Shown here piece by piece: positions 1 to 64,000 of a stretch of 64,000 bases of DNA; position 1 is the stretch's first letter; each line of letters starts with the position of its first letter. The translations under genes were made by a program, and so were the position numbers. Source of the stretch: Finegoldia magna (GTDB lineage: Bacteria; Bacillota; Clostridia; Tissierellales; Peptoniphilaceae); contig NZ_QGTH01000009.1 in assembly GCF_003182075.1 (NCBI RefSeq), positions 1 to 64,000 on the forward strand. The letters run 5' to 3'. The notes below the pieces were generated by a model. That model had not been told where the DNA came from, did no database searches, and saw nothing but the letters and a program-made list of their open reading frames with translations.

Positions 1-51
1 AAATATTCTAGTACTAATTTTATTTTAAATTCTTTTGTGTATTTTGGCATA

Positions 52-88
52 CAAAAACCCCTCCATCCGTATTCCGGATTTTGGGGTT
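52..88 (-). terminator. Terminator-like hairpin reading leftward
   Basis: AACCCC (56-61) pairs with GGGGTT (83-88) and ATCCG (65-69) with CGGAT (75-79). On the minus strand the stem is followed by TTTTTGT. It would end a leftward transcript, but no minus-strand gene lies to its right, so it may be part of the leader of a leftward gene outside the window. Confidence 0.5.
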
Positions 89-176
89 CAGGTTATAAGA
101 GGCGTTTTTTTAGTGGGTAAGGAGAGGGTGGAGATGTGTGTGGAATTTTACGAAATTTTCAACTCAAAATATGTTA

Positions 177-440
177 GCAATAAAAAGTAGAAACCGATTT
201 GGAGAGAAATTTGTTATAACCAAAAACGTCGTAAAGGAGCGAATCGTTCGGAAAAAATTGTTCTAAATTCAAGCGAAATGAAACGTAAAAATCGCGCTGT
301 TTGAGCGTTAGCGAGTTCGCGATTTTAGTTTCATGAGCGTTGAATTTACCAATTTTTGTAGTCAGATGAGCGATTTACGAGTTTTTGCGTTTTATTATAT
401 CTCACAACACCACACAAATCGGTTTCTACTTTTTTGCAAT
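177..440. mobile_element. MITE-like long imperfect palindrome with 5-bp flanking repeat
   Basis: A 254-bp element (182-435) whose two halves are reverse complements with some mismatches. The outer 19 bp (182-200 and 416-434) match perfectly. Nested inner stems are AAATTC 265-270 with 342-347, ATGAAAC 278-284 with 328-334, and AAAATCGCG 288-296 with 318-326, closing on a 21-nt loop. GCAAT occurs directly at 177-181 and again at 436-440, as expected for a 5-bp target duplication. There is no open reading frame of note. It could be a miniature inverted-repeat element or a structured intergenic repeat; a related palindrome lies at 54972-55248. Confidence 0.65.
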
Positions 441-526
441 TACTTTTTTGTAACAAACTAATTTGCAATGAATTTTATTATTTGATAAAATTAGTGTTGC
501 CTAGTTAAAGCTGAAATTTATTTCAG

Positions 527-562
527 GACTTGTTTGAGAGCTCCAAGTATAAAAAAACAAGG
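527..562 (+). ncRNA. preQ1-I riboswitch aptamer
   Basis: Stem P1 is ACTTG (528-532) with CAAGT (544-548). The 11-nt loop 533-543 ends in C543, the position that contacts the ligand in class I preQ1 aptamers. The A-rich tail ATAAAAAAACAAGG (549-562) matches the family consensus, and CAAG in the tail can pair with TTTG (533-536) to form pseudoknot stem P2. It lies directly before an ECF S component and a radical SAM gene, both plausible queuosine-precursor salvage genes. A covariance-model search would settle it; the fit by eye is good. Confidence 0.8.
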
Positions 563-572
563 CGTTATTTTT

Positions 573-605
573 GAGTTCTCCTATATTTTATTAGGAGGTT
601 TTTTT
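573..605 (+). terminator. Riboswitch expression platform: terminator overlapping the RBS
   Basis: CTCCTA (578-583) pairs with TAGGAG (592-597), followed by a run of T. The 3' arm contains the AGGAGG ribosome site (593-598) of the gene starting at 607, so the hairpin can block both transcription and translation. GAGTTCTC (573-580) can instead pair over 8 bp (one G-U) with GAGAGCTC (536-543) inside the aptamer loop. That alternative pairing would open the terminator when ligand is absent. Confidence 0.75.
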
Positions 606-606
606 A

Positions 607-1149
607 TTGAGAAAAACGAATACGAAATTGTTGACTACTATAGCGATTTGCATTGCAATCAACTGCCTTGGTGCTTTTATCGCTGTTAGTACGAAGGTTC
701 CTTTGTTATTGGATCACATAGGATCTTTATTGGTGTGTATGTTATTTGGATGGAAATACGGTGTTGTGACTGCGCTTTTATCGTCTGTTATGAACCAAAT
801 TCTTTTCGATCCATTTGCACTTCCATTTGCGCCTACAGGTATGCTTATGGTGTTTATGGTTGGTATTTTATACGAAAAGGGATATTTCAAGAAATTGCAC
901 ACTATTCCTGCACTTTTATTGGCTGTGCTTCCAGGCGCTATTTTGGGTGCTATTATTCAAGGTTATATTTTTGGTGGGGTTACAAGTTCAGGAAGTGATG
1001 TTATTGTAAGATTTATGATTAACAAGGGAGTAAATCCAGCTGCGGCATCTTTTATCAACCAATATTTTATGGAATTTGTGGACAGACTTATTTCATTTAC
1101 TGTTGTGATGACTGCTGTTAAGAGGATTAAGCTTGAATCGATACGCTAA
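607..1149 (+). CDS. ECF transporter S component, probable queuosine-precursor importer (QrtT-like)
   Basis: A 180-residue very hydrophobic protein with about five to six membrane spans, the size and pattern of the substrate-binding S subunit of energy-coupling-factor importers. The energising EcfA/EcfT module is not in this window and would be shared. Start is TTG at 607, eight bases after AGGAGG. A preQ1-I riboswitch precedes it and a radical SAM gene overlaps its end by 17 bases. In Clostridioides difficile an ECF S protein (QrtT) sits with the radical SAM queuine lyase QueL, so queuine or a preQ base/nucleoside is the likely substrate. The family call is firm; the substrate rests on the riboswitch and neighbour. 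Confidence 0.75.
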   Translation: MRKTNTKLLTTIAICIAINCLGAFIAVSTKVPLLLDHIGSLLVCMLFGWKYGVVTALLSSVMNQILFDPFALPFAPTGMLMVFMVGILYEKGYFKKLHTIPALLLAVLPGAILGAIIQGYIFGGVTSSGSDVIVRFMINKGVNPAAASFINQYFMEFVDRLISFTVVMTAVKRIKLESIR

Positions 1150-1819
1150 GATTGAGGAAAAATTAAAACGCGAGATTGTGCTTTTGAAAGGCAGACCATG
1201 TTTTTGGGGCAAATGCACATTTTGCGATTACATTGAAGACAATACGGTGGATATGGATGATGCTGTTCGTGAAAATCGTGAGATTATTCAAAATGTGACT
1301 GGTGAATTCGGTGTTTTGGAATGTATTAATTCGGGAAATGTGTTCGAACTTCCAGAACAGACGAAAATCGACATCAAGAATTTAATTCACGAAAAAAACA
1401 TTCATACTTTGGTTTTCGAAGCGCATTATATTTTCAAGAATAGACTTCACGAAATCAGGGAATTTTTCGAATGCGAGGTTTTGTTTAAGACTGGAATTGA
1501 AACGTTCGATTACGATTTTAGAGAAAATGTCCTCAACAAAAACGCAAAATTCACTGATGTAAAAGATGTGTCCGATTATTTTGATTCGGCGTGTTTAATG
1601 GTTGGAATCAAGGGTCAAACTAAGGAAATGATTGAAAAAGACATTGAGATAGGCCTTTCTAATTTCAAATGGATTACTATTAATATTTTCATCAATAATT
1701 CTACGCCGATTAAAAGAGATGATGAGCTTGTGAAGTGGTTTTTGGAAAATCACTACGATTTGAAAGACCATCCGAAGGTTGAAATGTTAGTTGAAAACAC
1801 TGATTTGGGAGTTGGTTAA
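1133..1819 (+). CDS. Radical SAM protein, possible queuine lyase (QueL-like)
   Basis: A 228-residue protein with a cysteine cluster C23-x4-C28-x2-C31 near the N-terminus. That is one residue longer in the first gap than the canonical radical SAM CX3CX2C. Start is TTG at 1133 after AGAGG, overlapping the upstream ECF gene, so the two are translationally coupled and share the preQ1 riboswitch. QueL of C. difficile and relatives, a radical SAM enzyme that trims queuine back to preQ1 for salvage, has the same companion gene type. No nucleoside hydrolase (QueK) is next to it. Enzyme class is well supported; the queuine lyase role is inference from context. Confidence 0.6.
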   Translation: MNRYAKIEEKLKREIVLLKGRPCFWGKCTFCDYIEDNTVDMDDAVRENREIIQNVTGEFGVLECINSGNVFELPEQTKIDIKNLIHEKNIHTLVFEAHYIFKNRLHEIREFFECEVLFKTGIETFDYDFRENVLNKNAKFTDVKDVSDYFDSACLMVGIKGQTKEMIEKDIEIGLSNFKWITINIFINNSTPIKRDDELVKWFLENHYDLKDHPKVEMLVENTDLGVG

Positions 1820-1839
1820 ACTTCCGTCAGTGTTTTTTT
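1796..1839 (+). terminator. Terminator of the queuosine-salvage pair
   Basis: AACACTGA pairs with TCAGTGTT and is followed by a run of T. The 5' arm lies inside the last codons of the radical SAM gene. Confidence 0.8.
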
Positions 1840-1883
1840 GTTGGGTTTTAATATATAATAAGTTTAATGAGATTGGAGGGGTT

Positions 1884-2588
1884 ATGAAGGACAAATTATT
1901 TAAAATCTTACTTGTGGTTTTGAGTGTCGTATTTGTTGCATCTTGTTCGAAGAAAATGCCAGAATTGCCTGAAGAAAAAAAGGCGTATGTGGCAGATTAT
2001 TTGAACGATGGGTTCAAGGGTGTGGACATTTCAAAAGACGGTAGGTTGGAAAAATCAGATGTCGACAAAATCGCAGCGAACTTCAACAAGCCGTACGATT
2101 ATAATGGCGAAGAGGTTGTAAACTCTCTAGATACATTTTTCTACGGGGAGAGCTTCGCATCACCACAAGATATTACGCTTAAAAACTTCGTGGCGAATTT
2201 TCCAAGCAAAACGCTGGATCCAGAAAAGGACAAATCCAAGATAGATGAACTTAAAAAACAAAATCCAGATGCGCTCAAACAAACAAGAGAAAACGCTAAG
2301 ATTTTGAAAGTTGACAAGAATTTGGTGGATGCGGTTTTATTGAAATACGCAAATATTTCATCAGATGATGTTACAAACAAAGAAAATGTCGTGTATTCTA
2401 AGGATGACAATTCGTATTATGTGATGGAAAATGATGAAGAATGGGCGTTTGAGCCAGTGGTGTGCAAAGTCAATTCTAAGGAAATTATCTTGGAAGATGA
2501 TATAAAATCGGAACTTAAACTGATACAAAAAGGTGGTAAGTTTTTTATAAAATCTTTTGAATTATCTCCTAATGCTTGTTGTGAATAA
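1884..2588 (+). CDS. Hypothetical lipoprotein
   Basis: A 234-residue secreted lipoprotein of unknown function. The N-terminus has a Lys-containing head, a hydrophobic stretch and lipobox VASC with the lipidated Cys at residue 21. The rest is hydrophilic, rich in Lys, Asp and Glu, with no domain I recognise. The ATG at 1884 follows GGAGGGG closely and is preferred over upstream in-frame starts, which would run through the terminator of the previous gene. It is a single gene between a terminator and the promoter of the next small genes. Confidence 0.75.
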   Translation: MKDKLFKILLVVLSVVFVASCSKKMPELPEEKKAYVADYLNDGFKGVDISKDGRLEKSDVDKIAANFNKPYDYNGEEVVNSLDTFFYGESFASPQDITLKNFVANFPSKTLDPEKDKSKIDELKKQNPDALKQTRENAKILKVDKNLVDAVLLKYANISSDDVTNKENVVYSKDDNSYYVMENDEEWAFEPVVCKVNSKEIILEDDIKSELKLIQKGGKFFIKSFELSPNACCE

Positions 2589-2607
2589 GGGATTATTGTG
2601 CTATAAT
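2579..2607 (+). promoter_or_regulatory. Promoter of the small membrane protein pair
   Basis: TTGTGA (2579-2584), a 17-base spacer and TATAAT (2602-2607), 38 bases before the start at 2646. Confidence 0.65.
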
Positions 2608-2645
2608 GTAATAAAAGGTACTATACAAAGCAAAGGGAGGCATTT

Positions 2646-2873
2646 ATGATTACTTTAGCATTTGTTATTTTGATAGTTATTCTATCAATAGTTTTCGCAG
2701 CTATTTTAGGAACATTTGGTTTAATATTGGGATTAGGCGGCGCAATTGTAGGAATTTTGGTAGCGATTGGAGCTGTTGCCTACTCATTTTTGAAAGTTTT
2801 CATTAAAATAGCGTTAGCAGTGTTGGTAATTAGATTTATTTACAGAAGATTTTTCGCAAAAGAAGAAGTATAG
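2646..2873 (+). CDS. Small membrane protein
   Basis: A 75-residue protein that is almost wholly hydrophobic with Gly-rich helices (two or three spans) and a short basic/acidic tail ending FAKEEV. It starts nine bases after GGGAGG. It is co-transcribed with the 60-residue membrane protein that follows 20 bases later. The family is not recognised; such pairs can act in envelope stress or as membrane scaffolds, but nothing in the sequence shows this. Confidence 0.6.
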   Translation: MITLAFVILIVILSIVFAAILGTFGLILGLGGAIVGILVAIGAVAYSFLKVFIKIALAVLVIRFIYRRFFAKEEV

Positions 2874-2893
2874 AAGTATAAAGGAAGTGGAGT

Positions 2894-3076
2894 ATGGATA
2901 ACAAATATTTAAAATACATTTTGTATATATTCTTGGCTATTTTGGCTTTGAATATTTTGACAGGAATTATGGGAATTACTATTAGTATTTTGAAATTCTT
3001 GATGAAAGTATTCTTGGTTTTAGTTGTAATAGGATATGTTGCAAAATTTTTCCAAAATGCAGACAAAGATATTTAA
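2894..3076 (+). CDS. Small membrane protein
   Basis: A 60-residue protein with two hydrophobic helices (about residues 7-27 and 29-50) and a short polar tail. It has a GGAAG ribosome site and follows the 75-residue membrane protein with a 20-base gap, so the two form a small operon closed by the terminator at 3083-3123. Function unknown. Confidence 0.6.
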   Translation: MDNKYLKYILYIFLAILALNILTGIMGITISILKFLMKVFLVLVVIGYVAKFFQNADKDI

Positions 3077-3082
3077 CGGATA

Positions 3083-3123
3083 ACACTGAGCAAATCTTGT
3101 GAGATGAGCTTGGTGTTTTTGTT
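3083..3123 (+). terminator. Terminator after the small membrane protein pair
   Basis: AACACTGAGC pairs with GCTTGGTGTT (one mismatch), then a short T run. Confidence 0.6.
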
Positions 3124-3160
3124 TGATGTTTTCAACAAATCTACAATTTGGATACAAGTA

Positions 3161-3189
3161 TTGTAATTCACATTGTGATATAGGATAAT
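3161..3189 (+). promoter_or_regulatory. Promoter of the carboxypeptidase gene
   Basis: TTGTAA (3161-3166), a 17-base spacer and GATAAT (3184-3189), 20 bases before the start at 3209. Confidence 0.6.
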
Positions 3190-3208
3190 TTAGATACAGA
3201 GGTGAATT

Positions 3209-4147
3209 ATGAAAAAACACAAGCGCAAAATATTTTTAATTATAGGGGTTATTCTTTTGGTGTTCTGTTTTGTATTATTGAACTTGCGTGGCTATAGAAT
3301 TTTACAATCCAGAACTTTTAGAAAATTTTACGATAGAATTGATTTCAAAATAGATACTAAAGAGTTGAAGATTCCAGAAGATGCACTTGCTTTTTCGGTG
3401 TATGACATAGATAAAGAAAAATATTTGTTTTATGAAGGCGGAGGACAATTACCAACGGTTGCAAGCTTGTCGAAACTTTTTGCGATTGATTATGCACTAA
3501 CAAAGGTAAAATTAGAAGATAGCATAGAGGTTAATCAAGAATTATTAGATCTAGTACCACAAGGCTCATCAATGGCACACTTAAAGCCTGGCAAATATAC
3601 AGCAGAGCAAATCATGCAGGCTATGCTTGTGCCATCTGGAAACGATGCGGCTTTTGCATTGGCATATAACATCGGCAAAAAAGACTTGGGAGATGGTTAT
3701 AGCGCAGAAAAATATGTGAATTATTTTGTAAAAAATCTCAGCAAGTACCTCGCAGACGAAGGTTACAATAAAACCCATTTGTTCGATCCGAGTGGATTTT
3801 CCACACAGGCAGATACCAATTTAAAAGATATTAATAGAGTTGCACTTAAACTTATTGATTATGATTTTGTCAAAAAATGTATGGGCAAGAGTTCTTTTAC
3901 AATTCAAACTCTTCAAGGAGAAATGAATTGGAAAAATACTAATGAATTTTTGGATCCTAAGTCAGCGTTTTACAATAAAGATGTAAAGGGCATTAAAACG
4001 GGCACGATGGCATCATCCTACAACATTGTCGTATTGTACGAGAAAAACGGAAAGAAGTATCTAATAACTTGCCTTGCATCTCACACCAATGAAGACAGGT
4101 ATAAGGCTGTGCAGGCGGCGATTAATACGATTATAAATAAAGAATAA
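3209..4147 (+). CDS. Membrane-anchored D-alanyl-D-alanine carboxypeptidase (S11 family)
   Basis: A 312-residue penicillin-binding-protein-type serine peptidase that trims the terminal D-Ala of peptidoglycan stem peptides outside the cell. All three active-site motifs are present: S86-L-S-K89, S143-G-N145 and K263-T-G265. A single N-terminal hydrophobic helix (about 8-25) after a Lys/Arg head anchors it with the catalytic domain outside. It lacks the C-terminal beta domain found in the longer paralogue at 6928. It has its own promoter and terminator, with ribosome site AGAGGTG. Confidence 0.85.
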   Translation: MKKHKRKIFLIIGVILLVFCFVLLNLRGYRILQSRTFRKFYDRIDFKIDTKELKIPEDALAFSVYDIDKEKYLFYEGGGQLPTVASLSKLFAIDYALTKVKLEDSIEVNQELLDLVPQGSSMAHLKPGKYTAEQIMQAMLVPSGNDAAFALAYNIGKKDLGDGYSAEKYVNYFVKNLSKYLADEGYNKTHLFDPSGFSTQADTNLKDINRVALKLIDYDFVKKCMGKSSFTIQTLQGEMNWKNTNEFLDPKSAFYNKDVKGIKTGTMASSYNIVVLYEKNGKKYLITCLASHTNEDRYKAVQAAINTIINKE

Positions 4148-4152
4148 AAGAT

Positions 4153-4189
4153 AAAAACAGATTGGCGTTTAAAAAGCTGATCTGTTTTT
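4153..4189 (+). terminator. Terminator of the carboxypeptidase gene
   Basis: AAAAACAGAT (4153-4162) pairs with ATCTGTTTTT (4180-4189). Confidence 0.75.
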
Positions 4190-4239
4190 AAAATGATGAA
4201 TATACAAAAATCTATAAAACGTTGTAATTACGCTATACA

Positions 4240-4269
4240 TTGACATAACAAGATTGTTTGTGGTAAAAT
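4240..4269 (+). promoter_or_regulatory. Promoter of the serS T-box leader
   Basis: Consensus TTGACA (4240-4245), an 18-base spacer and TAAAAT (4264-4269). Transcription would start about 210 bases before serS, giving room for the T-box. Confidence 0.65.
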
Positions 4270-4279
4270 ATACATTAAT

Positions 4280-4470
4280 ATAGTTGAATATTGCAGTTGA
4301 TGAAGAAATAGTAATTATTGGAGTAATTCAGAGAGCTTATGTGTGGTGAGAATAAGTATATGAAGATAATGAATCTAACTTCTATGCGTTATTAGTTGAG
4401 AGAGCTTATGCTAATTAGGGTGGCAGTCGCGGAAACGTAATTTTCGTCCCTTGGTATGAGTTTTTTTATT
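4280..4470 (+). ncRNA. Serine T-box riboswitch
   Basis: The leader senses uncharged tRNA-Ser and controls readthrough into serS. The conserved T-box AGGGTGGCA is at 4417-4425. Stem I features include an AGTA-type motif and the distal GAGAG...GGTGAGA region. The specifier region reads GAA-UCU-A, placing the serine codon UCU at 4374-4376. The terminator arms run from the T-box to TTTTCGTCCCTT (4441-4452), with a T run at 4461-4467. The proS leader at 47590 has the same GAA-codon-AAC arrangement with CCU. Confidence 0.85.
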
Positions 4471-4489
4471 GTTTTATAAGGAGAAAGTT

Positions 4490-5755
4490 ATGTTAGATAT
4501 TAAAAGAATTAGAAACAATCCAGAAGAAATTATTGAGGCGCTTAAAAAAAGAAGAGGAGAATATCCTATTCAAAAACTTTTGGATACTGATGAAAAAAGA
4601 CGTGAAGTTATTCAAAAAGTAGAATCAATGAAGGCGGAACAAAACAAGCTTTCTAAACAAGTTCCACAAATGAAGAAAAACGGAGAAGATACTACAGAAC
4701 TTTTCAAAAACTTGAAGAAGTTGTCTGATGATATCAAATCTATGGATGATGATTTGAAAAACATCGACGAAGAAATCAGAGAATATTTGATGGAAATTCC
4801 AAACACTCCTAACAAAGATGTTCCGGTTGGTTTGGATGATACTGAAAACTTGGAAATGAGAAAATGGGGAGAACCTCGTAAATTTGATTTCGATATAAAG
4901 GCTCACTGGGATTTGGGCGTTGATTTGGATATTTTGGATTTCGAAAGAGCAACTAAGATTTCCAAATCAAGATTTAGTGTATTCAAAGGAAAAGGCGCAC
5001 GACTTGAAAGAGCTTTGATGAATTTCATGGTTGATCTTCACACTGACAAACAAGGTTACACTGAAATGAATACTCCAGTGCTTATGAGTCCAAGTGCGAT
5101 GAAGGGTACAGGTCAAATTCCAAAATTCAAAGAAGATATGTTTTATTGCGAAAAAGACGATATGTATCTTGCTCCTACTGCAGAAGTTCCAGTAACTAAT
5201 TTATTGGGAGGAGAAATTTTGGAACAAGGAAGCTTGCCAATTTACTACACAGCATTTACTCAATGTTTCAGAAGAGAAGCCGGAAGTGCAGGACGTGACA
5301 CAAGAGGTTTGATTAGAAATCACCAATTTGAAAAAGTTGAAATGGTAAAATTCGTTGAACCAGCTACAAGTTATGACGAATTAGAAAAACTTACAAATAA
5401 CGCAGAAGAAATCTTGCAATTGTTGGAAATTCCATACAGAGTTGTCAGACTTTGTTCTGGGGATTTGGGATTCTCATCAGCAATGACTTACGACATTGAA
5501 GTGTGGATGCCAAGTTATAATAGATACGTTGAAATCTCAAGCTGTTCTAACTTTGAAGATTTCCAAGCAAGACGTGCAAATATTAGATATCGTGACGAAA
5601 ATAATAAGCCACAATACGTTCACACATTAAACGGTTCAGGACTTGCTATTGGACGTTGCTTTGCAGCTGTAATCGAAAACTATCAACAAGCTGATGGAAG
5701 TATAAAAATTCCTGAAGTGCTACAAAAATACACAGGATTTGATATAATAGACTAG
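4490..5755 (+). CDS. serS: Seryl-tRNA synthetase
   Basis: A 421-residue class II synthetase that charges tRNA-Ser. The N-terminal coiled-coil arm (about 25-110, Lys/Glu-rich) that grips the long variable arm of tRNA-Ser is clear. Motif 2 ([14 protein letters not shown]) and motif 3 (GSGLAIGR) are intact. The ATG at 4490 is chosen because AAGGAGA lies just before it; a further in-frame TTG lies in the terminator T run. Controlled by the serine T-box leader. A glycosyltransferase and a carboxypeptidase follow with short gaps and no terminator, so they are probably co-transcribed. Confidence 0.96.
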
Positions 5756-5782
5756 TAAACTAAAATTAAGATAGGAAAAGAA

Positions 5783-6919
5783 ATGAAGGCTTATATAATC
5801 GCTAGAGGATATCCGACGGATAAATACAAAATGAACGGAATATTTGAATTGGATCAGGCAATTGCACTAGCCAAAAAAGGCGTTGAAGTTGTGTTGATTG
5901 CACTTGATTTCAGATCACTTAGACGTTTTCGCAAATATAAAAGTGAATATTTTATAAAAGATAATGTCAAAGTGTATTCCTTTCATTTTCCGATTGGAAG
6001 ATATATCTTCAAAAGCCTTTATGACTTTTCTTATTTGGTACTTAGACATTTCTACAAAAAAGTGGAGCAAATCGAAGGAAGGCCGGATGTAATTCACACT
6101 TATTTTACAGACCAGGGATATTATACATCCAAACTTGCAAAAGAGTTGAACATTCCATTCGTACTTACAGAATGCAATTCCGTTGTAAACCAAGATACTA
6201 TCAAGCCTTCTTACAGAAGAATCGCCGAAGAAACATACGACAGAACAGACGGACTCATAACTGTAAGCCCCAAATTCAAAGAGAAAATCAAAGAAGAATT
6301 TGGGAAAGATTCTACAGAAATTGCAATTATTCCAAACCTTACGATTTTCAAAAACAATGAGAATTTCAAAAGGGGAGATATCTTCAACATAGTTTCCACT
6401 GGAAATGTAATAACGACAAAAGGTCCGAAAGAATTAATCGAAGCGTTTAACATTGCTTTTTCAAAAGATAAACATGTGAAGCTTACGATTTATGGGGACG
6501 GATTTTTGAGAAAACCGCTACTTAAAATGGTAGAAGAGTTGAATTTGACCGACCAAGTATTTCTTCCTGGACTTACAAAAAGAGAAAAAATCGTTGAGGG
6601 CTACAATAATGCGGATATGTTTTGCTTGTATTCGTATTCAGAAACTTTTGGGTTGGCGTATTTGGAGGCATTGTCCGCAGGTCTTCCTGTGGTTGCAAGT
6701 AAATGCGGTGGGCCAGAACATTTAATAAATGAAGAAAATGGAATATTGGTTGATAGATTTAACGTTGAGAAATTAGCCGAAGCGTTAAGATATATGCACG
6801 ACAATATTGAAAAATACGACAGAGAGAAAATATCACACGATATCAAAAAAGTATATTCCGAAGAAAATATTACAGATGATGTAATAAAAGTGTACGAAGA
6901 AGTTATATCGAAAAGATGA
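5783..6919 (+). CDS. Glycosyltransferase, GT4 family
   Basis: A 378-residue GT-B fold transferase. The N-terminal half starts with the loop RGYPTDKYKMNGIFE; the C-terminal donor-binding half has the EX7E-type motif in SETFGLAYLEALSAG and the following GLPVVAS segment typical of GT4. It most likely adds a sugar to a lipid-linked cell-surface glycan on the cytoplasmic side of the membrane. It lies 27 bases after serS and 8 bases before a peptidoglycan carboxypeptidase, suggesting a cell-wall role. Donor and acceptor cannot be read from the sequence. Confidence 0.85.
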   Translation: MKAYIIARGYPTDKYKMNGIFELDQAIALAKKGVEVVLIALDFRSLRRFRKYKSEYFIKDNVKVYSFHFPIGRYIFKSLYDFSYLVLRHFYKKVEQIEGRPDVIHTYFTDQGYYTSKLAKELNIPFVLTECNSVVNQDTIKPSYRRIAEETYDRTDGLITVSPKFKEKIKEEFGKDSTEIAIIPNLTIFKNNENFKRGDIFNIVSTGNVITTKGPKELIEAFNIAFSKDKHVKLTIYGDGFLRKPLLKMVEELNLTDQVFLPGLTKREKIVEGYNNADMFCLYSYSETFGLAYLEALSAGLPVVASKCGGPEHLINEENGILVDRFNVEKLAEALRYMHDNIEKYDREKISHDIKKVYSEENITDDVIKVYEEVISKR

Positions 6920-6927
6920 GGTGAGAA

Positions 6928-8112
6928 ATGAAGAGTATTAAAAAAATAATACCCTTAATGTTAATACTTGCTATTGTATTTCAACCTGCATTATCTAAAG
7001 CGGACTCGAAGTTGGGATTTGAAGACAAAGTAAACTCGTATTATACAATTGAACAGGATTATTCCCAAGAGTTGTTGAATTACAACGAAAACAAACCTTT
7101 TGCTATAGCGTCCTTAACTAAAATAATGACTTATGTTTTGGTTATGGAAGACATCAACGCAAACAAATACAAGCTCGACGATAAAATCAAAATCCAAACA
7201 CAATACAATAAGCCTGAAGCGAGTACTATACAACTTAAAAAAGGCGAAGAATTAACTGTAAATGATTTGATAAGAGGAATGATGATAGTCAGTGGGAATG
7301 ATGCCGCAGACGAATTAGCAGTGAAATCAGAAGGATCTGTGGGAAAATTTGTCCAAAGAATGAACAAAAAAGCAGCCGAATTGGAATTGAAATCTGCAAA
7401 GTTTTATTCTGCATCAGGTTATCCTGAAAACGACAAGGAAAATATGATGAGCGCAAAAGATTTGGCGAAATTAACCACATATACAATCAACAATTACCCA
7501 CAAGTTTTGAATTACACAAAAACACAAAAACTTGTAATGCCGACTAGAAAATACGAAGGCGTGACTACAGTTCCATTTTTAGGAAAAATAGAAGGTGTCG
7601 ATGGATTTAAAACAGGAACAACTGAAAAAGCTGGATACTGTTTGATAACTACGATGAGCTTGAAACCAAACGATCCTAAAAACAAAATAGTATCTGTTTT
7701 GATGGGAGCTCCCACAAAATACGACAGAAATACTTACCAAAAAATAATACTGGAATACGTCAGAAATTCATTTGAACCAATGAATATATTAAACAGCGAA
7801 AAACCAATCGAAACTAAATCAGTCAACAGCGTTGTGGACAAAAACGTTGAGATTTATCCGACAGAAGACGTATCCATTTTGTATAATACAAAAACTGGTC
7901 TGCAACAAAAAGTCGACATCAAAAAAGATTTGAAAGCACCTTTGAAAAAAGGACAAATCGTAGGAAAAGTTGTAATCGATACTGGAAAAGGCGACAAAAG
8001 AGAAGTAAGCCTCGTTGTCAAAAAACCTTACGAAAAAGCAGACACATTAACTAGAATAAAAAGAAGTGCCAAATACACTTACGAATTGTTAGAAGCACTT
8101 CTTGCATCATAA
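6928..8112 (+). CDS. D-alanyl-D-alanine carboxypeptidase, DacA/PBP5 type
   Basis: A 394-residue secreted S11 peptidase that removes the terminal D-Ala from peptidoglycan pentapeptides. A signal peptide covers about residues 1-25 (ends near LSKAD). Active-site motifs are S62-L-T-K65, S122-G-N124 and K228-T-G230. The C-terminal part (about 285-375) fits the PBP5 C-terminal beta domain. The last residues form a possible amphipathic membrane-binding helix. It follows the glycosyltransferase by 8 bases with site GAGGTG and is the second carboxypeptidase in this window. Confidence 0.9.
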   Translation: MKSIKKIIPLMLILAIVFQPALSKADSKLGFEDKVNSYYTIEQDYSQELLNYNENKPFAIASLTKIMTYVLVMEDINANKYKLDDKIKIQTQYNKPEASTIQLKKGEELTVNDLIRGMMIVSGNDAADELAVKSEGSVGKFVQRMNKKAAELELKSAKFYSASGYPENDKENMMSAKDLAKLTTYTINNYPQVLNYTKTQKLVMPTRKYEGVTTVPFLGKIEGVDGFKTGTTEKAGYCLITTMSLKPNDPKNKIVSVLMGAPTKYDRNTYQKIILEYVRNSFEPMNILNSEKPIETKSVNSVVDKNVEIYPTEDVSILYNTKTGLQQKVDIKKDLKAPLKKGQIVGKVVIDTGKGDKREVSLVVKKPYEKADTLTRIKRSAKYTYELLEALLAS

Positions 8113-8131
8113 GCCGATTTGATTCGGTTTT
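8111..8131 (+). terminator. Weak terminator between dacA-like gene and tRNA-Arg
   Basis: CCGA pairs with TCGG around a short loop, followed by TTTT. The short stem makes this uncertain; readthrough into the tRNA gene is possible. Confidence 0.4.
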
Positions 8132-8135
8132 ATGT

Positions 8136-8211
8136 GCTCCCATAATTAAGCTGGATATAATCCTCCCCTCCTAAGGGAGATTCCTCGGTTCGAATCCGGG
8201 TGGGAGTACCA
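8136..8211 (+). tRNA. tRNA-Arg (anticodon CCU)
   Basis: A 76-nt cloverleaf with encoded CCA. Acceptor GCTCCCA pairs with TGGGAGT (first pair G-U). D stem ATTA/TAAT. Anticodon stem CTCCC/GGGAG with loop CTCCTAA, anticodon CCT at 8170-8172, reading AGG. T stem CTCGG/CCGGG around TTCGAAT. Discriminator A, then CCA. Confidence 0.93.
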
Positions 8212-8217
8212 TAAAAA

Positions 8218-8251
8218 AAGCCTAGAATTTACACGTTCTAGGCTTCTTTTT
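8218..8251 (+). terminator. Terminator of tRNA-Arg
   Basis: AGCCTAGAA pairs with TTCTAGGCT around a short loop, then a T-rich tail. Confidence 0.8.
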
Positions 8252-8304
8252 ATTTTATTAAATTTTACATATGTCACTCACAATTCTTTAAGATTTTTGA
8301 CAAC

Positions 8305-8336
8305 TGGCAACAAAAGGGCAACAAAAGGGCAACAAA
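8305..8336 (+). repeat. Three 11-bp direct repeats beside tRNA-Arg
   Basis: GGGCAACAAAA is repeated three times head to tail (the first copy has T for the first G, the last lacks the final A). It lies about 95 bases after the tRNA-Arg(CCU) gene, in a noncoding stretch (8252-8426). Such repeats resemble arm-type binding sites of tyrosine integrases, and tRNA-Arg(CCU) is a common integration site, but no integrase or second tRNA 3' end is present. Confidence 0.6.
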
Positions 8337-8426
8337 TATAAAAAGCATCACTAATGAATTTTTTCGAATTCACATTGTTGCATATACACTTATTATTTCA
8401 AAAAAAATCAAGTGTAAATACAACAA

Positions 8427-9170
8427 TTATTTTTTGTTATCGTATACTTTATTTTTCTCCGGTAAATATTTCCAGTATCTTTTCGGCATATTATTCTGCA
8501 TAAGTTTGAGGTTTTGGCGTTCTTTTATCCCGACTGAATTGTAGAATTCTATCCAGCAATCTTCGAACATTTTCTCTTCATCAGATTCTTCTTTGAAAAT
8601 ATCTTGTACATCGTAAAATGCCAAATCATTGTCCACATAAATTGCACACTTATTTCTTTTTTTGTCGTAAATCACAAACTTTTCGTTTCTCAATCTTTTT
8701 TTGAAATGATAGGTGAGTAATTCCAAAATGTCGTTGTTAGGTTCGAATTCTGCGAACAAGAAATTGTCTTGGATTTCTTTGAATCTGAGAAGTCCTTTGT
8801 ATGCGTGAAGTTCTCTTGTGGAATATTTGCATAGGCTGTTGAATTGGACAGAAATTTTGTCGGATGAGTTGATGAAGTTGTAGCCGTATGTGTACATATT
8901 TTTGATTGTCTTAGCGATAATGGTCGATTTGTCGGGATTTTCTGAGACGAATGCGTAGTTGATGCTACGAAAAAAGTTGAATCCGAAATTGTCTATTATC
9001 GATTTTTTCACACGTGATGATTTTTCAGTACTTGTTTCAATGTATATGTCGTCATTCAAAAAATCCAATTGCTCTGATTTCACAACGATAATTGAATCTT
9101 CAATGTGTCTGTACTGTTCAAAAATCACCGTAAACAAGCCATCTAAGCTGTTGTCATAACTGTATCTCAT
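8427..9170 (-). CDS. DUF4130-type protein, partner of DNA-repair radical SAM (TIGR03915-like)
   Basis: A 247-residue protein of the family that is always coupled to a radical SAM protein with a helix-hairpin-helix end. The pair is proposed to act in DNA modification or repair; some homologues are fused to uracil-DNA-glycosylase-like domains. Visible features match the family: MRYSYDNSLDGLFTVIFE at the N-terminus and a C-terminal segment PKRYWKYLPE. It starts two bases after the stop of the radical SAM gene, so translation is coupled. Biochemical role unproven. Confidence 0.75.
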   Translation of the reverse strand: MRYSYDNSLDGLFTVIFEQYRHIEDSIIVVKSEQLDFLNDDIYIETSTEKSSRVKKSIIDNFGFNFFRSINYAFVSENPDKSTIIAKTIKNMYTYGYNFINSSDKISVQFNSLCKYSTRELHAYKGLLRFKEIQDNFLFAEFEPNNDILELLTYHFKKRLRNEKFVIYDKKRNKCAIYVDNDLAFYDVQDIFKEESDEEKMFEDCWIEFYNSVGIKERQNLKLMQNNMPKRYWKYLPEKNKVYDNKK

Positions 9171-9172
9171 AT

Positions 9173-10408
9173 CTACTCCAAAAAACTAAGTTGTGTTACA
9201 TTTTTTCCTTCTTGTATTCTCAAAATATCCAGCAAATCGTCTTGGGTGCTGTATTTTTGTCCGCGGTATACTCCATTTACAAGTATGAAGTTCTTCGCTT
9301 TTTTCAGTGAGATTTTAAGAGAGATCAAATCGTCGTAGTTGAGGTTGGCAAATTTTCTCGCATTTATTATTCTCATCGCATATGTTGGACCGAATCCTGG
9401 AACACGAAGAAGTTGTTCATAAGATGCGCGATTTATTTCTATTGGAAAGTTCGCTACGTTTTGCACTGCCCAGAATGCTTTGGGATCTAATGTCAAATCA
9501 AAAAACGGATTTTGTTCGTTCAAAAATTCGTTTGATTTGAATTTGTAAAATCGCATCAGCCAATCTGCTTGATACAACCTATGTTCACGTAGCATGGGAA
9601 CTTTTTTGATTCCGTCTGTGTATTTCGATTTGATTACAGGGACAAATCCCGAATAGAAAACTCTTTTGAGCTTGTAGTCTTCATAAAGGCTACTTGCTTT
9701 GTTGATAATTGTAAGATCCGATTCACGACCTGCTCCGACAATCATTTGAGTGGATTGACCAGCTGGTAAAAACAAAGGAGTTTTTCTGATTGTTTTCCTG
9801 TCGATTTTGTACTGAGTTATGGATTCGTTAATAAAATCCATCGGTTTTTCAATGGACTCATACGTTTTCTGAGGAGCGAGCATCTTCAAGCTTGATTTTG
9901 TTGGAAGTTCTATGTTGATACTCATACGATCGATAAGTCTGCCTAGTCTTTCGATTAATTCTTCGCTTGCACCTGGGATTGCCTTCATATGAATGTATCC
10001 ATTGAATTTTTTCTCATTACGAAGAATCTCTGCAACTCTTATAAGCTTTATCATCGTGTGGTCGGGACTTTTCACAACTCCACTGGATAGAAATAATCCT
10101 TCTATGTAATTTCTTTTGTAAAAATTTATAGTCAAATCAGCTACTTCTTCTGGAGTGAATTCTGCTCTTTCGATGTTGTTTTCTTTTCTGTTGACGCAGT
10201 ATTCACAACTGTAAATGCATTTGTTTGTGAGTAAAATTTTAAGTAGCGAAATGCACCTTCCGTCTTCAGACCAGCTGTGACATATTCCAGAATTGTGCGC
10301 TGCGCCGATTCCATCAGAGGTATTTTTCCTTTTTGAACCACTAGAAGAACAACTGACATCGTACTTGGCAGCATCTGATAATATTGATAATTTGCGTTTT
10401 AATTCCAT
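9173..10408 (-). CDS. Putative DNA modification/repair radical SAM protein (TIGR03916-like)
   Basis: A 411-residue radical SAM enzyme with cluster C64-x3-C68-x2-C71. An earlier conserved stretch around residues 20-52 carries extra Cys (C20, C43, C52). A helix-hairpin-helix at the C-terminus (INRASYEQLLRVPGFGPT, near 335-352) suggests DNA binding. The ATG at 10408 is chosen because AGGTGAT precedes it by three bases; a start 45 bases earlier has no ribosome site. The next gene is the obligate partner protein. The reaction is unknown; the family is inferred from gene pairing to act on DNA. Confidence 0.8.
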   Translation of the reverse strand: MELKRKLSILSDAAKYDVSCSSSGSKRKNTSDGIGAAHNSGICHSWSEDGRCISLLKILLTNKCIYSCEYCVNRKENNIERAEFTPEEVADLTINFYKRNYIEGLFLSSGVVKSPDHTMIKLIRVAEILRNEKKFNGYIHMKAIPGASEELIERLGRLIDRMSINIELPTKSSLKMLAPQKTYESIEKPMDFINESITQYKIDRKTIRKTPLFLPAGQSTQMIVGAGRESDLTIINKASSLYEDYKLKRVFYSGFVPVIKSKYTDGIKKVPMLREHRLYQADWLMRFYKFKSNEFLNEQNPFFDLTLDPKAFWAVQNVANFPIEINRASYEQLLRVPGFGPTYAMRIINARKFANLNYDDLISLKISLKKAKNFILVNGVYRGQKYSTQDDLLDILRIQEGKNVTQLSFLE

Positions 10409-10473
10409 AAGATCACCTATTCGTATTTTATAATAAAACAAACATTCGCACAAGTTTGTTTTTTATAAAAAAG

Positions 10474-10502
10474 TTGTTATCTGGAAGAAATTGTGGTAGA
10501 AT
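10474..10502 (+). promoter_or_regulatory. Promoter of brnQ
   Basis: TTGTTA (10474-10479), a 17-base spacer and TAGAAT (10497-10502). Confidence 0.6.
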
Positions 10503-10546
10503 TGTAAGAACTAATAAAAATTTAAAATATTTATACAGAGGTAATT

Positions 10547-11824
10547 ATGAAAAACAAGAAATTAATATTTGTTAGTGGATTCGCACTATTTTCGATGTTT
10601 TTTGGAGCGGGGAATTTGATATTTCCACCGTTTTTGGGTAATAAAGTAGGAAATCAGTATTTGATTGCGACATTAGGATTTTTGCTAAGCGCAGTAGGAC
10701 TGGTTTTCTTGGGATTACTCGCAGCGACAAAAAGCGGAGGAACAATTGAAAAAATCGGCAACACTATAAGTCCGCGATTTTCACTAATATTCTCAACTAT
10801 AATTATGCTTGCGATAGGACCAGGACTTGCAATTCCAAGGACTGCAGCAACAACAGTAGAAATAATTCAAAAAGGATTTTTCAAAGGAGCAAATTCTGTT
10901 TTGCTCACGGTAGTATTTTTTGCTTGTGTGTATTTATTCGTCAGAAAACCAAGCAGCATAATAGATAATTTGGGAAAAATTTTGACGCCGTTGTTGATTG
11001 CAACTCTTGTCGTGATTATTTTTAAAGGAATAATATCTCCCGTTGCAACGCCTGTGAATACATATCAAATTCAAGTCTTCCAATCAAGTTTTGAAGAAGG
11101 ATATCAAACAATGGATGCGTTGGCATCATTAGTATTTGCAATTGTAGTTACCAAAGGATTTATAGGAAACGGAATTACAGATGACAAAACTATCAAACAA
11201 TACACAATAAAAGCGTCAATCATAGCAGCTATAGGACTTTGCTTCGTATACGGAGGATTGATTTACCTCGGAGCTGCCACATCCAAGTTCAACCTAGGAA
11301 ATGTCGAAAGAGTTGATTTGTTGTTATACATTTGCTACCAACATTTGGGGATTTTGGGAAAAGTATTAATCTGCACTGCAATGGCATTGGCGTGCCTCAC
11401 AACAGCGATTGGACTTACAACAACAGTCGGACAATTCTTCAGTGATATGCTAAAAGACAAAACAAACGGAGTTATCTCATACGATTTAATCATAATAATT
11501 TCTACAGTTTTTAGTGCGTTCTTTGCAGTAGTTGGTGTCGAAAAAATACTAAAAATTTCTGCACCATTTTTGACAGCGATATATCCTGTGGCAATAGTTT
11601 TGATTTTCTTAAATTTGTTTAAACAAAATACATTTTCACGAAACGTAAAATTAGGATCCATAATAGGAGTGTCTATTTACGCAATTATAGTACTACTTAA
11701 CGGATTCAAATTGGATTTCGGTTTGTTGAAAACAATCGAATCAGTATTTCCAATGCAAGTCAAAAGCTTTATTTGGATAATCCCAGCAGTCATCGGTGGA
11801 TTAATAGGAAAAATCAAAAAATAA
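10547..11824 (+). CDS. brnQ: Branched-chain amino acid carrier (LIVCS family)
   Basis: A 425-residue membrane protein with about 12 helices that imports Leu, Ile and Val with a cation. The N-terminus FGAGNLIFPPFLG in the first helix is the family hallmark. Length matches the family (about 430). It is a single gene with its own promoter, divergent from the DNA-repair radical SAM pair, and has ribosome site AGAGGT. No T-box or CodY box could be recognised upstream. Confidence 0.92.
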   Translation: MKNKKLIFVSGFALFSMFFGAGNLIFPPFLGNKVGNQYLIATLGFLLSAVGLVFLGLLAATKSGGTIEKIGNTISPRFSLIFSTIIMLAIGPGLAIPRTAATTVEIIQKGFFKGANSVLLTVVFFACVYLFVRKPSSIIDNLGKILTPLLIATLVVIIFKGIISPVATPVNTYQIQVFQSSFEEGYQTMDALASLVFAIVVTKGFIGNGITDDKTIKQYTIKASIIAAIGLCFVYGGLIYLGAATSKFNLGNVERVDLLLYICYQHLGILGKVLICTAMALACLTTAIGLTTTVGQFFSDMLKDKTNGVISYDLIIIISTVFSAFFAVVGVEKILKISAPFLTAIYPVAIVLIFLNLFKQNTFSRNVKLGSIIGVSIYAIIVLLNGFKLDFGLLKTIESVFPMQVKSFIWIIPAVIGGLIGKIKK

Positions 11825-11889
11825 ATTGTAACTATTATGTAATACGATATATCGTGCAATGTATGGTATAATATATTCGAGGTGAGTAA

Positions 11890-12243
11890 ATGATTAAAAA
11901 ATTGTTGAACTTGAAGAACGATATACCTACATTGTGGTATGCTTTTTTTAACAAACAAACACCATTATTATCGAAAATCGTATTGGCATTGTCAGTGCTT
12001 TATGTAGTAAGCCCAGTGGATTTCGTGCCGGATTTCGTCGCAGGACTAGGAATCTTGGATGATTTATTAATCGCCCCATCATTAATGATGGTCGCAAAGA
12101 AGTTCATCCCAGAAGATATCATCGACACCAGTGAACAAAAAGTAGAACAACTAAACTCCAAACTAAAAATAGTTGGAATAGTCGCAGGAGTAGGGATATT
12201 ACTATTGATAAGCTTTTTGATTTACAAAAATGTGGTGAAATAG
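11890..12243 (+). CDS. DUF1232 membrane protein (YkvA family)
   Basis: A 117-residue protein with the DUF1232 core SPVDFVPDFVAGLGILDD at about residues 41-58, followed by a hydrophilic linker and one C-terminal membrane helix (about 93-113). Function of the family is unknown. Upstream an extended -10 (TGGTATAAT, ending 11872) and GAGGTGAG give its own transcription and translation signals. A perfect 12-bp palindrome ACGATATATCGT at 11844-11855 lies where the -35 would be and could be an operator. Confidence 0.8.
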   Translation: MIKKLLNLKNDIPTLWYAFFNKQTPLLSKIVLALSVLYVVSPVDFVPDFVAGLGILDDLLIAPSLMMVAKKFIPEDIIDTSEQKVEQLNSKLKIVGIVAGVGILLLISFLIYKNVVK

Positions 12244-12305
12244 TTATTGAAATTTTAAATAAATAAAGCATAATTTGAAACAAAAATAGATTTATAAGTT
12301 ATTTT

Positions 12306-12339
12306 AAGCTGCAGATATTCATTATCTGTGGCTTTTTTT
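12306..12339 (+). terminator. Terminator after the DUF1232 gene
   Basis: AGC(T)GCAGAT pairs with ATCTGT(G)GCT, followed by seven T. Confidence 0.7.
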
Positions 12340-12650
12340 CATATGTATAAGCAAGAAGAACGATAAATTTATGTAAAAATTTAAGGAATATTTATTGTAA
12401 TTTTAAATAAATGATGAAAAATATAGCGAAAAATCCTAGAAAAATAGAAAGTTAATTTATAAATATAAGTAAAATCATGAATTTAAGGAGTATAAGTTCA
12501 ATTTTAGGTATTTTAATAAAATAGAAATGATAAATAATTTATAGGCTAGATTTATAAATGATTTTATGAAAAGATGACAAATTATTGAAACGTGATAGAC
12601 TAGATAAGTAAATTTATGAGATAGAAAAATATTTATCAAGCAGGTGCTAA
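12340..12650 (+). other. AT-rich noncoding gap before the ABC importer
   Basis: About 310 bases of very AT-rich sequence without an open reading frame. A weak promoter TTGAAA / 18 bases / TAAATT near 12586-12615 may drive the ABC operon. No riboswitch motif (TPP, SAM, cobalamin) was recognised. Confidence 0.4.
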
Positions 12651-13433
12651 ATGAGTTATATTACTGTAGAAAATTTGGGATTTTCTTACGAGAATAATTC
12701 TAGGAAGATTTTGGAAGGATTAAATTTAGAGGTTGATTCTGGAGAATTTGTGTGCATTTTGGGAAAATCAGGATGTGGCAAGAGCACTCTTCTTAGGCTT
12801 TTATCTGGTTTGGAGATGCCTACATATGGATCTATAAAATTAAATGACACAGAAATCAAAGAGGCAGGACTTGATAGGGCTGTAGTATTTCAAGATTATG
12901 GATTATTTCCATGGTTTAGTGCTGGTGATAATATTTCGTTGGCATTGAAACAAAAATATCCAGACAAATCAAAGTCTGAAATCAAAAATATGGCAACGGA
13001 AGCTTTGAAAAGTGTTGGCTTGGAAGAAGATATTTACTACAAACTTCCTAAGGAACTTTCAGGTGGTATGCAACAAAGGTGTGCGATTGCACAAGCTTTT
13101 TCTCTGGATTCTCCAGTACTTTTGATGGATGAACCGTTTGGAGCTATTGATGCTGTTACTAGGGCGAATCTTCAGGATTTAATTATTAATCTATATAATA
13201 ATGAAGATCAGAAGAAAACCGTGTTTTTTGTAACGCATGATGTTGACGAGGCTATTTTGTTGGCAAACAGAATTGTCGTTTTGGGACAATCTCCCAGCAA
13301 GATTATTTTTGATTTGAAGTTGGATAAGTCTACTGTTATGACTAGGGAAAATCAATTCAACGATAAGAAAACTATTGAGCTTAGGAATCTTTTGATTAAA
13401 AAGATTAATGAGGATATTTCAAATAAATTATAG
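12651..13433 (+). CDS. ABC transporter ATPase, nitrate/sulfonate/taurine type
   Basis: A 260-residue ATP-binding subunit. Walker A is GKSGCGKST, the signature is LSGGMQQR, Walker B is VLLMDEP, and the switch His is in FVTHDVDEA. The length and VFQDYGLFPW segment place it with SsuB/TauB-like subunits. It forms an operon with the lipoprotein receptor and permease that follow. Ribosome site AGGTG. Substrate unknown. Confidence 0.88.
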   Translation: MSYITVENLGFSYENNSRKILEGLNLEVDSGEFVCILGKSGCGKSTLLRLLSGLEMPTYGSIKLNDTEIKEAGLDRAVVFQDYGLFPWFSAGDNISLALKQKYPDKSKSEIKNMATEALKSVGLEEDIYYKLPKELSGGMQQRCAIAQAFSLDSPVLLMDEPFGAIDAVTRANLQDLIINLYNNEDQKKTVFFVTHDVDEAILLANRIVVLGQSPSKIIFDLKLDKSTVMTRENQFNDKKTIELRNLLIKKINEDISNKL

Positions 13434-13480
13434 TAGACTATTGATTTAGTTTATTTAAATAAAATTTTATGGGGGTACTT

Positions 13481-14602
13481 ATGAAAAAGAAATTATTGAT
13501 TGTAATGAGTCTTATTTGTTGCTTAGTATTTGCTTCATGTTCTAATAACAACGATAAAAAAGACAATGAAACACAAAATAAGACAGAAGAAAAGAAGGAA
13601 GAAACTTCAAAGGATTCTTCTTCTAATGATAAGAAGGAAGAAACTGTAGTTAAATGGAATTACGGAACAAGTGGTAATGTATTGGTAACTATTGCTGAAC
13701 AAAAAGGTTTCTTCAAAGACGAAGGAATCAAAATTGAACCTGTATTTGCTACAGAAAATGCCGATGCGTTATCTCTTTTAGCATCAGACAAAGTTGATGT
13801 TGTATCAAACGCCGGTACTTCAAATCCACTTCAACAAATTTCAGCTGGTGTAGATTTGACAATTTTCGGTGGTCATATGTTAAATGGTGCAATGCCTGTT
13901 ATCGCTAAAAAAGGAACTAAATGGAATGGAATAACTGATTTAGTTGGTAAGAAAGCAGCAATTAACCCACAATACTACGCATTTACTGGTGCATTGATGG
14001 ATGCAGGAGTAAAAGATCCATTGAAGGAAGTTGATTGGGTACAAATCACAAAATACAATGATGCAATGGCAGCTGTTGTTAGAGGAGATGTTGATTACGC
14101 ACTTTTAGGAACTCAACAAAACCAAGCAGTTAAAAACATGAAAGACATTGAAGTGGTTACTTACCAAAGTGATGTAATGCCTAACTATTCTTGTTGTAGA
14201 TTGGTAGCCAAGACAAAATACATCAACGAAAATCCAGACACTGTTAAGGCTATTTTGAGAGCTTTAATCAGAGCACAACAATATTATGAAAGCAACAAAC
14301 AAGAAGCTGTTCACATGTTAGCAAAACAAATTAAAGCTGACGATGCATTTGTAGCAGCTTACATGCTTGACGAACACTACGATGTTCACATTGACCCATT
14401 GAAAAAAGGTGTTATCAGAGCTTGGGATATTTTGGGCAAGACTAATTTCTTAGATGCAAAAGCTAAAACAATTAACATTGAAGACAAAATCAATACAGAT
14501 TTGTACAAACAAGCTTTAGAAGAAACTAAAGAAAAATACGGAAACGAAGATCCTAAATTCTACGAAAGCTTAGAAAAATTCTTTGAAGAAAACGACAAAT
14601 AG
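13481..14602 (+). CDS. ABC transporter substrate-binding lipoprotein (NMT1/SsuA-like)
   Basis: A 373-residue extracytoplasmic receptor. The lipobox FASC puts the lipidated Cys at residue 20, followed by a long Lys/Glu/Asp/Asn linker (about 22-58) as a tether. The binding domain has the family pattern: NVLVTIAEQKGFFKDEGI near the start and ITDLVGKKAAIN in the middle. The ATG at 13481 is used because GGGGG (13471-13475) is the ribosome site; an ATG 12 bases earlier overlaps it. Ligand could be a sulfonate, a pyrimidine or another small anion; the sequence does not say. Confidence 0.85.
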   Translation: MKKKLLIVMSLICCLVFASCSNNNDKKDNETQNKTEEKKEETSKDSSSNDKKEETVVKWNYGTSGNVLVTIAEQKGFFKDEGIKIEPVFATENADALSLLASDKVDVVSNAGTSNPLQQISAGVDLTIFGGHMLNGAMPVIAKKGTKWNGITDLVGKKAAINPQYYAFTGALMDAGVKDPLKEVDWVQITKYNDAMAAVVRGDVDYALLGTQQNQAVKNMKDIEVVTYQSDVMPNYSCCRLVAKTKYINENPDTVKAILRALIRAQQYYESNKQEAVHMLAKQIKADDAFVAAYMLDEHYDVHIDPLKKGVIRAWDILGKTNFLDAKAKTINIEDKINTDLYKQALEETKEKYGNEDPKFYESLEKFFEENDK

Positions 14603-14611
14603 AGGTTTGTT

Positions 14612-15370
14612 TTGGATAAGGTAAAGGAATTTATTCGAAAATATTGGATTACTGTGTTGATTTTCGTGTCATTAATAGTTGTGTATATATTTTTGACAGA
14701 CAATCACATGGTCAATCCATACCTTTTTCCGAGTAAAGAATCGATAGCTCAAGCATTTCACGAAGACAAATCAGTTTTATTGATTAATATGTTTTCATCA
14801 TTCGGTTTAATGATTCCATCCATAGTTTTATCGTTGATAATTGCGATAGGATTGGGAACATTGCTGGGAATGAGTGAAAGATTAAGAGAAATTTTACATC
14901 CTGTAATATATGCTTTTAGTGTTATTCCATCGATTTTGTTGTCACCATTTGTGTTGATGTTAGCTCCAAATTTGTGGTCTGCTTCATTGTTTTTGATAAT
15001 TTATGGGACGGTGTGGACTACGATTTTTGCGACAATCACTGGAATAATGACAATTGACAAAAGATATTTGGACAAGGCGAAGACATTAGAAATCAAAGGA
15101 TTTGATAAACTTGTAAAAGTTATTCTTCCAGCAGCAAGTCCTTCAATATTAGCAGGATTTGTAAGTTCGTTGAGAAGTACATTTGTAATGTTGGTTTACG
15201 CAGAAATGTACGGCTCCAAATACGGAATGGGATTTTTCGTAAAAAAATACACTGATTTTGGATTGTTTAATCATGCTTGGGTAGGATTTATATTTTTGGT
15301 TATAGTTTTAGTTGTTGTAATGCAAATATTTGAACTAATCAAAAAAAGAATTCTAAGCTGGACAATTTAA
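14612..15370 (+). CDS. ABC transporter permease, nitrate/sulfonate/taurine type
   Basis: A 252-residue inner-membrane subunit with about six helices and a coupling-loop motif near KVILPAASPSILAG (about 167-183). Start is TTG at 14612 after AGAGG. It closes the importer operon (ATPase, receptor, permease) and a terminator follows directly. Confidence 0.88.
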   Translation: MDKVKEFIRKYWITVLIFVSLIVVYIFLTDNHMVNPYLFPSKESIAQAFHEDKSVLLINMFSSFGLMIPSIVLSLIIAIGLGTLLGMSERLREILHPVIYAFSVIPSILLSPFVLMLAPNLWSASLFLIIYGTVWTTIFATITGIMTIDKRYLDKAKTLEIKGFDKLVKVILPAASPSILAGFVSSLRSTFVMLVYAEMYGSKYGMGFFVKKYTDFGLFNHAWVGFIFLVIVLVVVMQIFELIKKRILSWTI

Positions 15371-15373
15371 ATC

Positions 15374-15400
15374 AAAGCGCGCTGTGTGGCGTGCTTTTTT
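15374..15400 (+). terminator. Terminator of the ABC importer operon
   Basis: AGCGCGC pairs with GCGTGCT (one G-U) with a short loop, then TTTTTTT. Confidence 0.75.
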
Positions 15401-15427
15401 TATGGTATGATAGTTTTGAGGTGAGAT

Positions 15428-15967
15428 ATGGAAAAGTTTAATGTGAACAAAGATGATATGATTATTTTGTTGATTGATTTGCAAGAAAAATTGGTGCCTG
15501 TTCTTCACGACAATGAATACGTGCTTAATCACACGAAGGCTGTGTTGGAGATGGCAAGAATTTACGACATTCCTGTGATTACGACACGTCAATATCCGAA
15601 AGGACTTGGAGATACTGTAGAATGTTTGAAAGAATACGAAACGAAGGTGTTCGACAAGGTAGATTTTACTGCAAAGCTTGATGATGTTATGAATGAAATC
15701 GAAAAAACTGGAAGAAAACAAATCGTAGTTGTCGGAGCGGAAACTCACATTTGTGTCTACCAAACGATACGTGATTTGATTGACGAATATAAAATGATTG
15801 TGCTGGAAGATTGCGTTACAAGCAGACGTGTTGAAAATAAAATGAATGCTATTCAAAATTTTAGAGAGATGGACTGTTTGGTAATCAATTCTGAAACGTT
15901 GATTTTCGATATTTTGAAAAGGGCGGGAAGTCCTGAATTTAAAACTTTGTCGAAACTAATCAAATAA
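15428..15967 (+). CDS. Isochorismatase-family cysteine hydrolase
   Basis: A 179-residue alpha/beta hydrolase of the isochorismatase superfamily. The triad is visible: D17 (LLIDLQ), K77 (VFDKVDF) and C109 (AETHICV). The short size and sequence resemble YcaC-like members of unknown substrate rather than true isochorismatases or nicotinamidases. It has a -10 TATGAT at 15406-15411 and site GAGGTGAG, and stands alone between two terminators. Confidence 0.85.
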   Translation: MEKFNVNKDDMIILLIDLQEKLVPVLHDNEYVLNHTKAVLEMARIYDIPVITTRQYPKGLGDTVECLKEYETKVFDKVDFTAKLDDVMNEIEKTGRKQIVVVGAETHICVYQTIRDLIDEYKMIVLEDCVTSRRVENKMNAIQNFREMDCLVINSETLIFDILKRAGSPEFKTLSKLIK

Positions 15968-15973
15968 AAAAAC

Positions 15974-16015
15974 AAATCCAACTTTACTTACTGAAAAGCA
16001 AAGTTGGATTTTTTT
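15974..16015. terminator. Bidirectional terminator
   Basis: AAATCCAACTTT pairs perfectly with AAAGTTGGATTT; T runs lie on both strands, serving the hydrolase gene and the converging minus-strand membrane gene. Confidence 0.85.
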
Positions 16016-17162
16016 ATCCTAACAATAAATACAAGAAATGTGCGCTGATTCCAGCTGCTACTCCTCCAATTGTGTGTGAAAGAATTGCTTTTGGTGCGAG
16101 TTTTCTAGCGTTTAATGTGTCCATCATTCCAACATGTGTGGACAAATATCCAGACCAGCACATTCCAAGGGCTGTGAAAACAGCGATATCATTTCCGGTG
16201 ATTAAATTTTTCTCCAATAATTTTGGAACGAGTCCAAGCGCTGCTCCGACACTTCCCAAAGCTGTAAGTGGAAATGCAATGCATTCTGATGAGGTGAATC
16301 CAAACAATGGTTTCAAAATGGGATTTAGCAATGCTCCAAGTTTTGGGATCAAACCAACTCCTTCGTAGGCTGCTCCAGTGTAGATTACAGTTCCATTTTC
16401 AACAGTTCCAGTTGATGTGAGTATCATAACCAAAGTACAAATCACAACTACTCCAGGAATAATATCCATCCCAGCTTGCACACCGGACTTTCCTCCTTCA
16501 AGTATTGAATTCAAAATTCTCTCCATCAAAGTCAAATCTTCTTTTTCATCTAAGATTTGTTCTTCTTCAAATTCCACTTGTTCATCAGTATCGGCGTAGA
16601 ATTTTTTCGTAAAATGCATCATGATTCTTACAGAAACCACAGAACCCACGACTGCTCCCAAAACTCCAAGCGATGCCGCCTTGAAAAATTCCGTACCATT
16701 TCCAAGCGAAGACATAAAAGTCCACACGATAAATCCCATTCCGAATGATGTTCCCAAATTGCACAACGTAGGAAGCTGATAATTCTTGAAATATTTGGCA
16801 AATCCTTTGTCCTTTGCAAGTCCAATGATTGCCGGATTATCCGACAAAAAAGTCGTCAATATACCAAGCGCCGCAGCTCCAGGCAAATTGTAAAGTGGTT
16901 TCATTATAGGGCTTATGATTTTGTTGATTAGTGCAATAACTCCAAATTCGCTTAAAAGCTTGGACAACGCACCTGTTAAAACTGCGATTGCCATTATGAA
17001 AAACACAGTGTTAAGCAGCAAATCGTGCGCCGTTTTCATCAAAGTATTGAACATATTGCCAAGACCCATAACTTTTGCAATGTAGCCGAAAAGTCCGAAA
17101 ACGACAGCGATTGTCACAAAAGATTCCAGTGAAATTTCACTTTGTTTTTTAGTTTTCTCCAT
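16014..17162 (-). CDS. CD0519/CD1768-like membrane protein with gate (nucleoside-recognition) domains
   Basis: A 382-residue polytopic membrane protein with about ten helices in two halves separated by an acidic cytoplasmic loop (about 195-225, DEQVEFEEEQ). Repeated gate-like segments resemble the nucleoside-recognition domain found in NupC and SpmA/B-type proteins. Start at 17162 is preferred because GGAG lies seven bases upstream; the ATG 12 bases earlier has no ribosome site. Transport substrate unknown; the family name comes from memory of C. difficile homologues. Confidence 0.6.
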   Translation of the reverse strand: MEKTKKQSEISLESFVTIAVVFGLFGYIAKVMGLGNMFNTLMKTAHDLLLNTVFFIMAIAVLTGALSKLLSEFGVIALINKIISPIMKPLYNLPGAAALGILTTFLSDNPAIIGLAKDKGFAKYFKNYQLPTLCNLGTSFGMGFIVWTFMSSLGNGTEFFKAASLGVLGAVVGSVVSVRIMMHFTKKFYADTDEQVEFEEEQILDEKEDLTLMERILNSILEGGKSGVQAGMDIIPGVVVICTLVMILTSTGTVENGTVIYTGAAYEGVGLIPKLGALLNPILKPLFGFTSSECIAFPLTALGSVGAALGLVPKLLEKNLITGNDIAVFTALGMCWSGYLSTHVGMMDTLNARKLAPKAILSHTIGGVAAGISAHFLYLLLG

Positions 17163-17221
17163 AAAATTCTCCATTAAAAGTATAATATATAATTCTAATG
17201 TATTTCAGCTTAAAATTCAAA

Positions 17222-17998
17222 CTATAACACGACATCTCTAATAAAACTAATCAGCAATAAATGTGTTGGATAGAAAATGTAGAATGCCCATTTGTTGATG
17301 TTGCCTTTTTTGCCGTTGTAAAAGTGAATGATGGGAATCGACAAATACACGAACAAATACATATACGCTTCGAAAAAATATCCGAAAAGTATCGCGATGT
17401 AAGTGTTTCTTCTGGAAGATGAGCCCAAATACAACAAAAACACAGCTAAAATTCCAAGCATAGAATAATCTGTGTGGTAGTAATTGGCGATTACACAGAA
17501 AATAGCAACGGAAATTAATTTTAAAATCGCCTTCACGAAATTTGATTGGTCGAACTTATCGATTTTTTCAACGATAAATATAAGACATGCAGAAAGTGCC
17601 AACGTGAAGAACACATTTTGGTGATAAAAATCGAACATTTCACCACTAATTGCCAAATCAAAAGGAATTTCTGAAATAATCGCAAACGAAAACAACCTTA
17701 CGATGTATTTCTCCACGCTTCTAGTTAGAAACATTCCATTTACGATTAAAAATGCGAAAATCGGAAACGCAATTCTTCCGATAAAAAGCATTAACGCTCC
17801 TACTGTGACTCTCCAATCAGATGATGTGAGTGTCATCGTAGGATAAATGTTGAATTTTTGAAGCATATTGCATTGCACAATGTGACTGATAAGCATGGAT
17901 ATACAGGCGATTACTTTCAGCCCAGAACTTGATATTCCATTGTCTCTGTGCCAAATATCCAAATATTTTTGCCTTTGAGTTTCGTTTAAAAGTTGCAT
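17222..17998 (-). CDS. TraX-family membrane protein
   Basis: A 258-residue protein with about seven to eight membrane helices. Segments GRIAFPIFAFLIVNG, SEIPFDL and YIFYPTHLLLI are typical of the TraX family, named for the F-pilin acetylase but widespread in Firmicutes chromosomes as an acyltransferase-like membrane protein of unknown role. No conjugation gene is nearby. Ribosome site GGAG lies just before the start. Confidence 0.8.
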   Translation of the reverse strand: MQLLNETQRQKYLDIWHRDNGISSSGLKVIACISMLISHIVQCNMLQKFNIYPTMTLTSSDWRVTVGALMLFIGRIAFPIFAFLIVNGMFLTRSVEKYIVRLFSFAIISEIPFDLAISGEMFDFYHQNVFFTLALSACLIFIVEKIDKFDQSNFVKAILKLISVAIFCVIANYYHTDYSMLGILAVFLLYLGSSSRRNTYIAILFGYFFEAYMYLFVYLSIPIIHFYNGKKGNINKWAFYIFYPTHLLLISFIRDVVL

Positions 17999-18080
17999 GA
18001 TAATCTCCTTGAATTTGTTACAACTATTTTATCACAAATAAAGCACATTATTATCTGATATAATTATAATAGGTGATAAT

Positions 18081-18419
18081 ATGAAAATGATGATTTTTGA
18101 GAACAAAGTAGATGAGAATAATTTGTTCGAAAATGAAATGGATAATAGAAATTCTGTGATGTTGTCATTTTTCTTGCAACAATTGAAGACGAAAAAGGTC
18201 GTTATCGACAGGTTCAAATTAAACAAGAATCCCGAAATATTCGAACAACATGGTATTTCACAGAAAATTGATGACGGAATGAAACTTCCAATCACAGTTG
18301 TAGATGGAAAAGTTGTGCTTTCGGGAAGATATCCAAAAAGCTACGAAATATTGGATTTCCTTCACATCGACAGAAATATTTTCAACCAAGCTTATGTCAA
18401 CGATAAGCGTAAATTCTGA
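18081..18419 (+). CDS. ArsD-like protein lacking the metal-binding cysteines
   Basis: A 112-residue protein. The C-terminal two-thirds match ArsD, the As(III) chaperone: FFLQQLKTKKVVIDRFKLN, LPITVVDGKVVLSGRYPK and a final helix. ArsD needs Cys12, Cys13 and Cys18 in its N-terminus, but this protein contains no cysteine at all; the equivalent stretch is acidic and Asn-rich (NKVDENNLFENEMDN). There is no arsA, arsB or arsR beside it. It may have a new binding function or none. Ribosome site AGGTGATA. Fold assignment by eye is fairly good; function unknown. Confidence 0.65.
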   Translation: MKMMIFENKVDENNLFENEMDNRNSVMLSFFLQQLKTKKVVIDRFKLNKNPEIFEQHGISQKIDDGMKLPITVVDGKVVLSGRYPKSYEILDFLHIDRNIFNQAYVNDKRKF

Positions 18420-18451
18420 TAAGATTTGTTCCTAAGTTTTAGGAAAACAAA

Positions 18452-18474
18452 AAACCTGTGACAATCACAGGTTT
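18452..18474 (-). terminator. Terminator of the glutamine amidotransferase-like gene
   Basis: AAACCTGTGA pairs with TCACAGGTTT around a 3-nt loop; the T run is on the minus strand. Confidence 0.75.
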
Positions 18475-18491
18475 ACATAATATTTTTTAAT

Positions 18492-19181
18492 TTATTTTAT
18501 TGAATCCAAAAACATTTTGACAATTTCGTGTCCTTGAGCCAAAGTATCCAGCGCCATTTCGGGATGGTATTGCACTCCCAAGAAGAACTTCTTGTCCTTA
18601 ACGTAGGCCGCTTCCACTATATCATCAGAAGATTTTTGTAACACTTCAAGCTTTTCTGCCACATCTTTGATTGCTTGATGATGAAGGCTATTTACATAAA
18701 ATCTGTCGCCAAATTTTTCTTTGAACATTCCGTAATTTGTAACCTCGTGAACCAAATCATTGTAAGGTTTGTCTTGAGAGTGAATGATGGAGATGTCCTT
18801 TTGTTTTTCCAAATCTTGGTATAAAGTTCCGCCCAAATACACATTCATTATTTGTAGTCCACGGCAAATTCCCAATGTTGGAATGTCCTTTTTGTAGCAA
18901 ATATCCATCAGATTAAACTCCAATTTGTCCCTAACATTTGATGAAATTCCACATTCCAAAATCTTGTCTTCGCTGTAATATGATGGAGCTACGTCAAGTC
19001 CACCTGTAAACACGATTCCGTCCAACCTGTCGACGATTTCTTCTAAGAATTTCCTATCGGAATTGAACGGAAGAATCACTGCGTAAGCTCCGTTTCTTTC
19101 GATAAGTTCAATGTATTTTCTAAGCATAAAAAGTCTGTTTTCTGCCACGTTATAAAGTGGTGTAAGTCCTATTATTTTCAT
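18492..19181 (-). CDS. Gamma-glutamyl-gamma-aminobutyrate hydrolase-like (class I GATase, peptidase C26)
   Basis: A 229-residue cytosolic hydrolase. The nucleophile elbow is LGIC106RG and the catalytic His206 and Glu208 are in QYHPE. The FTGGLDVAPSYY segment is characteristic of the PuuD/C26 branch, which cleaves gamma-glutamyl amides. No puu genes are nearby, so the substrate may be another gamma-glutamyl compound. A GGAGG site precedes the start. Confidence 0.85.
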   Translation of the reverse strand: MKIIGLTPLYNVAENRLFMLRKYIELIERNGAYAVILPFNSDRKFLEEIVDRLDGIVFTGGLDVAPSYYSEDKILECGISSNVRDKLEFNLMDICYKKDIPTLGICRGLQIMNVYLGGTLYQDLEKQKDISIIHSQDKPYNDLVHEVTNYGMFKEKFGDRFYVNSLHHQAIKDVAEKLEVLQKSSDDIVEAAYVKDKKFFLGVQYHPEMALDTLAQGHEIVKMFLDSIK

Positions 19182-19239
19182 ATTTCCTCCAATTATATTT
19201 CAATATTATTATATCAAAGATAAAACAAAAACACATTTT

Positions 19240-19267
19240 TTGATTAAATCAACAAAAGTGCTATAAT
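19240..19267 (+). promoter_or_regulatory. Promoter of tRNA-Ser
   Basis: TTGATT (19240-19245), a 16-base spacer and TATAAT (19262-19267), 13 bases before the tRNA. Confidence 0.6.
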
Positions 19268-19279
19268 ATTATTATATTT

Positions 19280-19369
19280 GGAGAAATATCGAAGTGGTCA
19301 TAACGGGGCGCACTCGAAATGCGTTTGGGATTATTTCCCACGTGGGTTCGAATCCCACTTTCTCCGCCA
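19280..19369 (+). tRNA. tRNA-Ser (anticodon CGA)
   Basis: A 90-nt tRNA with acceptor GGAGAAA/TTTCTCC, anticodon stem GCGCA/TGCGT and loop CTCGAAA (anticodon CGA, reads UCG). The long variable arm TGGGA/TTCCCA is typical of tRNA-Ser. T arm GTGGG TTCGAAT CCCAC. Discriminator G and encoded CCA. Confidence 0.93.
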
Positions 19370-19377
19370 AAACAAAG

Positions 19378-19409
19378 ACAGATAGCTGTAATTAGCTATC
19401 TGTTTTTTA
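19378..19409 (+). terminator. Terminator of tRNA-Ser
   Basis: ACAGATAGCT pairs with AGCTATCTGT, followed by TTTTTT. It may also stop transcription arriving from the minus-strand exporter gene. Confidence 0.8.
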
Positions 19410-19431
19410 ATTGGTACTTAAAAAGTACTAT

Positions 19432-20343
19432 TTATTGTGCAGTTATTGTGTTCTTTTTCAAGAACGAAAGTTTTGTCTCGCTGACAAGAATCGCTGCGAA
19501 TATGAATACAAATCCGATTACTGAGAAAACTGTCAATGATTCGATTCCGATAAGTACAGGAATTAAAATTCCAAATATTGACTCGAATCCCAAAATAATT
19601 GCAGCAGTAGATGGGTTTGTGTATTTTTGTCCGATGTTTTGAAGTAAAAGTGCAACGGCAGTACACATTACAGCTAAGTACAATAATTCCATCACAGATC
19701 TTGAAGTTACGACAAGATTTGAATTGTCTTCTACCACAATTGTAGTTATCCAAGATAACACAGCCGCCATTATAAATTGCAATATCGTCATGACGATAGG
19801 GTCACGGTCTCTTGCAAGGGCGCTTACTGCGATGATGTGCGATGCGAATAACAATCCGCTAAGTAAGGCCAGTAAATCTCCAAGCCATGCCAAAGGATTA
19901 TCCACATGAGAACTTGATCCTGAAAGCGATATGAAAAATATTCCAGTTATACACAAAGCGGCTGCCGACAAATTATATCGGTCTGGTCTTTGCTTGAATA
20001 CAATCCAACCCAAAAACGGTACGATTACGCAATAAGATGCAGACAAGAATCCGCTTCTACCAGGATCTGCGAATTTTACCCCCAAAGTTTGTGATGAATA
20101 CGCCATGAACAAAAATATTCCTATCAAAAGTCCGTTTTTTATGTCGTCATATTTTGCTTGGCGAAGTCTCTTCCAGAAAATGATTGATAATAAAATAGCT
20201 GCCAACGTAAATCTTATCGCCAAAATAAAGTTGGGATTGAATGTTTTGGAAGATTGCTTAACCACAGTCAAAGAACTTCCCCAAAGGATAGCTACTATTA
20301 ATAACGCTAATTTAGCAAGTAAATCTGATTTCTTTTTATCCAT
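19432..20343 (-). CDS. DMT-family (EamA) transporter
   Basis: A 303-residue protein with ten helices made of two EamA repeats, the usual size. The first helix has AILWGSSLTVVK and later SSQTLGVKFADPGRSGFLSA, both typical of drug/metabolite exporters. Substrate unknown. Ribosome site AGGAGG precedes the start. Confidence 0.88.
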   Translation of the reverse strand: MDKKKSDLLAKLALLIVAILWGSSLTVVKQSSKTFNPNFILAIRFTLAAILLSIIFWKRLRQAKYDDIKNGLLIGIFLFMAYSSQTLGVKFADPGRSGFLSASYCVIVPFLGWIVFKQRPDRYNLSAAALCITGIFFISLSGSSSHVDNPLAWLGDLLALLSGLLFASHIIAVSALARDRDPIVMTILQFIMAAVLSWITTIVVEDNSNLVVTSRSVMELLYLAVMCTAVALLLQNIGQKYTNPSTAAIILGFESIFGILIPVLIGIESLTVFSVIGFVFIFAAILVSETKLSFLKKNTITAQ

Positions 20344-20435
20344 TTTTTCCTCCTCTTATTTAATTTCAGATATATTATCCCAGTTTTCGTGCGATTTGTA
20401 AACACCTAAAAAGCCCAATAAATTAATTTGCACAC

Positions 20436-20464
20436 AAAAAAAAAGGAGGAACAGCATCCTCCTT
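20436..20464 (-). terminator. Terminator of msrAB
   Basis: AAGGAGGA pairs with TCCTCCTT; ten T follow on the minus strand. Confidence 0.85.
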
Positions 20465-20477
20465 GTGATTTTCCAAT

Positions 20478-21422
20478 TTATACGAATGGAATATATTGTG
20501 AATATCCTTCTTCTTCCATTTTTTCTAATGGGACAAATCTCAAACTTGCACCGTTGATGCAATACCTAAGACCGCCTTTTTCACTAGGACCATCGTCGAA
20601 CACATGACCCAAATGACTGTCAGCGTGTTTGCTTCTAACTTCAGTTCTAACTCTGGATAATTTGTGATCATCAGAATAATTTACAGAACTTGACGTAATA
20701 GTTTTCGTAAATGATGGCCAACCACAGCCCGCATCGTATTTGTCCTTTGAAGAAAATAACGGCTCACCACTTACGATGTCGACATAGATTCCTCTTTCAT
20801 CAAAATCATTGAAGCTCGATGTGTGAGGGCGTTCAGTCGCTTCGTTTTGAGTAACTCTGTAACTCACATCGGAGAGATTTTGTTTCAATTCTTCATCGGA
20901 CATTTTCCTGTATTCAGTCGTATCCAAATCCTCATCAAAAGCATTCAGATTGATGTGACAATATCCACCAGGATTTTTGTCCAAATAATCTTGGTGATAA
21001 TCTTCTGCCAACACAAAATTTTCTAATCTTTCAACCAAAACAGTTAGCTTTTCATCGTATTTTGATTGAATGTAATTCACAACAGAATTGATTATTTCCA
21101 AATCTTTTTCATCTTCGTAGAAAATTCCAGTTCTGTATTGTTCGCCAACATCGTTTCCTTGCTTATTCACAGAAATTGGATTGATAATTCTGAAATAATG
21201 AAGTAAAATTTCAGCCAAATCCAACCTGTTTTTATCATAAACAACTCTCACTGTTTCTGCGTGATGAGTTTGTTTTGCTCTTCTATAATCAGTGTCTGTT
21301 CCTTCGCCATTTGCATAGCCTGTGTCAGTGTCTATTACACCTTGTAATTTTTTGAAATAAGCTTCAACTCCCCAAAAACATCCACCAGCTAAATATATCG
21401 TACTTTTTTCAATAAATCTCAT
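20478..21422 (-). CDS. msrAB: Methionine sulfoxide reductase MsrA/MsrB fusion
   Basis: A 314-residue fused enzyme that repairs both epimers of methionine sulfoxide. The N-terminal MsrA domain has GGC15FWG with the catalytic Cys. A linker of about 25 residues follows, then the MsrB domain: [20 protein letters not shown] and RYCIN with the second catalytic Cys. The MsrB zinc-binding CxxC pairs of some subfamilies are absent. The order and the [13 protein letters not shown] segment resemble the streptococcal fusion. Oxidative-stress defence is the likely role in an anaerobe. Start ATG at 21422 with AGAGGTG. Confidence 0.93.
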
Positions 21423-21484
21423 ATTACACCTCTTACAAAATTATACCCAGTTAAATATTTTTTATTCAAAAAAATTTGGCATAC

Positions 21485-21509
21485 AAAAAGCAGCTTATTA
21501 AAAGCTGCT
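21485..21509 (-). terminator. Terminator of the SPASM radical SAM gene
   Basis: AGCAGCTT pairs with AAGCTGCT; TTTTTG follows on the minus strand. Confidence 0.75.
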
Positions 21510-21517
21510 CATTGAAA

Positions 21518-22915
21518 TTATTTTGATTTCATTGTTTCTTGGCGATTCATTGTGTGATATGAACCTTTGAATCTTTCCTTCTTAGGACTCTTGTCCCAGA
21601 TTTCTTCTGCTTCAACTTCCCAGTTTTTCGCATATTCATCGCAGTTACCACAAAGTGAATCTACAGTTTGTTTAGATTCCAAATCAGTAGATTTTGCATC
21701 AGTGCTATGAACCATTTCTCTAAGTTCGTTTGGATTTTCAAGCATTGGGCAAGGCATCAACATATTATCGTTGAATGGTTGACCGTCGTGATATTTTGTA
21801 AATAGGGGAGCTCTCAAACAATCCAACAAAGATTTTTCTCTGATATTTGAATCGCTGTAGTGAATGAAAACACAAGGTTCTACATCGCCGGATGCATTAA
21901 TGTGAAGATATCTTCTTCCACCTGCAATACAGCCACCAACATATTCAGCATCGTTTTGGAAATCCAATGCGAATAATGGTTTTTCAGCTCTATATTTTCT
22001 TAGTCTTTCGATAGTTTGTTTTCTTTGTTCAGGAGTAGGTAGTAAATCAGTTACAGCAGCATTTCCAACTGGCATATAGTGGAAGTACCACACAAAATAC
22101 GCCCCTAACTCTATTAGGTAATCGTAGTATTCTTCGCTTGTAATTGAATCAAAGTTTTGTGAAGTATAGCAACAAGAAATACCGTAAATCAAATGACGTT
22201 CTTGTAGCATCTTCATTGCTTTGATTACTTTTTTATAAACACCTTCTCCACGTCTACCGTCAGTTGCTTCTTCAAAACCTTCAAGTGAAATCGCAGGAAT
22301 GAAATTACCAACTCTTTGCATTTCGTCTACGAAATCTTCGTCAATCAAAGTTGCATTAGTAAATGATAAGAATACACAGTCGTTGTGTTTTTCACACAAT
22401 TTAATCAAATCATCTTTACGCACAAGAGGTTCACCGCCTGTGTATATGTACATGTAAGTTCCCAATTCTTTTCCTTGAGTGATGATAGAATCAATCTCAT
22501 CATAGCTTAAATTTTGTTTGTAGCCGTATTCAGCAGCCCAACATCCAGTACATTTTAAGTTACATGCAGATGTAGGATCCAACAAAATCGCCCATGGAAT
22601 ATTACAATTGTATTCTTCTCTGTATTTTTGTTGAGTTTGCCATCCCAAAACAGACGCATTCATAAAAAAGTTATACGCTACTTTTTTTATTTGTTTTTTG
22701 TCAACTTCTTGGAAAATTTTCATCACAAAACTATGGTAAGGGTGATTTTCGTCTTCGAAAACTTCCCTTATAATTTTAATTTGAGGCGAAAAATCTCCGT
22801 GAGAAAGGTTTTCTGCCCATTCGACTAATTGTACCCCTCGTTTTTGAGGATCCTTCGCAACATAATCGAATACCTTATCAAATCCATATCTTTTTCCAGC
22901 TTCTATAATTTTCAT
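21518..22915 (-). CDS. Radical SAM protein with SPASM-like C-terminus
   Basis: A 465-residue enzyme with radical SAM cluster C118-x3-C122-x2-C125 after an unusually long N-terminal extension of about 115 residues. The C-terminal third holds further cysteines (GGCIAGG, EPCVFIH, MPCP, LCGNC) fitting SPASM auxiliary iron-sulfur clusters. A TetR-type regulator gene lies just upstream on the same strand. There is no small precursor peptide next to it, so it is not clearly a RiPP maturase. Substrate unknown. Confidence 0.75.
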   Translation of the reverse strand: MKIIEAGKRYGFDKVFDYVAKDPQKRGVQLVEWAENLSHGDFSPQIKIIREVFEDENHPYHSFVMKIFQEVDKKQIKKVAYNFFMNASVLGWQTQQKYREEYNCNIPWAILLDPTSACNLKCTGCWAAEYGYKQNLSYDEIDSIITQGKELGTYMYIYTGGEPLVRKDDLIKLCEKHNDCVFLSFTNATLIDEDFVDEMQRVGNFIPAISLEGFEEATDGRRGEGVYKKVIKAMKMLQERHLIYGISCCYTSQNFDSITSEEYYDYLIELGAYFVWYFHYMPVGNAAVTDLLPTPEQRKQTIERLRKYRAEKPLFALDFQNDAEYVGGCIAGGRRYLHINASGDVEPCVFIHYSDSNIREKSLLDCLRAPLFTKYHDGQPFNDNMLMPCPMLENPNELREMVHSTDAKSTDLESKQTVDSLCGNCDEYAKNWEVEAEEIWDKSPKKERFKGSYHTMNRQETMKSK

Positions 22916-23065
22916 ATAACCACCTTTTCATATATTAAAATTTTTAGAACTATCCTATTAGATATATCTCTTAACTTCATTGTATCTCAAACGTTAATCA
23001 AAGTCTTTGGACAAAAGGGTGTATTTGCCTAAAATTCTAACAAAAATGAAAAAAAATCTAAAAAA

Positions 23066-23623
23066 TTAATTCATTTTACTCCTAGTTAATGAAGATTTAA
23101 CAGTATCTTTTAATAAAAATCCTATCCTTTTAATCTTCTTCTCGATATCCTCATCCATTCCTGAAGTTAGCCATCTGATAATTAAATCCGTAATCGCACT
23201 TTGGAAAAATTTAATAATAATCTCCTTGTCATCCTTTTTAGCGTGAATTTCCTTGTCCACATTTTCTATGTAGTTTCTCATAATTTGTCCTGATTTATTG
23301 TACAAATAATCAGACAGTGTTTTTCTGGAAATAGAATTGTAAATGTGGAAAATCGCGGTTTTGTTATCAATAGCAAACTGCATTTCTTCGATAAAACTAT
23401 CCTCCCAAGAAATATTATCCGATTCATTCAACACTCTCTTAAGTCTTATTTCAAAAATCGTGTCTATGATTTGATTCAAATCTTTGAAATGATAATAAAT
23501 AGTGTTTCTGTTGATTCCACATTCTTCAGCTAGTTTTCCCACCGTAATTTTATTCAGAGGCATCCTGTTGAGAAGATTGATTAAATTTTCCATTATCATT
23601 TTCTTCGTATAATCCGCGTTCAT
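23066..23623 (-). CDS. TetR/AcrR-family regulator (DhaS-like)
   Basis: A 185-residue regulator with the N-terminal helix-turn-helix ITVGKLAEECGINRNTIYYHFKD (about 25-47) and a long helical C-terminal domain of the TetR_C_8 type. It lies 150 bases upstream of the radical SAM gene on the same strand and probably controls it. The intergenic region is AT-rich and holds a minus-strand -10-like TACAAT, but I could not define an operator. Confidence 0.82.
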   Translation of the reverse strand: MNADYTKKMIMENLINLLNRMPLNKITVGKLAEECGINRNTIYYHFKDLNQIIDTIFEIRLKRVLNESDNISWEDSFIEEMQFAIDNKTAIFHIYNSISRKTLSDYLYNKSGQIMRNYIENVDKEIHAKKDDKEIIIKFFQSAITDLIIRWLTSGMDEDIEKKIKRIGFLLKDTVKSSLTRSKMN

Positions 23624-23674
23624 AAACTCCCCCTTTAAACATAATCATATTCCAAATCCAGAAAAATTTCCACC

Positions 23675-23706
23675 AAAAAAACTAGCTGCACATGGCTTGC
23701 AGCTAG
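23675..23706 (-). terminator. Terminator of the AhpD-like gene
   Basis: CTAGCTGCA pairs with TGCAGCTAG (23682-23706); T run on the minus strand. Confidence 0.85.
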
Positions 23707-23716
23707 TCAATCGTAA

Positions 23717-24043
23717 TTATTTTAATAATTCTTCAGCAATTCTCAAAGATTTTCCAGCATAAACTGTAGCAGGGCCACCACCCATAGCAACGCAAACTTC
23801 CATCATTTCTGAGATTTCTTCGATTGTACAACCTGCATCAATACATCCTTTAGTGTGATGAACGATACATCCGTCGCATTTTACAGTAATTCCGATTGCA
23901 AGAGCTATCAATTCTTTTTCCTTCAAAGATAATTTTCCGTCTTTAAAAATTTCTCCACACATACCAGAGAAATTCTTAGCTACATCTGGTAAATGTTCTC
24001 CAAATAATTTTGAGTTTTCAGCCAATACTTCTTTACTATCCAT
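23717..24043 (-). CDS. Carboxymuconolactone decarboxylase/AhpD-like protein
   Basis: A 108-residue helical protein with the AhpD-type redox motif C56-D-G-C59-x2-H62. Such proteins reduce peroxiredoxins or protect against alkyl hydroperoxides, usually as oligomers. Length fits the short CMD family. It is monocistronic with an AGGAGG site and its own terminator. Confidence 0.87.
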   Translation of the reverse strand: MDSKEVLAENSKLFGEHLPDVAKNFSGMCGEIFKDGKLSLKEKELIALAIGITVKCDGCIVHHTKGCIDAGCTIEEISEMMEVCVAMGGGPATVYAGKSLRIAEELLK

Positions 24044-24224
24044 AAATTACCTCCTATTTTTTAGACAATTTGCATTGCCTTGTTAATATAATCTTATCAA
24101 ATACGACGTACAAAATCTTAATTATAGAATAATTCAATAAATGATGGGAGATTTATAGCGTTTTCATATAAATAAAAATAAAGTTTATGTGATATAATAT
24201 AACTATAAAATTTAGGAGGGTAAT

Positions 24225-25178
24225 ATGAAAAAGTTTTACAAATTATTAGTTTTGATGATGGTTATGGCGATAGGATTCACAGGCTGCGCCAACAATTCTG
24301 ACAAAACTAATTCTAATGAAAAAACCGCAGAAAAAACAGAATCGAAAGAATCAAAAGAAGATTCAAAAGCAAAGGAAAATTACGAAATCAGCTTCAGTGG
24401 TTCATCTACTTTAGCGCCTGTTATCAGCAAGATTTCAACAACTTTTATCGAAAAGAATGTAACTTGGGACAAGGTTGATTCTTCATTACCAGACAAGAAC
24501 ATTACAATTTATGTATCAGCTGGTGGATCTGGTGCAGGAGTAAAGGCTGTGTTGGATAACGTTGCAAACTTCGGAATGTTAGCGCGTGATGTAAAAGACA
24601 AGGAAAAAGAAAAAGTTAAAGACTACAAAGAATACAACTTGGGACTAGACGCATTGACACTTGCTGTTAATCCAAAAAATAATGTAATTGCAGCAAAACA
24701 AGGAAATTTAACTAAGGAAGAAATAGTAAAGATTTTCTCTGGAGAATACAAAAAATGGAGCGATGTCGATCCATCACTTCCACAAGAAGATATCGTAGTT
24801 GTAACTCGTGATTTGAGCGGCGGTGCACACGAAGTATTCCAAAAGAAAGTAATGAAGGATGTAAAAGTTAGACAAGATGCAATCCAAGCACCAACTATGG
24901 GAGCTTTGGTTTCTAAGATTATCGAAAATCCAAACGCAATTGGATACGCATCATTTGGTATCGCAAATCAAAACAAAGGCAAATTAATTCCTTTGAAAGT
25001 TGATGGAGTAGAACCTACTGAAGAAAATATTTTGAACAAATCATATTATATTTCAAGACCTTTAATCATTATGAAGAGCGGTGATTTGACAAAAACAGAA
25101 CAACTTTTCATAGATTATCTAAACTCAAAAGAAGGTAAGGAAACTATAAAAGATATGGGATTCATTCCTAACAAATAA
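24225..25178 (+). CDS. pstS: Phosphate ABC transporter substrate-binding lipoprotein
   Basis: A 317-residue receptor that captures phosphate outside the membrane. Lipobox FTGC with lipidated C21, then a charged linker (about 22-47). Phosphate-site elements are visible: FSGSSTLAP, AGGSGAGVKAV and the SGGAHEVF loop. An extended -10 TGATATAAT ends at 24199. A perfect hairpin behind the gene separates it from the membrane subunits and probably keeps receptor levels higher. Confidence 0.9.
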   Translation: MKKFYKLLVLMMVMAIGFTGCANNSDKTNSNEKTAEKTESKESKEDSKAKENYEISFSGSSTLAPVISKISTTFIEKNVTWDKVDSSLPDKNITIYVSAGGSGAGVKAVLDNVANFGMLARDVKDKEKEKVKDYKEYNLGLDALTLAVNPKNNVIAAKQGNLTKEEIVKIFSGEYKKWSDVDPSLPQEDIVVVTRDLSGGAHEVFQKKVMKDVKVRQDAIQAPTMGALVSKIIENPNAIGYASFGIANQNKGKLIPLKVDGVEPTEENILNKSYYISRPLIIMKSGDLTKTEQLFIDYLNSKEGKETIKDMGFIPNK

Positions 25179-25182
25179 ATTC

Positions 25183-25210
25183 AAAAGCAAAGTGATATCA
25201 CTTTGCTTTT
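25183..25210 (+). terminator. Intra-operon attenuator between pstS and pstC
   Basis: A 28-bp palindrome without mismatches, arms AAAAGCAAAGTGAT / ATCACTTTGCTTTT, ending in a T run. It lies in the only long gap of the pst operon. Confidence 0.8.
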
Positions 25211-25240
25211 TGTACATAATAGCAAAGTTGAGGGGTCGTT

Positions 25241-26107
25241 ATGAGAACAAAAAACAACATATTTAAAACTTTGGTGTATATTTTTGCTTTCTTATCTATA
25301 GCTTTATTAATGATACTGATAGGATTTATGTTCAAAGAATCACTTCCTTTTTTCAAACAATACAGTGTGAATAAGTTTTTGTTTGGGAATTTGTGGGATT
25401 CGATGGATGGAAGTTTCGGAGCATTCAATATAATTCTGGCAAGTTTTTGCATTGCACTGTTGGCTTGTGCATTTTCATTTCCAATTAGCTACGGATTGTC
25501 GCTTATGATTGTGTTTTACACGAATAATAAAGTGAAAACTTTAGTGAGTTGGATAATCAGAATTCTTGCGGGAATTCCTTCGATTATTTACGGATTTTTC
25601 GGATTGTTTGTAATCGTGAAATTTTTCGAGAAAAACTTCAAAATGGCAGCAGGAGAATCGGTATTTGCAGGAAGTGTAATATTATCCATAATGATTTTGC
25701 CGTATTTTGTGGAAGTGTTGACTGAAACTTTTGAAAAGATAAAACAAAAATACCAAAGACAATCGGACTGTTTTGGAATTAGCAAGGAATATTTCATCAG
25801 AAAAATCGTACTCAAACAAAGTCTTAAAAGTGCATTCAGTAGTTTCGTACTTGCATTTTCAAGAGCAATTGGAGAGACTATGGCAGTAATGATGGTGATA
25901 GGAAACGCACCGATATTTCCGAAATTTTTCTCGAAAGCAGAGACTATCGCTTCATTAATTGCGCTGGAAGTGGGAATGAGTGAAGCGGGAAGTTTGCACT
26001 ATCACGCGCTTTATGCAAGTTCATTCGTGCTTTTGGTTTTCGTGATTATACTGGATATAATACTTTTTGTGACTAAAAAGAGGACTAATAATTATGACGA
26101 AGTTTAA
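25241..26107 (+). CDS. pstC: Phosphate ABC transporter permease PstC
   Basis: A 288-residue membrane protein with six helices. The coupling segment ESVFAGSVILSIMILPYF and SRAIGETMAVMMVIGNAP match PstC. The next permease overlaps its end by 14 bases. Ribosome site GAGGGG. Works with PstA as the phosphate channel. Confidence 0.9.
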   Translation: MRTKNNIFKTLVYIFAFLSIALLMILIGFMFKESLPFFKQYSVNKFLFGNLWDSMDGSFGAFNIILASFCIALLACAFSFPISYGLSLMIVFYTNNKVKTLVSWIIRILAGIPSIIYGFFGLFVIVKFFEKNFKMAAGESVFAGSVILSIMILPYFVEVLTETFEKIKQKYQRQSDCFGISKEYFIRKIVLKQSLKSAFSSFVLAFSRAIGETMAVMMVIGNAPIFPKFFSKAETIASLIALEVGMSEAGSLHYHALYASSFVLLVFVIILDIILFVTKKRTNNYDEV

Positions 26108-26945
26108 GGATTTTTTGATTAAATTGTGGGTGTACTTATCATTTGCAGTAGTGTTTTTCTTCGTGTTCAAGATTTTTTATTTTTTAATTTCTAGGGGGAT
26201 ATCGTCTGTTAATTTAGAATTTCTGACACAAAATCCTCAAGGACTTCCTCTTGGAACTACGGGTGGAATAAAATCCAGCATAATTGGATCTTTTTGGTTG
26301 ATGATAATTGCAATGGGAATTTCAACATTATTGGGTGTTTTTTGTGCGATTTACAGAGTTTTCTATTGTAAATCTGAAATTTTGAAATCAGTGATTTCGT
26401 TAATAATACAATGCATCGCATCCATTCCTTCAATAATAATTGGAATGTTTGTGTACGGATTTTTCATAGTAACACTTAACATATCCAAAAGTTTACTCAC
26501 AGCATCCATCGCACTTTCGTTGATTGTGTTTCCATTTGTCGAAGTGAATATCGAAAAATCAATAGCAGAAATCAACAAAAACACAATCAAAGACAGTTTT
26601 TCTCTTGGAATTGACAAGACATATATGATAAGAAAACTAATAATGCCAATGATTTCTAGAAATATCATAACGATTTCGCTATTGGCAGGAAGTTATGCGA
26701 TAGGAGCGACAGCGCCACTTCTACTCACAGGAGCGGTGTTCATGAATAATTCCGTTGGATTGTTCAAGCCAGTAACAGCGCTGCCTTTTCATTTGCACAT
26801 GCTACTTAGCCAATCAATCGCAATCGAGAAAGCCTACGCGACGGCTTTGGTGCTTATTATGATATTGATAATTCTACACATATTAGCTTATGTGGTGCTA
26901 GTATTTTCGGGAGGTAAAATAGTTGAGCATATTACAAATAAATAA
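26094..26945 (+). CDS. pstA: Phosphate ABC transporter permease PstA
   Basis: A 283-residue membrane protein with six helices, including the GLPLGTTGGIKSSIIGSFWL segment and IGATAPLLLTG typical of PstA. It overlaps pstC by 14 and pstB by 23 bases, giving tight translational coupling. Confidence 0.9.
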   Translation: MTKFKDFLIKLWVYLSFAVVFFFVFKIFYFLISRGISSVNLEFLTQNPQGLPLGTTGGIKSSIIGSFWLMIIAMGISTLLGVFCAIYRVFYCKSEILKSVISLIIQCIASIPSIIIGMFVYGFFIVTLNISKSLLTASIALSLIVFPFVEVNIEKSIAEINKNTIKDSFSLGIDKTYMIRKLIMPMISRNIITISLLAGSYAIGATAPLLLTGAVFMNNSVGLFKPVTALPFHLHMLLSQSIAIEKAYATALVLIMILIILHILAYVVLVFSGGKIVEHITNK

Positions 26946-27600
26946 CCTAGATATATCCTACAAAGAAAAAAACATATTGAAAAATGTGAATTTGACAGTT
27001 GAAGAAAACGAAATAATCAGCATAATGGGAAATTCTGGATCGGGCAAATCGACATTCTTGTCTTGTTTGAACGGATTTTTGACAGAAAATGGTGGACAAT
27101 ATTCTGGACAAATTTTATTCGACGGGAAAGACATCTCACAATACAAATTGATTGATTTGAGAAGACAAATCTCAATGCTGTTTCAAGATTCCACAGTATT
27201 TGACATGTCTATCGAAAAAAATCTCACATATACATTGGAATATTTTTTAGGCAAAAATTACGACAAAAAATCAAAAATAGAACAAATACTCAAAAGCGTG
27301 AACTTGTACGAAGAATTAAAAGATAATCTTAAAATGAATGCCAACAAACTATCTGGAGGACAAAAACAAAGACTTTGTATCGCCAGAATGCTCACGACAA
27401 ATCCAAAAATATTAATATTTGATGAACCTTGCTCATCTTTGGATTTGCAAAACACATTGGCAATAGAAAATCTTTTGAAAAACTTGTCGCAAAACTACAC
27501 CATCATAATTTCAACCCATAATACAGACCAAGCAAAAAGAATTTCTGATAGAATTCTTTTCATTGAGGATAAAAAACTGGTTGAACACAATGAAATATAA
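26923..27600 (+). CDS. pstB: Phosphate ABC transporter ATPase, short PstB-like
   Basis: A 225-residue ATPase with Walker A GNSGSGKST, signature LSGGQKQR, Walker B ILIFDEP and switch His in STHNTDQA. It is about 25 residues shorter than usual PstB, and the conserved PstB pattern is only partly kept, so it is assigned mainly by operon position. Start is TTG at 26923 after GGGAGG. No phoU follows; a two-component system does, 26 bases later. Confidence 0.82.
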   Translation: MSILQINNLDISYKEKNILKNVNLTVEENEIISIMGNSGSGKSTFLSCLNGFLTENGGQYSGQILFDGKDISQYKLIDLRRQISMLFQDSTVFDMSIEKNLTYTLEYFLGKNYDKKSKIEQILKSVNLYEELKDNLKMNANKLSGGQKQRLCIARMLTTNPKILIFDEPCSSLDLQNTLAIENLLKNLSQNYTIIISTHNTDQAKRISDRILFIEDKKLVEHNEI

Positions 27601-27626
27601 TAAAAGATTTAAGGACGAGAGAAAAT

Positions 27627-28328
27627 ATGAGAATTATGGTAGTTGAAGATGATATTGATTTATCAGAATTAATTAAGATGTATTTGATTCCAGAAGGATG
27701 GGAGATAGATATTTTTCATACAGGTAAAAAAGCAGTAGAAAGTTTCGATCAAAATCACTATGATTTAATATTATTGGACTTATTGCTTCCAGATATTAAT
27801 GGATTTGAGATATGCAAACAAATACGAGAAAAATCTACAATTCCAATAATTATGCTGACGGCTTTGGAAGATTCGATTCATAAAGTGCAAGGATTAAACA
27901 TGGGTGCAGATGACTATATCATAAAACCATTTGATCCAACAGAATTAGTCGCTAGGATTAAATCCAATCTTAGAAGAAGTTATGAATTTTCTGCTGTAAA
28001 ATCTGTAAACGATGAAGGACGCGAACCTGACGAACTAGTTGTAGGAAATTTGCGTTTAAACAGAAAAACTCATAAAAGCTTTTACAATGAAATAGAAATA
28101 ACTTTAACGCCGAAAGAATTCGAAATTTTGTGGCTGTTGATGGAAAAACCTGATGATGTTCATAATATGGACGAAATACATTATAGAATATGGAAAGATG
28201 AAGTGCTATCAACAGAGGTAAATCCTGTTATGGTGCATATAAGAAGAATACGAAGTAAATTTGAAAAACATGGAATAAGTTCAATAATAAAGACAATTTG
28301 GGGAGTGGGGTATAAGATTAATGCGTAA
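27627..28328 (+). CDS. OmpR/PhoB-family response regulator
   Basis: A 233-residue regulator with receiver domain (phosphoacceptor D51, acidic pocket E7-D8-D9, switch Thr78 and Lys100 in KPFDP) and a C-terminal winged helix. The receiver ends in LRRSYEFS, like the VanR branch. Position directly after pstSCAB suggests it is the phosphate regulator (PhoP/PhoB role), but the adjacent bacteriocin-type ABC genes are an alternative target. The kinase gene overlaps its end region. Confidence 0.87.
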   Translation: MRIMVVEDDIDLSELIKMYLIPEGWEIDIFHTGKKAVESFDQNHYDLILLDLLLPDINGFEICKQIREKSTIPIIMLTALEDSIHKVQGLNMGADDYIIKPFDPTELVARIKSNLRRSYEFSAVKSVNDEGREPDELVVGNLRLNRKTHKSFYNEIEITLTPKEFEILWLLMEKPDDVHNMDEIHYRIWKDEVLSTEVNPVMVHIRRIRSKFEKHGISSIIKTIWGVGYKINA

Positions 28329-28341
28329 AGGAAATTCATAT

Positions 28342-29403
28342 ATGAAGAGAATTATTCTAAGTCAATGTTTATGGATAGCTGTTGTCATTTTTCTTACATT
28401 TGTTTTTCATAGATTAATCGATAGTTTGATAATTTATAATATCGATACAGAAGCGGAGTTAAGTCCAATATATAAGATTTATTTTGGATTTGGTAATTAT
28501 TTTTTCATTATGCTAGGGGTAATCTTCATAATCATCGGATGCTTTTATATTCAGAATAAAGAATTCGAAAAATATCGCGGGTATTTTGAATCTGGAATTA
28601 AATATATTAAAGGCGAAATCCCTGCTATTGGAGAATTCCATGAATCTTTATCTAACGAAAGAATAGATTTCATTAATATTCGAAAACTTATATTAGAAAT
28701 GGAAAACAATTATGAACTAGCATATAAGGAAAAAACAGATTTACTAACATATTTAGCACATGATATTAAAACACCTCTATCAAATTTATTAGGATATTCT
28801 ACTTTGCTTTACGATGAAGATAATTTAACTGATGAACAGCAACGAAAGTTTATAAAAGTTATCTACGAAAATGTGAAATCATTAAATAGTTTGAGCGAAG
28901 ATTTCTTTTCTTATTTGAAATTTAACTTAAATGAAATTCCTATTAATATTAAGAAATTTGATGTCGAACTATTCTTAAAACAATGGGAAGAAGAAAGAAA
29001 AACATTAGTAAACGATAATGTTTTGGATATTAGATTTGCAAATACTTCTGGTAAAGAAATTAATACAGACCCTGAATTACTCGTGAGAATTTTGGATAAT
29101 TTGGTATCGAACGCGACCAAATACTCAAAAAAGGGTACAACCATAATTGTTGAAGTTGAGATAAAGGATAAATCATTAAATTTGACGGTTAAAAATGAAG
29201 TCGAAAATGATTTGAACGTAGATTGGAAATTGGTGAAAAATAAATTTTATCGCGGAGATATGTCACGAAATCGCTTAAAAAATAGTGGGTCTGGAGTTGG
29301 ACTTACAATTGTGAATGATATTGTGACACATTTGAATGGAGAATTTGAAGTGTGCAATAAAGATAATTGGGTAATTGCAAATGTAAACATTCCGGTTTAT
29401 TAA
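28342..29403 (+). CDS. Sensor histidine kinase (VanS/PhoR-like)
   Basis: A 353-residue kinase with two membrane helices (about 5-26 and 52-72) around a short external loop of about 25 residues. The phosphorylated His is in YLAHDIKTP. The N box is LDNLVSNATKYS and the G box GSGVGLTIV. ATG 28342 is preferred for its AAAGGAAA site; ATG 28321 overlaps the regulator's stop and is also possible. The short sensor loop suggests sensing through a membrane partner, which would suit Pst, but this is inference. Confidence 0.87.
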   Translation: MKRIILSQCLWIAVVIFLTFVFHRLIDSLIIYNIDTEAELSPIYKIYFGFGNYFFIMLGVIFIIIGCFYIQNKEFEKYRGYFESGIKYIKGEIPAIGEFHESLSNERIDFINIRKLILEMENNYELAYKEKTDLLTYLAHDIKTPLSNLLGYSTLLYDEDNLTDEQQRKFIKVIYENVKSLNSLSEDFFSYLKFNLNEIPINIKKFDVELFLKQWEEERKTLVNDNVLDIRFANTSGKEINTDPELLVRILDNLVSNATKYSKKGTTIIVEVEIKDKSLNLTVKNEVENDLNVDWKLVKNKFYRGDMSRNRLKNSGSGVGLTIVNDIVTHLNGEFEVCNKDNWVIANVNIPVY

Positions 29404-29459
29404 AAAAGAAAGAAAAAAGCAAGATTTTATACAAAAAAACTTAATCTCTTATTTTGAAG

Positions 29460-29495
29460 ACTAACCTATAATGAATTTATAAGGTTAGTTTTTTA
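29460..29495 (+). terminator. Terminator after the two-component system
   Basis: ACTAACCT(A)TAA pairs with TTATAAGGTTAGT, then TTTTTT. Confidence 0.8.
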
Positions 29496-29522
29496 TTGGC
29501 AAGTCATAAGGGGGGATAGTTT

Positions 29523-31682
29523 ATGAAAAAAATAATACGCTTATTGACATTTTTGTTGATTTTTGCTGTGGGGTTAGGATTTTTCTCTTACAAAGATTCA
29601 CGTTTGATGGAGTTTTTTATAAGAGAGTTCGACACTACTGTGAATATAACCACTAATCCACAAAATACTGAAAAAAACATTCTTGAAATTCAAAAAATTG
29701 CTAAGAAAAACAAAATTAGTTTCATAAAAGAAGTTTACAAACCTAAAAACTCATTAAAAGAAAAACAGAAAATAAATATATTTGTTTATCTTGATGATGC
29801 GAGGTGGTTTAAGAAATCATTTAAGAACATTGATATCGATGAAAATTACAACGGAATTAATAGATTCAAAAATGTAACCGAGCACAGCATTTTAACAAGC
29901 AAGGAAGTTGATTTTATTGAATATTCTAAGATTGAAAATCACACTTTTAATGGAGATTATCACATTAAAGGAACGCCTTCTAATATTGGGAAATTTATCG
30001 ACGAATTAAATGGTAGAAAAGAATTGGAAATTGATGCTACAATTGACAAATCTTTTTCGGTTGCTAGTGAAATCACACAAAAACAAGCCATATTATACGC
30101 GATGCTTATTTTAATAATTGTTTTTGCTTTGGCGTTCAGCGTTGTAATTTACAATTCATCACTTTCCAAGGAAATATCTATAATTTCTCTATTGGGTCAC
30201 GATAAATTGAGTTTTTGCTGTAAGAAGGCGATGAATTTGTTGAAAATTCCAATATTGATTTCGCTGATAGGAATGTTTGGCGTTTTGTTTTATTTGACAA
30301 ACCCAGACTCAATAATCAGATTTTTAGTAGCTATCAAACAAATATTCATATTGCTTTTATTAATCGGAATTTTATTGACACTAATGTATTTTCTTATGCT
30401 TTACTTTAGAGTTAAGAATGTTAGCACTATTTCGTGGCTAAAAGGCTACAAGAAAAGATATAAAACAAGTCCTGCGATTTTTAAAGTAATTTCATTGTCT
30501 ATTGTCTTGTATCTTTTAACAGTAACTGTGTTTGGGCTGAATGACTACCTCACTTCTACATCATATTTTGATGCGTGGGAAAAATCGAAGAATTATGCAA
30601 ATGTAGCTTGTGCATGGCCGTGGACTTATGTTCAAAATGATGAAAAATTTGAAGAAATAGTCGCACCAAAGTTAAGTAGTTTGTGGGATGAATTGGATTC
30701 TAAAGGGGCAATACTTTTCTTCGCGCCAAATATTCAATATGAAAATGATGATGAATATTTAAATAAACAGGCTTTTAAAGGTAGGTATGCTTATATTAAC
30801 AAGAATTATGTTGAAATAAACAACTTAGTTGATTCACAAAATAATCCACTGACGACTCATACGCCAAATTCTGATGAATGGATTGTATTTGTTCCCGAAA
30901 ATATTACAATAACGGAATTTGACAAGCAAAATATAAGAAAATCACATATTTTTAATTGCGTGAATCAAAAAGACGATGTCAGTGAGAAATACATCAAAAT
31001 CAAGAAAAAGCAGTATGTTTTTACGTTTGATTGCCAGCAAAATATAATTAGTCCAGATATATTTAATTATGTTTTGGTTATGGTAAATGGCAAAGAATTA
31101 GCACCTACTAGAGAGATTAAAATACCGTCACTGGTTAACGGCAAGTTTCATCCCTACATCCCAAATCCGAATAAGGGCTATGATTATTTAAAACCAGCCA
31201 TTCAAAAAACACAATCATCTGACTATATACTTTTCGTCACGAGCGTATATGACGAAGTCGTTGAAAAAATAGAAATGTATAAAACAGAAACGACCATATA
31301 TTTTTTAGGATTTTTGCTATCGGTTTTAATATTGTTTGTAACGATAAAAATAGATGAAGAATCATATTTTTATAATTATGGACAAAAAATCCACGTCTCC
31401 AGATTGCTTGGGTATGATTTTAAATCTATTCATAAAACTAAAATACTTCAGATTATAGTTGGATTTATCGTAAGTGTTATTATTTGTTATATGATAATAC
31501 TATTCACGATATATTTTAGAAACTTTGAGTTTTTTGAACCAAGAGATGGATGGAGTTTAAGAAAATTATTAATTTGTCTAATAATGTCAATTATTAGTGC
31601 TATTATTTGTTTTATATATGAAATTATTAACGTAAAAAAGAACGAAAAAAGTTTAGTGAGAAAGATAAAGGAAGGTAATTAA
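29523..31682 (+). CDS. Bacteriocin-associated integral membrane protein (DUF1430, lactococcin 972 group)
   Basis: A 719-residue membrane protein with one N-terminal helix, a large extracellular domain (about 25-185), four helices in the middle (about 190-345), a second extracellular domain (about 350-590) and three C-terminal helices. This FtsX-like duplicated layout matches the immunity/export permease of lactococcin 972-type loci (TIGR01654/DUF1430). The ATPase starts one base after its stop. No small bacteriocin gene precedes it. A GGGGGG site lies 5 bases upstream of the start. Confidence 0.72.
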   Translation: MKKIIRLLTFLLIFAVGLGFFSYKDSRLMEFFIREFDTTVNITTNPQNTEKNILEIQKIAKKNKISFIKEVYKPKNSLKEKQKINIFVYLDDARWFKKSFKNIDIDENYNGINRFKNVTEHSILTSKEVDFIEYSKIENHTFNGDYHIKGTPSNIGKFIDELNGRKELEIDATIDKSFSVASEITQKQAILYAMLILIIVFALAFSVVIYNSSLSKEISIISLLGHDKLSFCCKKAMNLLKIPILISLIGMFGVLFYLTNPDSIIRFLVAIKQIFILLLLIGILLTLMYFLMLYFRVKNVSTISWLKGYKKRYKTSPAIFKVISLSIVLYLLTVTVFGLNDYLTSTSYFDAWEKSKNYANVACAWPWTYVQNDEKFEEIVAPKLSSLWDELDSKGAILFFAPNIQYENDDEYLNKQAFKGRYAYINKNYVEINNLVDSQNNPLTTHTPNSDEWIVFVPENITITEFDKQNIRKSHIFNCVNQKDDVSEKYIKIKKKQYVFTFDCQQNIISPDIFNYVLVMVNGKELAPTREIKIPSLVNGKFHPYIPNPNKGYDYLKPAIQKTQSSDYILFVTSVYDEVVEKIEMYKTETTIYFLGFLLSVLILFVTIKIDEESYFYNYGQKIHVSRLLGYDFKSIHKTKILQIIVGFIVSVIICYMIILFTIYFRNFEFFEPRDGWSLRKLLICLIMSIISAIICFIYEIINVKKNEKSLVRKIKEGN

Positions 31683-32366
31683 ATGAATATTGATAAACCT
31701 CAAATATCATTGAAAAATATATCGAAAAAATATGGGAACCATAAAATATTAGAAAATATTAATCTTGACATTTATGAAGGAGATTTTATTTGCATTTTTG
31801 GTAAAAGTGGTGGTGGCAAGACAACGCTATTAAATATAATCGGAACGCTAGAAGAATATGATGAAGGGGAATTGATTTGCTTTTCTAAACATAATCCAAT
31901 TAGAAATGGAAAAGAATCTGAACTTTTACGAAGGTATAAAATAGCATATCTTTTTCAAAACTTTGCTTTAGTTGATAATATGACAGTTCAAGAAAATTTG
32001 AATTTGGCAGTAAAATACAGCAGAAGTACAGATAAAAAATCAATTATAAAAAAAGCTCTTATGAATATGGGAATAGAAGACAAGCTTAAATCAAAAATAT
32101 TTGAATTATCAGGTGGAGAGCAGCAAAGAGTAGCTCTTGCGAGAAATATGATTAAGCCATACGAAATAATGTTAGCAGACGAACCGACAGGATCGTTAGA
32201 TAGTGAAAATAAAAAGATAGTAATTGATACACTTGTAAAACTAAACAAATTGGGTAAAACTATAATTGTAGTAAGCCATGATAAAGAATTTGAAAAAATT
32301 GCACATAAAAATTTTATTATCGAAAACGGCAAACTGAAACAGCTAGAATTTGCTGTGGAGAAATAA
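31683..32366 (+). CDS. ABC exporter ATPase, lactococcin 972 group
   Basis: A 227-residue ATPase of the MacB/LolD type: Walker A GKSGGGKTT, signature LSGGEQQR, Walker B IMLADEPTGSLD and switch His in VSHDKEF. It pairs with the preceding 719-residue permease. Likely exports or expels a peptide; substrate unknown. Confidence 0.85.
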   Translation: MNIDKPQISLKNISKKYGNHKILENINLDIYEGDFICIFGKSGGGKTTLLNIIGTLEEYDEGELICFSKHNPIRNGKESELLRRYKIAYLFQNFALVDNMTVQENLNLAVKYSRSTDKKSIIKKALMNMGIEDKLKSKIFELSGGEQQRVALARNMIKPYEIMLADEPTGSLDSENKKIVIDTLVKLNKLGKTIIVVSHDKEFEKIAHKNFIIENGKLKQLEFAVEK

Positions 32367-32441
32367 TAGAATATTTGGGATTATAATATCAGGTTATTAT
32401 TTCGAGGATCTGATACACAAAACTTTTCACATACTTCAATT

Positions 32442-32475
32442 ATCCTACTTGCTAGTTAAGCAGGTAGGATTTTTT
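32442..32475 (+). terminator. Terminator of the ABC exporter
   Basis: ATCCTAC pairs with GTAGGAT and inner GCT with AGC, followed by a T run. Confidence 0.8.
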
Positions 32476-32580
32476 GATTTCAATCCCTAAGAAATTCTAA
32501 AGATTACAGAAAACATAAGCAAATTTAGTGAAGTTGTGATATAATTTTAACTGTTAAATATATTAATAGGATGATGAAAA

Positions 32581-33723
32581 ATGGAAAAATCAAATCAAAA
32601 AAAATACACTTTTTTGATTAATACGACACCACCTCCAAGGCTTATAAAGAGAATGGATCTTGTAAAAGAAAAGTTCGATTTGTATGCTATTTGTTGGGAC
32701 AAAGGTGGAGATGAAAAATATGATTTCAAGCGTGATTTTTGCAAGAAGGAAATAATCAACATAGATGCTGACAACAGTAACCCTATGAAAAGGCTTATTC
32801 CAACTTACAAATTCTCACAAAAAGCTTATAAAATATTGGAGAGAATTAAACCGGATTTAATTCACGTTCAAAGTTATGATATGCTAGAGATAGCTACGAA
32901 ATACAAGAAAAACAACGACGACAAGGTTAAGATTATATACGAAGTACCGGATATTCACAGATATTTGACTGACGACAAGAAGAATTTCCCTATGAATATT
33001 GTGTCTTCTGTTTTGAAAAAAAGAGAGAACAATATGCTTTCATTCGTGGATTTGATGATTGTGACTAGTATGAAATTCTGGGAACATTTTGAAGGAAAAT
33101 ACAGCAAGGATAATTTGGTTTTCATGCCCAACATTCCAAATTTGGAATTATTCAGAGATTATGATAAGTTAAGGGTGAAAAACCAGCACGATACTTTCAC
33201 TGTAGGATACATCGGTGGGCTAAGATATTTGAACGAATTGAAAAAGCTTACGAAAGCTATGGACGGTTTGGGAATGAATCTGATGATGGCAGGTTTCGAG
33301 AGTGGAACTTACTTCAAAGAACTTGCTGAAACGAAAGATTTCATTGAATATCGTGGCAAATTTTACTATGACGATGATATTGCAGAGCTTTATTCGAAAT
33401 GCGACTGCATATTCTCAGTGTACGATGCGTCGATGAAGAATGTTAGGATTGCACTTCCGAACAAATTATACGAATCCATTCACGCAGAGCTTCCTATAAT
33501 TGTCGCAAGGGACACTTATTTGTCGGAGGTTGTGAACGAATGGAATGTGGGAGTTGCGGTTGATCACGAATCAGATGAGGAAATGAAAAATGTTTTGCTC
33601 AAACTTAGAGATGACCAATCATTCTACCACACGCTTCAAGAAAACTGCAGAAAAATGCAATCAGAATTGAATCCACAAAAAAATAACGAAAGATTATTAA
33701 ATAGAATAGAAAATTTATTTTAA
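32581..33723 (+). CDS. Glycosyltransferase, GT4-like
   Basis: A 380-residue GT-B-type protein. The N-terminal half holds KPDLIHVQSYD; the C-terminal half YIGGLRYLNELKKL and ALPNKLYESIHAELPIIVA, where the E-rich motif binds the sugar nucleotide. An extended -10 TGATATAAT ends at 32545. wecC follows after 13 bases and wecB is next, so it likely acts in a ManNAcA-containing surface polysaccharide. Confidence 0.82.
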   Translation: MEKSNQKKYTFLINTTPPPRLIKRMDLVKEKFDLYAICWDKGGDEKYDFKRDFCKKEIINIDADNSNPMKRLIPTYKFSQKAYKILERIKPDLIHVQSYDMLEIATKYKKNNDDKVKIIYEVPDIHRYLTDDKKNFPMNIVSSVLKKRENNMLSFVDLMIVTSMKFWEHFEGKYSKDNLVFMPNIPNLELFRDYDKLRVKNQHDTFTVGYIGGLRYLNELKKLTKAMDGLGMNLMMAGFESGTYFKELAETKDFIEYRGKFYYDDDIAELYSKCDCIFSVYDASMKNVRIALPNKLYESIHAELPIIVARDTYLSEVVNEWNVGVAVDHESDEEMKNVLLKLRDDQSFYHTLQENCRKMQSELNPQKNNERLLNRIENLF

Positions 33724-33736
33724 AGGAGAGAATATT

Positions 33737-34963
33737 ATGATTAATGTAATTGGTTTAGGTTACATAGGTCTACCTACAGCGTTGATGCTATCAACATCAG
33801 GCAATAAGGTAGTAGGAACAGATATTAAAGAAGAAGTAATTGACAAATTAAAGCATAAAGAATTAACTTTCGAAGAAAAAGGAATGGATGAGCTTTTCGA
33901 AAAAGCTTTGAATTCAGACATCACTTTTTCATTAAAACCAGTGTCCACTTCTTTCTATATTATTACAGCACCAACTCCATACGATCCTGTATCTAAGAAA
34001 TTGGATTGTTCCTATGTAGTGAAAGCTGTGGAATCAGTGTTGGAACCTGCAGAAGAAGATGCGATTATAGTTGTTGAATCAACAGTTTCACCGGGAGCTA
34101 TCGATACTTACGTTAGACCTGTTGTAGAAGAATATATCGAAAAATCAGGCAAGAAATTAAACTTGGTTCACGCTCCAGAAAGAATTATCCCTGGCAATAT
34201 GGTTTACGAATTGGAACACAACGCTAGAACAATTGGCGCTGACGATCCAAAATACGGCGAAAAAGTTAGGGAAGTGTACTCAACTTTCTGCAAAGGTGAA
34301 ATCAATCTAACTAACATCAAAACTGCTGAAATGACAAAGGTTGTTGAAAATACATTCAGAGACATCAACATTGCATTTGCGAATGAATTGGCTAAGATTT
34401 GTCGCCAAGGTGGACTTGATGTCAACGAAGTTATCAGAATTTCCAACAAACACCCAAGAGTTAACATACTTTCACCAGGACCTGGTGTAGGTGGACATTG
34501 TATTTCAGTTGACCCATGGTTTTTAGTTGGAGATTATCCACTTCTTACTGAAATAATCTACAAAGCTCGTCAAATCAACGATTCAATGCCAGAATATGTT
34601 CTTAAACGTGCTTACAATATTATGCAAGAAAACAACTTAAAAGATTTTTCAAGAGTTGGTATTTATGGATTGACTTACAAAGAAAATGTAGACGATGTCA
34701 GAGAATCTCCAACACTTCAATTGTTACAACACCAAAAAGAACATTTGGGAGATGGACTAAAAGTTTACGATCCAATGGTGAAAAGAGAAGTTGTGGAAAA
34801 TCAATACCACGATTTGAACAAATTCTTAGACGATGTTGATTTCGTAATCGTGATGATTGGTCACGATGAAATCAGAGAAAACATGGATGTATTAAAAGAC
34901 AAAGTTGTACTTGATACAAGAAACATCGATGTTGATAACAAATACAATTTCTACAAATTATAA
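33737..34963 (+). CDS. wecC: UDP-N-acetyl-D-mannosamine dehydrogenase
   Basis: A 408-residue nucleotide-sugar dehydrogenase that oxidises UDP-ManNAc to UDP-ManNAcA using NAD. The Rossmann motif is GLGYIGLPTA at residues 5-14 and the catalytic Cys lies in GPGVGGHCISVDPWF. All three domains are present and length is typical. The epimerase that makes its substrate follows directly. Site AAGGAGAG. Confidence 0.9.
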   Translation: MINVIGLGYIGLPTALMLSTSGNKVVGTDIKEEVIDKLKHKELTFEEKGMDELFEKALNSDITFSLKPVSTSFYIITAPTPYDPVSKKLDCSYVVKAVESVLEPAEEDAIIVVESTVSPGAIDTYVRPVVEEYIEKSGKKLNLVHAPERIIPGNMVYELEHNARTIGADDPKYGEKVREVYSTFCKGEINLTNIKTAEMTKVVENTFRDINIAFANELAKICRQGGLDVNEVIRISNKHPRVNILSPGPGVGGHCISVDPWFLVGDYPLLTEIIYKARQINDSMPEYVLKRAYNIMQENNLKDFSRVGIYGLTYKENVDDVRESPTLQLLQHQKEHLGDGLKVYDPMVKREVVENQYHDLNKFLDDVDFVIVMIGHDEIRENMDVLKDKVVLDTRNIDVDNKYNFYKL

Positions 34964-34971
34964 AACAAATC

Positions 34972-35003
34972 AAAGGGCGCTAATATTTGCAGCGCCTTTT
35001 TTT
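34972..35003 (+). terminator. Terminator/attenuator between wecC and wecB
   Basis: AAAGG(G)CGCT pairs with AGCGCCTTT, then a T run. It sits only 13 bases before the wecB ribosome site, so it probably reduces rather than stops wecB transcription. Confidence 0.75.
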
Positions 35004-35018
35004 CAAAAGAGGTAAAAA

Positions 35019-36110
35019 ATGAAAAAAGTAATGGTGGTTTTTGGGACAAGACCAGAAGCTATTAAAATGTGTCCACTTGTGAAAGAACTCAAAAAAAGAG
35101 ACGAATTCGAAGTTTGTGTACTTGTAACTGGACAACACAAAGAAATGCTACGTCAAGTGTTGGACGTTTTCAAAATCAAAGAAGACTACAACTTGGCTAT
35201 CATGAAAAAAGGACAAAGCTTGTTCGATGTTACCACAACTATTTTGGACAAAATAAAATCTATACTAGAAGAAGAAAAACCAGACATTGTTTTGGTTCAC
35301 GGAGACACTTCGACAAGTTTTGTTGCAGGACTTGCTGCATTTTATTTGAGAATACCAGTAGGTCATGTGGAAGCTGGACTTAGAACTTACAACAAATACT
35401 CTCCATATCCAGAAGAATTCAACAGACAAGCCATAGGATCGTTGGCAGATTTCCACTTCGCACCAACTACAACTGCAAGGGATAATTTGCTACGAGAAAA
35501 CAAAGACGAATCCAAAGTTTTCGTAACGGGAAACACAGTAATAGACGCACTTCAAACAACAGTACGTGACAATTATTCTAACGAAAATTTGATCGAAGGT
35601 AAAAAAATGATTCTTCTAACAATGCACAGAAGGGAAAACTTGGGAGAATCTATGAAAAATTCCTTCAGAGCAATTAAAAGAGTTGTCAACGAAAACGAAG
35701 ATATATATGTGATTTATCCGATACATTTGAATCCAAAAGTACGAGAAATCGCAAACGAAGTATTTGACAATCATCCTAGAATCAAACTCATCGAACCATT
35801 GAATGTAGTTGATTTTCACAACTTCATGAAACAATCATTCTTCGTAATGACAGATTCAGGTGGAATTCAAGAAGAAGCCCCAGCACTTGGTAAGCCCGTT
35901 TTAGTAATGAGAGACACAACAGAAAGACCTGAAGGGGTAGAGGCAGGGACATTAAAATTAACTGGGCTTTGTGAAGAAGACATATACAACGAAATGACAA
36001 AGCTTCTTTCTGACAAAAATGAATACGACAAAATGAGTGAAGCCACAAACCCTTACGGAGATGGGCACGCATCCGAAAGAATCTGTGACATTTTATCCAA
36101 AAATCTATAA
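35019..36110 (+). CDS. wecB: UDP-N-acetylglucosamine 2-epimerase (non-hydrolysing)
   Basis: A 363-residue enzyme interconverting UDP-GlcNAc and UDP-ManNAc. Family motifs: FGTRPEAIKM at the N-terminus, HGDTSTSFVAG and GHVEAGLRT in the middle, and TDSGGIQEEAPALGKP near the end. With wecC it supplies UDP-ManNAcA for a surface glycan. Site AGAGGT. Confidence 0.94.
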   Translation: MKKVMVVFGTRPEAIKMCPLVKELKKRDEFEVCVLVTGQHKEMLRQVLDVFKIKEDYNLAIMKKGQSLFDVTTTILDKIKSILEEEKPDIVLVHGDTSTSFVAGLAAFYLRIPVGHVEAGLRTYNKYSPYPEEFNRQAIGSLADFHFAPTTTARDNLLRENKDESKVFVTGNTVIDALQTTVRDNYSNENLIEGKKMILLTMHRRENLGESMKNSFRAIKRVVNENEDIYVIYPIHLNPKVREIANEVFDNHPRIKLIEPLNVVDFHNFMKQSFFVMTDSGGIQEEAPALGKPVLVMRDTTERPEGVEAGTLKLTGLCEEDIYNEMTKLLSDKNEYDKMSEATNPYGDGHASERICDILSKNL

Positions 36111-36116
36111 ACTAAA

Positions 36117-36145
36117 AAATCCAACTTCATGTAGAAGTTGGATTT
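36117..36145. terminator. Bidirectional terminator between wecB and the peptide operon
   Basis: AAATCCAACTTC pairs with GAAGTTGGATTT (one mismatch-free core). T runs lie on both strands; it can end both wecB and the leftward peptide transcript. Confidence 0.8.
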
Positions 36146-36225
36146 CATATTTAAACGTCAAATAAATTTGATACGTTAACAGATTGGATTTTCTCAATAT
36201 CTTAATCTGGAATTGAATTGTTTAA

Positions 36226-36399
36226 TTAAGCTTGTTTTTTGCTCTTTCTTGATTTTCTTTCAGTATTGAAAAGAGGATTAACTCTTTCGTAGAAGTCATT
36301 CATTTGTGCAAAGTTCATACTTGCCATGTTTGAGCTTAAGCTTACTGTACAGTTTTTACCGAAATTTCTGATTTGTTTTTGTGTTGTTTTTGTGAACAT
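36226..36399 (-). CDS. Tandem cationic peptide C (57 aa), third gene of a peptide array
   Basis: Translates to 57 residues beginning MFTKTTQKQIRNFGKN and ending RKSRKSKKQA. The central core SSNMASMNFAQMNDFYERVN, then PLF, is shared with the two peptides encoded upstream. The single Cys is at residue 17. There is no signal peptide; both ends are basic and the core could form an amphipathic helix. AAGGGGG lies eight bases before the ATG. It is 70 bases after peptide B. Family not recognised; the conserved core in three tandem copies with strong ribosome sites makes it very likely a real gene. Confidence 0.82.
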   Translation of the reverse strand: MFTKTTQKQIRNFGKNCTVSLSSNMASMNFAQMNDFYERVNPLFNTERKSRKSKKQA

Positions 36400-36469
36400 A
36401 TTATTTTCCCCCTTATTAATTGTTTATTATTCTTTTAAGATGTTACTATTTGTTTAATTTGTTTAGTTA

Positions 36470-36619
36470 TTACGCTTGTTTTTTGTTTTTCTTTAATTTT
36501 CTTGAACCAAATAATGGTGTCATTCTTTCGTAAAAGTTATCCGCTTGAGCAAAATTCATGCTCGCCATACTTGTGTTAAAACTAATTTGTGAACTTTTTC
36601 TAATATTATTTTTTCTCAT
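36470..36619 (-). CDS. Tandem cationic peptide B (49 aa), second gene of a peptide array
   Basis: Translates to 49 residues starting MRKNNIRKSSQISFN and ending KLKKNKKQA. The core NTSMASMNFAQADNFYERMT, then PLFGSRK, matches peptides A and C. No Cys and no signal peptide; strongly basic tail. Its GGGGG ribosome site (36628-36632) overlaps the stop codon of peptide A, 12 bases upstream, so the two are translationally coupled. Function unknown. Confidence 0.82.
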   Translation of the reverse strand: MRKNNIRKSSQISFNTSMASMNFAQADNFYERMTPLFGSRKLKKNKKQA

Positions 36620-36631
36620 AAATTTTACCCC

Positions 36632-36796
36632 CTATGCGTTTTTTCTGTTCTTGAAGATTCTTCTTGATCCAAACAATGGAGAGAATCTTTCGTTAAAATG
36701 ATCGACACTTGCGAATGCCATTGATGACATGTTTGTGTTCAAACCAAGAGATGTTTTCTTTGCAAAATCTAAATATTTTCTGTTATTCTTAATCAT
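36632..36796 (-). CDS. Tandem cationic peptide A (54 aa), first gene of a peptide array
   Basis: Translates to 54 residues starting MIKNNRKYLDFAKKTS and ending RIFKNRKNA. Core NTNMSSMAFASVDHFNERFS, then PLFGSRR, is related to peptides B and C but more diverged. Eleven Lys/Arg against three Asp/Glu. GAGGGGG lies eight bases before the ATG. A perfect consensus promoter lies 140 bases upstream, so this is the leader gene of a strongly expressed operon. Possible roles: leaderless bacteriocin, membrane-active peptide, or small nucleic-acid-binding protein; none is shown by the sequence. Confidence 0.82.
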   Translation of the reverse strand: MIKNNRKYLDFAKKTSLGLNTNMSSMAFASVDHFNERFSPLFGSRRIFKNRKNA

Positions 36797-36846
36797 TTCA
36801 GTTCCCCCTCATTTAATATTTATATGTGATTTTCGATTCGTTAATA

Positions 36847-36899
36847 AATGAATATTCAACGAACGAAATTATCGAGTTTAATATTCATTGGATATCCAA
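36847..36899 (-). promoter_or_regulatory. Structured leader of the peptide operon
   Basis: In the 5' leader AATGAATATT (36847-36856) can pair with AATATTCATT (36880-36889), a perfect 10-bp stem with a 23-nt loop. Overlapping it is the perfect 12-bp palindrome TTGGATATCCAA (36888-36899). Either may be an operator or an RNA control element. Confidence 0.5.
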
Positions 36900-36935
36900 A
36901 TGATAATTCATTTCATATCCCTCATTGCAATAAGT

Positions 36936-36964
36936 ATTATATAACCATAAAACAGCTATGTCAA
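36936..36964 (-). promoter_or_regulatory. Consensus promoter of the peptide operon
   Basis: On the minus strand TTGACA (36964-36959), a spacer of exactly 17 and TATAAT (36941-36936). Both hexamers match the sigma-70/SigA consensus perfectly. Confidence 0.85.
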
Positions 36965-37289
36965 GCACTTTTTCAAAGTTTTTTGAAAAATTTTTGTAAA
37001 GAAAAATTAGGAAAACGAATGATTTTTGTGAGTACCGTTTTCACGGAAGGCTTATTTTTATTCGATAAATATTTTTTCAGGAAAACAAATGTTGATATGT
37101 TCAAGTTTTCTAATAAAAATAAATTTTTCCCAGTTACTCAATGTTTTCCTGCAATTTTCCCAAAAGAAAACAGATAGCATTTTAAAAATATGGGAAAATT
37201 TTTTGTGAAGTTGATAATGTATATTGGTGATTGCAAAGAAATTTAGCGAAATAAAGCTGAATTCAATTTTAAAATAATATGATTTTATA
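36965..37289. other. Noncoding AT-rich region between divergent promoters
   Basis: This stretch lies behind the peptide promoter (leftward) and before the promoter at 37290 (rightward). A plus-strand reading frame of 109 codons crosses part of it but has no ribosome site and no protein-like composition. I see no gene here. Confidence 0.5.
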
Positions 37290-37318
37290 TAGACAATTAA
37301 AAAACAATATGCTATAAT
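37290..37318 (+). promoter_or_regulatory. Promoter before the SDR gene region
   Basis: TAGACA (37290-37295), a 17-base spacer and TATAAT (37313-37318). Confidence 0.55.
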
Positions 37319-37333
37319 TTAAAAAATCTCTCT

Positions 37334-37444
37334 ATGATACTTTTATTAGAAGATTATGGATTAGTGGTTATAGTACGATTTGATTCAAAATCTACAATGG
37401 AATTTTTTGAAATAATCAAAAATATCAATGAAGAATTATATTAA
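37334..37444 (+). CDS. Possible small ORF (36 aa) or gene remnant
   Basis: A 36-codon frame begins ATG 15 bases after a good promoter -10 and ends TAA. It encodes an acidic peptide containing VVIVRFDSKSTMEFFEIIKN. No ribosome site is visible. A second fragment at about 37510-37578 reads MNPLFEDIDIKTLEWIIEIHGE. Both could be remains of a longer gene. Confidence 0.25.
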   Translation: MILLLEDYGLVVIVRFDSKSTMEFFEIIKNINEELY

Positions 37445-37597
37445 GTTCCAACTTTTGTAGGATAATCGAAAAGCTGACCAATTCTGATTGTTTTGTAAAA
37501 ATACACCGATGAATCCTTTATTTGAAGATATAGACATAAAGACGCTTGAATGGATAATAGAAATTCATGGAGAGTAAATAGAAGGAGACTGACGAAT

Positions 37598-38425
37598 ATG
37601 AATGAGAGAGTAGTTATTACAGGAGTATGTGGAACTGTTGGCAGAGAACTTTTAAAGTATTACATAGACAAAGATGATTATATTATAGCTGTTGATATTA
37701 ATGAAAATGACATTGCAATCTTGGAAAAAAATATTAAATATGAAAACATTAAATTTATTCCACTCGATATATATGATGAATATACACTAAATATTATCGA
37801 AAAATTAAATCCAACTGCGATCATACATGCAGCTGTACTGAAAAACACTTATTACAACGAAATCTATAATAAGTACTATCATAATAGCAATGTCAGTGGA
37901 ACAATAAAACTTGCCTACAGAATGCTTGATTCGAAATGTTTAAAACGTTTTATTTTTCTTTCCAGTGATGAAGCGTATAATCCAACTAATTTTTTTGGAA
38001 AGGACAAACAAGAAGTTGAGAATATACTAAAAAAAATTACAATTGATGGAAAAGTAATACAATCAGTTAGATTCCCGTTTATAATGCAAAGTAAAGGTTC
38101 AGTTTATAATATTTTTAAGGAACAGGCTAAAAACAATTTACCACTTACGGTAACTGATAAAAATATAAAAAAAATTACAGCTAATTTAAGTAGTTTTATT
38201 TTTACATGGAATGATTTTTACAACAATATATGCGAAAATGGGGTATTTAACTTTGATATTGGAGAGGAAATATCTATATATGAATTAGCTAATGACATAA
38301 TAAAGCAGACTAATTCAAATAGTACGATAAAGATTATTGGGCTAAGAGAAGGAGAGGTCTTAGAAAGAAATATGGTAAAATTAAACGAAAAAGAAGTTTA
38401 TAATAATATTTTTAGAATATATTAA
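37598..38425 (+). CDS. CapD/PseB-like NAD-dependent SDR with altered active site
   Basis: A 275-residue extended short-chain dehydrogenase. The NAD-binding motif is G9-x2-G12-x2-G15. IIHAAVLKN and FLSSDEAYNPTNFFGKDK align with the HAAALKH and STDKAVNPTNxxGATK blocks of UDP-GlcNAc 4,6-dehydratases. Here the Lys of TDK is Glu125 and the position of the catalytic Tyr/Met is Phe133, with K137 kept. The enzyme may be inactive or changed in chemistry. The ATG at 37598 has AGAAGGAGA before it. It lies beyond the wec genes but in its own unit. Confidence 0.7.
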   Translation: MNERVVITGVCGTVGRELLKYYIDKDDYIIAVDINENDIAILEKNIKYENIKFIPLDIYDEYTLNIIEKLNPTAIIHAAVLKNTYYNEIYNKYYHNSNVSGTIKLAYRMLDSKCLKRFIFLSSDEAYNPTNFFGKDKQEVENILKKITIDGKVIQSVRFPFIMQSKGSVYNIFKEQAKNNLPLTVTDKNIKKITANLSSFIFTWNDFYNNICENGVFNFDIGEEISIYELANDIIKQTNSNSTIKIIGLREGEVLERNMVKLNEKEVYNNIFRIY

Positions 38426-38549
38426 TAAATATATCGTTCAAAATTTGACGGTATATGAGATATTTAGATAGTTTGTCAATGAAAGAATTTTCATAACAAA
38501 TAATACCATTTGGATCATTCGTTTTTCGTGGGAATTTAATGTGAAATCA

Positions 38550-38627
38550 ATGAACCAATATTTATTTATTGGTATTGGAGTTGTTGCTATATCAATGGTT
38601 GCAAAGAAAATTTATATAAAAGGTTGA
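38550..38627 (+). CDS. Possible 25-aa membrane peptide
   Basis: A short frame encoding MNQYLFIGIGVVAISMVAKK plus five residues: one hydrophobic helix with a basic tail, the look of a small toxin or regulatory membrane peptide. A GTG nine bases earlier is an alternative start. No clear ribosome site, so doubtful. Confidence 0.25.
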   Translation: MNQYLFIGIGVVAISMVAKKIYIKG

Positions 38628-38654
38628 TTTACTAAATTTTAGAATAATAAAAAT

Positions 38655-38698
38655 AAAACCAAGAATGTATTGGATTATTAATACGTTCTTGGTTTTTT
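38655..38698. terminator. Bidirectional terminator
   Basis: AAACCAAGAA pairs with TTCTTGGTTT and GTATT with AATAC, with T runs on both strands; serves the SDR unit and the converging peptidase gene. Confidence 0.8.
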
Positions 38699-38717
38699 AT
38701 TTAAAGTAAGATAAAAT

Positions 38718-39749
38718 TTATTTCTTGTCTTCGATGTATTTAATACACAAATCGATAGATGCTTGTAATCCTTCTTGGTGAGTTCTTTCCATTGCGTGTG
38801 ATGCATCAACACCAGGGCCAATCAAAGCAACTCTCAAATTATATCCTGCTTCTAATGCTGCTGATCCGTCTGAACTGTAGAATGGGTAGATGTCAACTGC
38901 GTGAGGAATATTATTTTCTTCACAAATTCTAACTAATCTTTCTTTTAATTCTAAATCGTAAGGACCTGAAGAATCTGCTGCACAAATTGTTGTTTTAAAT
39001 TCAGAAGATGTTTGTCCGTCTCCAGGAGCAGCCATATCAACAACGATGAATTCGTCAGTTTCTTCTGGAATTCCGTAGCATGCACCGTGACCAACTTCTT
39101 CGTAGTTTGAGATGAAGAAGTTAAGAGTGTGTTTTGGAGTGATGTTGTTTTCTACAAAATATCTTGCTGTTTCATATAATACGTATACGCAAGCTTTGTC
39201 GTCTAAGTGTCTTGATTTTACGAATCCACTTTCTGTTAATTGTGTTCTTGAATCTAAATAGATGAAATCACCAACGTTAATTCCAAGTTTTTTTACATCT
39301 TCAGCTGATTCTACCTTTTCGTCGATTCTGATTTCCATTGTCTTGGCATTTCTTTCGTTGCTTTTAGTTTCTGGGCCGTAAACGTGAACTGATTGTTTGT
39401 CGTTTAAGCATGTTCCAGTGTATTTTTTGCCAGACATTGTAGAGATAGTTACGTATTCATTTTCAACAGAGTTGTATGCGTATCCACCTACTAAGAATGT
39501 TTTTAATCTTCCGTTAGGTTTGATTTCTTTAACCATTAATCCCAATGTATCCACGTGAGCTGCAAATGTAGATTGTTTTTCGTCAGTTTCACCACGAAGA
39601 GTAACCACCATTGCACCTTTGTTAGTGAAGTTGATTTCAACTTTTCCTAATTCTTCGAATTTTTTTCTAACTTTTTCCATAACGACTTTAGTGTCGCCAG
39701 ATGGAGAAGAAGTCATTAAAATTTCTTGTAAAAAATCTAAATTTTCCAT
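38718..39749 (-). CDS. M42-family metallopeptidase (glutamyl/deblocking aminopeptidase type)
   Basis: A 343-residue dinuclear-metal aminopeptidase of the cytosol. Metal and catalytic residues appear in AAHVDTLGLM, LDDKACVYV, NYEEVGHGA, VVDMAAPGD and DASHAMERTH. Length is typical for the family, which forms tetrahedral dodecamers and finishes peptide breakdown. Site AGGAGG seven bases before the ATG. Confidence 0.9.
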   Translation of the reverse strand: MENLDFLQEILMTSSPSGDTKVVMEKVRKKFEELGKVEINFTNKGAMVVTLRGETDEKQSTFAAHVDTLGLMVKEIKPNGRLKTFLVGGYAYNSVENEYVTISTMSGKKYTGTCLNDKQSVHVYGPETKSNERNAKTMEIRIDEKVESAEDVKKLGINVGDFIYLDSRTQLTESGFVKSRHLDDKACVYVLYETARYFVENNITPKHTLNFFISNYEEVGHGACYGIPEETDEFIVVDMAAPGDGQTSSEFKTTICAADSSGPYDLELKERLVRICEENNIPHAVDIYPFYSSDGSAALEAGYNLRVALIGPGVDASHAMERTHQEGLQASIDLCIKYIEDKK

Positions 39750-39881
39750 ATTGAGAACCTCCTAAAATATATTTTTATGATACCACATATAATCACATTG
39801 TTTCAATCTTTAAAGTGAGGGTTAATGTTTTAACTATAATTATACGCACCAAATATATGATAAAATTAATTGAGGTGAAAA

Positions 39882-40379
39882 ATGAAAGGATATTTTGCAT
39901 CACATTTCTTCAACGACGCTATGTTTCGTTGGACTGAAGATTTGGCGAGATTTATAGAGAAAGAAGTGGACATTGATTTGTATGTGCCACAACGAAATGA
40001 TTCGATAAACAACAAAAAAGATAATGATGCTACAATCACTGACATCGACATCGCAAGAAATGACATGGCGAAGCTAAAAGAAGCGGACGTTTTGATAGCA
40101 TGCCTTGATGGATTGTCGATTGACGATGGTGTTGCAGGAGAAATCATGGCTTTTTCTGTGATGAAAGATTATGAAGAAGAGTACAAGTTATCAGACAAGA
40201 AGAGAATTATCATAGGATTTGTCACAGACATGAGATATTTGGGAACTGGAGAGAACAAATTATACAGAAACCAAATGATAGTCGGCCAAGTTAAAGACAA
40301 AGGATATTTCATTGTGGGCTATCCAAACACAGACGATTACAAAAAAGAAATCGTGAATATTATTAAAAGAGAATATTAG
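39882..40379 (+). CDS. Nucleoside 2-deoxyribosyltransferase-like protein
   Basis: A 165-residue protein of the NDT family, which exchanges bases between 2-deoxynucleosides. The family blocks FFNDAMFRWTEDL at the N-terminus, IARNDMAKLKEADVLIACLDG in the middle and DDGVAGEIMAF with the catalytic Glu are present. It probably helps purine/pyrimidine salvage. Site GAGGTG. Confidence 0.82.
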   Translation: MKGYFASHFFNDAMFRWTEDLARFIEKEVDIDLYVPQRNDSINNKKDNDATITDIDIARNDMAKLKEADVLIACLDGLSIDDGVAGEIMAFSVMKDYEEEYKLSDKKRIIIGFVTDMRYLGTGENKLYRNQMIVGQVKDKGYFIVGYPNTDDYKKEIVNIIKREY

Positions 40380-40384
40380 AAAAA

Positions 40385-40411
40385 TCTAGCTAGAAATAGC
40401 TAGTTTTTTTA
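40385..40411 (+). terminator. Terminator of the NDT-like gene
   Basis: CTAGCTA pairs with TAGCTAG, followed by TTTTTTT. Confidence 0.8.
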
Positions 40412-40440
40412 TTGACAAATGAGAAATCAAAAATTATTAT
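40412..40440 (+). promoter_or_regulatory. Promoter of the 79-aa membrane protein
   Basis: TTGACA (40412-40417), a 17-base spacer and TATTAT (40435-40440). Confidence 0.65.
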
Positions 40441-40478
40441 ATAAATGATAAGAATATTCACTATCAAGAAGGAGAAGA

Positions 40479-40718
40479 ATGAAAAGCAAGTACTTATCTA
40501 CAATAAGCAAATTAGTTTATTTGATAACATTAATTTTAATGTTTATAGTTAACAAGAAAAATATTGAAATATCAAAAATCACATTGATTCTTTTAGTGGG
40601 AATTAATATTTTTAGTTTAGCCGCAGATACATTTTTGTCGGAAACATCAAAAAAGTTAAAAATTGGATCAATTTCCGTGCTGGTAATTTTTTACGTAATT
40701 TTCGTAATTTTAATATGA
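40479..40718 (+). CDS. Small membrane protein
   Basis: A 79-residue protein with three hydrophobic helices (about 9-24, 33-50, 58-78) separated by short basic loops. Good promoter and AAGGAGAAG site. Family not recognised. Terminator at 40760-40803. Confidence 0.6.
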   Translation: MKSKYLSTISKLVYLITLILMFIVNKKNIEISKITLILLVGINIFSLAADTFLSETSKKLKIGSISVLVIFYVIFVILI

Positions 40719-40759
40719 TTTAATAGCAAATTGAAATATTCTTATCAGTGACTTTTCAG

Positions 40760-40803
40760 AAGTTCTCATTAGATTTTGGTAGAGATTTGGTGAGGACTTT
40801 TTT
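40760..40803 (+). terminator. Terminator of the 79-aa membrane protein gene
   Basis: AAGTTCTCA pairs with TGAGGACTT (with one G-U), then a T run. Confidence 0.7.
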
Positions 40804-40987
40804 GTTGGTATCAGAATTAGATATAACTTGGTGTATAATATAAATAAAAGAATAATTCAAAATAACAAATCAGTCAAATTACCTGTTTTACACTATTTTT
40901 AAATGTGGGAATATGGTATAATTAGTAGTTGTGATTTGTAGTTAACTTAACAGTTAAATGAATCTAATAATTTGAAAGGAAGTTGTT

Positions 40988-42244
40988 ATGAATAAATTAG
41001 CGATAATTGGTGCACAATGGGGAGACGAAGGTAAGGGAAAGGTTGTAAATTACTTTTCCAAATTTAATGATATTATTGTAAGATCTTCTGGTGGTGCCAA
41101 CGCAGGACATACTATTTATTTTAAGGACAAAAAGTACGTACATCATTTACTACCATCTATAACTTTTGACACAGATTCTAAGGGATTCTTGGCAAAAGGA
41201 ATGGTTATAGAATTAGAACAAATGATAGAAGAGTTGAAAGTTTTGGAAGCTGATTTCCCAGGAATTTCTAAGAGATTTATGGTAGATGTAGAAACATTTA
41301 TCGTTCTACCTTACCACAAAGAAGAAGACGGATTGTTGGAATCTATGAGAAAAAATCCTATCGGAACTACAAAAAGAGGTATCGGACCTGCTTATCAAGA
41401 CAAAGCTGCTAGACAAAACGTTAGAATTATTGATTTGTTTGACGATGAATTGTTAAGAGAACGCGTTGAAGAAATAGTTTATTTGAAAAACAACATCTAC
41501 GAAGGCAAAATGCACATCGATGTAGACGAAACAGTAAATTATTTGCTTGACAAGTTCGACCAATTATTAAAATTGGGCGTTACATTTACATCAGCATCTG
41601 AAATCGAAGAAGAAATCAAAAACAAAAAAGTTCTTTTCGAAGGTGCACAAGGAATCATGCTTGACTTAGACTCAGGAACATACCCATACGTTACATCAAG
41701 CACAACTACTGCTTACAGCGCATCAGCAGCAGATGTTACATTGACTGATGATGACACAATAATGGGAGTTGTAAAAGCATACACATCCAGAGTTGGAGAA
41801 GGAGAATTCCCAACAGAATTGTTCGATGAAGAAGCAGACAAGCTTAGAAAATTAGGCAATGAATTCGGAGCTACAACTGGAAGAAATAGACGTGTAGGTT
41901 GGATTGACCTTGCACAACTTCGTTATGCAATCAAAAAGAGCAAAATCAACTCAATTGTCATGACAAAAGCAGACGTATTAAACGGCTACGACAAAGTAAA
42001 AGTATGCGTTGGATATGAAATTGATGGAGTTGAACAAAAAATGCCATTCATTTCAAATGATTTCAAAAAAGCAAAACCAATATACAAAGAATTTGACGGT
42101 TGGAATGATGTGTTCGAAGTAAACTTCTTGAAATACATGACATTCATCGAAAAAGAATTAGACACAGAAATCTCTTACGTTTCTTATGGTCCAAAAACAG
42201 AAGAAATTATGGAAAAAAGAGATTTTATCATGAATATAAAATAA
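40988..42244 (+). CDS. purA: Adenylosuccinate synthetase
   Basis: A 418-residue enzyme that joins IMP and aspartate with GTP, the first committed step to AMP. The N-terminal GAQWGDEGKGK (residues 8-18) with catalytic Asp and His (GGANAGHT) and the GTP/IMP loops (GTTKRGIGPAY, TTTGRNRRVGW-like ATTGRNRRVGW) are intact. An extended -10 (TGGTATAAT) ends at 40922, and AAAGGAAG precedes the ATG. Monocistronic. Confidence 0.96.
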   Translation: MNKLAIIGAQWGDEGKGKVVNYFSKFNDIIVRSSGGANAGHTIYFKDKKYVHHLLPSITFDTDSKGFLAKGMVIELEQMIEELKVLEADFPGISKRFMVDVETFIVLPYHKEEDGLLESMRKNPIGTTKRGIGPAYQDKAARQNVRIIDLFDDELLRERVEEIVYLKNNIYEGKMHIDVDETVNYLLDKFDQLLKLGVTFTSASEIEEEIKNKKVLFEGAQGIMLDLDSGTYPYVTSSTTTAYSASAADVTLTDDDTIMGVVKAYTSRVGEGEFPTELFDEEADKLRKLGNEFGATTGRNRRVGWIDLAQLRYAIKKSKINSIVMTKADVLNGYDKVKVCVGYEIDGVEQKMPFISNDFKKAKPIYKEFDGWNDVFEVNFLKYMTFIEKELDTEISYVSYGPKTEEIMEKRDFIMNIK

Positions 42245-42258
42245 AATATTACAAATTA

Positions 42259-42289
42259 TATCGTGGACTAGATCCACGGTATTTTTTTG
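42259..42289 (+). terminator. Terminator of purA
   Basis: CGTGGA pairs with TCCACG around a 5-nt loop, followed by TTTTTTT. Confidence 0.8.
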
Positions 42290-42466
42290 TCCAAATTCAC
42301 ATCAGACTCCAACCCCCGAAAATTTATAAATAAATGTTACAAAATTTCAAAAAATTTGTTTTATGAAATTAAAAAATATCAAATAAAAACGAAATTTGCA
42401 AAACAAATGTTGAATTTTCAACGTTTTAAAGCGAAAAAATAAAAATAAAAAAATTTAGGAAAAATG

Positions 42467-42526
42467 TTGAACATAGTTCAAAAAAGTGTTACAATATAAA
42501 ACGTCAAAAGAAATGAACGGTGTTCA
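42467..42526 (+). promoter_or_regulatory. Promoter with two TetR operators
   Basis: -35 TTGAAC (42467-42472), a 17-base spacer and -10 TACAAT (42490-42495). The dyad TTGAACATAGTTCAA (42467-42481) covers the -35. A second dyad TGAACGGTGTTCA (42514-42526) lies just after the start of transcription. Both share TGAAC-N3-GTTCA. The 175 bases before this promoter are AT-rich and hold no gene. Confidence 0.8.
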
Positions 42527-42547
42527 ATAGATGAAAGGAGGTTAGTT

Positions 42548-43138
42548 GTGTCGTATTTGGACGAAAAGAAAAAAGATAATAAATTACAAATAATTCAGTC
42601 TGCGGTTAAGATGTTTGAGAAAAAAGGCGTTGATAAGACGACTATCAGAGATATTATGAGCAACACTGATTTGGGATTGGGAACTTTTTATTCTTATTTT
42701 AAGGATAAGGAAGATTTGAAGGAACAAATTGTCCTGAAGAAGCTTACAGATTTGGTGGTGGAAACTGAGAAGAAGTGCACACAAGAAGATCATATTGAAA
42801 GGTTTATTAGTTTTTTGGATTATATTATTGATTATTACATTGCTAATCCTTTTGAGTTTGAACTTGTTGCGAGTAATTTGAACTGGGCGTTGTATGCTAA
42901 GGTAGAAAATGATAAGAGATTTTCTGAAACAGACACTGCGCTGAAATATATTTTGAACAAGTATTCACAGTTGTTCTCAAAGGAATATTCTGATTCACAA
43001 AAATTATATATTCTTTCTTTGACGATTGAGACTGTGATTTCGACTTGTAAGCTTGCAATCAGAAAGGATTCCATTTTATCGATTGATGAAATGAAGTCTG
43101 TTTTGGTTGAAGTTATTAAACAAATTTTAAATAGATAA
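42548..43138 (+). CDS. TetR/AcrR-family regulator, autoregulated
   Basis: A 196-residue regulator with helix-turn-helix VDKTTIRDIMSNTDLGLGTFYSYF (about 29-52) and a helical ligand-binding domain. Start is GTG at 42548 after AAAGGAGG. It heads an operon with an MMPL transporter and a secreted heptad-repeat protein. The two TGAAC-N3-GTTCA operators in its promoter indicate it represses its own operon. Confidence 0.87.
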   Translation: MSYLDEKKKDNKLQIIQSAVKMFEKKGVDKTTIRDIMSNTDLGLGTFYSYFKDKEDLKEQIVLKKLTDLVVETEKKCTQEDHIERFISFLDYIIDYYIANPFEFELVASNLNWALYAKVENDKRFSETDTALKYILNKYSQLFSKEYSDSQKLYILSLTIETVISTCKLAIRKDSILSIDEMKSVLVEVIKQILNR

Positions 43139-43151
43139 GGGTGATTTTTAC

Positions 43152-45206
43152 ATGAAGAAATTTTCAGAATTTATAGCTAATCATCCTAAGTTAGTGCTTT
43201 TGGTTATGACTTTGTTGTTGATTCCATCAATAATTGGTTACAAGGCAACAAATATCAATTACGATATTTTGTCTTATTTGCCAACTGATTTGAAATCAAC
43301 TCAAGGCCAAACAATTTTGGACAAAGATTTCAAAAATGCAGCTACTGGGATGTTGATTTTAAAGGGCACAGACAACGATGCCGAGAAATTAAGAGAAGAA
43401 GTGCAAAAAATAGACGGGGTTGAGGATGTTATATCTAAGACTTCAATTTTAGGGCCAACTGTTCCTAACGAATTTTTGCCAGATGATATTAGAGATGTGT
43501 TCTATGCCAAAGATAGTACTCTAATGATGGTTAAGTTTAGTGAATCGTCATCTTCAATGAGAACTATGAAGGCGATAGATCAAATCAAACAAATCGAATC
43601 CAAAGAAAAATACTTGAGTGGTATTAGTGCTCTTGTAAAAGACACGAAGGATTTGATAGATAAGGAAACTCCGATTTATGTAATGCTTGCTGTGGCACTT
43701 GGACTTGTGGTGTTGAGCTTGACGAATGAATCGACTGTAATTCCATTCGTATTTATGTTGAATATAGGATATGCTGTTATTTATAATTTTGGGACTAATA
43801 TATTCTTAGGGCAAATATCCTACATTACTAAGGCGATTGCAGCGGTGTTGCAACTTGCCGTAACGATGGATTATTCGATTTTCTTGTATCACAGATATGC
43901 AGCGGAAAAGAAAAAGAGAGACACACATAAGAAGGCAATGGCGAAAGCTATTGAGGCGACATTCTCATCGTTGTTCTCATCTTCACTTACAACTTTTGCA
44001 GGATTCTTGGTTTTGATATTGATGAGATTATCGTTGGGTAAAGATATCGGTCTTGTAATGAGTAAGGGTGTATTCATAGGACTTTTATCTACTTTGGTTG
44101 TTCTTCCACCAATGCTACTTCTTACAGAAAAAGCTGTGGACAAATACAATCACAAAGTATTACTTCCAGAATTTACAAAATTACCAAACTTCGTCGTAGA
44201 CAAGAGAAAAGTGTTGGCATTAGTATTTGTAGTGTTATTTATTCCAGCAATTTATGGATCTGTAAACACAAAATTATACTACAACTTGGATAGATCATTG
44301 CCACAAGATTTGGACTCCATTGTATCTCTTAATAAAATGAAGAAAGACTACAATATGGCAAGTACTCATTTTATCGTTGTAAAAGATAATTTATCTAATA
44401 CTGCTATGGATTCTATGATTGATGAGTTAGAACACATCGACGGTATCAATTCGGTTGTCGGAACGAATTCAATCACAGGTGTTACAATTCCTGCGACATT
44501 CTTGCCAGACAAACTCAGAGATAACTTCGTAAAAAACGGCTACGAAATGCTTATGGTTAATTCAGAATACCAAACAGCATCTGATAAAGTGAACAAACAA
44601 ATCACACAAATGCGTGATGTAATAGCAAAACACGACAAGGACGGATATTTGACAGGTGAAGCTGTTCTTACAGACGATTTGACAGATATTTCCGATCAAG
44701 ACTTCAAGATGGTTAACATAGCATCATTAATTGCAGTATTCATAATCATCGCAATATCGTTCAAATCATTTGGAATTCCAGTTGTATTGATAGCAGCCAT
44801 AGAACTTGCTATTCAAATCAACATGGCAATCCCATTCTACTTCAATCAAACAATTCCGTTTATCACATCAATCGTAATCGGCGTAATTCAATTAGGATCT
44901 ACGATAGATTATTCTATATTAATGACGGACAGATTCTTGTTCGAATATCGAAAGACTAAAGATGTAAATGGTTCGTTGAAAACATCGGTAAGAGAAACAT
45001 CCAAATCAATTGTTACAAGTGCCTTATCATTCATGGCAGCGACAGTTGGTGTAGGAATTTATTCAAAAATGGAAATAGTATCCACAATATGTACGTTATT
45101 GGCTAGGGGAGCAATCATCAGTATGCTTGTAATCATAATATTACTTCCAGCAGTATTGAGCATTACATTCCCATTTATCAAGAAAACAACTAAAAATTTA
45201 GCGTAA
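43152..45206 (+). CDS. MMPL/RND-family transporter
   Basis: A 684-residue RND-superfamily protein with two repeats, each one helix, an external domain and a five-helix bundle: 12 spans in all. The conserved TMDYSIFLYHRY (near 242) and STIDYSILMTDR (near 581) carry the Asp-Tyr proton-relay pairs of MMPL proteins. It is 13 bases after the regulator and 11 before the heptad-repeat protein. It likely exports a lipid, amphiphile or drug. Confidence 0.87.
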   Translation: MKKFSEFIANHPKLVLLVMTLLLIPSIIGYKATNINYDILSYLPTDLKSTQGQTILDKDFKNAATGMLILKGTDNDAEKLREEVQKIDGVEDVISKTSILGPTVPNEFLPDDIRDVFYAKDSTLMMVKFSESSSSMRTMKAIDQIKQIESKEKYLSGISALVKDTKDLIDKETPIYVMLAVALGLVVLSLTNESTVIPFVFMLNIGYAVIYNFGTNIFLGQISYITKAIAAVLQLAVTMDYSIFLYHRYAAEKKKRDTHKKAMAKAIEATFSSLFSSSLTTFAGFLVLILMRLSLGKDIGLVMSKGVFIGLLSTLVVLPPMLLLTEKAVDKYNHKVLLPEFTKLPNFVVDKRKVLALVFVVLFIPAIYGSVNTKLYYNLDRSLPQDLDSIVSLNKMKKDYNMASTHFIVVKDNLSNTAMDSMIDELEHIDGINSVVGTNSITGVTIPATFLPDKLRDNFVKNGYEMLMVNSEYQTASDKVNKQITQMRDVIAKHDKDGYLTGEAVLTDDLTDISDQDFKMVNIASLIAVFIIIAISFKSFGIPVVLIAAIELAIQINMAIPFYFNQTIPFITSIVIGVIQLGSTIDYSILMTDRFLFEYRKTKDVNGSLKTSVRETSKSIVTSALSFMAATVGVGIYSKMEIVSTICTLLARGAIISMLVIIILLPAVLSITFPFIKKTTKNLA

Positions 45207-45217
45207 AGGAGAACACT

Positions 45218-47551
45218 ATGAAGAAAAATATTGAAAAAATCTTAGCCTTGTCATTGGTATCTTCAATGACATTTGCTAACCTATCATTTGCAGAACAACA
45301 AGATTTAATCAAAAAATCAGAAACTGTTTATGTAACAGTAGAAGGTAACGAAATCAAAGACAAATCAGTTTCTGTGTGGTTAAATTCAGATAAAAATATA
45401 AAAGCAAACGACAAATCTAATTTGACAAATGTAAAAGATTTGAAAACAGATAAGGAACTAAAATCTGAAAACGGATATTTGAAATTAGATGAAAACAAAA
45501 AAGACATCTACTACAAAGGTGACACAGACAAAAAACTTCCAGTAGATGTATCTGTAAAATACTTCTTAGATGGAAAAGAAATGAAAGCTTCTGAATTAGA
45601 AGGGAAATCTGGTCATTTGAAGATTGTAATCACTTCTAAAAACAACAGATACGAAGCCAAAACAATTGACGGACAATCAAGAAATGTATATTCACCATAT
45701 GTCGTTGTAGCGGCGATGACATTTGACGATGAAAAAGTAGAAAACGTCACATCAGATGATATCAAAGTTGTAAAAGACGGAAAGAACGAAATAGTAACTA
45801 CAGTTATGACACCAGGTATGAAACAAAACTTGAGTAAAATTGTAGAAGACAAAGAATTGGATAATTTCAAGGACGAAGTTTCAGTTGAAATGGACATCAA
45901 AGATTACAAACCAGTAGAAATCTATTCTGTAATCACTAACGAATTCTTCCAAGAAAAGAAAAACATCGACTCATTGGATAAGCTTCAAAACGGTGTTAAA
46001 GAATTACAAGATAATTCACAAAAACTTGTAGATGCATCAGTAAAATTATCTGAAGGACAAGACAAACTAAACTCAGGAATTTCACAAATGCAAACAGGAG
46101 TTACAAAACTTCACTCAGGTTCACAAAAACTTGCATCATCAACACAACAAATGCAAGGCAAATTCTCAGGAATACAAGGGAAAGTAGGTCCTATCCAAGG
46201 ATATGTAGCTCAAATGAATGACGGTAGCTTGAAATTGTACAATGGAATTTCAGATTACACAGCTGCAGTTGGAAAAATCAAAGAAAACACAGCTAAAATC
46301 AAAGAAGGCTCCGAAAAATTAGCCAAAGGTGCGACTGATTTGGACAATGGAGTTGGCAAATTAAAAGATGCGACTTCACAATTAAGAGCTGGAACTGAAA
46401 ATATGAAAGAAATGACTGCGCAAAAAGACCAATTGCTTGAAAAATCATCACAATTATCAAACGGATTGAATGGTTTGGCAGGAAGCTATGGTCAATTAGC
46501 AGATACAGTTGAACAAATTTCAGGAAAATCTCAACAATTAAAAGATTCAAGCGCACAATTCAACGAAAAATTACAAAAAGTAGCACAACTTGCAGGTGGT
46601 GCTGAGACAAGTGCAAGTGCAGAAAAAATCGCACGTGGACTTGAAAGCTCAGCTGAAGGATTGAACAATGCAATCCAACAATTACAAGCAAAGAATGAAG
46701 AAGGACAACTAAACGATACAATTGCATATCTTCAAGCACAAAAAAATGTAATGTACGTTCAAGCAGAATCCATCAGAAATGCTGGTTCACAAAATGCTGG
46801 GCAACAAAAACTACAAGCAGCATTGGCACAATTAGCTCAAAGTTCAAGTGCATTATCACAAGGAAACGCTGATTTATCCAATGCACTTATGAGAACATCA
46901 GCTGCTATGAATCAATCAAAAGCAAAACTTGTAGATTCTTCTAACCAATTATCTCAAGGATTGGGACAAATGGGTGGCGCATTGAATGGCGCAGATGGAT
47001 TATCAACATTGAAGGATTCCATCGACAAACTTGACGATGCAACAGGTCAAATCAAAGGTGGATCACAAACATTAAAAGAAGGAACATTGCAAAACGAAAA
47101 AGCAATGGCAATGCTTTTAAATGGAATGGAAGAATTGGATAAGAATTCAAGTGCGTTAGTTGAAGGCTCATCAAAATTATCTGGTGGATTACAAGAATTC
47201 AACAAACAATCAGCTCTTTTATCTTCATTGTCACAAATCAATGAAAAAGCCATCATTCCAATGAGTAATGCAATCAATATGTTAAACGATGGACTTGGAA
47301 AATTGGATTCATCAACTGGACAATTAAAATCAGGTAGTGATGAGCTTGCTTCTGGACAAAAAGAATTCAGCTCCAAACTAAAAGAATACAAAGAAAAAGG
47401 AATTGATGAATTATCCAACAAGACAAAAGATTTAAATAAATTCAAAGACATCATCGATGCTATGAGTGATTTGGCAGTTAAAGATTCTTCATTCACAGGA
47501 ACGGACAATAATTTTGAAACAAAATCAAGAATTGTTGAAAAAATAAAATAG
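45218..47551 (+). CDS. Secreted heptad-repeat (YhgE/X-X-X-L-X-X-G type) protein
   Basis: A 777-residue exported protein. The signal peptide ends near LSFA-E (residue 25). A beta-rich domain (about 30-240) precedes a very long coiled coil (about 245-730) with L-x-x-G/S heptads such as KLSEGQDKLNSGISQ. Unlike YhgE/Pip proteins it shows no membrane helices at the C-terminus, so it should be free or bound to the MMPL pump. As third gene of the TetR-MMPL operon it may be an extracytoplasmic adaptor spanning the wall. This role is inference. Confidence 0.78.
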   Translation: MKKNIEKILALSLVSSMTFANLSFAEQQDLIKKSETVYVTVEGNEIKDKSVSVWLNSDKNIKANDKSNLTNVKDLKTDKELKSENGYLKLDENKKDIYYKGDTDKKLPVDVSVKYFLDGKEMKASELEGKSGHLKIVITSKNNRYEAKTIDGQSRNVYSPYVVVAAMTFDDEKVENVTSDDIKVVKDGKNEIVTTVMTPGMKQNLSKIVEDKELDNFKDEVSVEMDIKDYKPVEIYSVITNEFFQEKKNIDSLDKLQNGVKELQDNSQKLVDASVKLSEGQDKLNSGISQMQTGVTKLHSGSQKLASSTQQMQGKFSGIQGKVGPIQGYVAQMNDGSLKLYNGISDYTAAVGKIKENTAKIKEGSEKLAKGATDLDNGVGKLKDATSQLRAGTENMKEMTAQKDQLLEKSSQLSNGLNGLAGSYGQLADTVEQISGKSQQLKDSSAQFNEKLQKVAQLAGGAETSASAEKIARGLESSAEGLNNAIQQLQAKNEEGQLNDTIAYLQAQKNVMYVQAESIRNAGSQNAGQQKLQAALAQLAQSSSALSQGNADLSNALMRTSAAMNQSKAKLVDSSNQLSQGLGQMGGALNGADGLSTLKDSIDKLDDATGQIKGGSQTLKEGTLQNEKAMAMLLNGMEELDKNSSALVEGSSKLSGGLQEFNKQSALLSSLSQINEKAIIPMSNAINMLNDGLGKLDSSTGQLKSGSDELASGQKEFSSKLKEYKEKGIDELSNKTKDLNKFKDIIDAMSDLAVKDSSFTGTDNNFETKSRIVEKIK

Positions 47552-47556
47552 TAATC

Positions 47557-47585
47557 TTTACAAAAACATTCTATTCTGATACAAT
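47557..47585 (+). promoter_or_regulatory. Promoter of the proS T-box leader
   Basis: TTTACA (47557-47562), a 17-base spacer and TACAAT (47580-47585). Confidence 0.6.
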
Positions 47586-47589
47586 CTAA

Positions 47590-47777
47590 TGTATCGATGA
47601 AGAGAATATTAGTTCTATACGATTTTTCAGAGAGAAAGTGTAAGGTGGAAACTTTCATTTACGATAGAATGAACCTAACTCGGAGATTATGTCAAAATCA
47701 TAGGGTTGTCACCTTATAACTAACAAACTAGAAGTGGTATAGCGATCCTTCGTCTTCGTGACGGAGGATCTTTTTTT
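47590..47777 (+). ncRNA. Proline T-box riboswitch with terminator
   Basis: The specifier region reads GAA-CCU-AAC, with the proline codon CCU at 47674-47676. The T-box is a diverged AGTGGTATAGCG (47733-47744). The terminator pairs GATCC(T)TCGTC with GACG(G)AGGATC (47745-47770), followed by seven T. Stem I carries the GAGAG and GGTGGAA-type features. It senses uncharged tRNA-Pro to control proS. Confidence 0.8.
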
Positions 47778-47818
47778 AGATACATATTAAATACACCAAA
47801 GAAAGGAACATGTAAATT

Positions 47819-49549
47819 ATGAGAATGAATAAATTTTATATGCCAACTTTAAGAGAGGATCCACAAGATGCAGAAATAGCAAGCCACAAGCTTCTATTAA
47901 GAGCTGGCATGATTAGAAAAACGGCAGCAGGATTGTACAGTTATTTGCCATTGGGATATCGAATTGTAAGAAAGGTAGAAAACATCGTTCGTGAAGAAAT
48001 GGACAACTACGGTTCACAAGAAATCCACATGCCTATAACTCAACCTCGTGAAATCTGGGAAGAATCGGGAAGATGGAAGACATTTGGACCGGAAATGTTC
48101 AAGCTACAAGACAGAAATAATCGTGAATTCTGCCTTGGACCAACAGCCGAAGAATATTTTACAGATTTAGTAAAAGGTGAAATCAAAAGCTACAAGCAAC
48201 TTCCACTTAATATTTACCAAATCCAAACAAAATATCGTGATGAAAAAAGACCAAGATTTGGAATCAACCGTTCCAGAGAATTCTTGATGGAAGACTCTTA
48301 CACATTTGATGTAGATGAAGAAGCGATGCGTGAAGCTTACATGAATATGTGGAGAGCGTATGAAGTTGTATTCAACAGACTTGGTTTGGAATACAAAATC
48401 GTAGCTGGAGACAGTGGCGCAATGGGTGGCAACAGTTCACACGAATTCATCGCATTAAGTGATGTAGGTGAAGGTGTGATTTGCTACAGCGATGACAGTG
48501 ATTTCGCGGCAACTGACGAAAAAGCATACGTGTACTATCAAGTAAACGATGAAAATGTAGAAAAACTTCCATCAGAAAAAGTCCTCACACCAAACTGCAA
48601 AACAATTGATGAAGTAAGTGATTTCTTGAATGTTGATGCAGCACATTGTTTGAAGGCTGTGGATTTAATGGTAGAAGGAAAACCTGTAATAGTGTTCATA
48701 CCAGGTGATCGTGAACTTAACATGTCCAAACTTGTAAGTTATTTGAAATGTCCAGAACACGAAATCGAAATGATGGAAGAAAAAGACATCCTAGATTTGA
48801 ACAGTTCACCAGGATTTACTGGACCAATCGGACTAGATTCAAGAATCATAATTGACTCAAGAGTTACACAAATGAAAAACTTCGTCGTTGGAGCGAATGA
48901 AGAAAACTACCACATCAAAAACGTAAACTACGGGAATGATTTCGAAGGGGAAATCGTAGAAGATTTGTTGATGGTACAAGATGGAGATATCGATCCTGAA
49001 ACAAAATCTCCGCTGAAATTCAAAAGAGGAATCGAAGTTGGAAATATCTTCCAATTGGGACAAAAATATTCCAAGAGTATGAATGCTACATTCCTTGATG
49101 AAAATGGAAAAGAACAATTCTTCTGGATGGGATCATACGGAATCGGCGTTACAAGAAGTGTCAGTGCAATTGTAGAACAAAACCATGACGACAAGGGAAT
49201 GATTTGGCCATTAGTTGTAGCGCCATATCACGTAATCATCACAGTTGTTAACACAAAGAATGAAGAACAAAATACACTTGCAGAAAAACTTTACGAAAAG
49301 TTACTTCTTCAAGGAGTAGAAGTTCTACTTGATGACAGAAAAGAAAGAGTAGGAGTAAAATTCAACGACCGTGACTTAATAGGAATCCCACTAAGAATAA
49401 CTGTAGGAAAGAAAGCATCTGATGACATAGTAGAATTTTCTGAAAGAAAAACACTTGAAAATGTAGAAATGTCATCAACAGAAGCTTACGAAAAAGTAAT
49501 GGAAATCATCAATCTTAACTTAAAATCAGTTGGTGGATTGTACAGATAA
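47819..49549 (+). CDS. proS: Prolyl-tRNA synthetase (bacterial type)
   Basis: A 576-residue class II synthetase. The N-terminal MPTLREDPQDAEIASHKLLLRAG block, the GPTAEEYFTDLVK and RFGINRSREFLMED motifs and GSYGIGVTR (motif 3) are present. An insertion of about 160 residues (near 225-385) is the editing domain that clears Ala-tRNA-Pro. The C-terminal anticodon domain is complete. Under the proline T-box. ATG 47819 or 47825 could be the start. Confidence 0.95.
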   Translation: MRMNKFYMPTLREDPQDAEIASHKLLLRAGMIRKTAAGLYSYLPLGYRIVRKVENIVREEMDNYGSQEIHMPITQPREIWEESGRWKTFGPEMFKLQDRNNREFCLGPTAEEYFTDLVKGEIKSYKQLPLNIYQIQTKYRDEKRPRFGINRSREFLMEDSYTFDVDEEAMREAYMNMWRAYEVVFNRLGLEYKIVAGDSGAMGGNSSHEFIALSDVGEGVICYSDDSDFAATDEKAYVYYQVNDENVEKLPSEKVLTPNCKTIDEVSDFLNVDAAHCLKAVDLMVEGKPVIVFIPGDRELNMSKLVSYLKCPEHEIEMMEEKDILDLNSSPGFTGPIGLDSRIIIDSRVTQMKNFVVGANEENYHIKNVNYGNDFEGEIVEDLLMVQDGDIDPETKSPLKFKRGIEVGNIFQLGQKYSKSMNATFLDENGKEQFFWMGSYGIGVTRSVSAIVEQNHDDKGMIWPLVVAPYHVIITVVNTKNEEQNTLAEKLYEKLLLQGVEVLLDDRKERVGVKFNDRDLIGIPLRITVGKKASDDIVEFSERKTLENVEMSSTEAYEKVMEIINLNLKSVGGLYR

Positions 49550-49559
49550 TTTATAATGA

Positions 49560-49590
49560 GAACTACGGGCGATAAGGCTCGTAGTTTTTT
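49560..49590 (+). terminator. Terminator of proS
   Basis: AACTACG(G)GC pairs with GC(T)CGTAGTT, followed by a T run. Confidence 0.8.
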
Positions 49591-49602
49591 TATTTCAAAA
49601 AA

Positions 49603-49666
49603 TGCAAAGTATACTTGACAAAATATGCAAAGCATACTATACTAAAAATGTAAAGTGAACTTTGCA
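49603..49666 (+). promoter_or_regulatory. Promoter with three operators at 23-bp spacing
   Basis: -35 TTGACA (49615-49620), a 17-base spacer and -10 TATACT (49638-49643). Three related sites start at 49603 (TGCAAAGTATACTT), 49626 (TGCAAAGCATACT) and 49649 (TGTAAAGTGAACTTTGCA, nearly perfect dyad). The starts are exactly 23 bp apart and cover the -35, spacer/-10 and start/RBS region. Confidence 0.8.
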
Positions 49667-49677
49667 AAGGAGAAAAG

Positions 49678-49878
49678 ATGAAAAATATTATTTCCCAATT
49701 AAGAAAAGAAAACAAAATTACTCAGGAAGAATTGGCTAACGAAGTTGGAGTGACAAGACAAACTATCACATCGATAGAAAATGGAAAATACATCGCATCG
49801 CTCCCACTTGCATTCAAAATAGCCAAATTTTTCGAAATGAAAATCGAAGATATATTTACAATGGAGGAGGACGATTAA
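49678..49878 (+). CDS. Cro/CI-type (XRE) regulator
   Basis: A 66-residue protein that is essentially one helix-turn-helix domain (TQEELANEVGVTRQTITSIENG, 15-36), with a short acidic tail. Three operator copies in its own promoter indicate autoregulation. Its stop is directly followed by the ATG of a membrane protein gene, a frequent pairing in Firmicutes in which the membrane protein may sense the signal or be the target. Confidence 0.88.
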   Translation: MKNIISQLRKENKITQEELANEVGVTRQTITSIENGKYIASLPLAFKIAKFFEMKIEDIFTMEEDD

Positions 49879-50328
49879 ATGAAAAACTTACAAAACTACA
49901 GAAAAGAAATAGCGCGTAGAATATCTTTGCTAGTAGTATTTTGCATCACAGCACTCTTAGCTATTGTTCTAGGAGCGGTCTTTTTGAAAGATATATCACC
50001 ATCGAAAGCAGATACAACAGATTATGTTTTGGGATTTTTCACAGGAATAGAACTAGTTTGCTTATTTTATATGGGATGTTTGATAAGAGCATACAGAGAT
50101 GAAAAATACCTAAAAGAAATGTACACAAAAGAAACAGACGAACGTGAAATATTAATAAGAATGAAATCTGGAAAAGACATAGTACCAATATTGTCATTTG
50201 TCATAGCAGTAATCGCCTGTGTTATGTCCTATGTAAACTATGAATTGTTCATCGCACTTACAGCAGTAGCCATTGCACAAATAATAATAACCGTGATACT
50301 CAAAATATATTGGAGCAAGAAATTGTAG
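49879..50328 (+). CDS. Membrane protein partnered with the XRE regulator
   Basis: A 149-residue protein with four membrane helices in two pairs (about 15-34, 48-68, 101-116, 121-141) separated by a cytoplasmic charged loop (YRDEKYLKEMYTKETDEREIL). It starts immediately after the regulator stop, with site GGAGGA. It resembles the small DUF2178-like membrane proteins found behind XRE genes; the family is uncertain. Confidence 0.65.
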   Translation: MKNLQNYRKEIARRISLLVVFCITALLAIVLGAVFLKDISPSKADTTDYVLGFFTGIELVCLFYMGCLIRAYRDEKYLKEMYTKETDEREILIRMKSGKDIVPILSFVIAVIACVMSYVNYELFIALTAVAIAQIIITVILKIYWSKKL

Positions 50329-50448
50329 TAATAAAATTTTTTATCTCGCCACATTTAAATTATATACGCCAAATTTACGAAAATGGCGAGAAAAATGAAA
50401 TTAAATCAAAAAAGCTGTGAGATTATCTCACAGCTTTTATTTTTATAA

Positions 50449-51507
50449 TTAGCAGCAACAAGAACCGCTGTTTCCATCGCAATCACATTCATTTCCTGGG
50501 CCGTCACAACCATCGAATAAACCGAAGTGATTTTTTCTGTCTCCAACGACATCGAAGTATTTTTTAAATCTTGTTTCTTCGATCATTGCACAGCTATTTC
50601 CACACACTGCCATTGGCAAATCTTTATAGAATCTGTGGTGGTCGTCAAGGTCGAAGTAGTGTTCGCTACCTAAAATACCTCCGCGATAAGTTACGAATTG
50701 TCCGTATTGTTCGCATCTATCTTCGATAATTCCTGGTAATTTCACAGCTCTTACAGTTCTTGATGTGAAGTTCACATTGCCAACTAATTCTTCGATTTTT
50801 CTGTTTTCGATTGGCGCCTTAGTGATTTTAGTATATCTAAAATCTTCCCAGCCGATTTTATGCAATAATCTTCTGAAATCTTCTACATACATTGCTCCCG
50901 CTAAACATTCACCACGTAATACAGGATTTTGGTAAATTTCATCAGAAACCCTTCTGTCAGCGAAAATGTCTGAGAAGTACAATTCTCCACCTTTTTTCAA
51001 AACTCTCCACACTTCTTTGAACACTTCTTCCTTGAATGGAGAAAGGTTGATAACGCAGTTACTGATTACAACATCTACAGATTCATCTTCTATTCCTATA
51101 GATTTCAAATCTTCGATGTAACCTTTTTTGAATTCTACGTTTGATTTCTTGTAGCCAAATTTTTCAGCCATTTGGTCTTGATATTTTCTAGCAAAATCCA
51201 ATTGGTCATCTGTCATGTCGACACCGATTACTTTTCCGCTTTCACCGACTAATTTAGAAGCGACATACACATCGACCCCTGTTCCACATCCCAAATCCAA
51301 CACAGTACATCCTTCAAGTGCTGATGGAATTGGAGAGCCACAACCGTAAAATCTCTTCAAAAGTTCTGGGTTAACCATTCCTCTGATTTTTTTGATGTGA
51401 AGTGGCATACTATCCGAACAACTACAGATTTGAGTTTGCATTTTGCCTTCTTTTTCTGTAGTTATATTGCTGTAATATTCTGAAACTTGTTTTCTAATAT
51501 CTTCCAT
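50449..51507 (-). CDS. arsM: Arsenite methyltransferase (ArsM-like) with Cys-rich tail
   Basis: A 352-residue SAM-dependent methyltransferase that methylates As(III). SAM motif DLGCGTG at 71-77. The three As-binding cysteines of ArsM are present in their usual contexts: C56 (GCGSPIP), C151 (SNCVINL) and C201 (GECLAGA). The C-terminus is unusual: about 30 residues rich in Asp, Gly and Cys, ending in CCC, possibly a metalloid-binding tail. The gene follows an aquaglyceroporin gene by 37 bases on the same strand. Site AGGAGG. Confidence 0.85.
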   Translation of the reverse strand: MEDIRKQVSEYYSNITTEKEGKMQTQICSCSDSMPLHIKKIRGMVNPELLKRFYGCGSPIPSALEGCTVLDLGCGTGVDVYVASKLVGESGKVIGVDMTDDQLDFARKYQDQMAEKFGYKKSNVEFKKGYIEDLKSIGIEDESVDVVISNCVINLSPFKEEVFKEVWRVLKKGGELYFSDIFADRRVSDEIYQNPVLRGECLAGAMYVEDFRRLLHKIGWEDFRYTKITKAPIENRKIEELVGNVNFTSRTVRAVKLPGIIEDRCEQYGQFVTYRGGILGSEHYFDLDDHHRFYKDLPMAVCGNSCAMIEETRFKKYFDVVGDRKNHFGLFDGCDGPGNECDCDGNSGSCCC

Positions 51508-51544
51508 AAATACCTCCTAATGTTATTCTAATATTATTATATCA

Positions 51545-52381
51545 TTAATTGCAACCGCAACTATTTTTTGAATTTTGCATTGGTTCGATTACTTTTGTAA
51601 AGAAAATCGCTGCAAGTCCAGCTCCGATTAGTGGAGCAAGTACATAAACTATGAATGCATCCATTGTGAATGCGATGTTTTTCCATCCAACAAAATACGC
51701 CACGATTCTTGGGCCGAAATCTCTCGCTGGATTAAGTCCTGCATCAGTCATAGGACCAATTGTACATATTAAAGCGGCAACTGTTAGACCGATAAATAAT
51801 GGGAACAAATCGTCGCTTGGTCTACCAATGTTACAACCTTCAGTCATTGAGAAAATAATCATAACCAAAATGAAAACTCCTAGAGCTTCTGCGAAAGCCG
51901 CAACAGGCATACTGATTACGCCGTTTGCTGTGTTAGGGAACACTTCAATCCAAATACTTGATGCTGGCGTTGCCACATCCATGGTCAAGTTGGCTGCATC
52001 CAAGCTTTTCTTCACAGAATCTGCAAAAAACACCCACAATGCACTAGCGCCCAAGATTGCTCCGACGAATTGTCCAAGCACATAAACTGGGAAATTATTC
52101 CATGAACATCTTTTTGAAATACACATTGCAAAAGTAACCGCTGGGTTGAAGTGCGCACAAGACAAGTTTCTAGTAGCGTAAATCGCAATAGCGATTGCAA
52201 GACCCCAAACCATACCAACTTGGAATGGACCGGTGTGAGCTTGATATAAAGTAGCTGTGGCTACAGAGCCAATTCCCAAAAAGCACATCAAAAATGTACC
52301 GATAACCTCTCCTGTAAATCCTTGAATGAGGCTTTCTTTTGTTACAACTTCGCAGCAACAACTGTTATCTTCTGAACTCAT
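51545..52381 (-). CDS. Aquaglyceroporin (MIP family) with Cys-rich ends
   Basis: A 278-residue six-helix channel with the two NPA half-helices: HFNPAVTF and LNPARDFG. The Asp after the second NPAR is the mark of glycerol-type channels, which also pass As(OH)3. CCC at residues 8-10 and CGCN at the very end are unusual for MIP channels and mirror the Cys tail of ArsM. With ArsM it suggests passage of trivalent arsenicals, like AqpS-type loci. Site GGAGGTGA. Confidence 0.85.
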   Translation of the reverse strand: MSSEDNSCCCEVVTKESLIQGFTGEVIGTFLMCFLGIGSVATATLYQAHTGPFQVGMVWGLAIAIAIYATRNLSCAHFNPAVTFAMCISKRCSWNNFPVYVLGQFVGAILGASALWVFFADSVKKSLDAANLTMDVATPASSIWIEVFPNTANGVISMPVAAFAEALGVFILVMIIFSMTEGCNIGRPSDDLFPLFIGLTVAALICTIGPMTDAGLNPARDFGPRIVAYFVGWKNIAFTMDAFIVYVLAPLIGAGLAAIFFTKVIEPMQNSKNSCGCN

Positions 52382-52406
52382 TAGTTCACCTCCAGAAATT
52401 ATTTAG

Positions 52407-52457
52407 CGATAAACATTATCGTGATTTAATTATAAATTATAAAATATAATTAGTCAA
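52407..52457 (-). promoter_or_regulatory. Promoter and operator dyad of the arsenic operon
   Basis: Minus strand: -35 TTGACT (52457-52452), a 17-base spacer and -10 TATAAT (52434-52429). The dyad CGATAA-ACA-TTATCG (52407-52421) lies over the transcription start. An ArsR/SmtB-type repressor would fit, but no such gene is in the window. Confidence 0.7.
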
Positions 52458-52537
52458 CGAAATTGATAACTTTCTATCTTAAAAGTGGTTAGTGCAAAGA
52501 AAATAATATGGTATTATATAAAAAAGGAAGTGCGATT

Positions 52538-53509
52538 ATGAAAACTGACAAAATGATTTTGAGAAAATTTACAATAAATGATGCAGATAAAATGTATCAA
52601 AATTGGGCAAGTGACAGCAGGGTTACGAAGTTTTTGACGTGGAAGCCTCACACATCACTAAAAGAATCAGAAAAAATCATAAAACAATGGATAAATGATG
52701 ACAAGAATGTGTACTTTGCGATTTGTAACACTAACAATGAAAACATTGGTTGTATATCAGCATCATTAATTAAGGAAAATCCAAAAACTTACGCTATTGG
52801 CTACTGCTTGGCATACGTTTATTGGTCACAGGGAATAATGACCGAGTCTTTGAAACTCATGCTAAAATATTTGTTTGAAGAAAAACACGCCGTAAGAGTA
52901 GAAGCCACACATGACAGTAGGAACTTTGCAAGTGGCAAGGTTATGATGAATGCCAATATGAAATACGAAGGATGCCTTAGAAAATCAGCCACAAACAACC
53001 AAGGCGTTGCAGATTCTTGTATGTATTCCATGATTGATGAAGACTACGAATGTGATTTTGTGATTCCTGAATACGATGAGATGAATTTCAGACAAGAATT
53101 GTTGGCGGATGAAAAGACGATGAGTTTTAACCAAAAATACGGCGGAGCTATTGATTTTTCAGAAGACAAATGGCAAAGCTGGTATGACAAATGGATAAAC
53201 TCTGATGAAAGATTTTACTATTACATTATGGGTCATAACAAGCCTGTCGGAGAATGTTGTATATATAAGGAAGATGATAGGTGGATTTGCAGTCTAATTG
53301 TAAAAGATGAATACAGAAACAATGGCTACGGGAAAAGAGCGTTGATGTTTTTGATTGATTTGGCAAAAAAATTAGACATAGATGAACTATACGATAATAT
53401 TGGTACCTGTAATCCTTCGTTGAATTTGTTTTTGAAATGTGGATTTGAAGTTATATATACTAATGAAGAGTATTCAACTGTAAGAATCATCCTTGCTAAC
53501 TTGTATTAA
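52538..53509 (+). CDS. Double-domain GNAT acetyltransferase
   Basis: A 323-residue protein made of two GNAT domains. The first (about 1-165) is RimJ/RimL-like, with YCLAYVYWSQGIMTESLK at the acetyl-CoA site. The second (about 190-320) has LIVKDEYRNNGYGKRAL, a standard Q/RxxGxG/A loop. ATG 52538 has AAAGGAAG before it; an ATG 30 bases earlier falls in the -10 region. Substrates unknown. Such tandem forms may acetylate two targets or keep one domain as a binding module. Confidence 0.82.
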   Translation: MKTDKMILRKFTINDADKMYQNWASDSRVTKFLTWKPHTSLKESEKIIKQWINDDKNVYFAICNTNNENIGCISASLIKENPKTYAIGYCLAYVYWSQGIMTESLKLMLKYLFEEKHAVRVEATHDSRNFASGKVMMNANMKYEGCLRKSATNNQGVADSCMYSMIDEDYECDFVIPEYDEMNFRQELLADEKTMSFNQKYGGAIDFSEDKWQSWYDKWINSDERFYYYIMGHNKPVGECCIYKEDDRWICSLIVKDEYRNNGYGKRALMFLIDLAKKLDIDELYDNIGTCNPSLNLFLKCGFEVIYTNEEYSTVRIILANLY

Positions 53510-53594
53510 TTTTTTGCTAGTAGTATGATGTAGTATATAATTTTATTTTAGATTGAGTATTAGAATTAGATTGAACAATAGAATGGATGATTAG

Positions 53595-54935
53595 ATGAAG
53601 AATAAGAATTTTTACAAAAGAGCAATACAGGTGGCGTGGCCGTCGGTGTTGGAGAGCTTTTTCATAGCACTTGCGGGAATTATTGACACATACATGGTGT
53701 CTTCGATTGGAAGCTCTGCAGTAGCGGCTGTAGGTCTTACCACACAACCCAAATTCATAGCACTAGCGATATTCTTCTCCATAAATATCGCTACGTCGGC
53801 TTTAGTTGCTAGACGTCTTGGAGAAGAGGACAAGGAAGGAGCAAACAGAATACTTGTTACAGCGATTATCATGGGACTTGTGCTAACGGTTGTTATAAGC
53901 ACTGTGATGGTGTATTTTTCGGATAGTATTCTGAGACTTGCAGGAAGTAACTCGGACACGCATACTGATGCGCTGAATTATTTCAGAATAATCATGGGAG
54001 GAATGATTTTCTCCGTAGTGAGTATGACGATAAATGCAGCACAAAGAGGATCGGGCAACACTAGAATTGCATTTACAACTAACTTGGTGTCAAGTATTGT
54101 CAACATATTTTTCAATTACTGCTTGATAGGTGGTAATTTTGGTTTTCCGAAAATGGAAGTTTCTGGAGCAGCGCTTGCAACAGTACTTGGAACAGTCGTA
54201 AGTAGTGTTATGTGTATCAGATCGCTTTTCAGAAAAGATGGTTTCGTACAAATCAAATACATTTTCAAGAAGAAAATCAAGCCAACAGTTGAAGTATTCA
54301 CAAGTATCGTCAAACTTGGAACCAATTTGTTCGTTGAAAATATAGCCATGAGAATCGGATTCTTGACAACGGCATTGATGGCAGCAGGACTTGGAACGGA
54401 CACATTTGCAGCACACAACGTAGGAATGAATCTACTAAGCATTTGTTTTGCGTTCGCAGACGGAATGCAAGTTGCAGCGGTCGTTCTAACGGGCTCAAGC
54501 CTTGGCGCTGGTAAGAAAGAAAACGCGAAGATTTATGGTAAAGTCTGCCAAAGAATCGGGCTTATGATATCTTTGGTACTATCTGTGATATTGTTGTTAT
54601 TTGGAAAAAGAATATTCCATTTGTTCTTCGACAAATTATCCATAATAGAAACTGGAGAAATCATCGCAAGATTCATTACAGTAATAGTGCTATTACAAAT
54701 CTCACAAATCATCTACGGAGGATGTTTGAGATCAGCAGGAGATGTAAAATACACATTAATCTCTTCAATCATAAGTGTAACAATCATAAGAACAGTAGTA
54801 ACCTACATCCTTGTATCTGTGTTTGAAATGGGAATCGTGGGAATATGGCTAGGAATTTTCTCCGACCAATTCTCCAGATACATGTTCAACTCAATCAGAT
54901 TTAGACAAGGTAAGTGGGTTAACATTAAAATATAA
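53595..54935 (+). CDS. MATE-family efflux transporter
   Basis: A 446-residue membrane protein with 12 helices in two MatE repeats, the usual length. PSVLESFFIALAGIIDTYMVS in helix 1-2 and the matching AMRIGFLTTALMAAGLG in the second half are typical. It exports cationic drugs or metabolites with Na+ or H+. No strong ribosome site is seen; the gene follows the GNAT gene by 85 bases. Confidence 0.9.
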   Translation: MKNKNFYKRAIQVAWPSVLESFFIALAGIIDTYMVSSIGSSAVAAVGLTTQPKFIALAIFFSINIATSALVARRLGEEDKEGANRILVTAIIMGLVLTVVISTVMVYFSDSILRLAGSNSDTHTDALNYFRIIMGGMIFSVVSMTINAAQRGSGNTRIAFTTNLVSSIVNIFFNYCLIGGNFGFPKMEVSGAALATVLGTVVSSVMCIRSLFRKDGFVQIKYIFKKKIKPTVEVFTSIVKLGTNLFVENIAMRIGFLTTALMAAGLGTDTFAAHNVGMNLLSICFAFADGMQVAAVVLTGSSLGAGKKENAKIYGKVCQRIGLMISLVLSVILLLFGKRIFHLFFDKLSIIETGEIIARFITVIVLLQISQIIYGGCLRSAGDVKYTLISSIISVTIIRTVVTYILVSVFEMGIVGIWLGIFSDQFSRYMFNSIRFRQGKWVNIKI

Positions 54936-54944
54936 ATGGATAAA

Positions 54945-54969
54945 AGTCGCCTCGTGGGGCGATTTTTTT
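54945..54969 (+). terminator. Terminator of the MATE gene
   Basis: GTCGCC pairs with GGGCGAT with a short loop, then TTTTTTT. Confidence 0.8.
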
Positions 54970-54971
54970 GT

Positions 54972-55248
54972 GCGTAAAACGAAAAACGTTAGGGGAAAAT
55001 TTATGCAACATTTTGGCGCAAGTTAAAACGAAAAATGTCTAGCACGAATATCTGTCTCCAAAAATAAACAAATTCAAAGCTTGTGAACCTAAAATCTCAA
55101 GCGCGAGCTCCGCTCTGGCGCGAGTGAGATTTTTTAACGGTTCACTTCGCTAGAATTTGTGGTTATTTTTTACGAATGATATTCTAAGCTAGAGCATTTT
55201 TGTTTTTAAGAAAGAATGTGCTAAATTATTTTTGTTTTTGATGTACGC
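54972..55248. repeat. Second long imperfect palindrome
   Basis: A 277-bp noncoding element with terminal GCGTA/TACGC. Nested stems: GAATAT 55046-55051 with 55179-55184, AAATTC 55070-55075 with 55153-55158, GTGAACC 55083-55089 with 55139-55145, and AAAATCTCA 55091-55099 with 55125-55133. The centre is GC-rich (GCGCGAG twice, and GAGC/GCTC). The order AAATTC, TGAA(A)C, AAAATC repeats that of the 182-435 element although the sequences differ. No flanking duplication was found. Confidence 0.65.
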
Positions 55249-55380
55249 CCAGCAAGTCAAAAAATCCCTTAAAAATCACCTAAAACTCATTTTATTTCAC
55301 AGCCTTTTATTATATAATAAGGAAGGAAACAAATTTTTCGTAAAAATATTGAAATTTTACAAAAAAACTTCAAAAAGGTG

Positions 55381-55409
55381 TTGACATTGTTGTATAGACA
55401 ATGTATAAT
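55381..55409 (+). promoter_or_regulatory. Promoter of the S10/spc operon
   Basis: TTGACA (55381-55386), a 17-base spacer and TATAAT (55404-55409): perfect consensus, as expected for ribosomal protein genes. A perfect 14-bp palindrome TTATTATATAATAA lies some 60-75 bases upstream. Confidence 0.9.
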
Positions 55410-55414
55410 ACCAG

Positions 55415-55620
55415 TTGTGCCTAAAGTTAGTAAGCGTAGAAGTGGAAGGTTGCTCGGGAAACGTGATTAATCTTCCGAGGTAATTTTCACCGAGAAGTCC
55501 TGCACGATTAGGGCGATGGGTTAGACTTTTTAAAAAAGTTTTTTAAATTTTAGGTCACTGTACACCCGGGAGGGTGTATGAACATAACCCAGCAAGACGC
55601 TTCTTCAAAAATATAGAGGA
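55415..55620 (+). promoter_or_regulatory. Structured leader of the S10 operon
   Basis: A 5' leader of about 210 bases with several possible helices, for example GGAAG/CTTCC-type pairing around 55442-55477 and the hairpin TACACCC/GGGTGTA near 55562-55580. A ribosomal-protein-binding regulatory leader is likely in this position, but I cannot assign the ligand protein. Confidence 0.5.
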
Positions 55621-55629
55621 GGTGCCTAA

Positions 55630-55938
55630 ATGGCAAATCAAAAAATCAGAATCAGACTAAGAGCTTATGATCACGAATTAATCGATCAATCAGCTCAAAA
55701 AATCGTTGAGGCAGCTAAAAGAACTGACGTTAAAGTATCAGGTCCTATTCCGTTGCCAACAGAAAAAGAAGTTGTTACAATCTTAAGAGCTGTTCACAAA
55801 TACAAAGATTCAAGAGAACAGTTCGAACAAAGAACACATAAGAGATTAATCGATATCATTAATCCTAACGCAAAGACATTGGAAGCGCTTAAAAAACTTA
55901 ACCTTCCTGCCGGCGTAGATATCGAAATTAAACTTTAA
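55630..55938 (+). CDS. rpsJ: Ribosomal protein S10
   Basis: A 102-residue small-subunit protein that also serves as NusE in antitermination. Complete and typical ([17 protein letters not shown] near the start, [10 protein letters not shown] in the loop). First gene of the operon, site AGAGGAGGTG. Confidence 0.97.
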
Positions 55939-56012
55939 TCTTAGTATGATTGTAAAGCAATCCGCTGTAAGTAAATTTTAATGTGGATATCACACTATAG
56001 GAGGTGTACTCA

Positions 56013-56642
56013 ATGAAGAGTATTTTAGGTAAAAAAATCGGAATGACTCAAATCTTCAACGAAGATGGTAGTGTTGTTCCAGTAACTGTCATTGAAGCGG
56101 GTCCAATGGTTGTTACACAAATCAAAACTAAAGAAAAAGAAGGATATAACGCAATTCAAGTTGGTTACATCGAAAAGAAAGAAAAACATGTAAACCAACC
56201 AATGAGAGGTCATTTTGGCAAAGCGGGCGTTTCATTCAAGAAACACTTACAAGAGTTCAAAATAGGTGATGACGAACAATTCAATCTTGGAGATGAAATC
56301 AAATTAGATATTTTCCAAGACGGAGATATTGTAGATGTTATCGGTATTTCAAAAGGTAAAGGAACTCAAGGTTCAATAGTTAGACACAACTATTCAAGAG
56401 GACCTATGGGACACGGCTCTAAATCACACAGAGTTGCAGGTGCAAGAAGTGCGGGATCTTATCCAGCAAGAGTATTCAAAGGACGTAAAGGTTCAGGAAA
56501 GATGGGCCATGACCGTGTAACTATTCAAAACTTGAAAATTGTTAAAGTTGACAATGAAAGAAACTTACTTCTTATTAAGGGAGCTGTTCCAGGAAACAAA
56601 GGTGGAGTAGTTACTGTTAGAGAAGCTATTAAGTCAAAATAG
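56013..56642 (+). CDS. rplC: Ribosomal protein L3
   Basis: A 209-residue large-subunit protein that reaches the peptidyl-transferase centre. [12 protein letters not shown] at the start and the loop with [12 protein letters not shown] are typical. ATG 56013 is chosen as it follows AGGAGGTG at proper distance; a GTG nine bases earlier overlaps the ribosome site. Confidence 0.97.
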
Positions 56643-56657
56643 GAAGGAGGATGAAAC

Positions 56658-57281
56658 ATGCCTAAAGTTCAAATTTTAAACCAACAAGGAGAAAATGTTG
56701 GAGAATTAGAATTAAATGAAGCCATTTTCGGCGCTGATGTTAATGAGCACGTTGTTTACGAAGTAGTTAGAAATCAACTTGCTAATAAAAGACAAGGCAC
56801 ACAATCTGCTAAAACTCGTAGTGAGGTAAGAGGTGGAGGAAAGAAGCCTTGGAGACAAAAAGGTACAGGTAGAGCAAGACAAGGATCTATCAGATCTCCA
56901 CAATGGAGAGGTGGTGGGGTAGTATTCGCTCCAAAACCTAGAGATTACAGCTACGCTGTTCCTAAGAAAGTTAGAAGACTTGCAATCAAATCAGTATTAA
57001 CTGACAAAGTTAATGACAATGAAATGATCGTTTTAGATAAATTAAGCTTAGATGCTATTAGCACTAAAAAAGCTGTTGAAGTATTAAAGAATATTAAAGC
57101 AGACAAGAAAGCTTTAGTAGTTGTTGATAAAAATGATGATACACTTTACAGATCATTTAGAAACATTGAAAATGTAGCTATTTGTGAAGCTAGATTAATC
57201 AATGTATATGATTGTTTGAAATACAACTCATTAGTTATTACAACTGATGCTGTTAAAATTCTTGAGGAGGTGTTTCAATAA
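56658..57281 (+). CDS. rplD: Ribosomal protein L4
   Basis: A 207-residue protein lining the exit tunnel; the long basic loop [19 protein letters not shown] is intact. Its stop overlaps the first base of rplW. In some bacteria L4 represses this operon through the leader. Confidence 0.97.
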
Positions 57282-57571
57282 TGAAATCACCATATGATAT
57301 TATTTTGAAACCAATTATTTCTGAAGATTCTATGGAAAAAATGGAAGACAAGAAATATGTATTCAAAGTAGATAAAAATGCGAATAAAATAGAAATCAGA
57401 AACGCTATCGAAAAGATTTTTGATGTTAAAGTAAAATCTGTTAACACTATGAACGTTAAAGGAAAAGTTAAGAGAATGGGCGCTCACAGTGGTAAGAGAT
57501 CTGATTGGAAGAAAGCTATAGTTGCATTAACAGAAGATTCAAAAGAAATTGAATTTTTCGAAGGAATGTAA
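57281..57571 (+). CDS. rplW: Ribosomal protein L23
   Basis: A 96-residue tunnel-exit protein, docking site for trigger factor and SRP. Starts [14 protein letters not shown] (residues 6-19). One-base overlap with rplD. Confidence 0.97.
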
Positions 57572-57587
57572 TTAAGGGGGTAAAAAC

Positions 57588-58418
57588 ATGGCAATAAAAA
57601 AATATAAACCGACTTCTGCCGGTGTACGTGGTATGAGTGTTTTATCATTTGATGAAATCACAAAAACTACTCCTGAAAAATCATTAACTGTTAGCTTAAA
57701 CAAATCTGGCGGAAGAAACTCTTATGGTAGAGTAACTACTCGTCACAGAGGCGGCGGAGCTAAGAGAAAATATAGAATTATAGATTTTAAAAGAAACAAA
57801 GATGGTATTAAAGCTGTTGTTAAATCAATCGAATACGATCCAAACAGAACAGCAAACATCGCTTTGTTACAATACGAAGATGGTGAAAAGAGATACATCA
57901 TCCAACCACAAGGTCTAAAAGTTGGAGATGTAGTTGAAAGTGGTGCGGATGTAGATATCGTACCTGGTAATGCTCTTCCATTGAGAAACATTCCAGTTGG
58001 TACTACAGTTCACAACATTGAAATGAAAGTTGGCAAAGGAGCTCAATTAGTTAGAACAGCTGGTGCTGAAGCACAACTTATGGCTAAAGAAGGTAAATTT
58101 GCACAATTAAGATTACCATCAGGAGAATTTAGATTAATTCACCTTGACTGTAAAGCTACTGTAGGTCAAGTTGGAAATATCTCTCACGAATTGGTTACAA
58201 TCGGTAAGGCTGGACGTAACAGACACTTAGGTAAGAGACCTTACGTTAGAGGTTCAGCAATGAACCCAGTAGATCACCCTCACGGTGGTGGTGAAGGTAG
58301 AGCGCCAATCGGTAGACCAGCTCCTTCAACTCCATGGGGTAAACCAGCACTTGGACTTAAGACTCGTAAGAAAAACAAAAAGTCTAATAAGTACATTGTA
58401 AGAAGAAGAAAGAAATAA
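57588..58418 (+). CDS. rplB: Ribosomal protein L2
   Basis: A 276-residue core protein near the peptidyl-transferase centre. The conserved C-terminal region with [17 protein letters not shown] (His in HPHGGG) is complete. Confidence 0.97.
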
Positions 58419-58430
58419 CGGAGGGATAGA

Positions 58431-58715
58431 ATGAGTAGATCACTTAAAAAAGGACCTTTCTGCGATGAACACTTAATGAAGAAAGTGGAAGAACTTAACA
58501 AAAACGATGAAAAGAAGATTATTAAAACTTGGTCTCGTCGTTCTACAATATTCCCTAACTTCGTAGGTCACACAATTGCAGTTCACGATGGAAGAAAGCA
58601 TGTACCTGTTTATATTACTGACGATATGGTTGGTCATAAATTAGGAGAATTTGTTCCTACAAGAACATACAAAGGTCACATTAAAAACGAAAAAACGAGT
58701 AAGGTTCGTAATTAA
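58431..58715 (+). CDS. rpsS: Ribosomal protein S19
   Basis: A 94-residue head protein; [14 protein letters not shown] at the N-terminus and [16 protein letters not shown] near the end are typical. Site GGAGGG. Confidence 0.97.
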
Positions 58716-58732
58716 TATAAGGAGGTATGACA

Positions 58733-59071
58733 ATGCAAGCTAAAGCTATAGCGAAATATGTACGTATTTCTCCTCTAAAAGTTAACTTTATATGCAAAGA
58801 AATTAGAGGTAAACAAGTTGATGAAGCCCTTGCTATATTGAAATTCACTCCTAAAAAAGGTGCTAGAATTTTAGAAAAAGTGCTAAATTCAGCAATTGCA
58901 AACGCAGAACACAATTTTGGATTAAACAGAGAAGATCTTTTTGTATCACAAGCATACGCTAATAATGCTCCAGTAATGAAAAGATGGAGACCAAAAGCTA
59001 AAGGAATGGCTTATCCAATCCTTAAAAGATCAAGTCATGTTGGCGTAGTTGTAGAAGAAAGAGAATTATAA
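58733..59071 (+). CDS. rplV: Ribosomal protein L22
   Basis: A 112-residue tunnel protein; the tip loop with [13 protein letters not shown] is intact. ATG 58733 is used because the ATG six bases earlier lies inside the AGGAGGT site. Confidence 0.96.
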
Positions 59072-59082
59072 GGAGGAGTCTG

Positions 59083-59817
59083 ATGGGTCAAAAAGTTAAT
59101 CCTAAAGGATTAAGAGTTGGTGTTATCAAAGACTGGGATTCAAGATGGTTTGCAGATAAAAAAGATTTTAGTGATTATTTAGTAGAAGATCACAAAATTC
59201 GTGAACTAATCAAGAAAGAATCTTTCAGCGCTGGTATTAGCAGTATAGCCATCGAAAGAGCATCAAACAAAATTAAAGTAACTATCAACACAGCTAAACC
59301 TGGTATGGTTATTGGCCGTCAAGGTGCTGGCGTTGAAGAATTAAAAAATAAATTAGAAAAATTAACAGGTAAGAAATTAATCATAAATGTAGAAGAAGTT
59401 AAGTTCCAAGACTTAGATGCACAATTAGTTGCAGAAAACATTGCATCACAATTAGAAAGACGTATTTCTTTCAGACGTGCAATGAAACAAACAATGCAAA
59501 GAAGCATGAGAGCAGGAGCTTTGGGTATTAAGACTATGGTTTCTGGTAGACTTGGTGGAGCTGATATGGCAAGAAGCGAAGGATACAGCGAAGGAACTAT
59601 TCCTCTTCAAACTCTAAGAGCTGCAATTGACTATGGATTTGCAGAAGCAGACACAACTTATGGTAAGCTTGGTGTTAAAGTTTGGTTATACAAAGGTGAA
59701 ATGTTACCTGGTATGACAGAAGAAGATTTACCTGTTTACAAAAACAAAAAGAACGACAAAAACAGAAAAAGAAGAAACAATAACAGAAAAGGTAAATCCC
59801 AAGCAGCTAAAAACTAA
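59083..59817 (+). CDS. rpsC: Ribosomal protein S3
   Basis: A 244-residue mRNA-entry protein with KH domain ([14 protein letters not shown]) and a C-terminal domain. The last 25 residues form a Lys/Arg/Asn-rich tail ([15 protein letters not shown]), longer than in E. coli. Confidence 0.97.
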
Positions 59818-59838
59818 TTCGAGAGGAGGAAATATTCT

Positions 59839-60282
59839 ATGTTAATGCCTAAAAGAGTAAAATACCGTAGAGTTCACAGAGGCAGAATGAAAGGTAAAGC
59901 ATTAAAAGGCAATACTTTAACTTACGGTGATTATGGTATACAAGCGTTAGGTTCTTGTTGGTTAACAGCTAATCAAATAGAAGCAGCACGTCGTGCTATG
60001 ACAAGATATATAAAAAGAGGCGGTAACATCTGGATTAAAGTTTTCCCAGATAAGCCAGTGTCAAAGAAGCCTATCGGTATTCGTATGGGTTCAGGTAAAG
60101 GAGCTCCAGAATATTGGGTAGCAGTAATTAAACCAGGTAGAGTATTATTTGAAATGGCAGGTGTTCCTGAAGACGTAGCACGTGAAGCTATGAGACTTGC
60201 TCAACACAAACTACCTATCAAAACTAAATTTATAGCTCGTGAAGAGTTCGGAGAAAAGGACGGTGAAGCTGATGAAAACTAA
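59839..60282 (+). CDS. rplP: Ribosomal protein L16
   Basis: A 147-residue protein at the A-site cleft. [18 protein letters not shown] at the start is typical. ATG 59839 fits the GGAGGA site. Its end overlaps the start of rpmC by 11 bases. Confidence 0.97.
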
Positions 60283-60478
60283 AGAAATTCGTAATCTATC
60301 AGATCAAGATTTACAAAAACAATTAGAACAATCTAAAAGTGAATTGTTTAATCTACGTTTTCAATTAGCTACTGGGCAATTAGAAAACCCTATGATGATA
60401 GGACTTGTAAAAAAAGATATAGCTCGCATTAAGACTATTATTAGAGAACGTGAGCTAAACATTGGTAAGGAGGCTTAA
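60272..60478 (+). CDS. rpmC: Ribosomal protein L29
   Basis: A 68-residue two-helix protein at the tunnel exit ([18 protein letters not shown]). ATG 60272 gives the usual length and is preceded by GGTGAAG in the end of rplP; translation is coupled. Confidence 0.95.
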
Positions 60479-60483
60479 CAATT

Positions 60484-60738
60484 ATGGAAAGAAATATGAG
60501 AAAAACCATAGTTGGTATAGTTGTTTCAGATAAAATGGATAAGTCAATTGTTGTAGAAGTTAAGACACTTGTCAAAGATCCTAAATACGGTAAACAATTA
60601 AGAAAAACAACTAAATTTAAAGCACACGATGAAGAAAACATTGCTGGTATCGGCGATAAAGTTAAAATAATGGAAACAAGACCTCTTTCTAAGACAAAGA
60701 ACTGGAGACTTGTAGAAGTTATAGAAAAAGCTAAGTAA
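60484..60738 (+). CDS. rpsQ: Ribosomal protein S17
   Basis: An 84-residue OB-fold 16S-binding protein with [19 protein letters not shown] and the C-terminal [15 protein letters not shown]. Site AAGGAGG. Confidence 0.96.
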
Positions 60739-60762
60739 TTCTTATTACGAAAGGAGAATTTT

Positions 60763-61131
60763 ATGATTCAACAAGAAAGTCGTTTGAGAGTTGCAGATAA
60801 CTCTGGTGCAAAAGAACTACTAGTAATAAGAGTTTTAGGTGGTACTAAAAGAAAGTACGCAGCTATCGGAGACATCGTAGTTTGCTCAGTTAAATCTGCA
60901 CAACCGGGCGGTATGGTTAAAAAAGGTGATGTAGTAAAAGCTGTTATCGTAAGAACAACTAAACCATTGGGAAGAGCTGATGGAAGTTACATCAGATTTG
61001 ACGATAACGCAGCTGTAATTATAAAAGATGATAAAAATCCAGTGGGAACAAGAATTTTTGGTTCAGTAACTCGTGAATTGAGAGCCAATAACTTCATGAA
61101 AATAATCTCATTGGCACCTGAAGTATTATAA
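60763..61131 (+). CDS. rplN: Ribosomal protein L14
   Basis: A 122-residue protein at the subunit interface. [18 protein letters not shown] is the family start; the spc part of the operon begins here with no terminator in front. Confidence 0.97.
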
Positions 61132-61149
61132 TTGGAGGTGTAAAGAGAT

Positions 61150-61458
61150 ATGAAGATTAAAAATGGAGATACTGTAATAGTTATTTCTGGTAAGGACAAA
61201 GGAAAGACTGGAAATGTTATTGAAGTATTAGCCAAACAAAATAAAGTGGTAGTAGAAGGAGTTAACATAGTTACTAAACACCAAAAAGCTAACGGACGTG
61301 GTGTTGAAAGTGGACTAATCAAAAAAGAAGCTCCTATTGATGTTTCAAACGTAATGTATTATGATGCTAAAAACAAGAAAGGCACAAGATTAGGTTACAA
61401 GTTTGAAGACGGTAAGAAAGTTAGATTTATGAAATCTAACAACGAAACTATTAAGTAA
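61150..61458 (+). CDS. rplX: Ribosomal protein L24
   Basis: A 102-residue KOW-domain assembly initiator (KIKNGDTVIVISGKDKGKTG). Site GGAGGTG. Confidence 0.96.
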   Translation: MKIKNGDTVIVISGKDKGKTGNVIEVLAKQNKVVVEGVNIVTKHQKANGRGVESGLIKKEAPIDVSNVMYYDAKNKKGTRLGYKFEDGKKVRFMKSNNETIK

Positions 61459-61476
61459 CATAAGGAGGGTATAAAC

Positions 61477-62019
61477 TTGACTTCCAGATTAAAAGAAAAA
61501 TATACAAATGAAGTTGTTCCTTTCTTGGTTGAACGTTTCAAATATGAAAACATCATGCAAGTTCCAAGATTGGAAAAAATCGTGCTTAACATGGGTTTAG
61601 GTTCTTCAAAAGAAAATCCTAAAGCTATCGAAAGCGCAGTTAAAGAATTAGAAACAATTACAGGACAACACCCAATTGTAACAAAAGCAAGAAAATCTAT
61701 CGCTAACTTCAAACTTAGAGAAGGAATGAATGTTGGTGTTAAAGTTACATTACGTGGTGAAAAAATGTATGATTTCTTAGATAAATTTATGAACATTTCT
61801 CTTCCACGTGTAAGAGACTTTAGAGGTATTTCTTCTAAATCATTCGATGGTAGAGGAAACTATGCTGTAGGTATCAAAGAACAATTAATATTCCCTGAAA
61901 TTGAATACGATATGGTAGATCAAATTAGAGGTATGGATATTGTGGTCGTTACTACTGCAAACACTGATGAAGAAGCTAAGGAATTATTAGACAAAATGGG
62001 AATGCCATTTAAGAAATAA
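61477..62019 (+). CDS. rplE: Ribosomal protein L5
   Basis: A 180-residue 5S rRNA-binding protein. Start is TTG at 61477 after AAGGAGGG; the next residues [16 protein letters not shown] match the family start. [17 protein letters not shown] near the end is typical. Confidence 0.96.
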
Positions 62020-62031
62020 GGAGGAGTTTTA

Positions 62032-62217
62032 GTGGCTAAAAAATCAATGATCGCAAAACAAAAAAGACCTGCAAAGTTTAGCACAAGAGAATATAACAGA
62101 TGCAAAATTTGTGGTAGACCTCACGGATATTTAAAGAAATATGGCATCTGCCGTATATGCTTTAGAGAATTGGCTTATAAAGGCGAAATCCCTGGCGCAA
62201 GAAAAGCAAGCTGGTAA
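62032..62217 (+). CDS. rpsZ: Ribosomal protein S14, zinc-binding type Z
   Basis: A 61-residue S14 with two CxxC pairs (CKIC and CRIC), the zinc-ribbon form. Start is GTG at 62032 after AAGGAGG. Confidence 0.95.
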
Positions 62218-62238
62218 GAAAGGAAGGAGGAAGCTTTT

Positions 62239-62634
62239 ATGATGACTGATCCTATAGCAGATATGCTAACAAGAATAAGAAACGCAGTTAATGCGAAACA
62301 TAAAGTTGTTGAAGTTCCTGCATCTAATATCAAAAAATCAATAGCACAAATTTTATTAGATGAAGGATTTATCGATGGTTTCAATGTTACTGATGACGGT
62401 AAACAAGGAATCATTACAATAGATTTAAAATATGGTCCTAACGAAGAAAAAGTAATTTCAGGTATCAAGAGAATATCTAAACCTGGACTTCGTGTCTATG
62501 CCAGAGCAAATGAAGTTCCTAAGGTTTTAGGCGGACTTGGTATTGCTATTGTCTCTACATCAAAAGGCCTTGTAACTGATAAAGTTGCTAGAAAAGAAGG
62601 TATTGGTGGAGAAGTAATTTGTTACGTATGGTAA
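62239..62634 (+). CDS. rpsH: Ribosomal protein S8
   Basis: A 131-residue 16S central-domain protein ([14 protein letters not shown] at the start, [11 protein letters not shown] at the end). ATG 62239 or 62242 may be used; site AAGGAGGAAG. Confidence 0.96.
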
Positions 62635-62660
62635 CACAAACATTATAAGGAGGTTTGACC

Positions 62661-63200
62661 ATGTCAAGAATTGGATTAAAACCAATTGAAATTCCTAATG
62701 GCGTTGAAGTAAAAATAACTGAAGACAATTTGTGTACTGTAAAGGGACCAAAAGGTGAATTAGTTCAACAAATGCCAAAGGAAATGATTATCAAAATAGA
62801 AGATAATACAATCACAGTTTCAAGACCTTCAGACATTAAAAGACACAAATCACTTCATGGTTTAACAAGAACTCTTGTTTTTAACATGATTGAAGGTGTT
62901 ACTGAAGGATATAAGAAAACTTTAATTATAGAAGGTACTGGTTACAGAGCAGCAAAACAAGGTAAAAAATTAGTGTTAAACTTGGGATATTCACACACAA
63001 TTGAAAAAGAAGATCCAGAAGGAATCACAGTTGAAGTACCAGAACAACACACAATCATTGTAAGTGGTAACGACAAACAACAAGTTGGTAACTACTCTGC
63101 AAAAATCAGAGACCTTAGAGGACCTGAACCATACAAAGGTAAAGGTATCAGATATGAAAATGAACATATTAGACGTAAAGTCGGTAAAACAGGTAAGTAA
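62661..63200 (+). CDS. rplF: Ribosomal protein L6
   Basis: A 179-residue protein of two related domains near the factor-binding site ([16 protein letters not shown] at the start, [17 protein letters not shown] at the end). ATG 62661 is used; a TTG six bases before abuts the AAGGAGG site. Confidence 0.96.
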
Positions 63201-63214
63201 GAAAGGAGTAAGGT

Positions 63215-63577
63215 ATGTTTAAGAAAATTGATAAAAACGCAAATAGAGTTAAAAGACATTTACGTATTCGTAAGAACCTTACAGGAACTTCTGAAAAACC
63301 AAGATTATGCGTATTCAAGTCTAATACTAACATCTATGCACAATTAATCGATGATGTTAACCACAACACATTAGTAGCTGCATCAACATTAGATAAAGAT
63401 TACAAAGGCGAATCAAAATCTAACATGGAAGCTGCAAAACTTGTTGGTGAATTAATCGGTAAGAGAGCTATCGACAAAGGCATTGAACAATGCGTATTTG
63501 ACAGATCTGGATATTTATATCACGGAAAAGTTAAAGAATTAGCTGAAGGTGCTAGAAGCGCCGGACTTAAATTTTAG
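63215..63577 (+). CDS. rplR: Ribosomal protein L18
   Basis: A 120-residue 5S rRNA-binding protein with a basic N-terminus ([13 protein letters not shown]) and the end [20 protein letters not shown]. Confidence 0.96.
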
Positions 63578-63597
63578 TGCAAGGGAGGTATTTAGTA

Positions 63598-64000
63598 TTG
63601 GAACTTTTAAATAAAGAAATAGAAGGTTTAGAATTAGAAGAAAGAGTTGTAAATATTAACCGTGTAGCTAAGGTTGTTAAGGGTGGTAGAAACTTTAGAT
63701 TCGCAGCCCTTGTAGTAGTTGGAGATAAAAACGGACATGTTGGTGTTGGTATTGGTAAAGCACAAGAAGTACCAGAAGCTATTAGAAAAGCTAGCCAAGA
63801 TGCTAAAAAACACATCTTCACAGTTCCTATCGTAAACACAACTATTCCTCACCAAGTAACAGGAATATTTGGAGCTGGTAGAGTATTATTAAAACCAGCT
63901 GGAGAAGGTACTGGAGTTATCGCCGGAGGACCTGTTCGTGCGGTATGTGAATTAGCTGGTATCAAAGACGTTCGTTCTAAATCATTGGGAACATCAAACC
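63598..64000 (+). CDS. rpsE: Ribosomal protein S5 (3' end outside window)
   Basis: The first 134 residues of S5; the window ends before the stop. Start is TTG at 63598, eight bases after AGGGAGGT. The S5 N-terminal domain ([19 protein letters not shown]) and [18 protein letters not shown] are present. Continues the spc order after rplR. Confidence 0.95.

Follow-up and report, generated by a model that had tools for sequence, protein, structure and literature searches.

Known preQ1-I riboswitches and the Finegoldia locus

In C. difficile, the queK-qrtT-queL operon is under the control of a preQ1-I riboswitch (PMC11477304, citing Yuan et al., 2019, PNAS). In aptamers of type I, the 5′ strand of P1 is followed by UU, the 3′ strand is preceded by UC, and the tail has a conserved C; those of type II carry AC (PMC11625349, PMC8752633). 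The type II riboswitch of B. subtilis queC is an OFF switch that acts through a ligand-dependent intrinsic terminator, and its A-rich L3 takes part in the antiterminator (PMC11625349). In the type I riboswitch of Carnobacterium antarcticum, the tail itself acts as the Shine-Dalgarno (SD) sequence, and the bases U6, U7, U16, C17, A30 and C31 contact two preQ1 molecules in the structure (PMC8752633).

We analyzed a window of 64,000 nt at the beginning of contig C9 in a 2.02 Mb Finegoldia magna genome. Its sequence, compared with related loci, reveals an aptamer, two competing pairings and an operon of two genes, all on the plus strand: a qrtT-like gene for an ECF transporter S subunit (607–1149; 180 aa, TTG start) and queL for a predicted radical SAM queuine lyase (1133–1819; 228 aa), which overlap by 17 nt. 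The leader at 524–606 very likely senses preQ1 and acts as an OFF switch (class I, type I) of this qrtT-queL queuine-salvage operon. The original prediction had named the QrtT/QueL pair of C. difficile, and the published operon there is indeed alike in riboswitch class, in the order of the QrtT-like S subunit and QueL, and in its salvage role. It differs from the window operon, which is devoid of queK and whose leader scores below the Rfam threshold. The gene types and the sensor class are therefore already known, and what is new is the divergence of the aptamer and a switch based on its loop. A search of part of the literature for co-mention of the two words found no paper linking Finegoldia with a preQ1 riboswitch.

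The operon encodes a QrtT-like S subunit and a predicted queuine lyase

The S subunit matched PF12822 with 74.9 bits (E = 1e-20; cut-off 30.7) and reached 81.9 bits on NCBIfam ECF_S_CD3073, below the curated cut-off of 180; a paralogue encoded on contig C13 scored higher on the latter model (115 bits). We compared both with the S subunit of the Romboutsia queK-qrtT-queL operon. The best match of this protein in the Finegoldia genome was 607–1149 (38% identity, E = 4e-35, versus 2e-19 for the C13 paralogue), and the two operon proteins are reciprocal best matches. Among 80 QueL-encoding loci that we collected, an S subunit gene adjoins queL in 53, and the order hydrolase-S-queL is found in 39. 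As the reciprocal best match and the adjacency to queL agree, sequence comparison supports 607–1149 as a QrtT-like S subunit for queuosine precursors. The TTG start is supported by three relatives (L010, L011 and L134), which have ATG at about the same place.

The product of 1133–1819 matched the queuine lyase structure 6p78_A over its full length (E = 6e-79; 56.6% identity without gaps). It keeps 60 of the 63 positions conserved among the 80 sequences, F101, H207 and L225 replacing Y, Y and F, respectively, while the score on the NCBIfam model for RaSEA (TIGR01210) was 42.6 bits against a cut-off of 212. These comparisons support the assignment of the protein as QueL, a predicted queuine lyase, and agree with the identities first proposed for both genes. 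The CX4CX2C spacing of its cluster motif, previously contrasted with CX3CX2C, is present as described, but 6P78 has the same spacing and so do 76 of 76 QueL relatives in which the motif was found. The spacing is universal in the QueL set wherever the region is complete and can be ruled out as a mark that separates this radical SAM protein from QueL. A metagenome-assembled genome (MAG) labeled Anaerococcus sp. SUG356 encodes a QueL 97% identical to that of the window.

The leader contains a type I preQ1-I aptamer

The aptamer spans 524–568. Its P1 consists of ACTTG (528–532) and CAAGT (544–548), with five of five pairs formed, and encloses the 11 nt loop TTTGAGAGCTC (533–543), the last base of which is C; the A-rich tail ATAAAAAAACAAGG follows at 549–562. 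Every one of these elements lies where it had been placed from the sequence. The site thus combines the structural features of the class, namely a 5-bp P1, a loop within 10–13 nt, a C before the 3′ strand and an A-rich tail, with a significant match to a covariance model of our own (R1, see below). We numbered the loop by mapping it on the Carnobacterium type I structure (PMC8752633) and on 24 aptamers, by which U6 and U7 correspond to 533 and 534, U8 to 535, A12 to 539, and U16 and C17 to 542 and 543. C17 is the specificity base of the aptamer. Because U533 U534, U542 C543 and C558 fit the published rules, the aptamer is assigned by sequence to preQ1 class I, type I.

The tail can be paired with the loop in more than one register. 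We prefer the register of the crystal structure to a continuous 4-bp P2 (UUUG at 533–536 with CAAG at 558–561), because the latter would take up U6, U7 and C31, three bases assigned to ligand contact by the published structure. In the minimum free energy fold of the whole leader, P1 is absent. This is expected for a pseudoknot, yet it lends the aptamer no support.

A short hairpin, CTGAAA/TTTCAG (511–526), ends one base 5′ of P1 and might be an accessory stem. It shows compensating changes in L011 and is represented by other sequence in L010, L082 and L078. Hairpins of 6 or more bp abut P1 in 42% of 50 aptamers of queL operons, compared with 6.6% of shuffled sequences. Such P1-abutting hairpins of 6–9 bp, often ending in GG, are seen in L021, L048, L039, L030, L078, L082 and L080 as well as in the window; they may belong to the fold or may just stabilize the 5′ end.

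The aptamer loop is predicted to compete with a hairpin that contains the SD sequence

Within the loop, GAGAGCTC (536–543) can pair with GAGTTCTC (573–580) to form an antiterminator, which is also an anti-sequestor. The last three bases of the 3′ strand also begin the hairpin at 578–597, whose stem is made of CTCCTA (578–583) and TAGGAG (592–597) followed by G598. The hairpin's 3′ arm carries the SD sequence AGGAGG (593–598), 8 nt 5′ of the TTG start, and seven U residues follow at 599–605. The two strands and their overlap with the terminator, as well as the SD sequence in the 3′ arm, had been predicted; the direct count gave eight pairs including one G-U. The 8-bp loop-to-leader pairing has a p value of about 0.007 against dinucleotide shuffles, which is modest by itself. 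The hairpin is the one terminator-like site in the region 380–660, where 0.1 is expected in shuffles.

We calculated folding energies for two transcript ends, with the pseudoknot and the ligand excluded. For a transcript ending at 590, the antiterminator had −11.5 kcal/mol versus −3.3 kcal/mol for the aptamer stem, and for one ending at 600, once the terminator can form, −11.5 versus −11.2 kcal/mol. These nearly balanced energies imply that the ON fold would arise first and that the bonus from ligand binding could tip the switch. As the antiterminator uses C543 and U542, it could not coexist with the ligand-bound aptamer. Together with the conservation described below, the calculations support the logic originally suggested, in which the aptamer loop opposes an SD-hiding terminator.

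We infer the ligand, the direction of control, the double effect on termination and translation, and the substrate of the transporter. When preQ1 is scarce, the loop bases 536–543, including C543, would pair with 573–580; the antiterminator would hold 578–580 off the SD arm, which would prevent the terminator and leave the ribosome site accessible. With abundant preQ1, the ligand and the pseudoknot would hold the loop and allow 578–597 to fold. The folded hairpin would have two effects: transcription would stop at the U tract, and AGGAGG would be covered in any transcript that escapes. The resulting switch would be compact, since the bases that read the ligand also build the ON structure and therefore ligand and antiterminator directly exclude each other. 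In this the leader differs from B. subtilis queC, an OFF switch likewise, where the antiterminator is built with the A-rich L3 and not with the loop of P1 that bears the ligand specificity bases, and from C. antarcticum, where the output is not a separate hairpin.

The switch is conserved in Finegoldia-like and Peptoniphilus-like leaders

As the MAFFT alignment misplaced the anti-sequestor, the pairing was counted directly in ten leaders. The 8-bp pairing, the hairpin and seven U residues are common to six Finegoldia-like or Peptoniphilus-like leaders (the window, L096, L009, L011, L010 and L134). The design loop:GAGUUCUC:GGAGG recurs in the five relatives, in which the antiterminator 3′ strand is identical to that of the window. 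The sole G-U pair of the antiterminator is replaced by A-U in L010, and the hairpin is kept in the relatives while its loop varies. Two further leaders, L123 and L119, have a 7-bp loop pairing and an SD hairpin without a U tract, the pairing in L119 having a p value of about 0.08. L124 and L125 also lack the U tract, and their 6-bp pairing is indistinguishable from chance. Many Clostridium leaders and that of Romboutsia (L082) are built differently: as read by eye, their visible switch is a CUAAGG tail that pairs with a later CCUUAG before the terminator, whereas the window uses the aptamer loop.

These leaders bear on whether the hairpin stops transcription at all. It might be mainly a translational lock that hides the SD sequence, with an incidental U tract and weak termination: its 3′ arm is the SD sequence, its stem has just 6–7 pairs, three of them G-C, and L123 and L119 combine loop pairing and hairpin with no U tract between the SD sequence and ATG. 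However, exactly seven U residues stand right after the stem in six of six leaders from Finegoldia and near Peptoniphilus, and they are kept while the flanks vary. We therefore consider a mainly translational lock unlikely and favor a hairpin that would both terminate and sequester. The leaders with and without the U tract offer a clean test of the conversion between translational and transcriptional riboswitches.

In four Peptoniphilaceae loci (L119, L122, L124 and L125; minus strands), type I preQ1-like leaders precede a gene for a QueK-like nucleoside hydrolase. At least in genome G022, queL is on a different contig from the riboswitch-led hydrolase gene, which points to a split regulon.

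The ligand pocket retains the contact bases under an altered ceiling

The aptamer shares with that of C. antarcticum the UU after the P1 5′ strand, the UC before the 3′ strand and A30-C31 in the tail, and its loop is one base shorter. All six ligand-contact bases of the Carnobacterium structure, at both the alpha and the beta site, are kept in the window. In contrast, the ceiling of the pocket is altered from C8-A12-U32 to U-A-A: C8 is replaced by U535 and U32 by A559, at odds with the type I preference for C8 and U32. Position 8 of the loop is C in the other aptamers and invariant in the 24 used for comparison. A U8-A32 pair is possible, and the ceiling would then resemble that of the B. subtilis aptamer, which is of a simple Watson-Crick type.

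The tail C31 is naturally replaced by U in two otherwise conserved type I aptamers, those of L010 (4386–4431) and L134 (1505–1550). The same change in the Carnobacterium riboswitch raised the EC50 about 210-fold and weakened regulation (PMC8752633), and by analogy the beta preQ1 site of L010 and L134 would be impaired. The changes that occur naturally at C8, U32 and C31 amount to a set of mutants on which the two-ligand model of type I preQ1 riboswitches can be examined. In a broader reading of lower probability, the loop is an antiterminator strand, one hairpin both terminates and hides the SD sequence, and the rebuilt ceiling, together with the missing C31 of the close Peptoniphilus relatives L010 and L134, forms a natural series that alters or loses beta-site preQ1.

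The same substitutions could mean that the leader senses another or an additional molecule, for example queuine, or a single preQ1 rather than a pair. The exchanges of C8 for U and U32 for A in Finegoldia change the ceiling of the beta site, and its specificity base C31 is U in L010 and L134. Nevertheless, the window preserves every alpha- and beta-site contact, and the content of the operon matches canonical preQ1 cases. A different ligand is accordingly improbable, and preQ1 remains the ligand that we favor.

The divergent aptamer is found by a model of queL-operon leaders

The covariance model of Rfam had been named as a check on the aptamer. RF00522 detected the site with 18.1 bits, below its gathering score of 39, and no match was reported when the whole window was scanned at the curated Rfam thresholds. 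Among our 80 loci, preQ1-like leaders lie upstream of most operons, some of which Rfam accepts by its own threshold. From 24 other queL-operon leaders, none of them from Finegoldia or Peptoniphilus, we built the covariance model R1. It matched 524–568 with 36 bits (E = 4e-7 over 397 kb and 2.1e-6 genome-wide), the sole significant match in the genome, where the runner-up had E = 0.15. R1 also matched the same site in L096, the sister species, as well as in L009 and L011, and more weakly in L010. A preQ1-like site on contig C2 (44110; 19.8 Rfam bits) is without P1 and without a target gene and was taken as chance.

That the stretch resembles an aptamer by chance or as a decayed relic, within an ordinary attenuator or plain 5′UTR, is very improbable: the sub-threshold Rfam score and an exact sequence limited to one species group would fit this, but the independent model finds the site 40–80 nt upstream of a salvage operon and the leader of Peptoniphilus conserves it at 88%. 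The queuine-salvage regulon is thereby extended to Finegoldia-like bacteria and their near relatives, in which a pipeline based on the Rfam cut-off overlooks the riboswitches.

The genome encodes the later steps of the queuosine pathway

In the Finegoldia genome, tgt and queA are adjacent on contig C4, and queH is on C7. No queC was found in the genome; we rejected the two QueC matches, one being ThiI-like and located beside a cysteine desulfurase gene and the other QatC, and preQ0 synthesis is for this reason probably absent. With tgt, queA and queH present and queC not found, the cell looks like a salvager. It probably salvages bases, and perhaps nucleosides too via a second system on C13. 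Seven EcfT-like genes score above the cut-off in the genome, so an energizing module would be available. QrtT, with a shared ECF module, would import queuine and/or preQ1; QueL would convert queuine to preQ1, and Tgt, QueA and QueH would complete queuosine in tRNA.

The nucleoside hydrolase encoded on C13 is about 30% identical to operon QueKs and closest to RihC, and it has an ECF operon of its own; it was not counted as a displaced QueK. This operon (L106, 5876–9776 of C13) has the order S-T-A-A′ followed by the RihC-like hydrolase gene, and its S subunit is the QrtT paralogue with the genome's best match to NCBIfam CD3073. It is possibly a system for the uptake and hydrolysis of nucleosides, queuosine perhaps among them. 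The QatC-like protein (L093, 667–1983 of C12; PADLOC E = 8e-115) suggests a Qat anti-phage system in the genome.

Neighboring and divergent elements

Just upstream of the leader, the window contains a 253 nt element (182–434) with perfect 20-bp terminal inverted repeats, which folds as one long hairpin (z = −7.5). About 35 further matches to the core of this element (243–367) occur in the genome, and on contig C2 some of them form head-to-tail arrays with a period of 272–274 nt.

In three Spirochaete MAGs and one Clostridiales MAG, preQ1-I-like leaders with the SD sequence in the tail sit on the gene divergent from queL (L033, 4882–4927; L045, 4881–4927; L059, 4902–4949; L084, 4873–4919; all on minus strands). 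In L059 and L084, this riboswitch-led gene encodes a queuosine-precursor transporter of the Vut_1/YhhQ family.

Follow-up and report, generated by a model that had tools for sequence, protein, structure and literature searches.

A conserved array of three small basic proteins in Finegoldia magna with a promoter of the rRNA and ribosomal-protein type

Several families of short, cationic, leaderless peptides are known, among them the bacteriocins aureocin A70, garvicin KS, enterocin L50/7 and the aureocin A53-like members of PF11758. In the multi-peptide types, the genes lie in tandem and the peptides are related to one another. Members of the LsbB/enterocin K1 group are also short and leaderless, possibly forming one helix with a loose C-terminus. 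Beyond killing, tandem short leaderless peptides in other Gram-positives act on the host or as signals. Adjacent genes for secretion and immunity have been confirmed for only some of the known leaderless bacteriocins (PMC6131525).

We analyzed a 64,000-nucleotide stretch of the Finegoldia magna genome (the window), in which three adjacent minus-strand ORFs had been predicted to encode related cationic peptides of a new kind. The ORFs were re-found exactly as predicted: gene 1 (36632..36796) encodes 54 residues with a net charge of +8, gene 2 (36470..36619) encodes 49 residues with a net charge of +9, and gene 3 (36226..36399) encodes 57 residues with a net charge of +8. Alignment of the peptides along their length gave 17 invariant columns and confirmed both a common core, NM[AS]SMxFA....FxER..PLF, and the basic C-terminus that had been claimed. 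The core is flanked by basic ends, such that the first third of each peptide carries about +4, the middle third -1 to -2, and the last third +6. All three peptides lack a hydrophobic segment and Trp, and their GRAVY scores range from -0.66 to -1.03. The predicted strong ribosome sites were also present. The GGGGG of gene 2 starts at the stop codon of gene 1 (TAGGGGG), and anti-SD pairing of the array sites (-10.2 to -10.7 kcal/mol) falls in the range of the window's ribosomal-protein genes. When we scanned for resembling adjacent small ORFs with a ribosome site, the array alone scored above 53 points in the window (scores 92-124), and the same scan over 1.95 Mb of a related genome (G084; 996 candidates) returned only CRISPR artefacts; chance similarity of the three peptides is, therefore, no serious option. 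One claim did not hold, namely that the genes are below gene-calling length limits. The usual minimum of gene callers is 30 codons, which genes of 49-57 codons exceed, so they may be annotated as hypothetical proteins.

Finegoldia has been described as two clades at 90.7% ANI (PMC5762925). Our comparison within the genus covered two genomes, this one and a sister species (G054). Broken frames in relatives had been named as evidence against the prediction; in the sister species, all three frames were unbroken and sat at the corresponding locus, with wecB on one side and an M42 peptidase gene on the other. The arrays of the two species differ by 6 synonymous and 6 nonsynonymous changes, which gives a between-species dN/dS of 0.21 (dN<dS, p 0.01), a value resting on 12 differences because only two genomes of the genus were compared. 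The amino acid replacements are all conservative: K to R accounts for three, and M to I, T to S and A to T for one each. Synonymous divergence (pS) was 0.070 for the array, 0.062 for the 14 ribosomal-protein genes in the window and 0.249 for the other neighbors (array versus other neighbors, Fisher p 4e-5). For dN/dS, the ribosomal-protein genes gave 0.13, somewhat below the array. Conservation follows the frames, since the spacer between genes 2 and 3 carries a 20-nt deletion in the sister species and the leader differs at 14 of 124 aligned columns. The pattern of differences indicates that the three ORFs are real genes under purifying selection.

Codon usage was assessed by CAI, with the ribosomal-protein genes as the reference set. 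The three genes scored 0.74, 0.75 and 0.80, within the ribosomal-protein range of 0.71-0.81. Most other genes in the window scored 0.44-0.71, the exceptions being the M42 gene (0.81) and a substrate-binding protein gene at 13469 (0.77). The same peptides written with simulated background codons reached 0.58-0.61 (one-sided fractions 0.03, 0.06 and 0.015). Codon bias and ribosome sites together predict that the array is highly expressed.

The promoter claimed for the array was confirmed as a perfect consensus, TTGACA-17-TATAAT without mismatch (36936..36964, minus strand), and its -35 and -10 boxes are identical in the sister species. Such promoters are not unique to the array: the genome has 31, against 2 matches to the reversed pattern. 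When the promoter and leader were used as a genome query, a second locus emerged, C2:112701 (75% over ~90 bases), which drew attention to the AT-rich sequence preceding the -35 box. That second locus has an AT-rich pre-promoter element of a similar kind, followed by a long region (L189:1499-2800, G000:C2:112701 onward) that lacks clear genes, contains repeated segments and gave no Rfam or tRNA match. At the array, the stretch directly before the -35 box is an AT-rich UP-like element, TTTTTCAAAAAACTTTGAAAAAGTGC (36965..36995, minus strand), identical in the sister species and of the same type as in the rRNA, S10 and L10-L7/L12 operon promoters.

The element pattern AAAARGTS(N)TTGACA occurred at six sites in the 2.02-Mb genome and its reversed control at 0, a match that is partly by construction because the pattern was set after the array, the S10 site and the rRNA promoters of the sister species had been seen (and GTC was admitted after one rRNA promoter was seen), while the L10-L7/L12 site had no part in setting it. 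Two sites belong to rRNA operons at contig ends, assigned by alignment to the 16S-bearing loci of the sister species, whose rRNA promoters carry the same type of element. Three further sites precede the S10 operon, the L10-L7/L12 operon (which has an Rfam L10 leader) and the peptide array. The sixth (G000:C1:185417, L199) lies ahead of a putative membrane protein, and both its -10 box and its spacing are poorer. Among the promoters of this type that we found, that of the array is therefore the sole well-formed one outside the translation apparatus. Judged by promoter element, codon bias and synonymous constraint, the array belongs to the expression class of the translation apparatus.

The leader had been claimed to be structured, and this was borne out in part. 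Hairpin 1 (GGATAT...ATATCC; 36892..36922, minus strand) is possible in either species; between them, one G-C pair becomes G-U and one closing pair is lost. In hairpin 2 (36828..36873, minus strand; 16 pairs counted), the species differ by five substitutions in the stem, yet every pair is kept, two of them through a change of both partners (T-A to G-C and G-C to T-G). When five substitutions were placed at random, all pairs survived in ~0.15% of trials. The covariation suggests that this long stem is held by compensatory change, and is only suggestive because the structure was derived from the same sequences and from one species pair. The remaining parts of the claim fared less well: the whole leader showed no extra folding stability relative to shuffles (z -0.18), and the sister species lacks the 12-bp palindrome TTGGATATCCAA but retains the hairpin in which it lies. 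Rfam searches of the array and leader gave no match beyond a sub-threshold sRNA match (E 0.15) over the terminator.

That terminator-like hairpin with a T run (36116..36146, minus strand) separates the array from a convergent UDP-GlcNAc 2-epimerase (wecB-like) gene (35019-36110). The stem of the hairpin is conserved in the sister species. On the other flank is a PseB/capsule-type sugar-nucleotide enzyme gene (37550-38425), followed by the M42 aminopeptidase gene (38718-39749), whose CAI is as high as those of ribosomal proteins. The PseB-type gene is missing from the locus in the sister species, where the M42 gene adjoins the array; it was, therefore, gained or lost between the two species. 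In agreement with the original prediction of no dedicated exporter beside the array, the neighbors are sugar-nucleotide enzymes and the M42 peptidase, and no exporter or immunity gene adjoins it. The nearest candidate exporter that had been pointed out is a lactococcin-type ABC pair at 29.5-32.4 kb (29523-32366), ~4 kb from the array end. It does resemble a lactococcin-972-type permease and ABC ATPase (TIGR01654, TIGR03608), but both matches are below the curated cut-offs. The pair lies beside a Pst phosphate transporter and a two-component system and is also present in the sister species; we found no link between it and the array. Elsewhere in the window, 43152-47551 holds an MMPL-family transporter gene and, after it, a gene for a coiled-coil protein of 777 aa that carries X-X-X-Leu-X-X-Gly repeats; a TetR regulator precedes them. 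Upstream repeats of GTTTTCCTG number 3 in the window, versus 0.75 expected.

We searched widely for relatives of the peptides. Pfam (at E<=1), NCBIfam, PHROGs and the PDB gave no match, and no ribosomal-protein profile in Pfam or NCBIfam matched the peptides at E<=1. Profile searches of 130 family, 249 order and 391 class genomes, which are overlapping samples, gave real matches in the genus only. Weak profile matches arose in other genera (E 0.002-0.09); those inspected were antisense, stop-interrupted or partial frames without a tandem layout and were rejected as chance. No relatives of the array were found in GTDB contigs (two scans), IMG/VR (one scan), or phages and plasmids (tblastn), collections that may omit near relatives of the window. 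Within the family, no small-ORF array stood beside M42 or wecB relatives, and our search of the literature on Finegoldia turned up neither a paper about small ORFs nor a relevant study of small proteins. AF2 modeled the peptides as one helix ending in a loose tail (mean pLDDT 62) or as a helical hairpin (pLDDT 66, core about 73-84). These low-confidence models gave no structural match in a fold search, and we make no structural claim because of their low confidence and the lack of a fold match. Taken together, the database and genome searches agree with the original prediction of an unrecognized family, and the peptides appear to form a new orphan family that is so far confined to the genus.

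Could the array encode a multi-peptide leaderless bacteriocin, whose peptides exit without a signal peptide and attack the membranes of competitors? Its tandem, related, cationic and leaderless peptides of 49-57 residues are as in known multi-peptide types (PMC6131525), the lactococcin-972-like ABC pair is nearby, and the single-helix AF2 model would also be in keeping. However, the peptides are hydrophilic and Trp-free, and their maximal helical moments were not above those of shuffles (fractions 0.64, 0.82 and 0.17), whereas aureocin A53 and lacticin Q as controls gave 0.006 and 0.036. The same controls matched PF11758 at 96-98 bits (E 1e-27 and 2e-28, respectively), and the array peptides had no Pfam match at E<=1. 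The aureocin A53 control sequence matched 2n8o over its full length and also retrieved lacticin Q as 2n8p. The KxxxGxxPWE motif of the LsbB type is absent from all three peptides, and no immunity or exporter gene adjoins them. Moreover, the array is near-invariant between species, and conservation at this housekeeping level speaks against an arms-race product. These observations weaken the earlier proposals of a leaderless bacteriocin, which we now consider very unlikely, and of membrane-active peptides. The same lack of amphipathicity bears on a further reading, in which the peptides are secreted through an unlinked transporter and act on the host or as signals, roles for which precedents exist in other Gram-positives. 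With no hydrophobic segment usable as a secretion signal, no dedicated exporter and housekeeping-like conservation, this appears to us the least probable account of all.

Two other accounts have to be weighed. The unit might act mainly as an RNA, through its structured leader and an abundant transcript, with the peptides secondary. The compensatory changes in hairpin 2 and the strong conservation of synonymous sites point in this direction. However, synonymous conservation in the array equals that of the ribosomal-protein genes, so no extra RNA constraint is needed. Three separate ORFs are retained with strong ribosome sites, their amino acid changes are conservative, the spacer lost its 20 nt with the frames intact, and Rfam offers no match; we regard this account as highly improbable. 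Alternatively, the peptides might be nucleoid-associated, DNA-compacting small proteins expressed with growth like ribosome genes. Basic ends, signals of abundance and the lack of a membrane segment fit this account as well as they fit our preferred one below, and the sole Foldseek row was a chromatin protein, at chance level (E 8.2, probability 0.07). Nevertheless, no DNA-binding fold or family matched, and the promoter class indicates translation rather than DNA. DNA association is the main rival and, in our view, unlikely; the promoter class favors putative association with RNA or the ribosome. Positive charge alone does not show RNA binding.

We favor, with close to an even chance, a reading of the array as one unit encoding orphan, genus-restricted, abundant and basic cytoplasmic miniproteins that are growth-coupled and likely RNA- or ribosome-associated. 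The original prediction had listed an abundant small RNA- or DNA-binding family among its ideas, and promoter class and codon bias favor this one, the binding itself being putative. The three genes would form a single transcription unit, and a promoter of the rRNA and ribosomal-protein class would couple synthesis to growth. The basic tails may bind RNA or the ribosome (or the nucleoid), the NM[AS]SMxFA...FxER..PLF core may be the part that folds or binds a partner, and three copies may supply dosage. The leader hairpin could conceivably stabilize the mRNA or serve autoregulation. The miniproteins are predicted to be abundant and cytoplasmic, and are probably helpers of growing cells, since this promoter type is otherwise used for ribosome genes. 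A more specific version, in which they are a genus-specific accessory set of ribosome or RNA metabolism made in ribosome-like amounts from the rRNA-class promoter, with possible leader autoregulation, is quite unlikely.

The simplest account of these sequence data replaces the antimicrobial reading with one of basic, growth-coupled proteins that belong to the translation expression class. If this is true, a human-associated anaerobe produces three family-less proteins, found only in its genus, in large amounts and under the transcriptional logic of the ribosome. Abundant lineage-restricted small proteins of this class are rarely recognized because annotation by homology finds no family to attach them to. 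Through its promoter class and leader covariation, an anonymous small-ORF cluster becomes precisely testable, with growth-phase transcription and association with ribosomes or RNA as the predictions.

Compared with the leaderless bacteriocins, the array peptides are hydrophilic, Trp-free and non-amphipathic, have no PF11758 match and no export or immunity neighbors, and are conserved at the level of ribosomal proteins. Unlike the LsbB/enterocin K1 group, they lack KxxxGxxPWE and have a strongly basic tail. They differ from core ribosomal proteins in matching no ribosomal family and in being limited to one genus. Nonetheless, ribosomal-protein operons share codon bias and synonymous constraint with the array, and the S10, L10-L7/L12 and rrn operons of the same genome share its AAAARGTS(N)TTGACA element, with L10 having a structured leader too.
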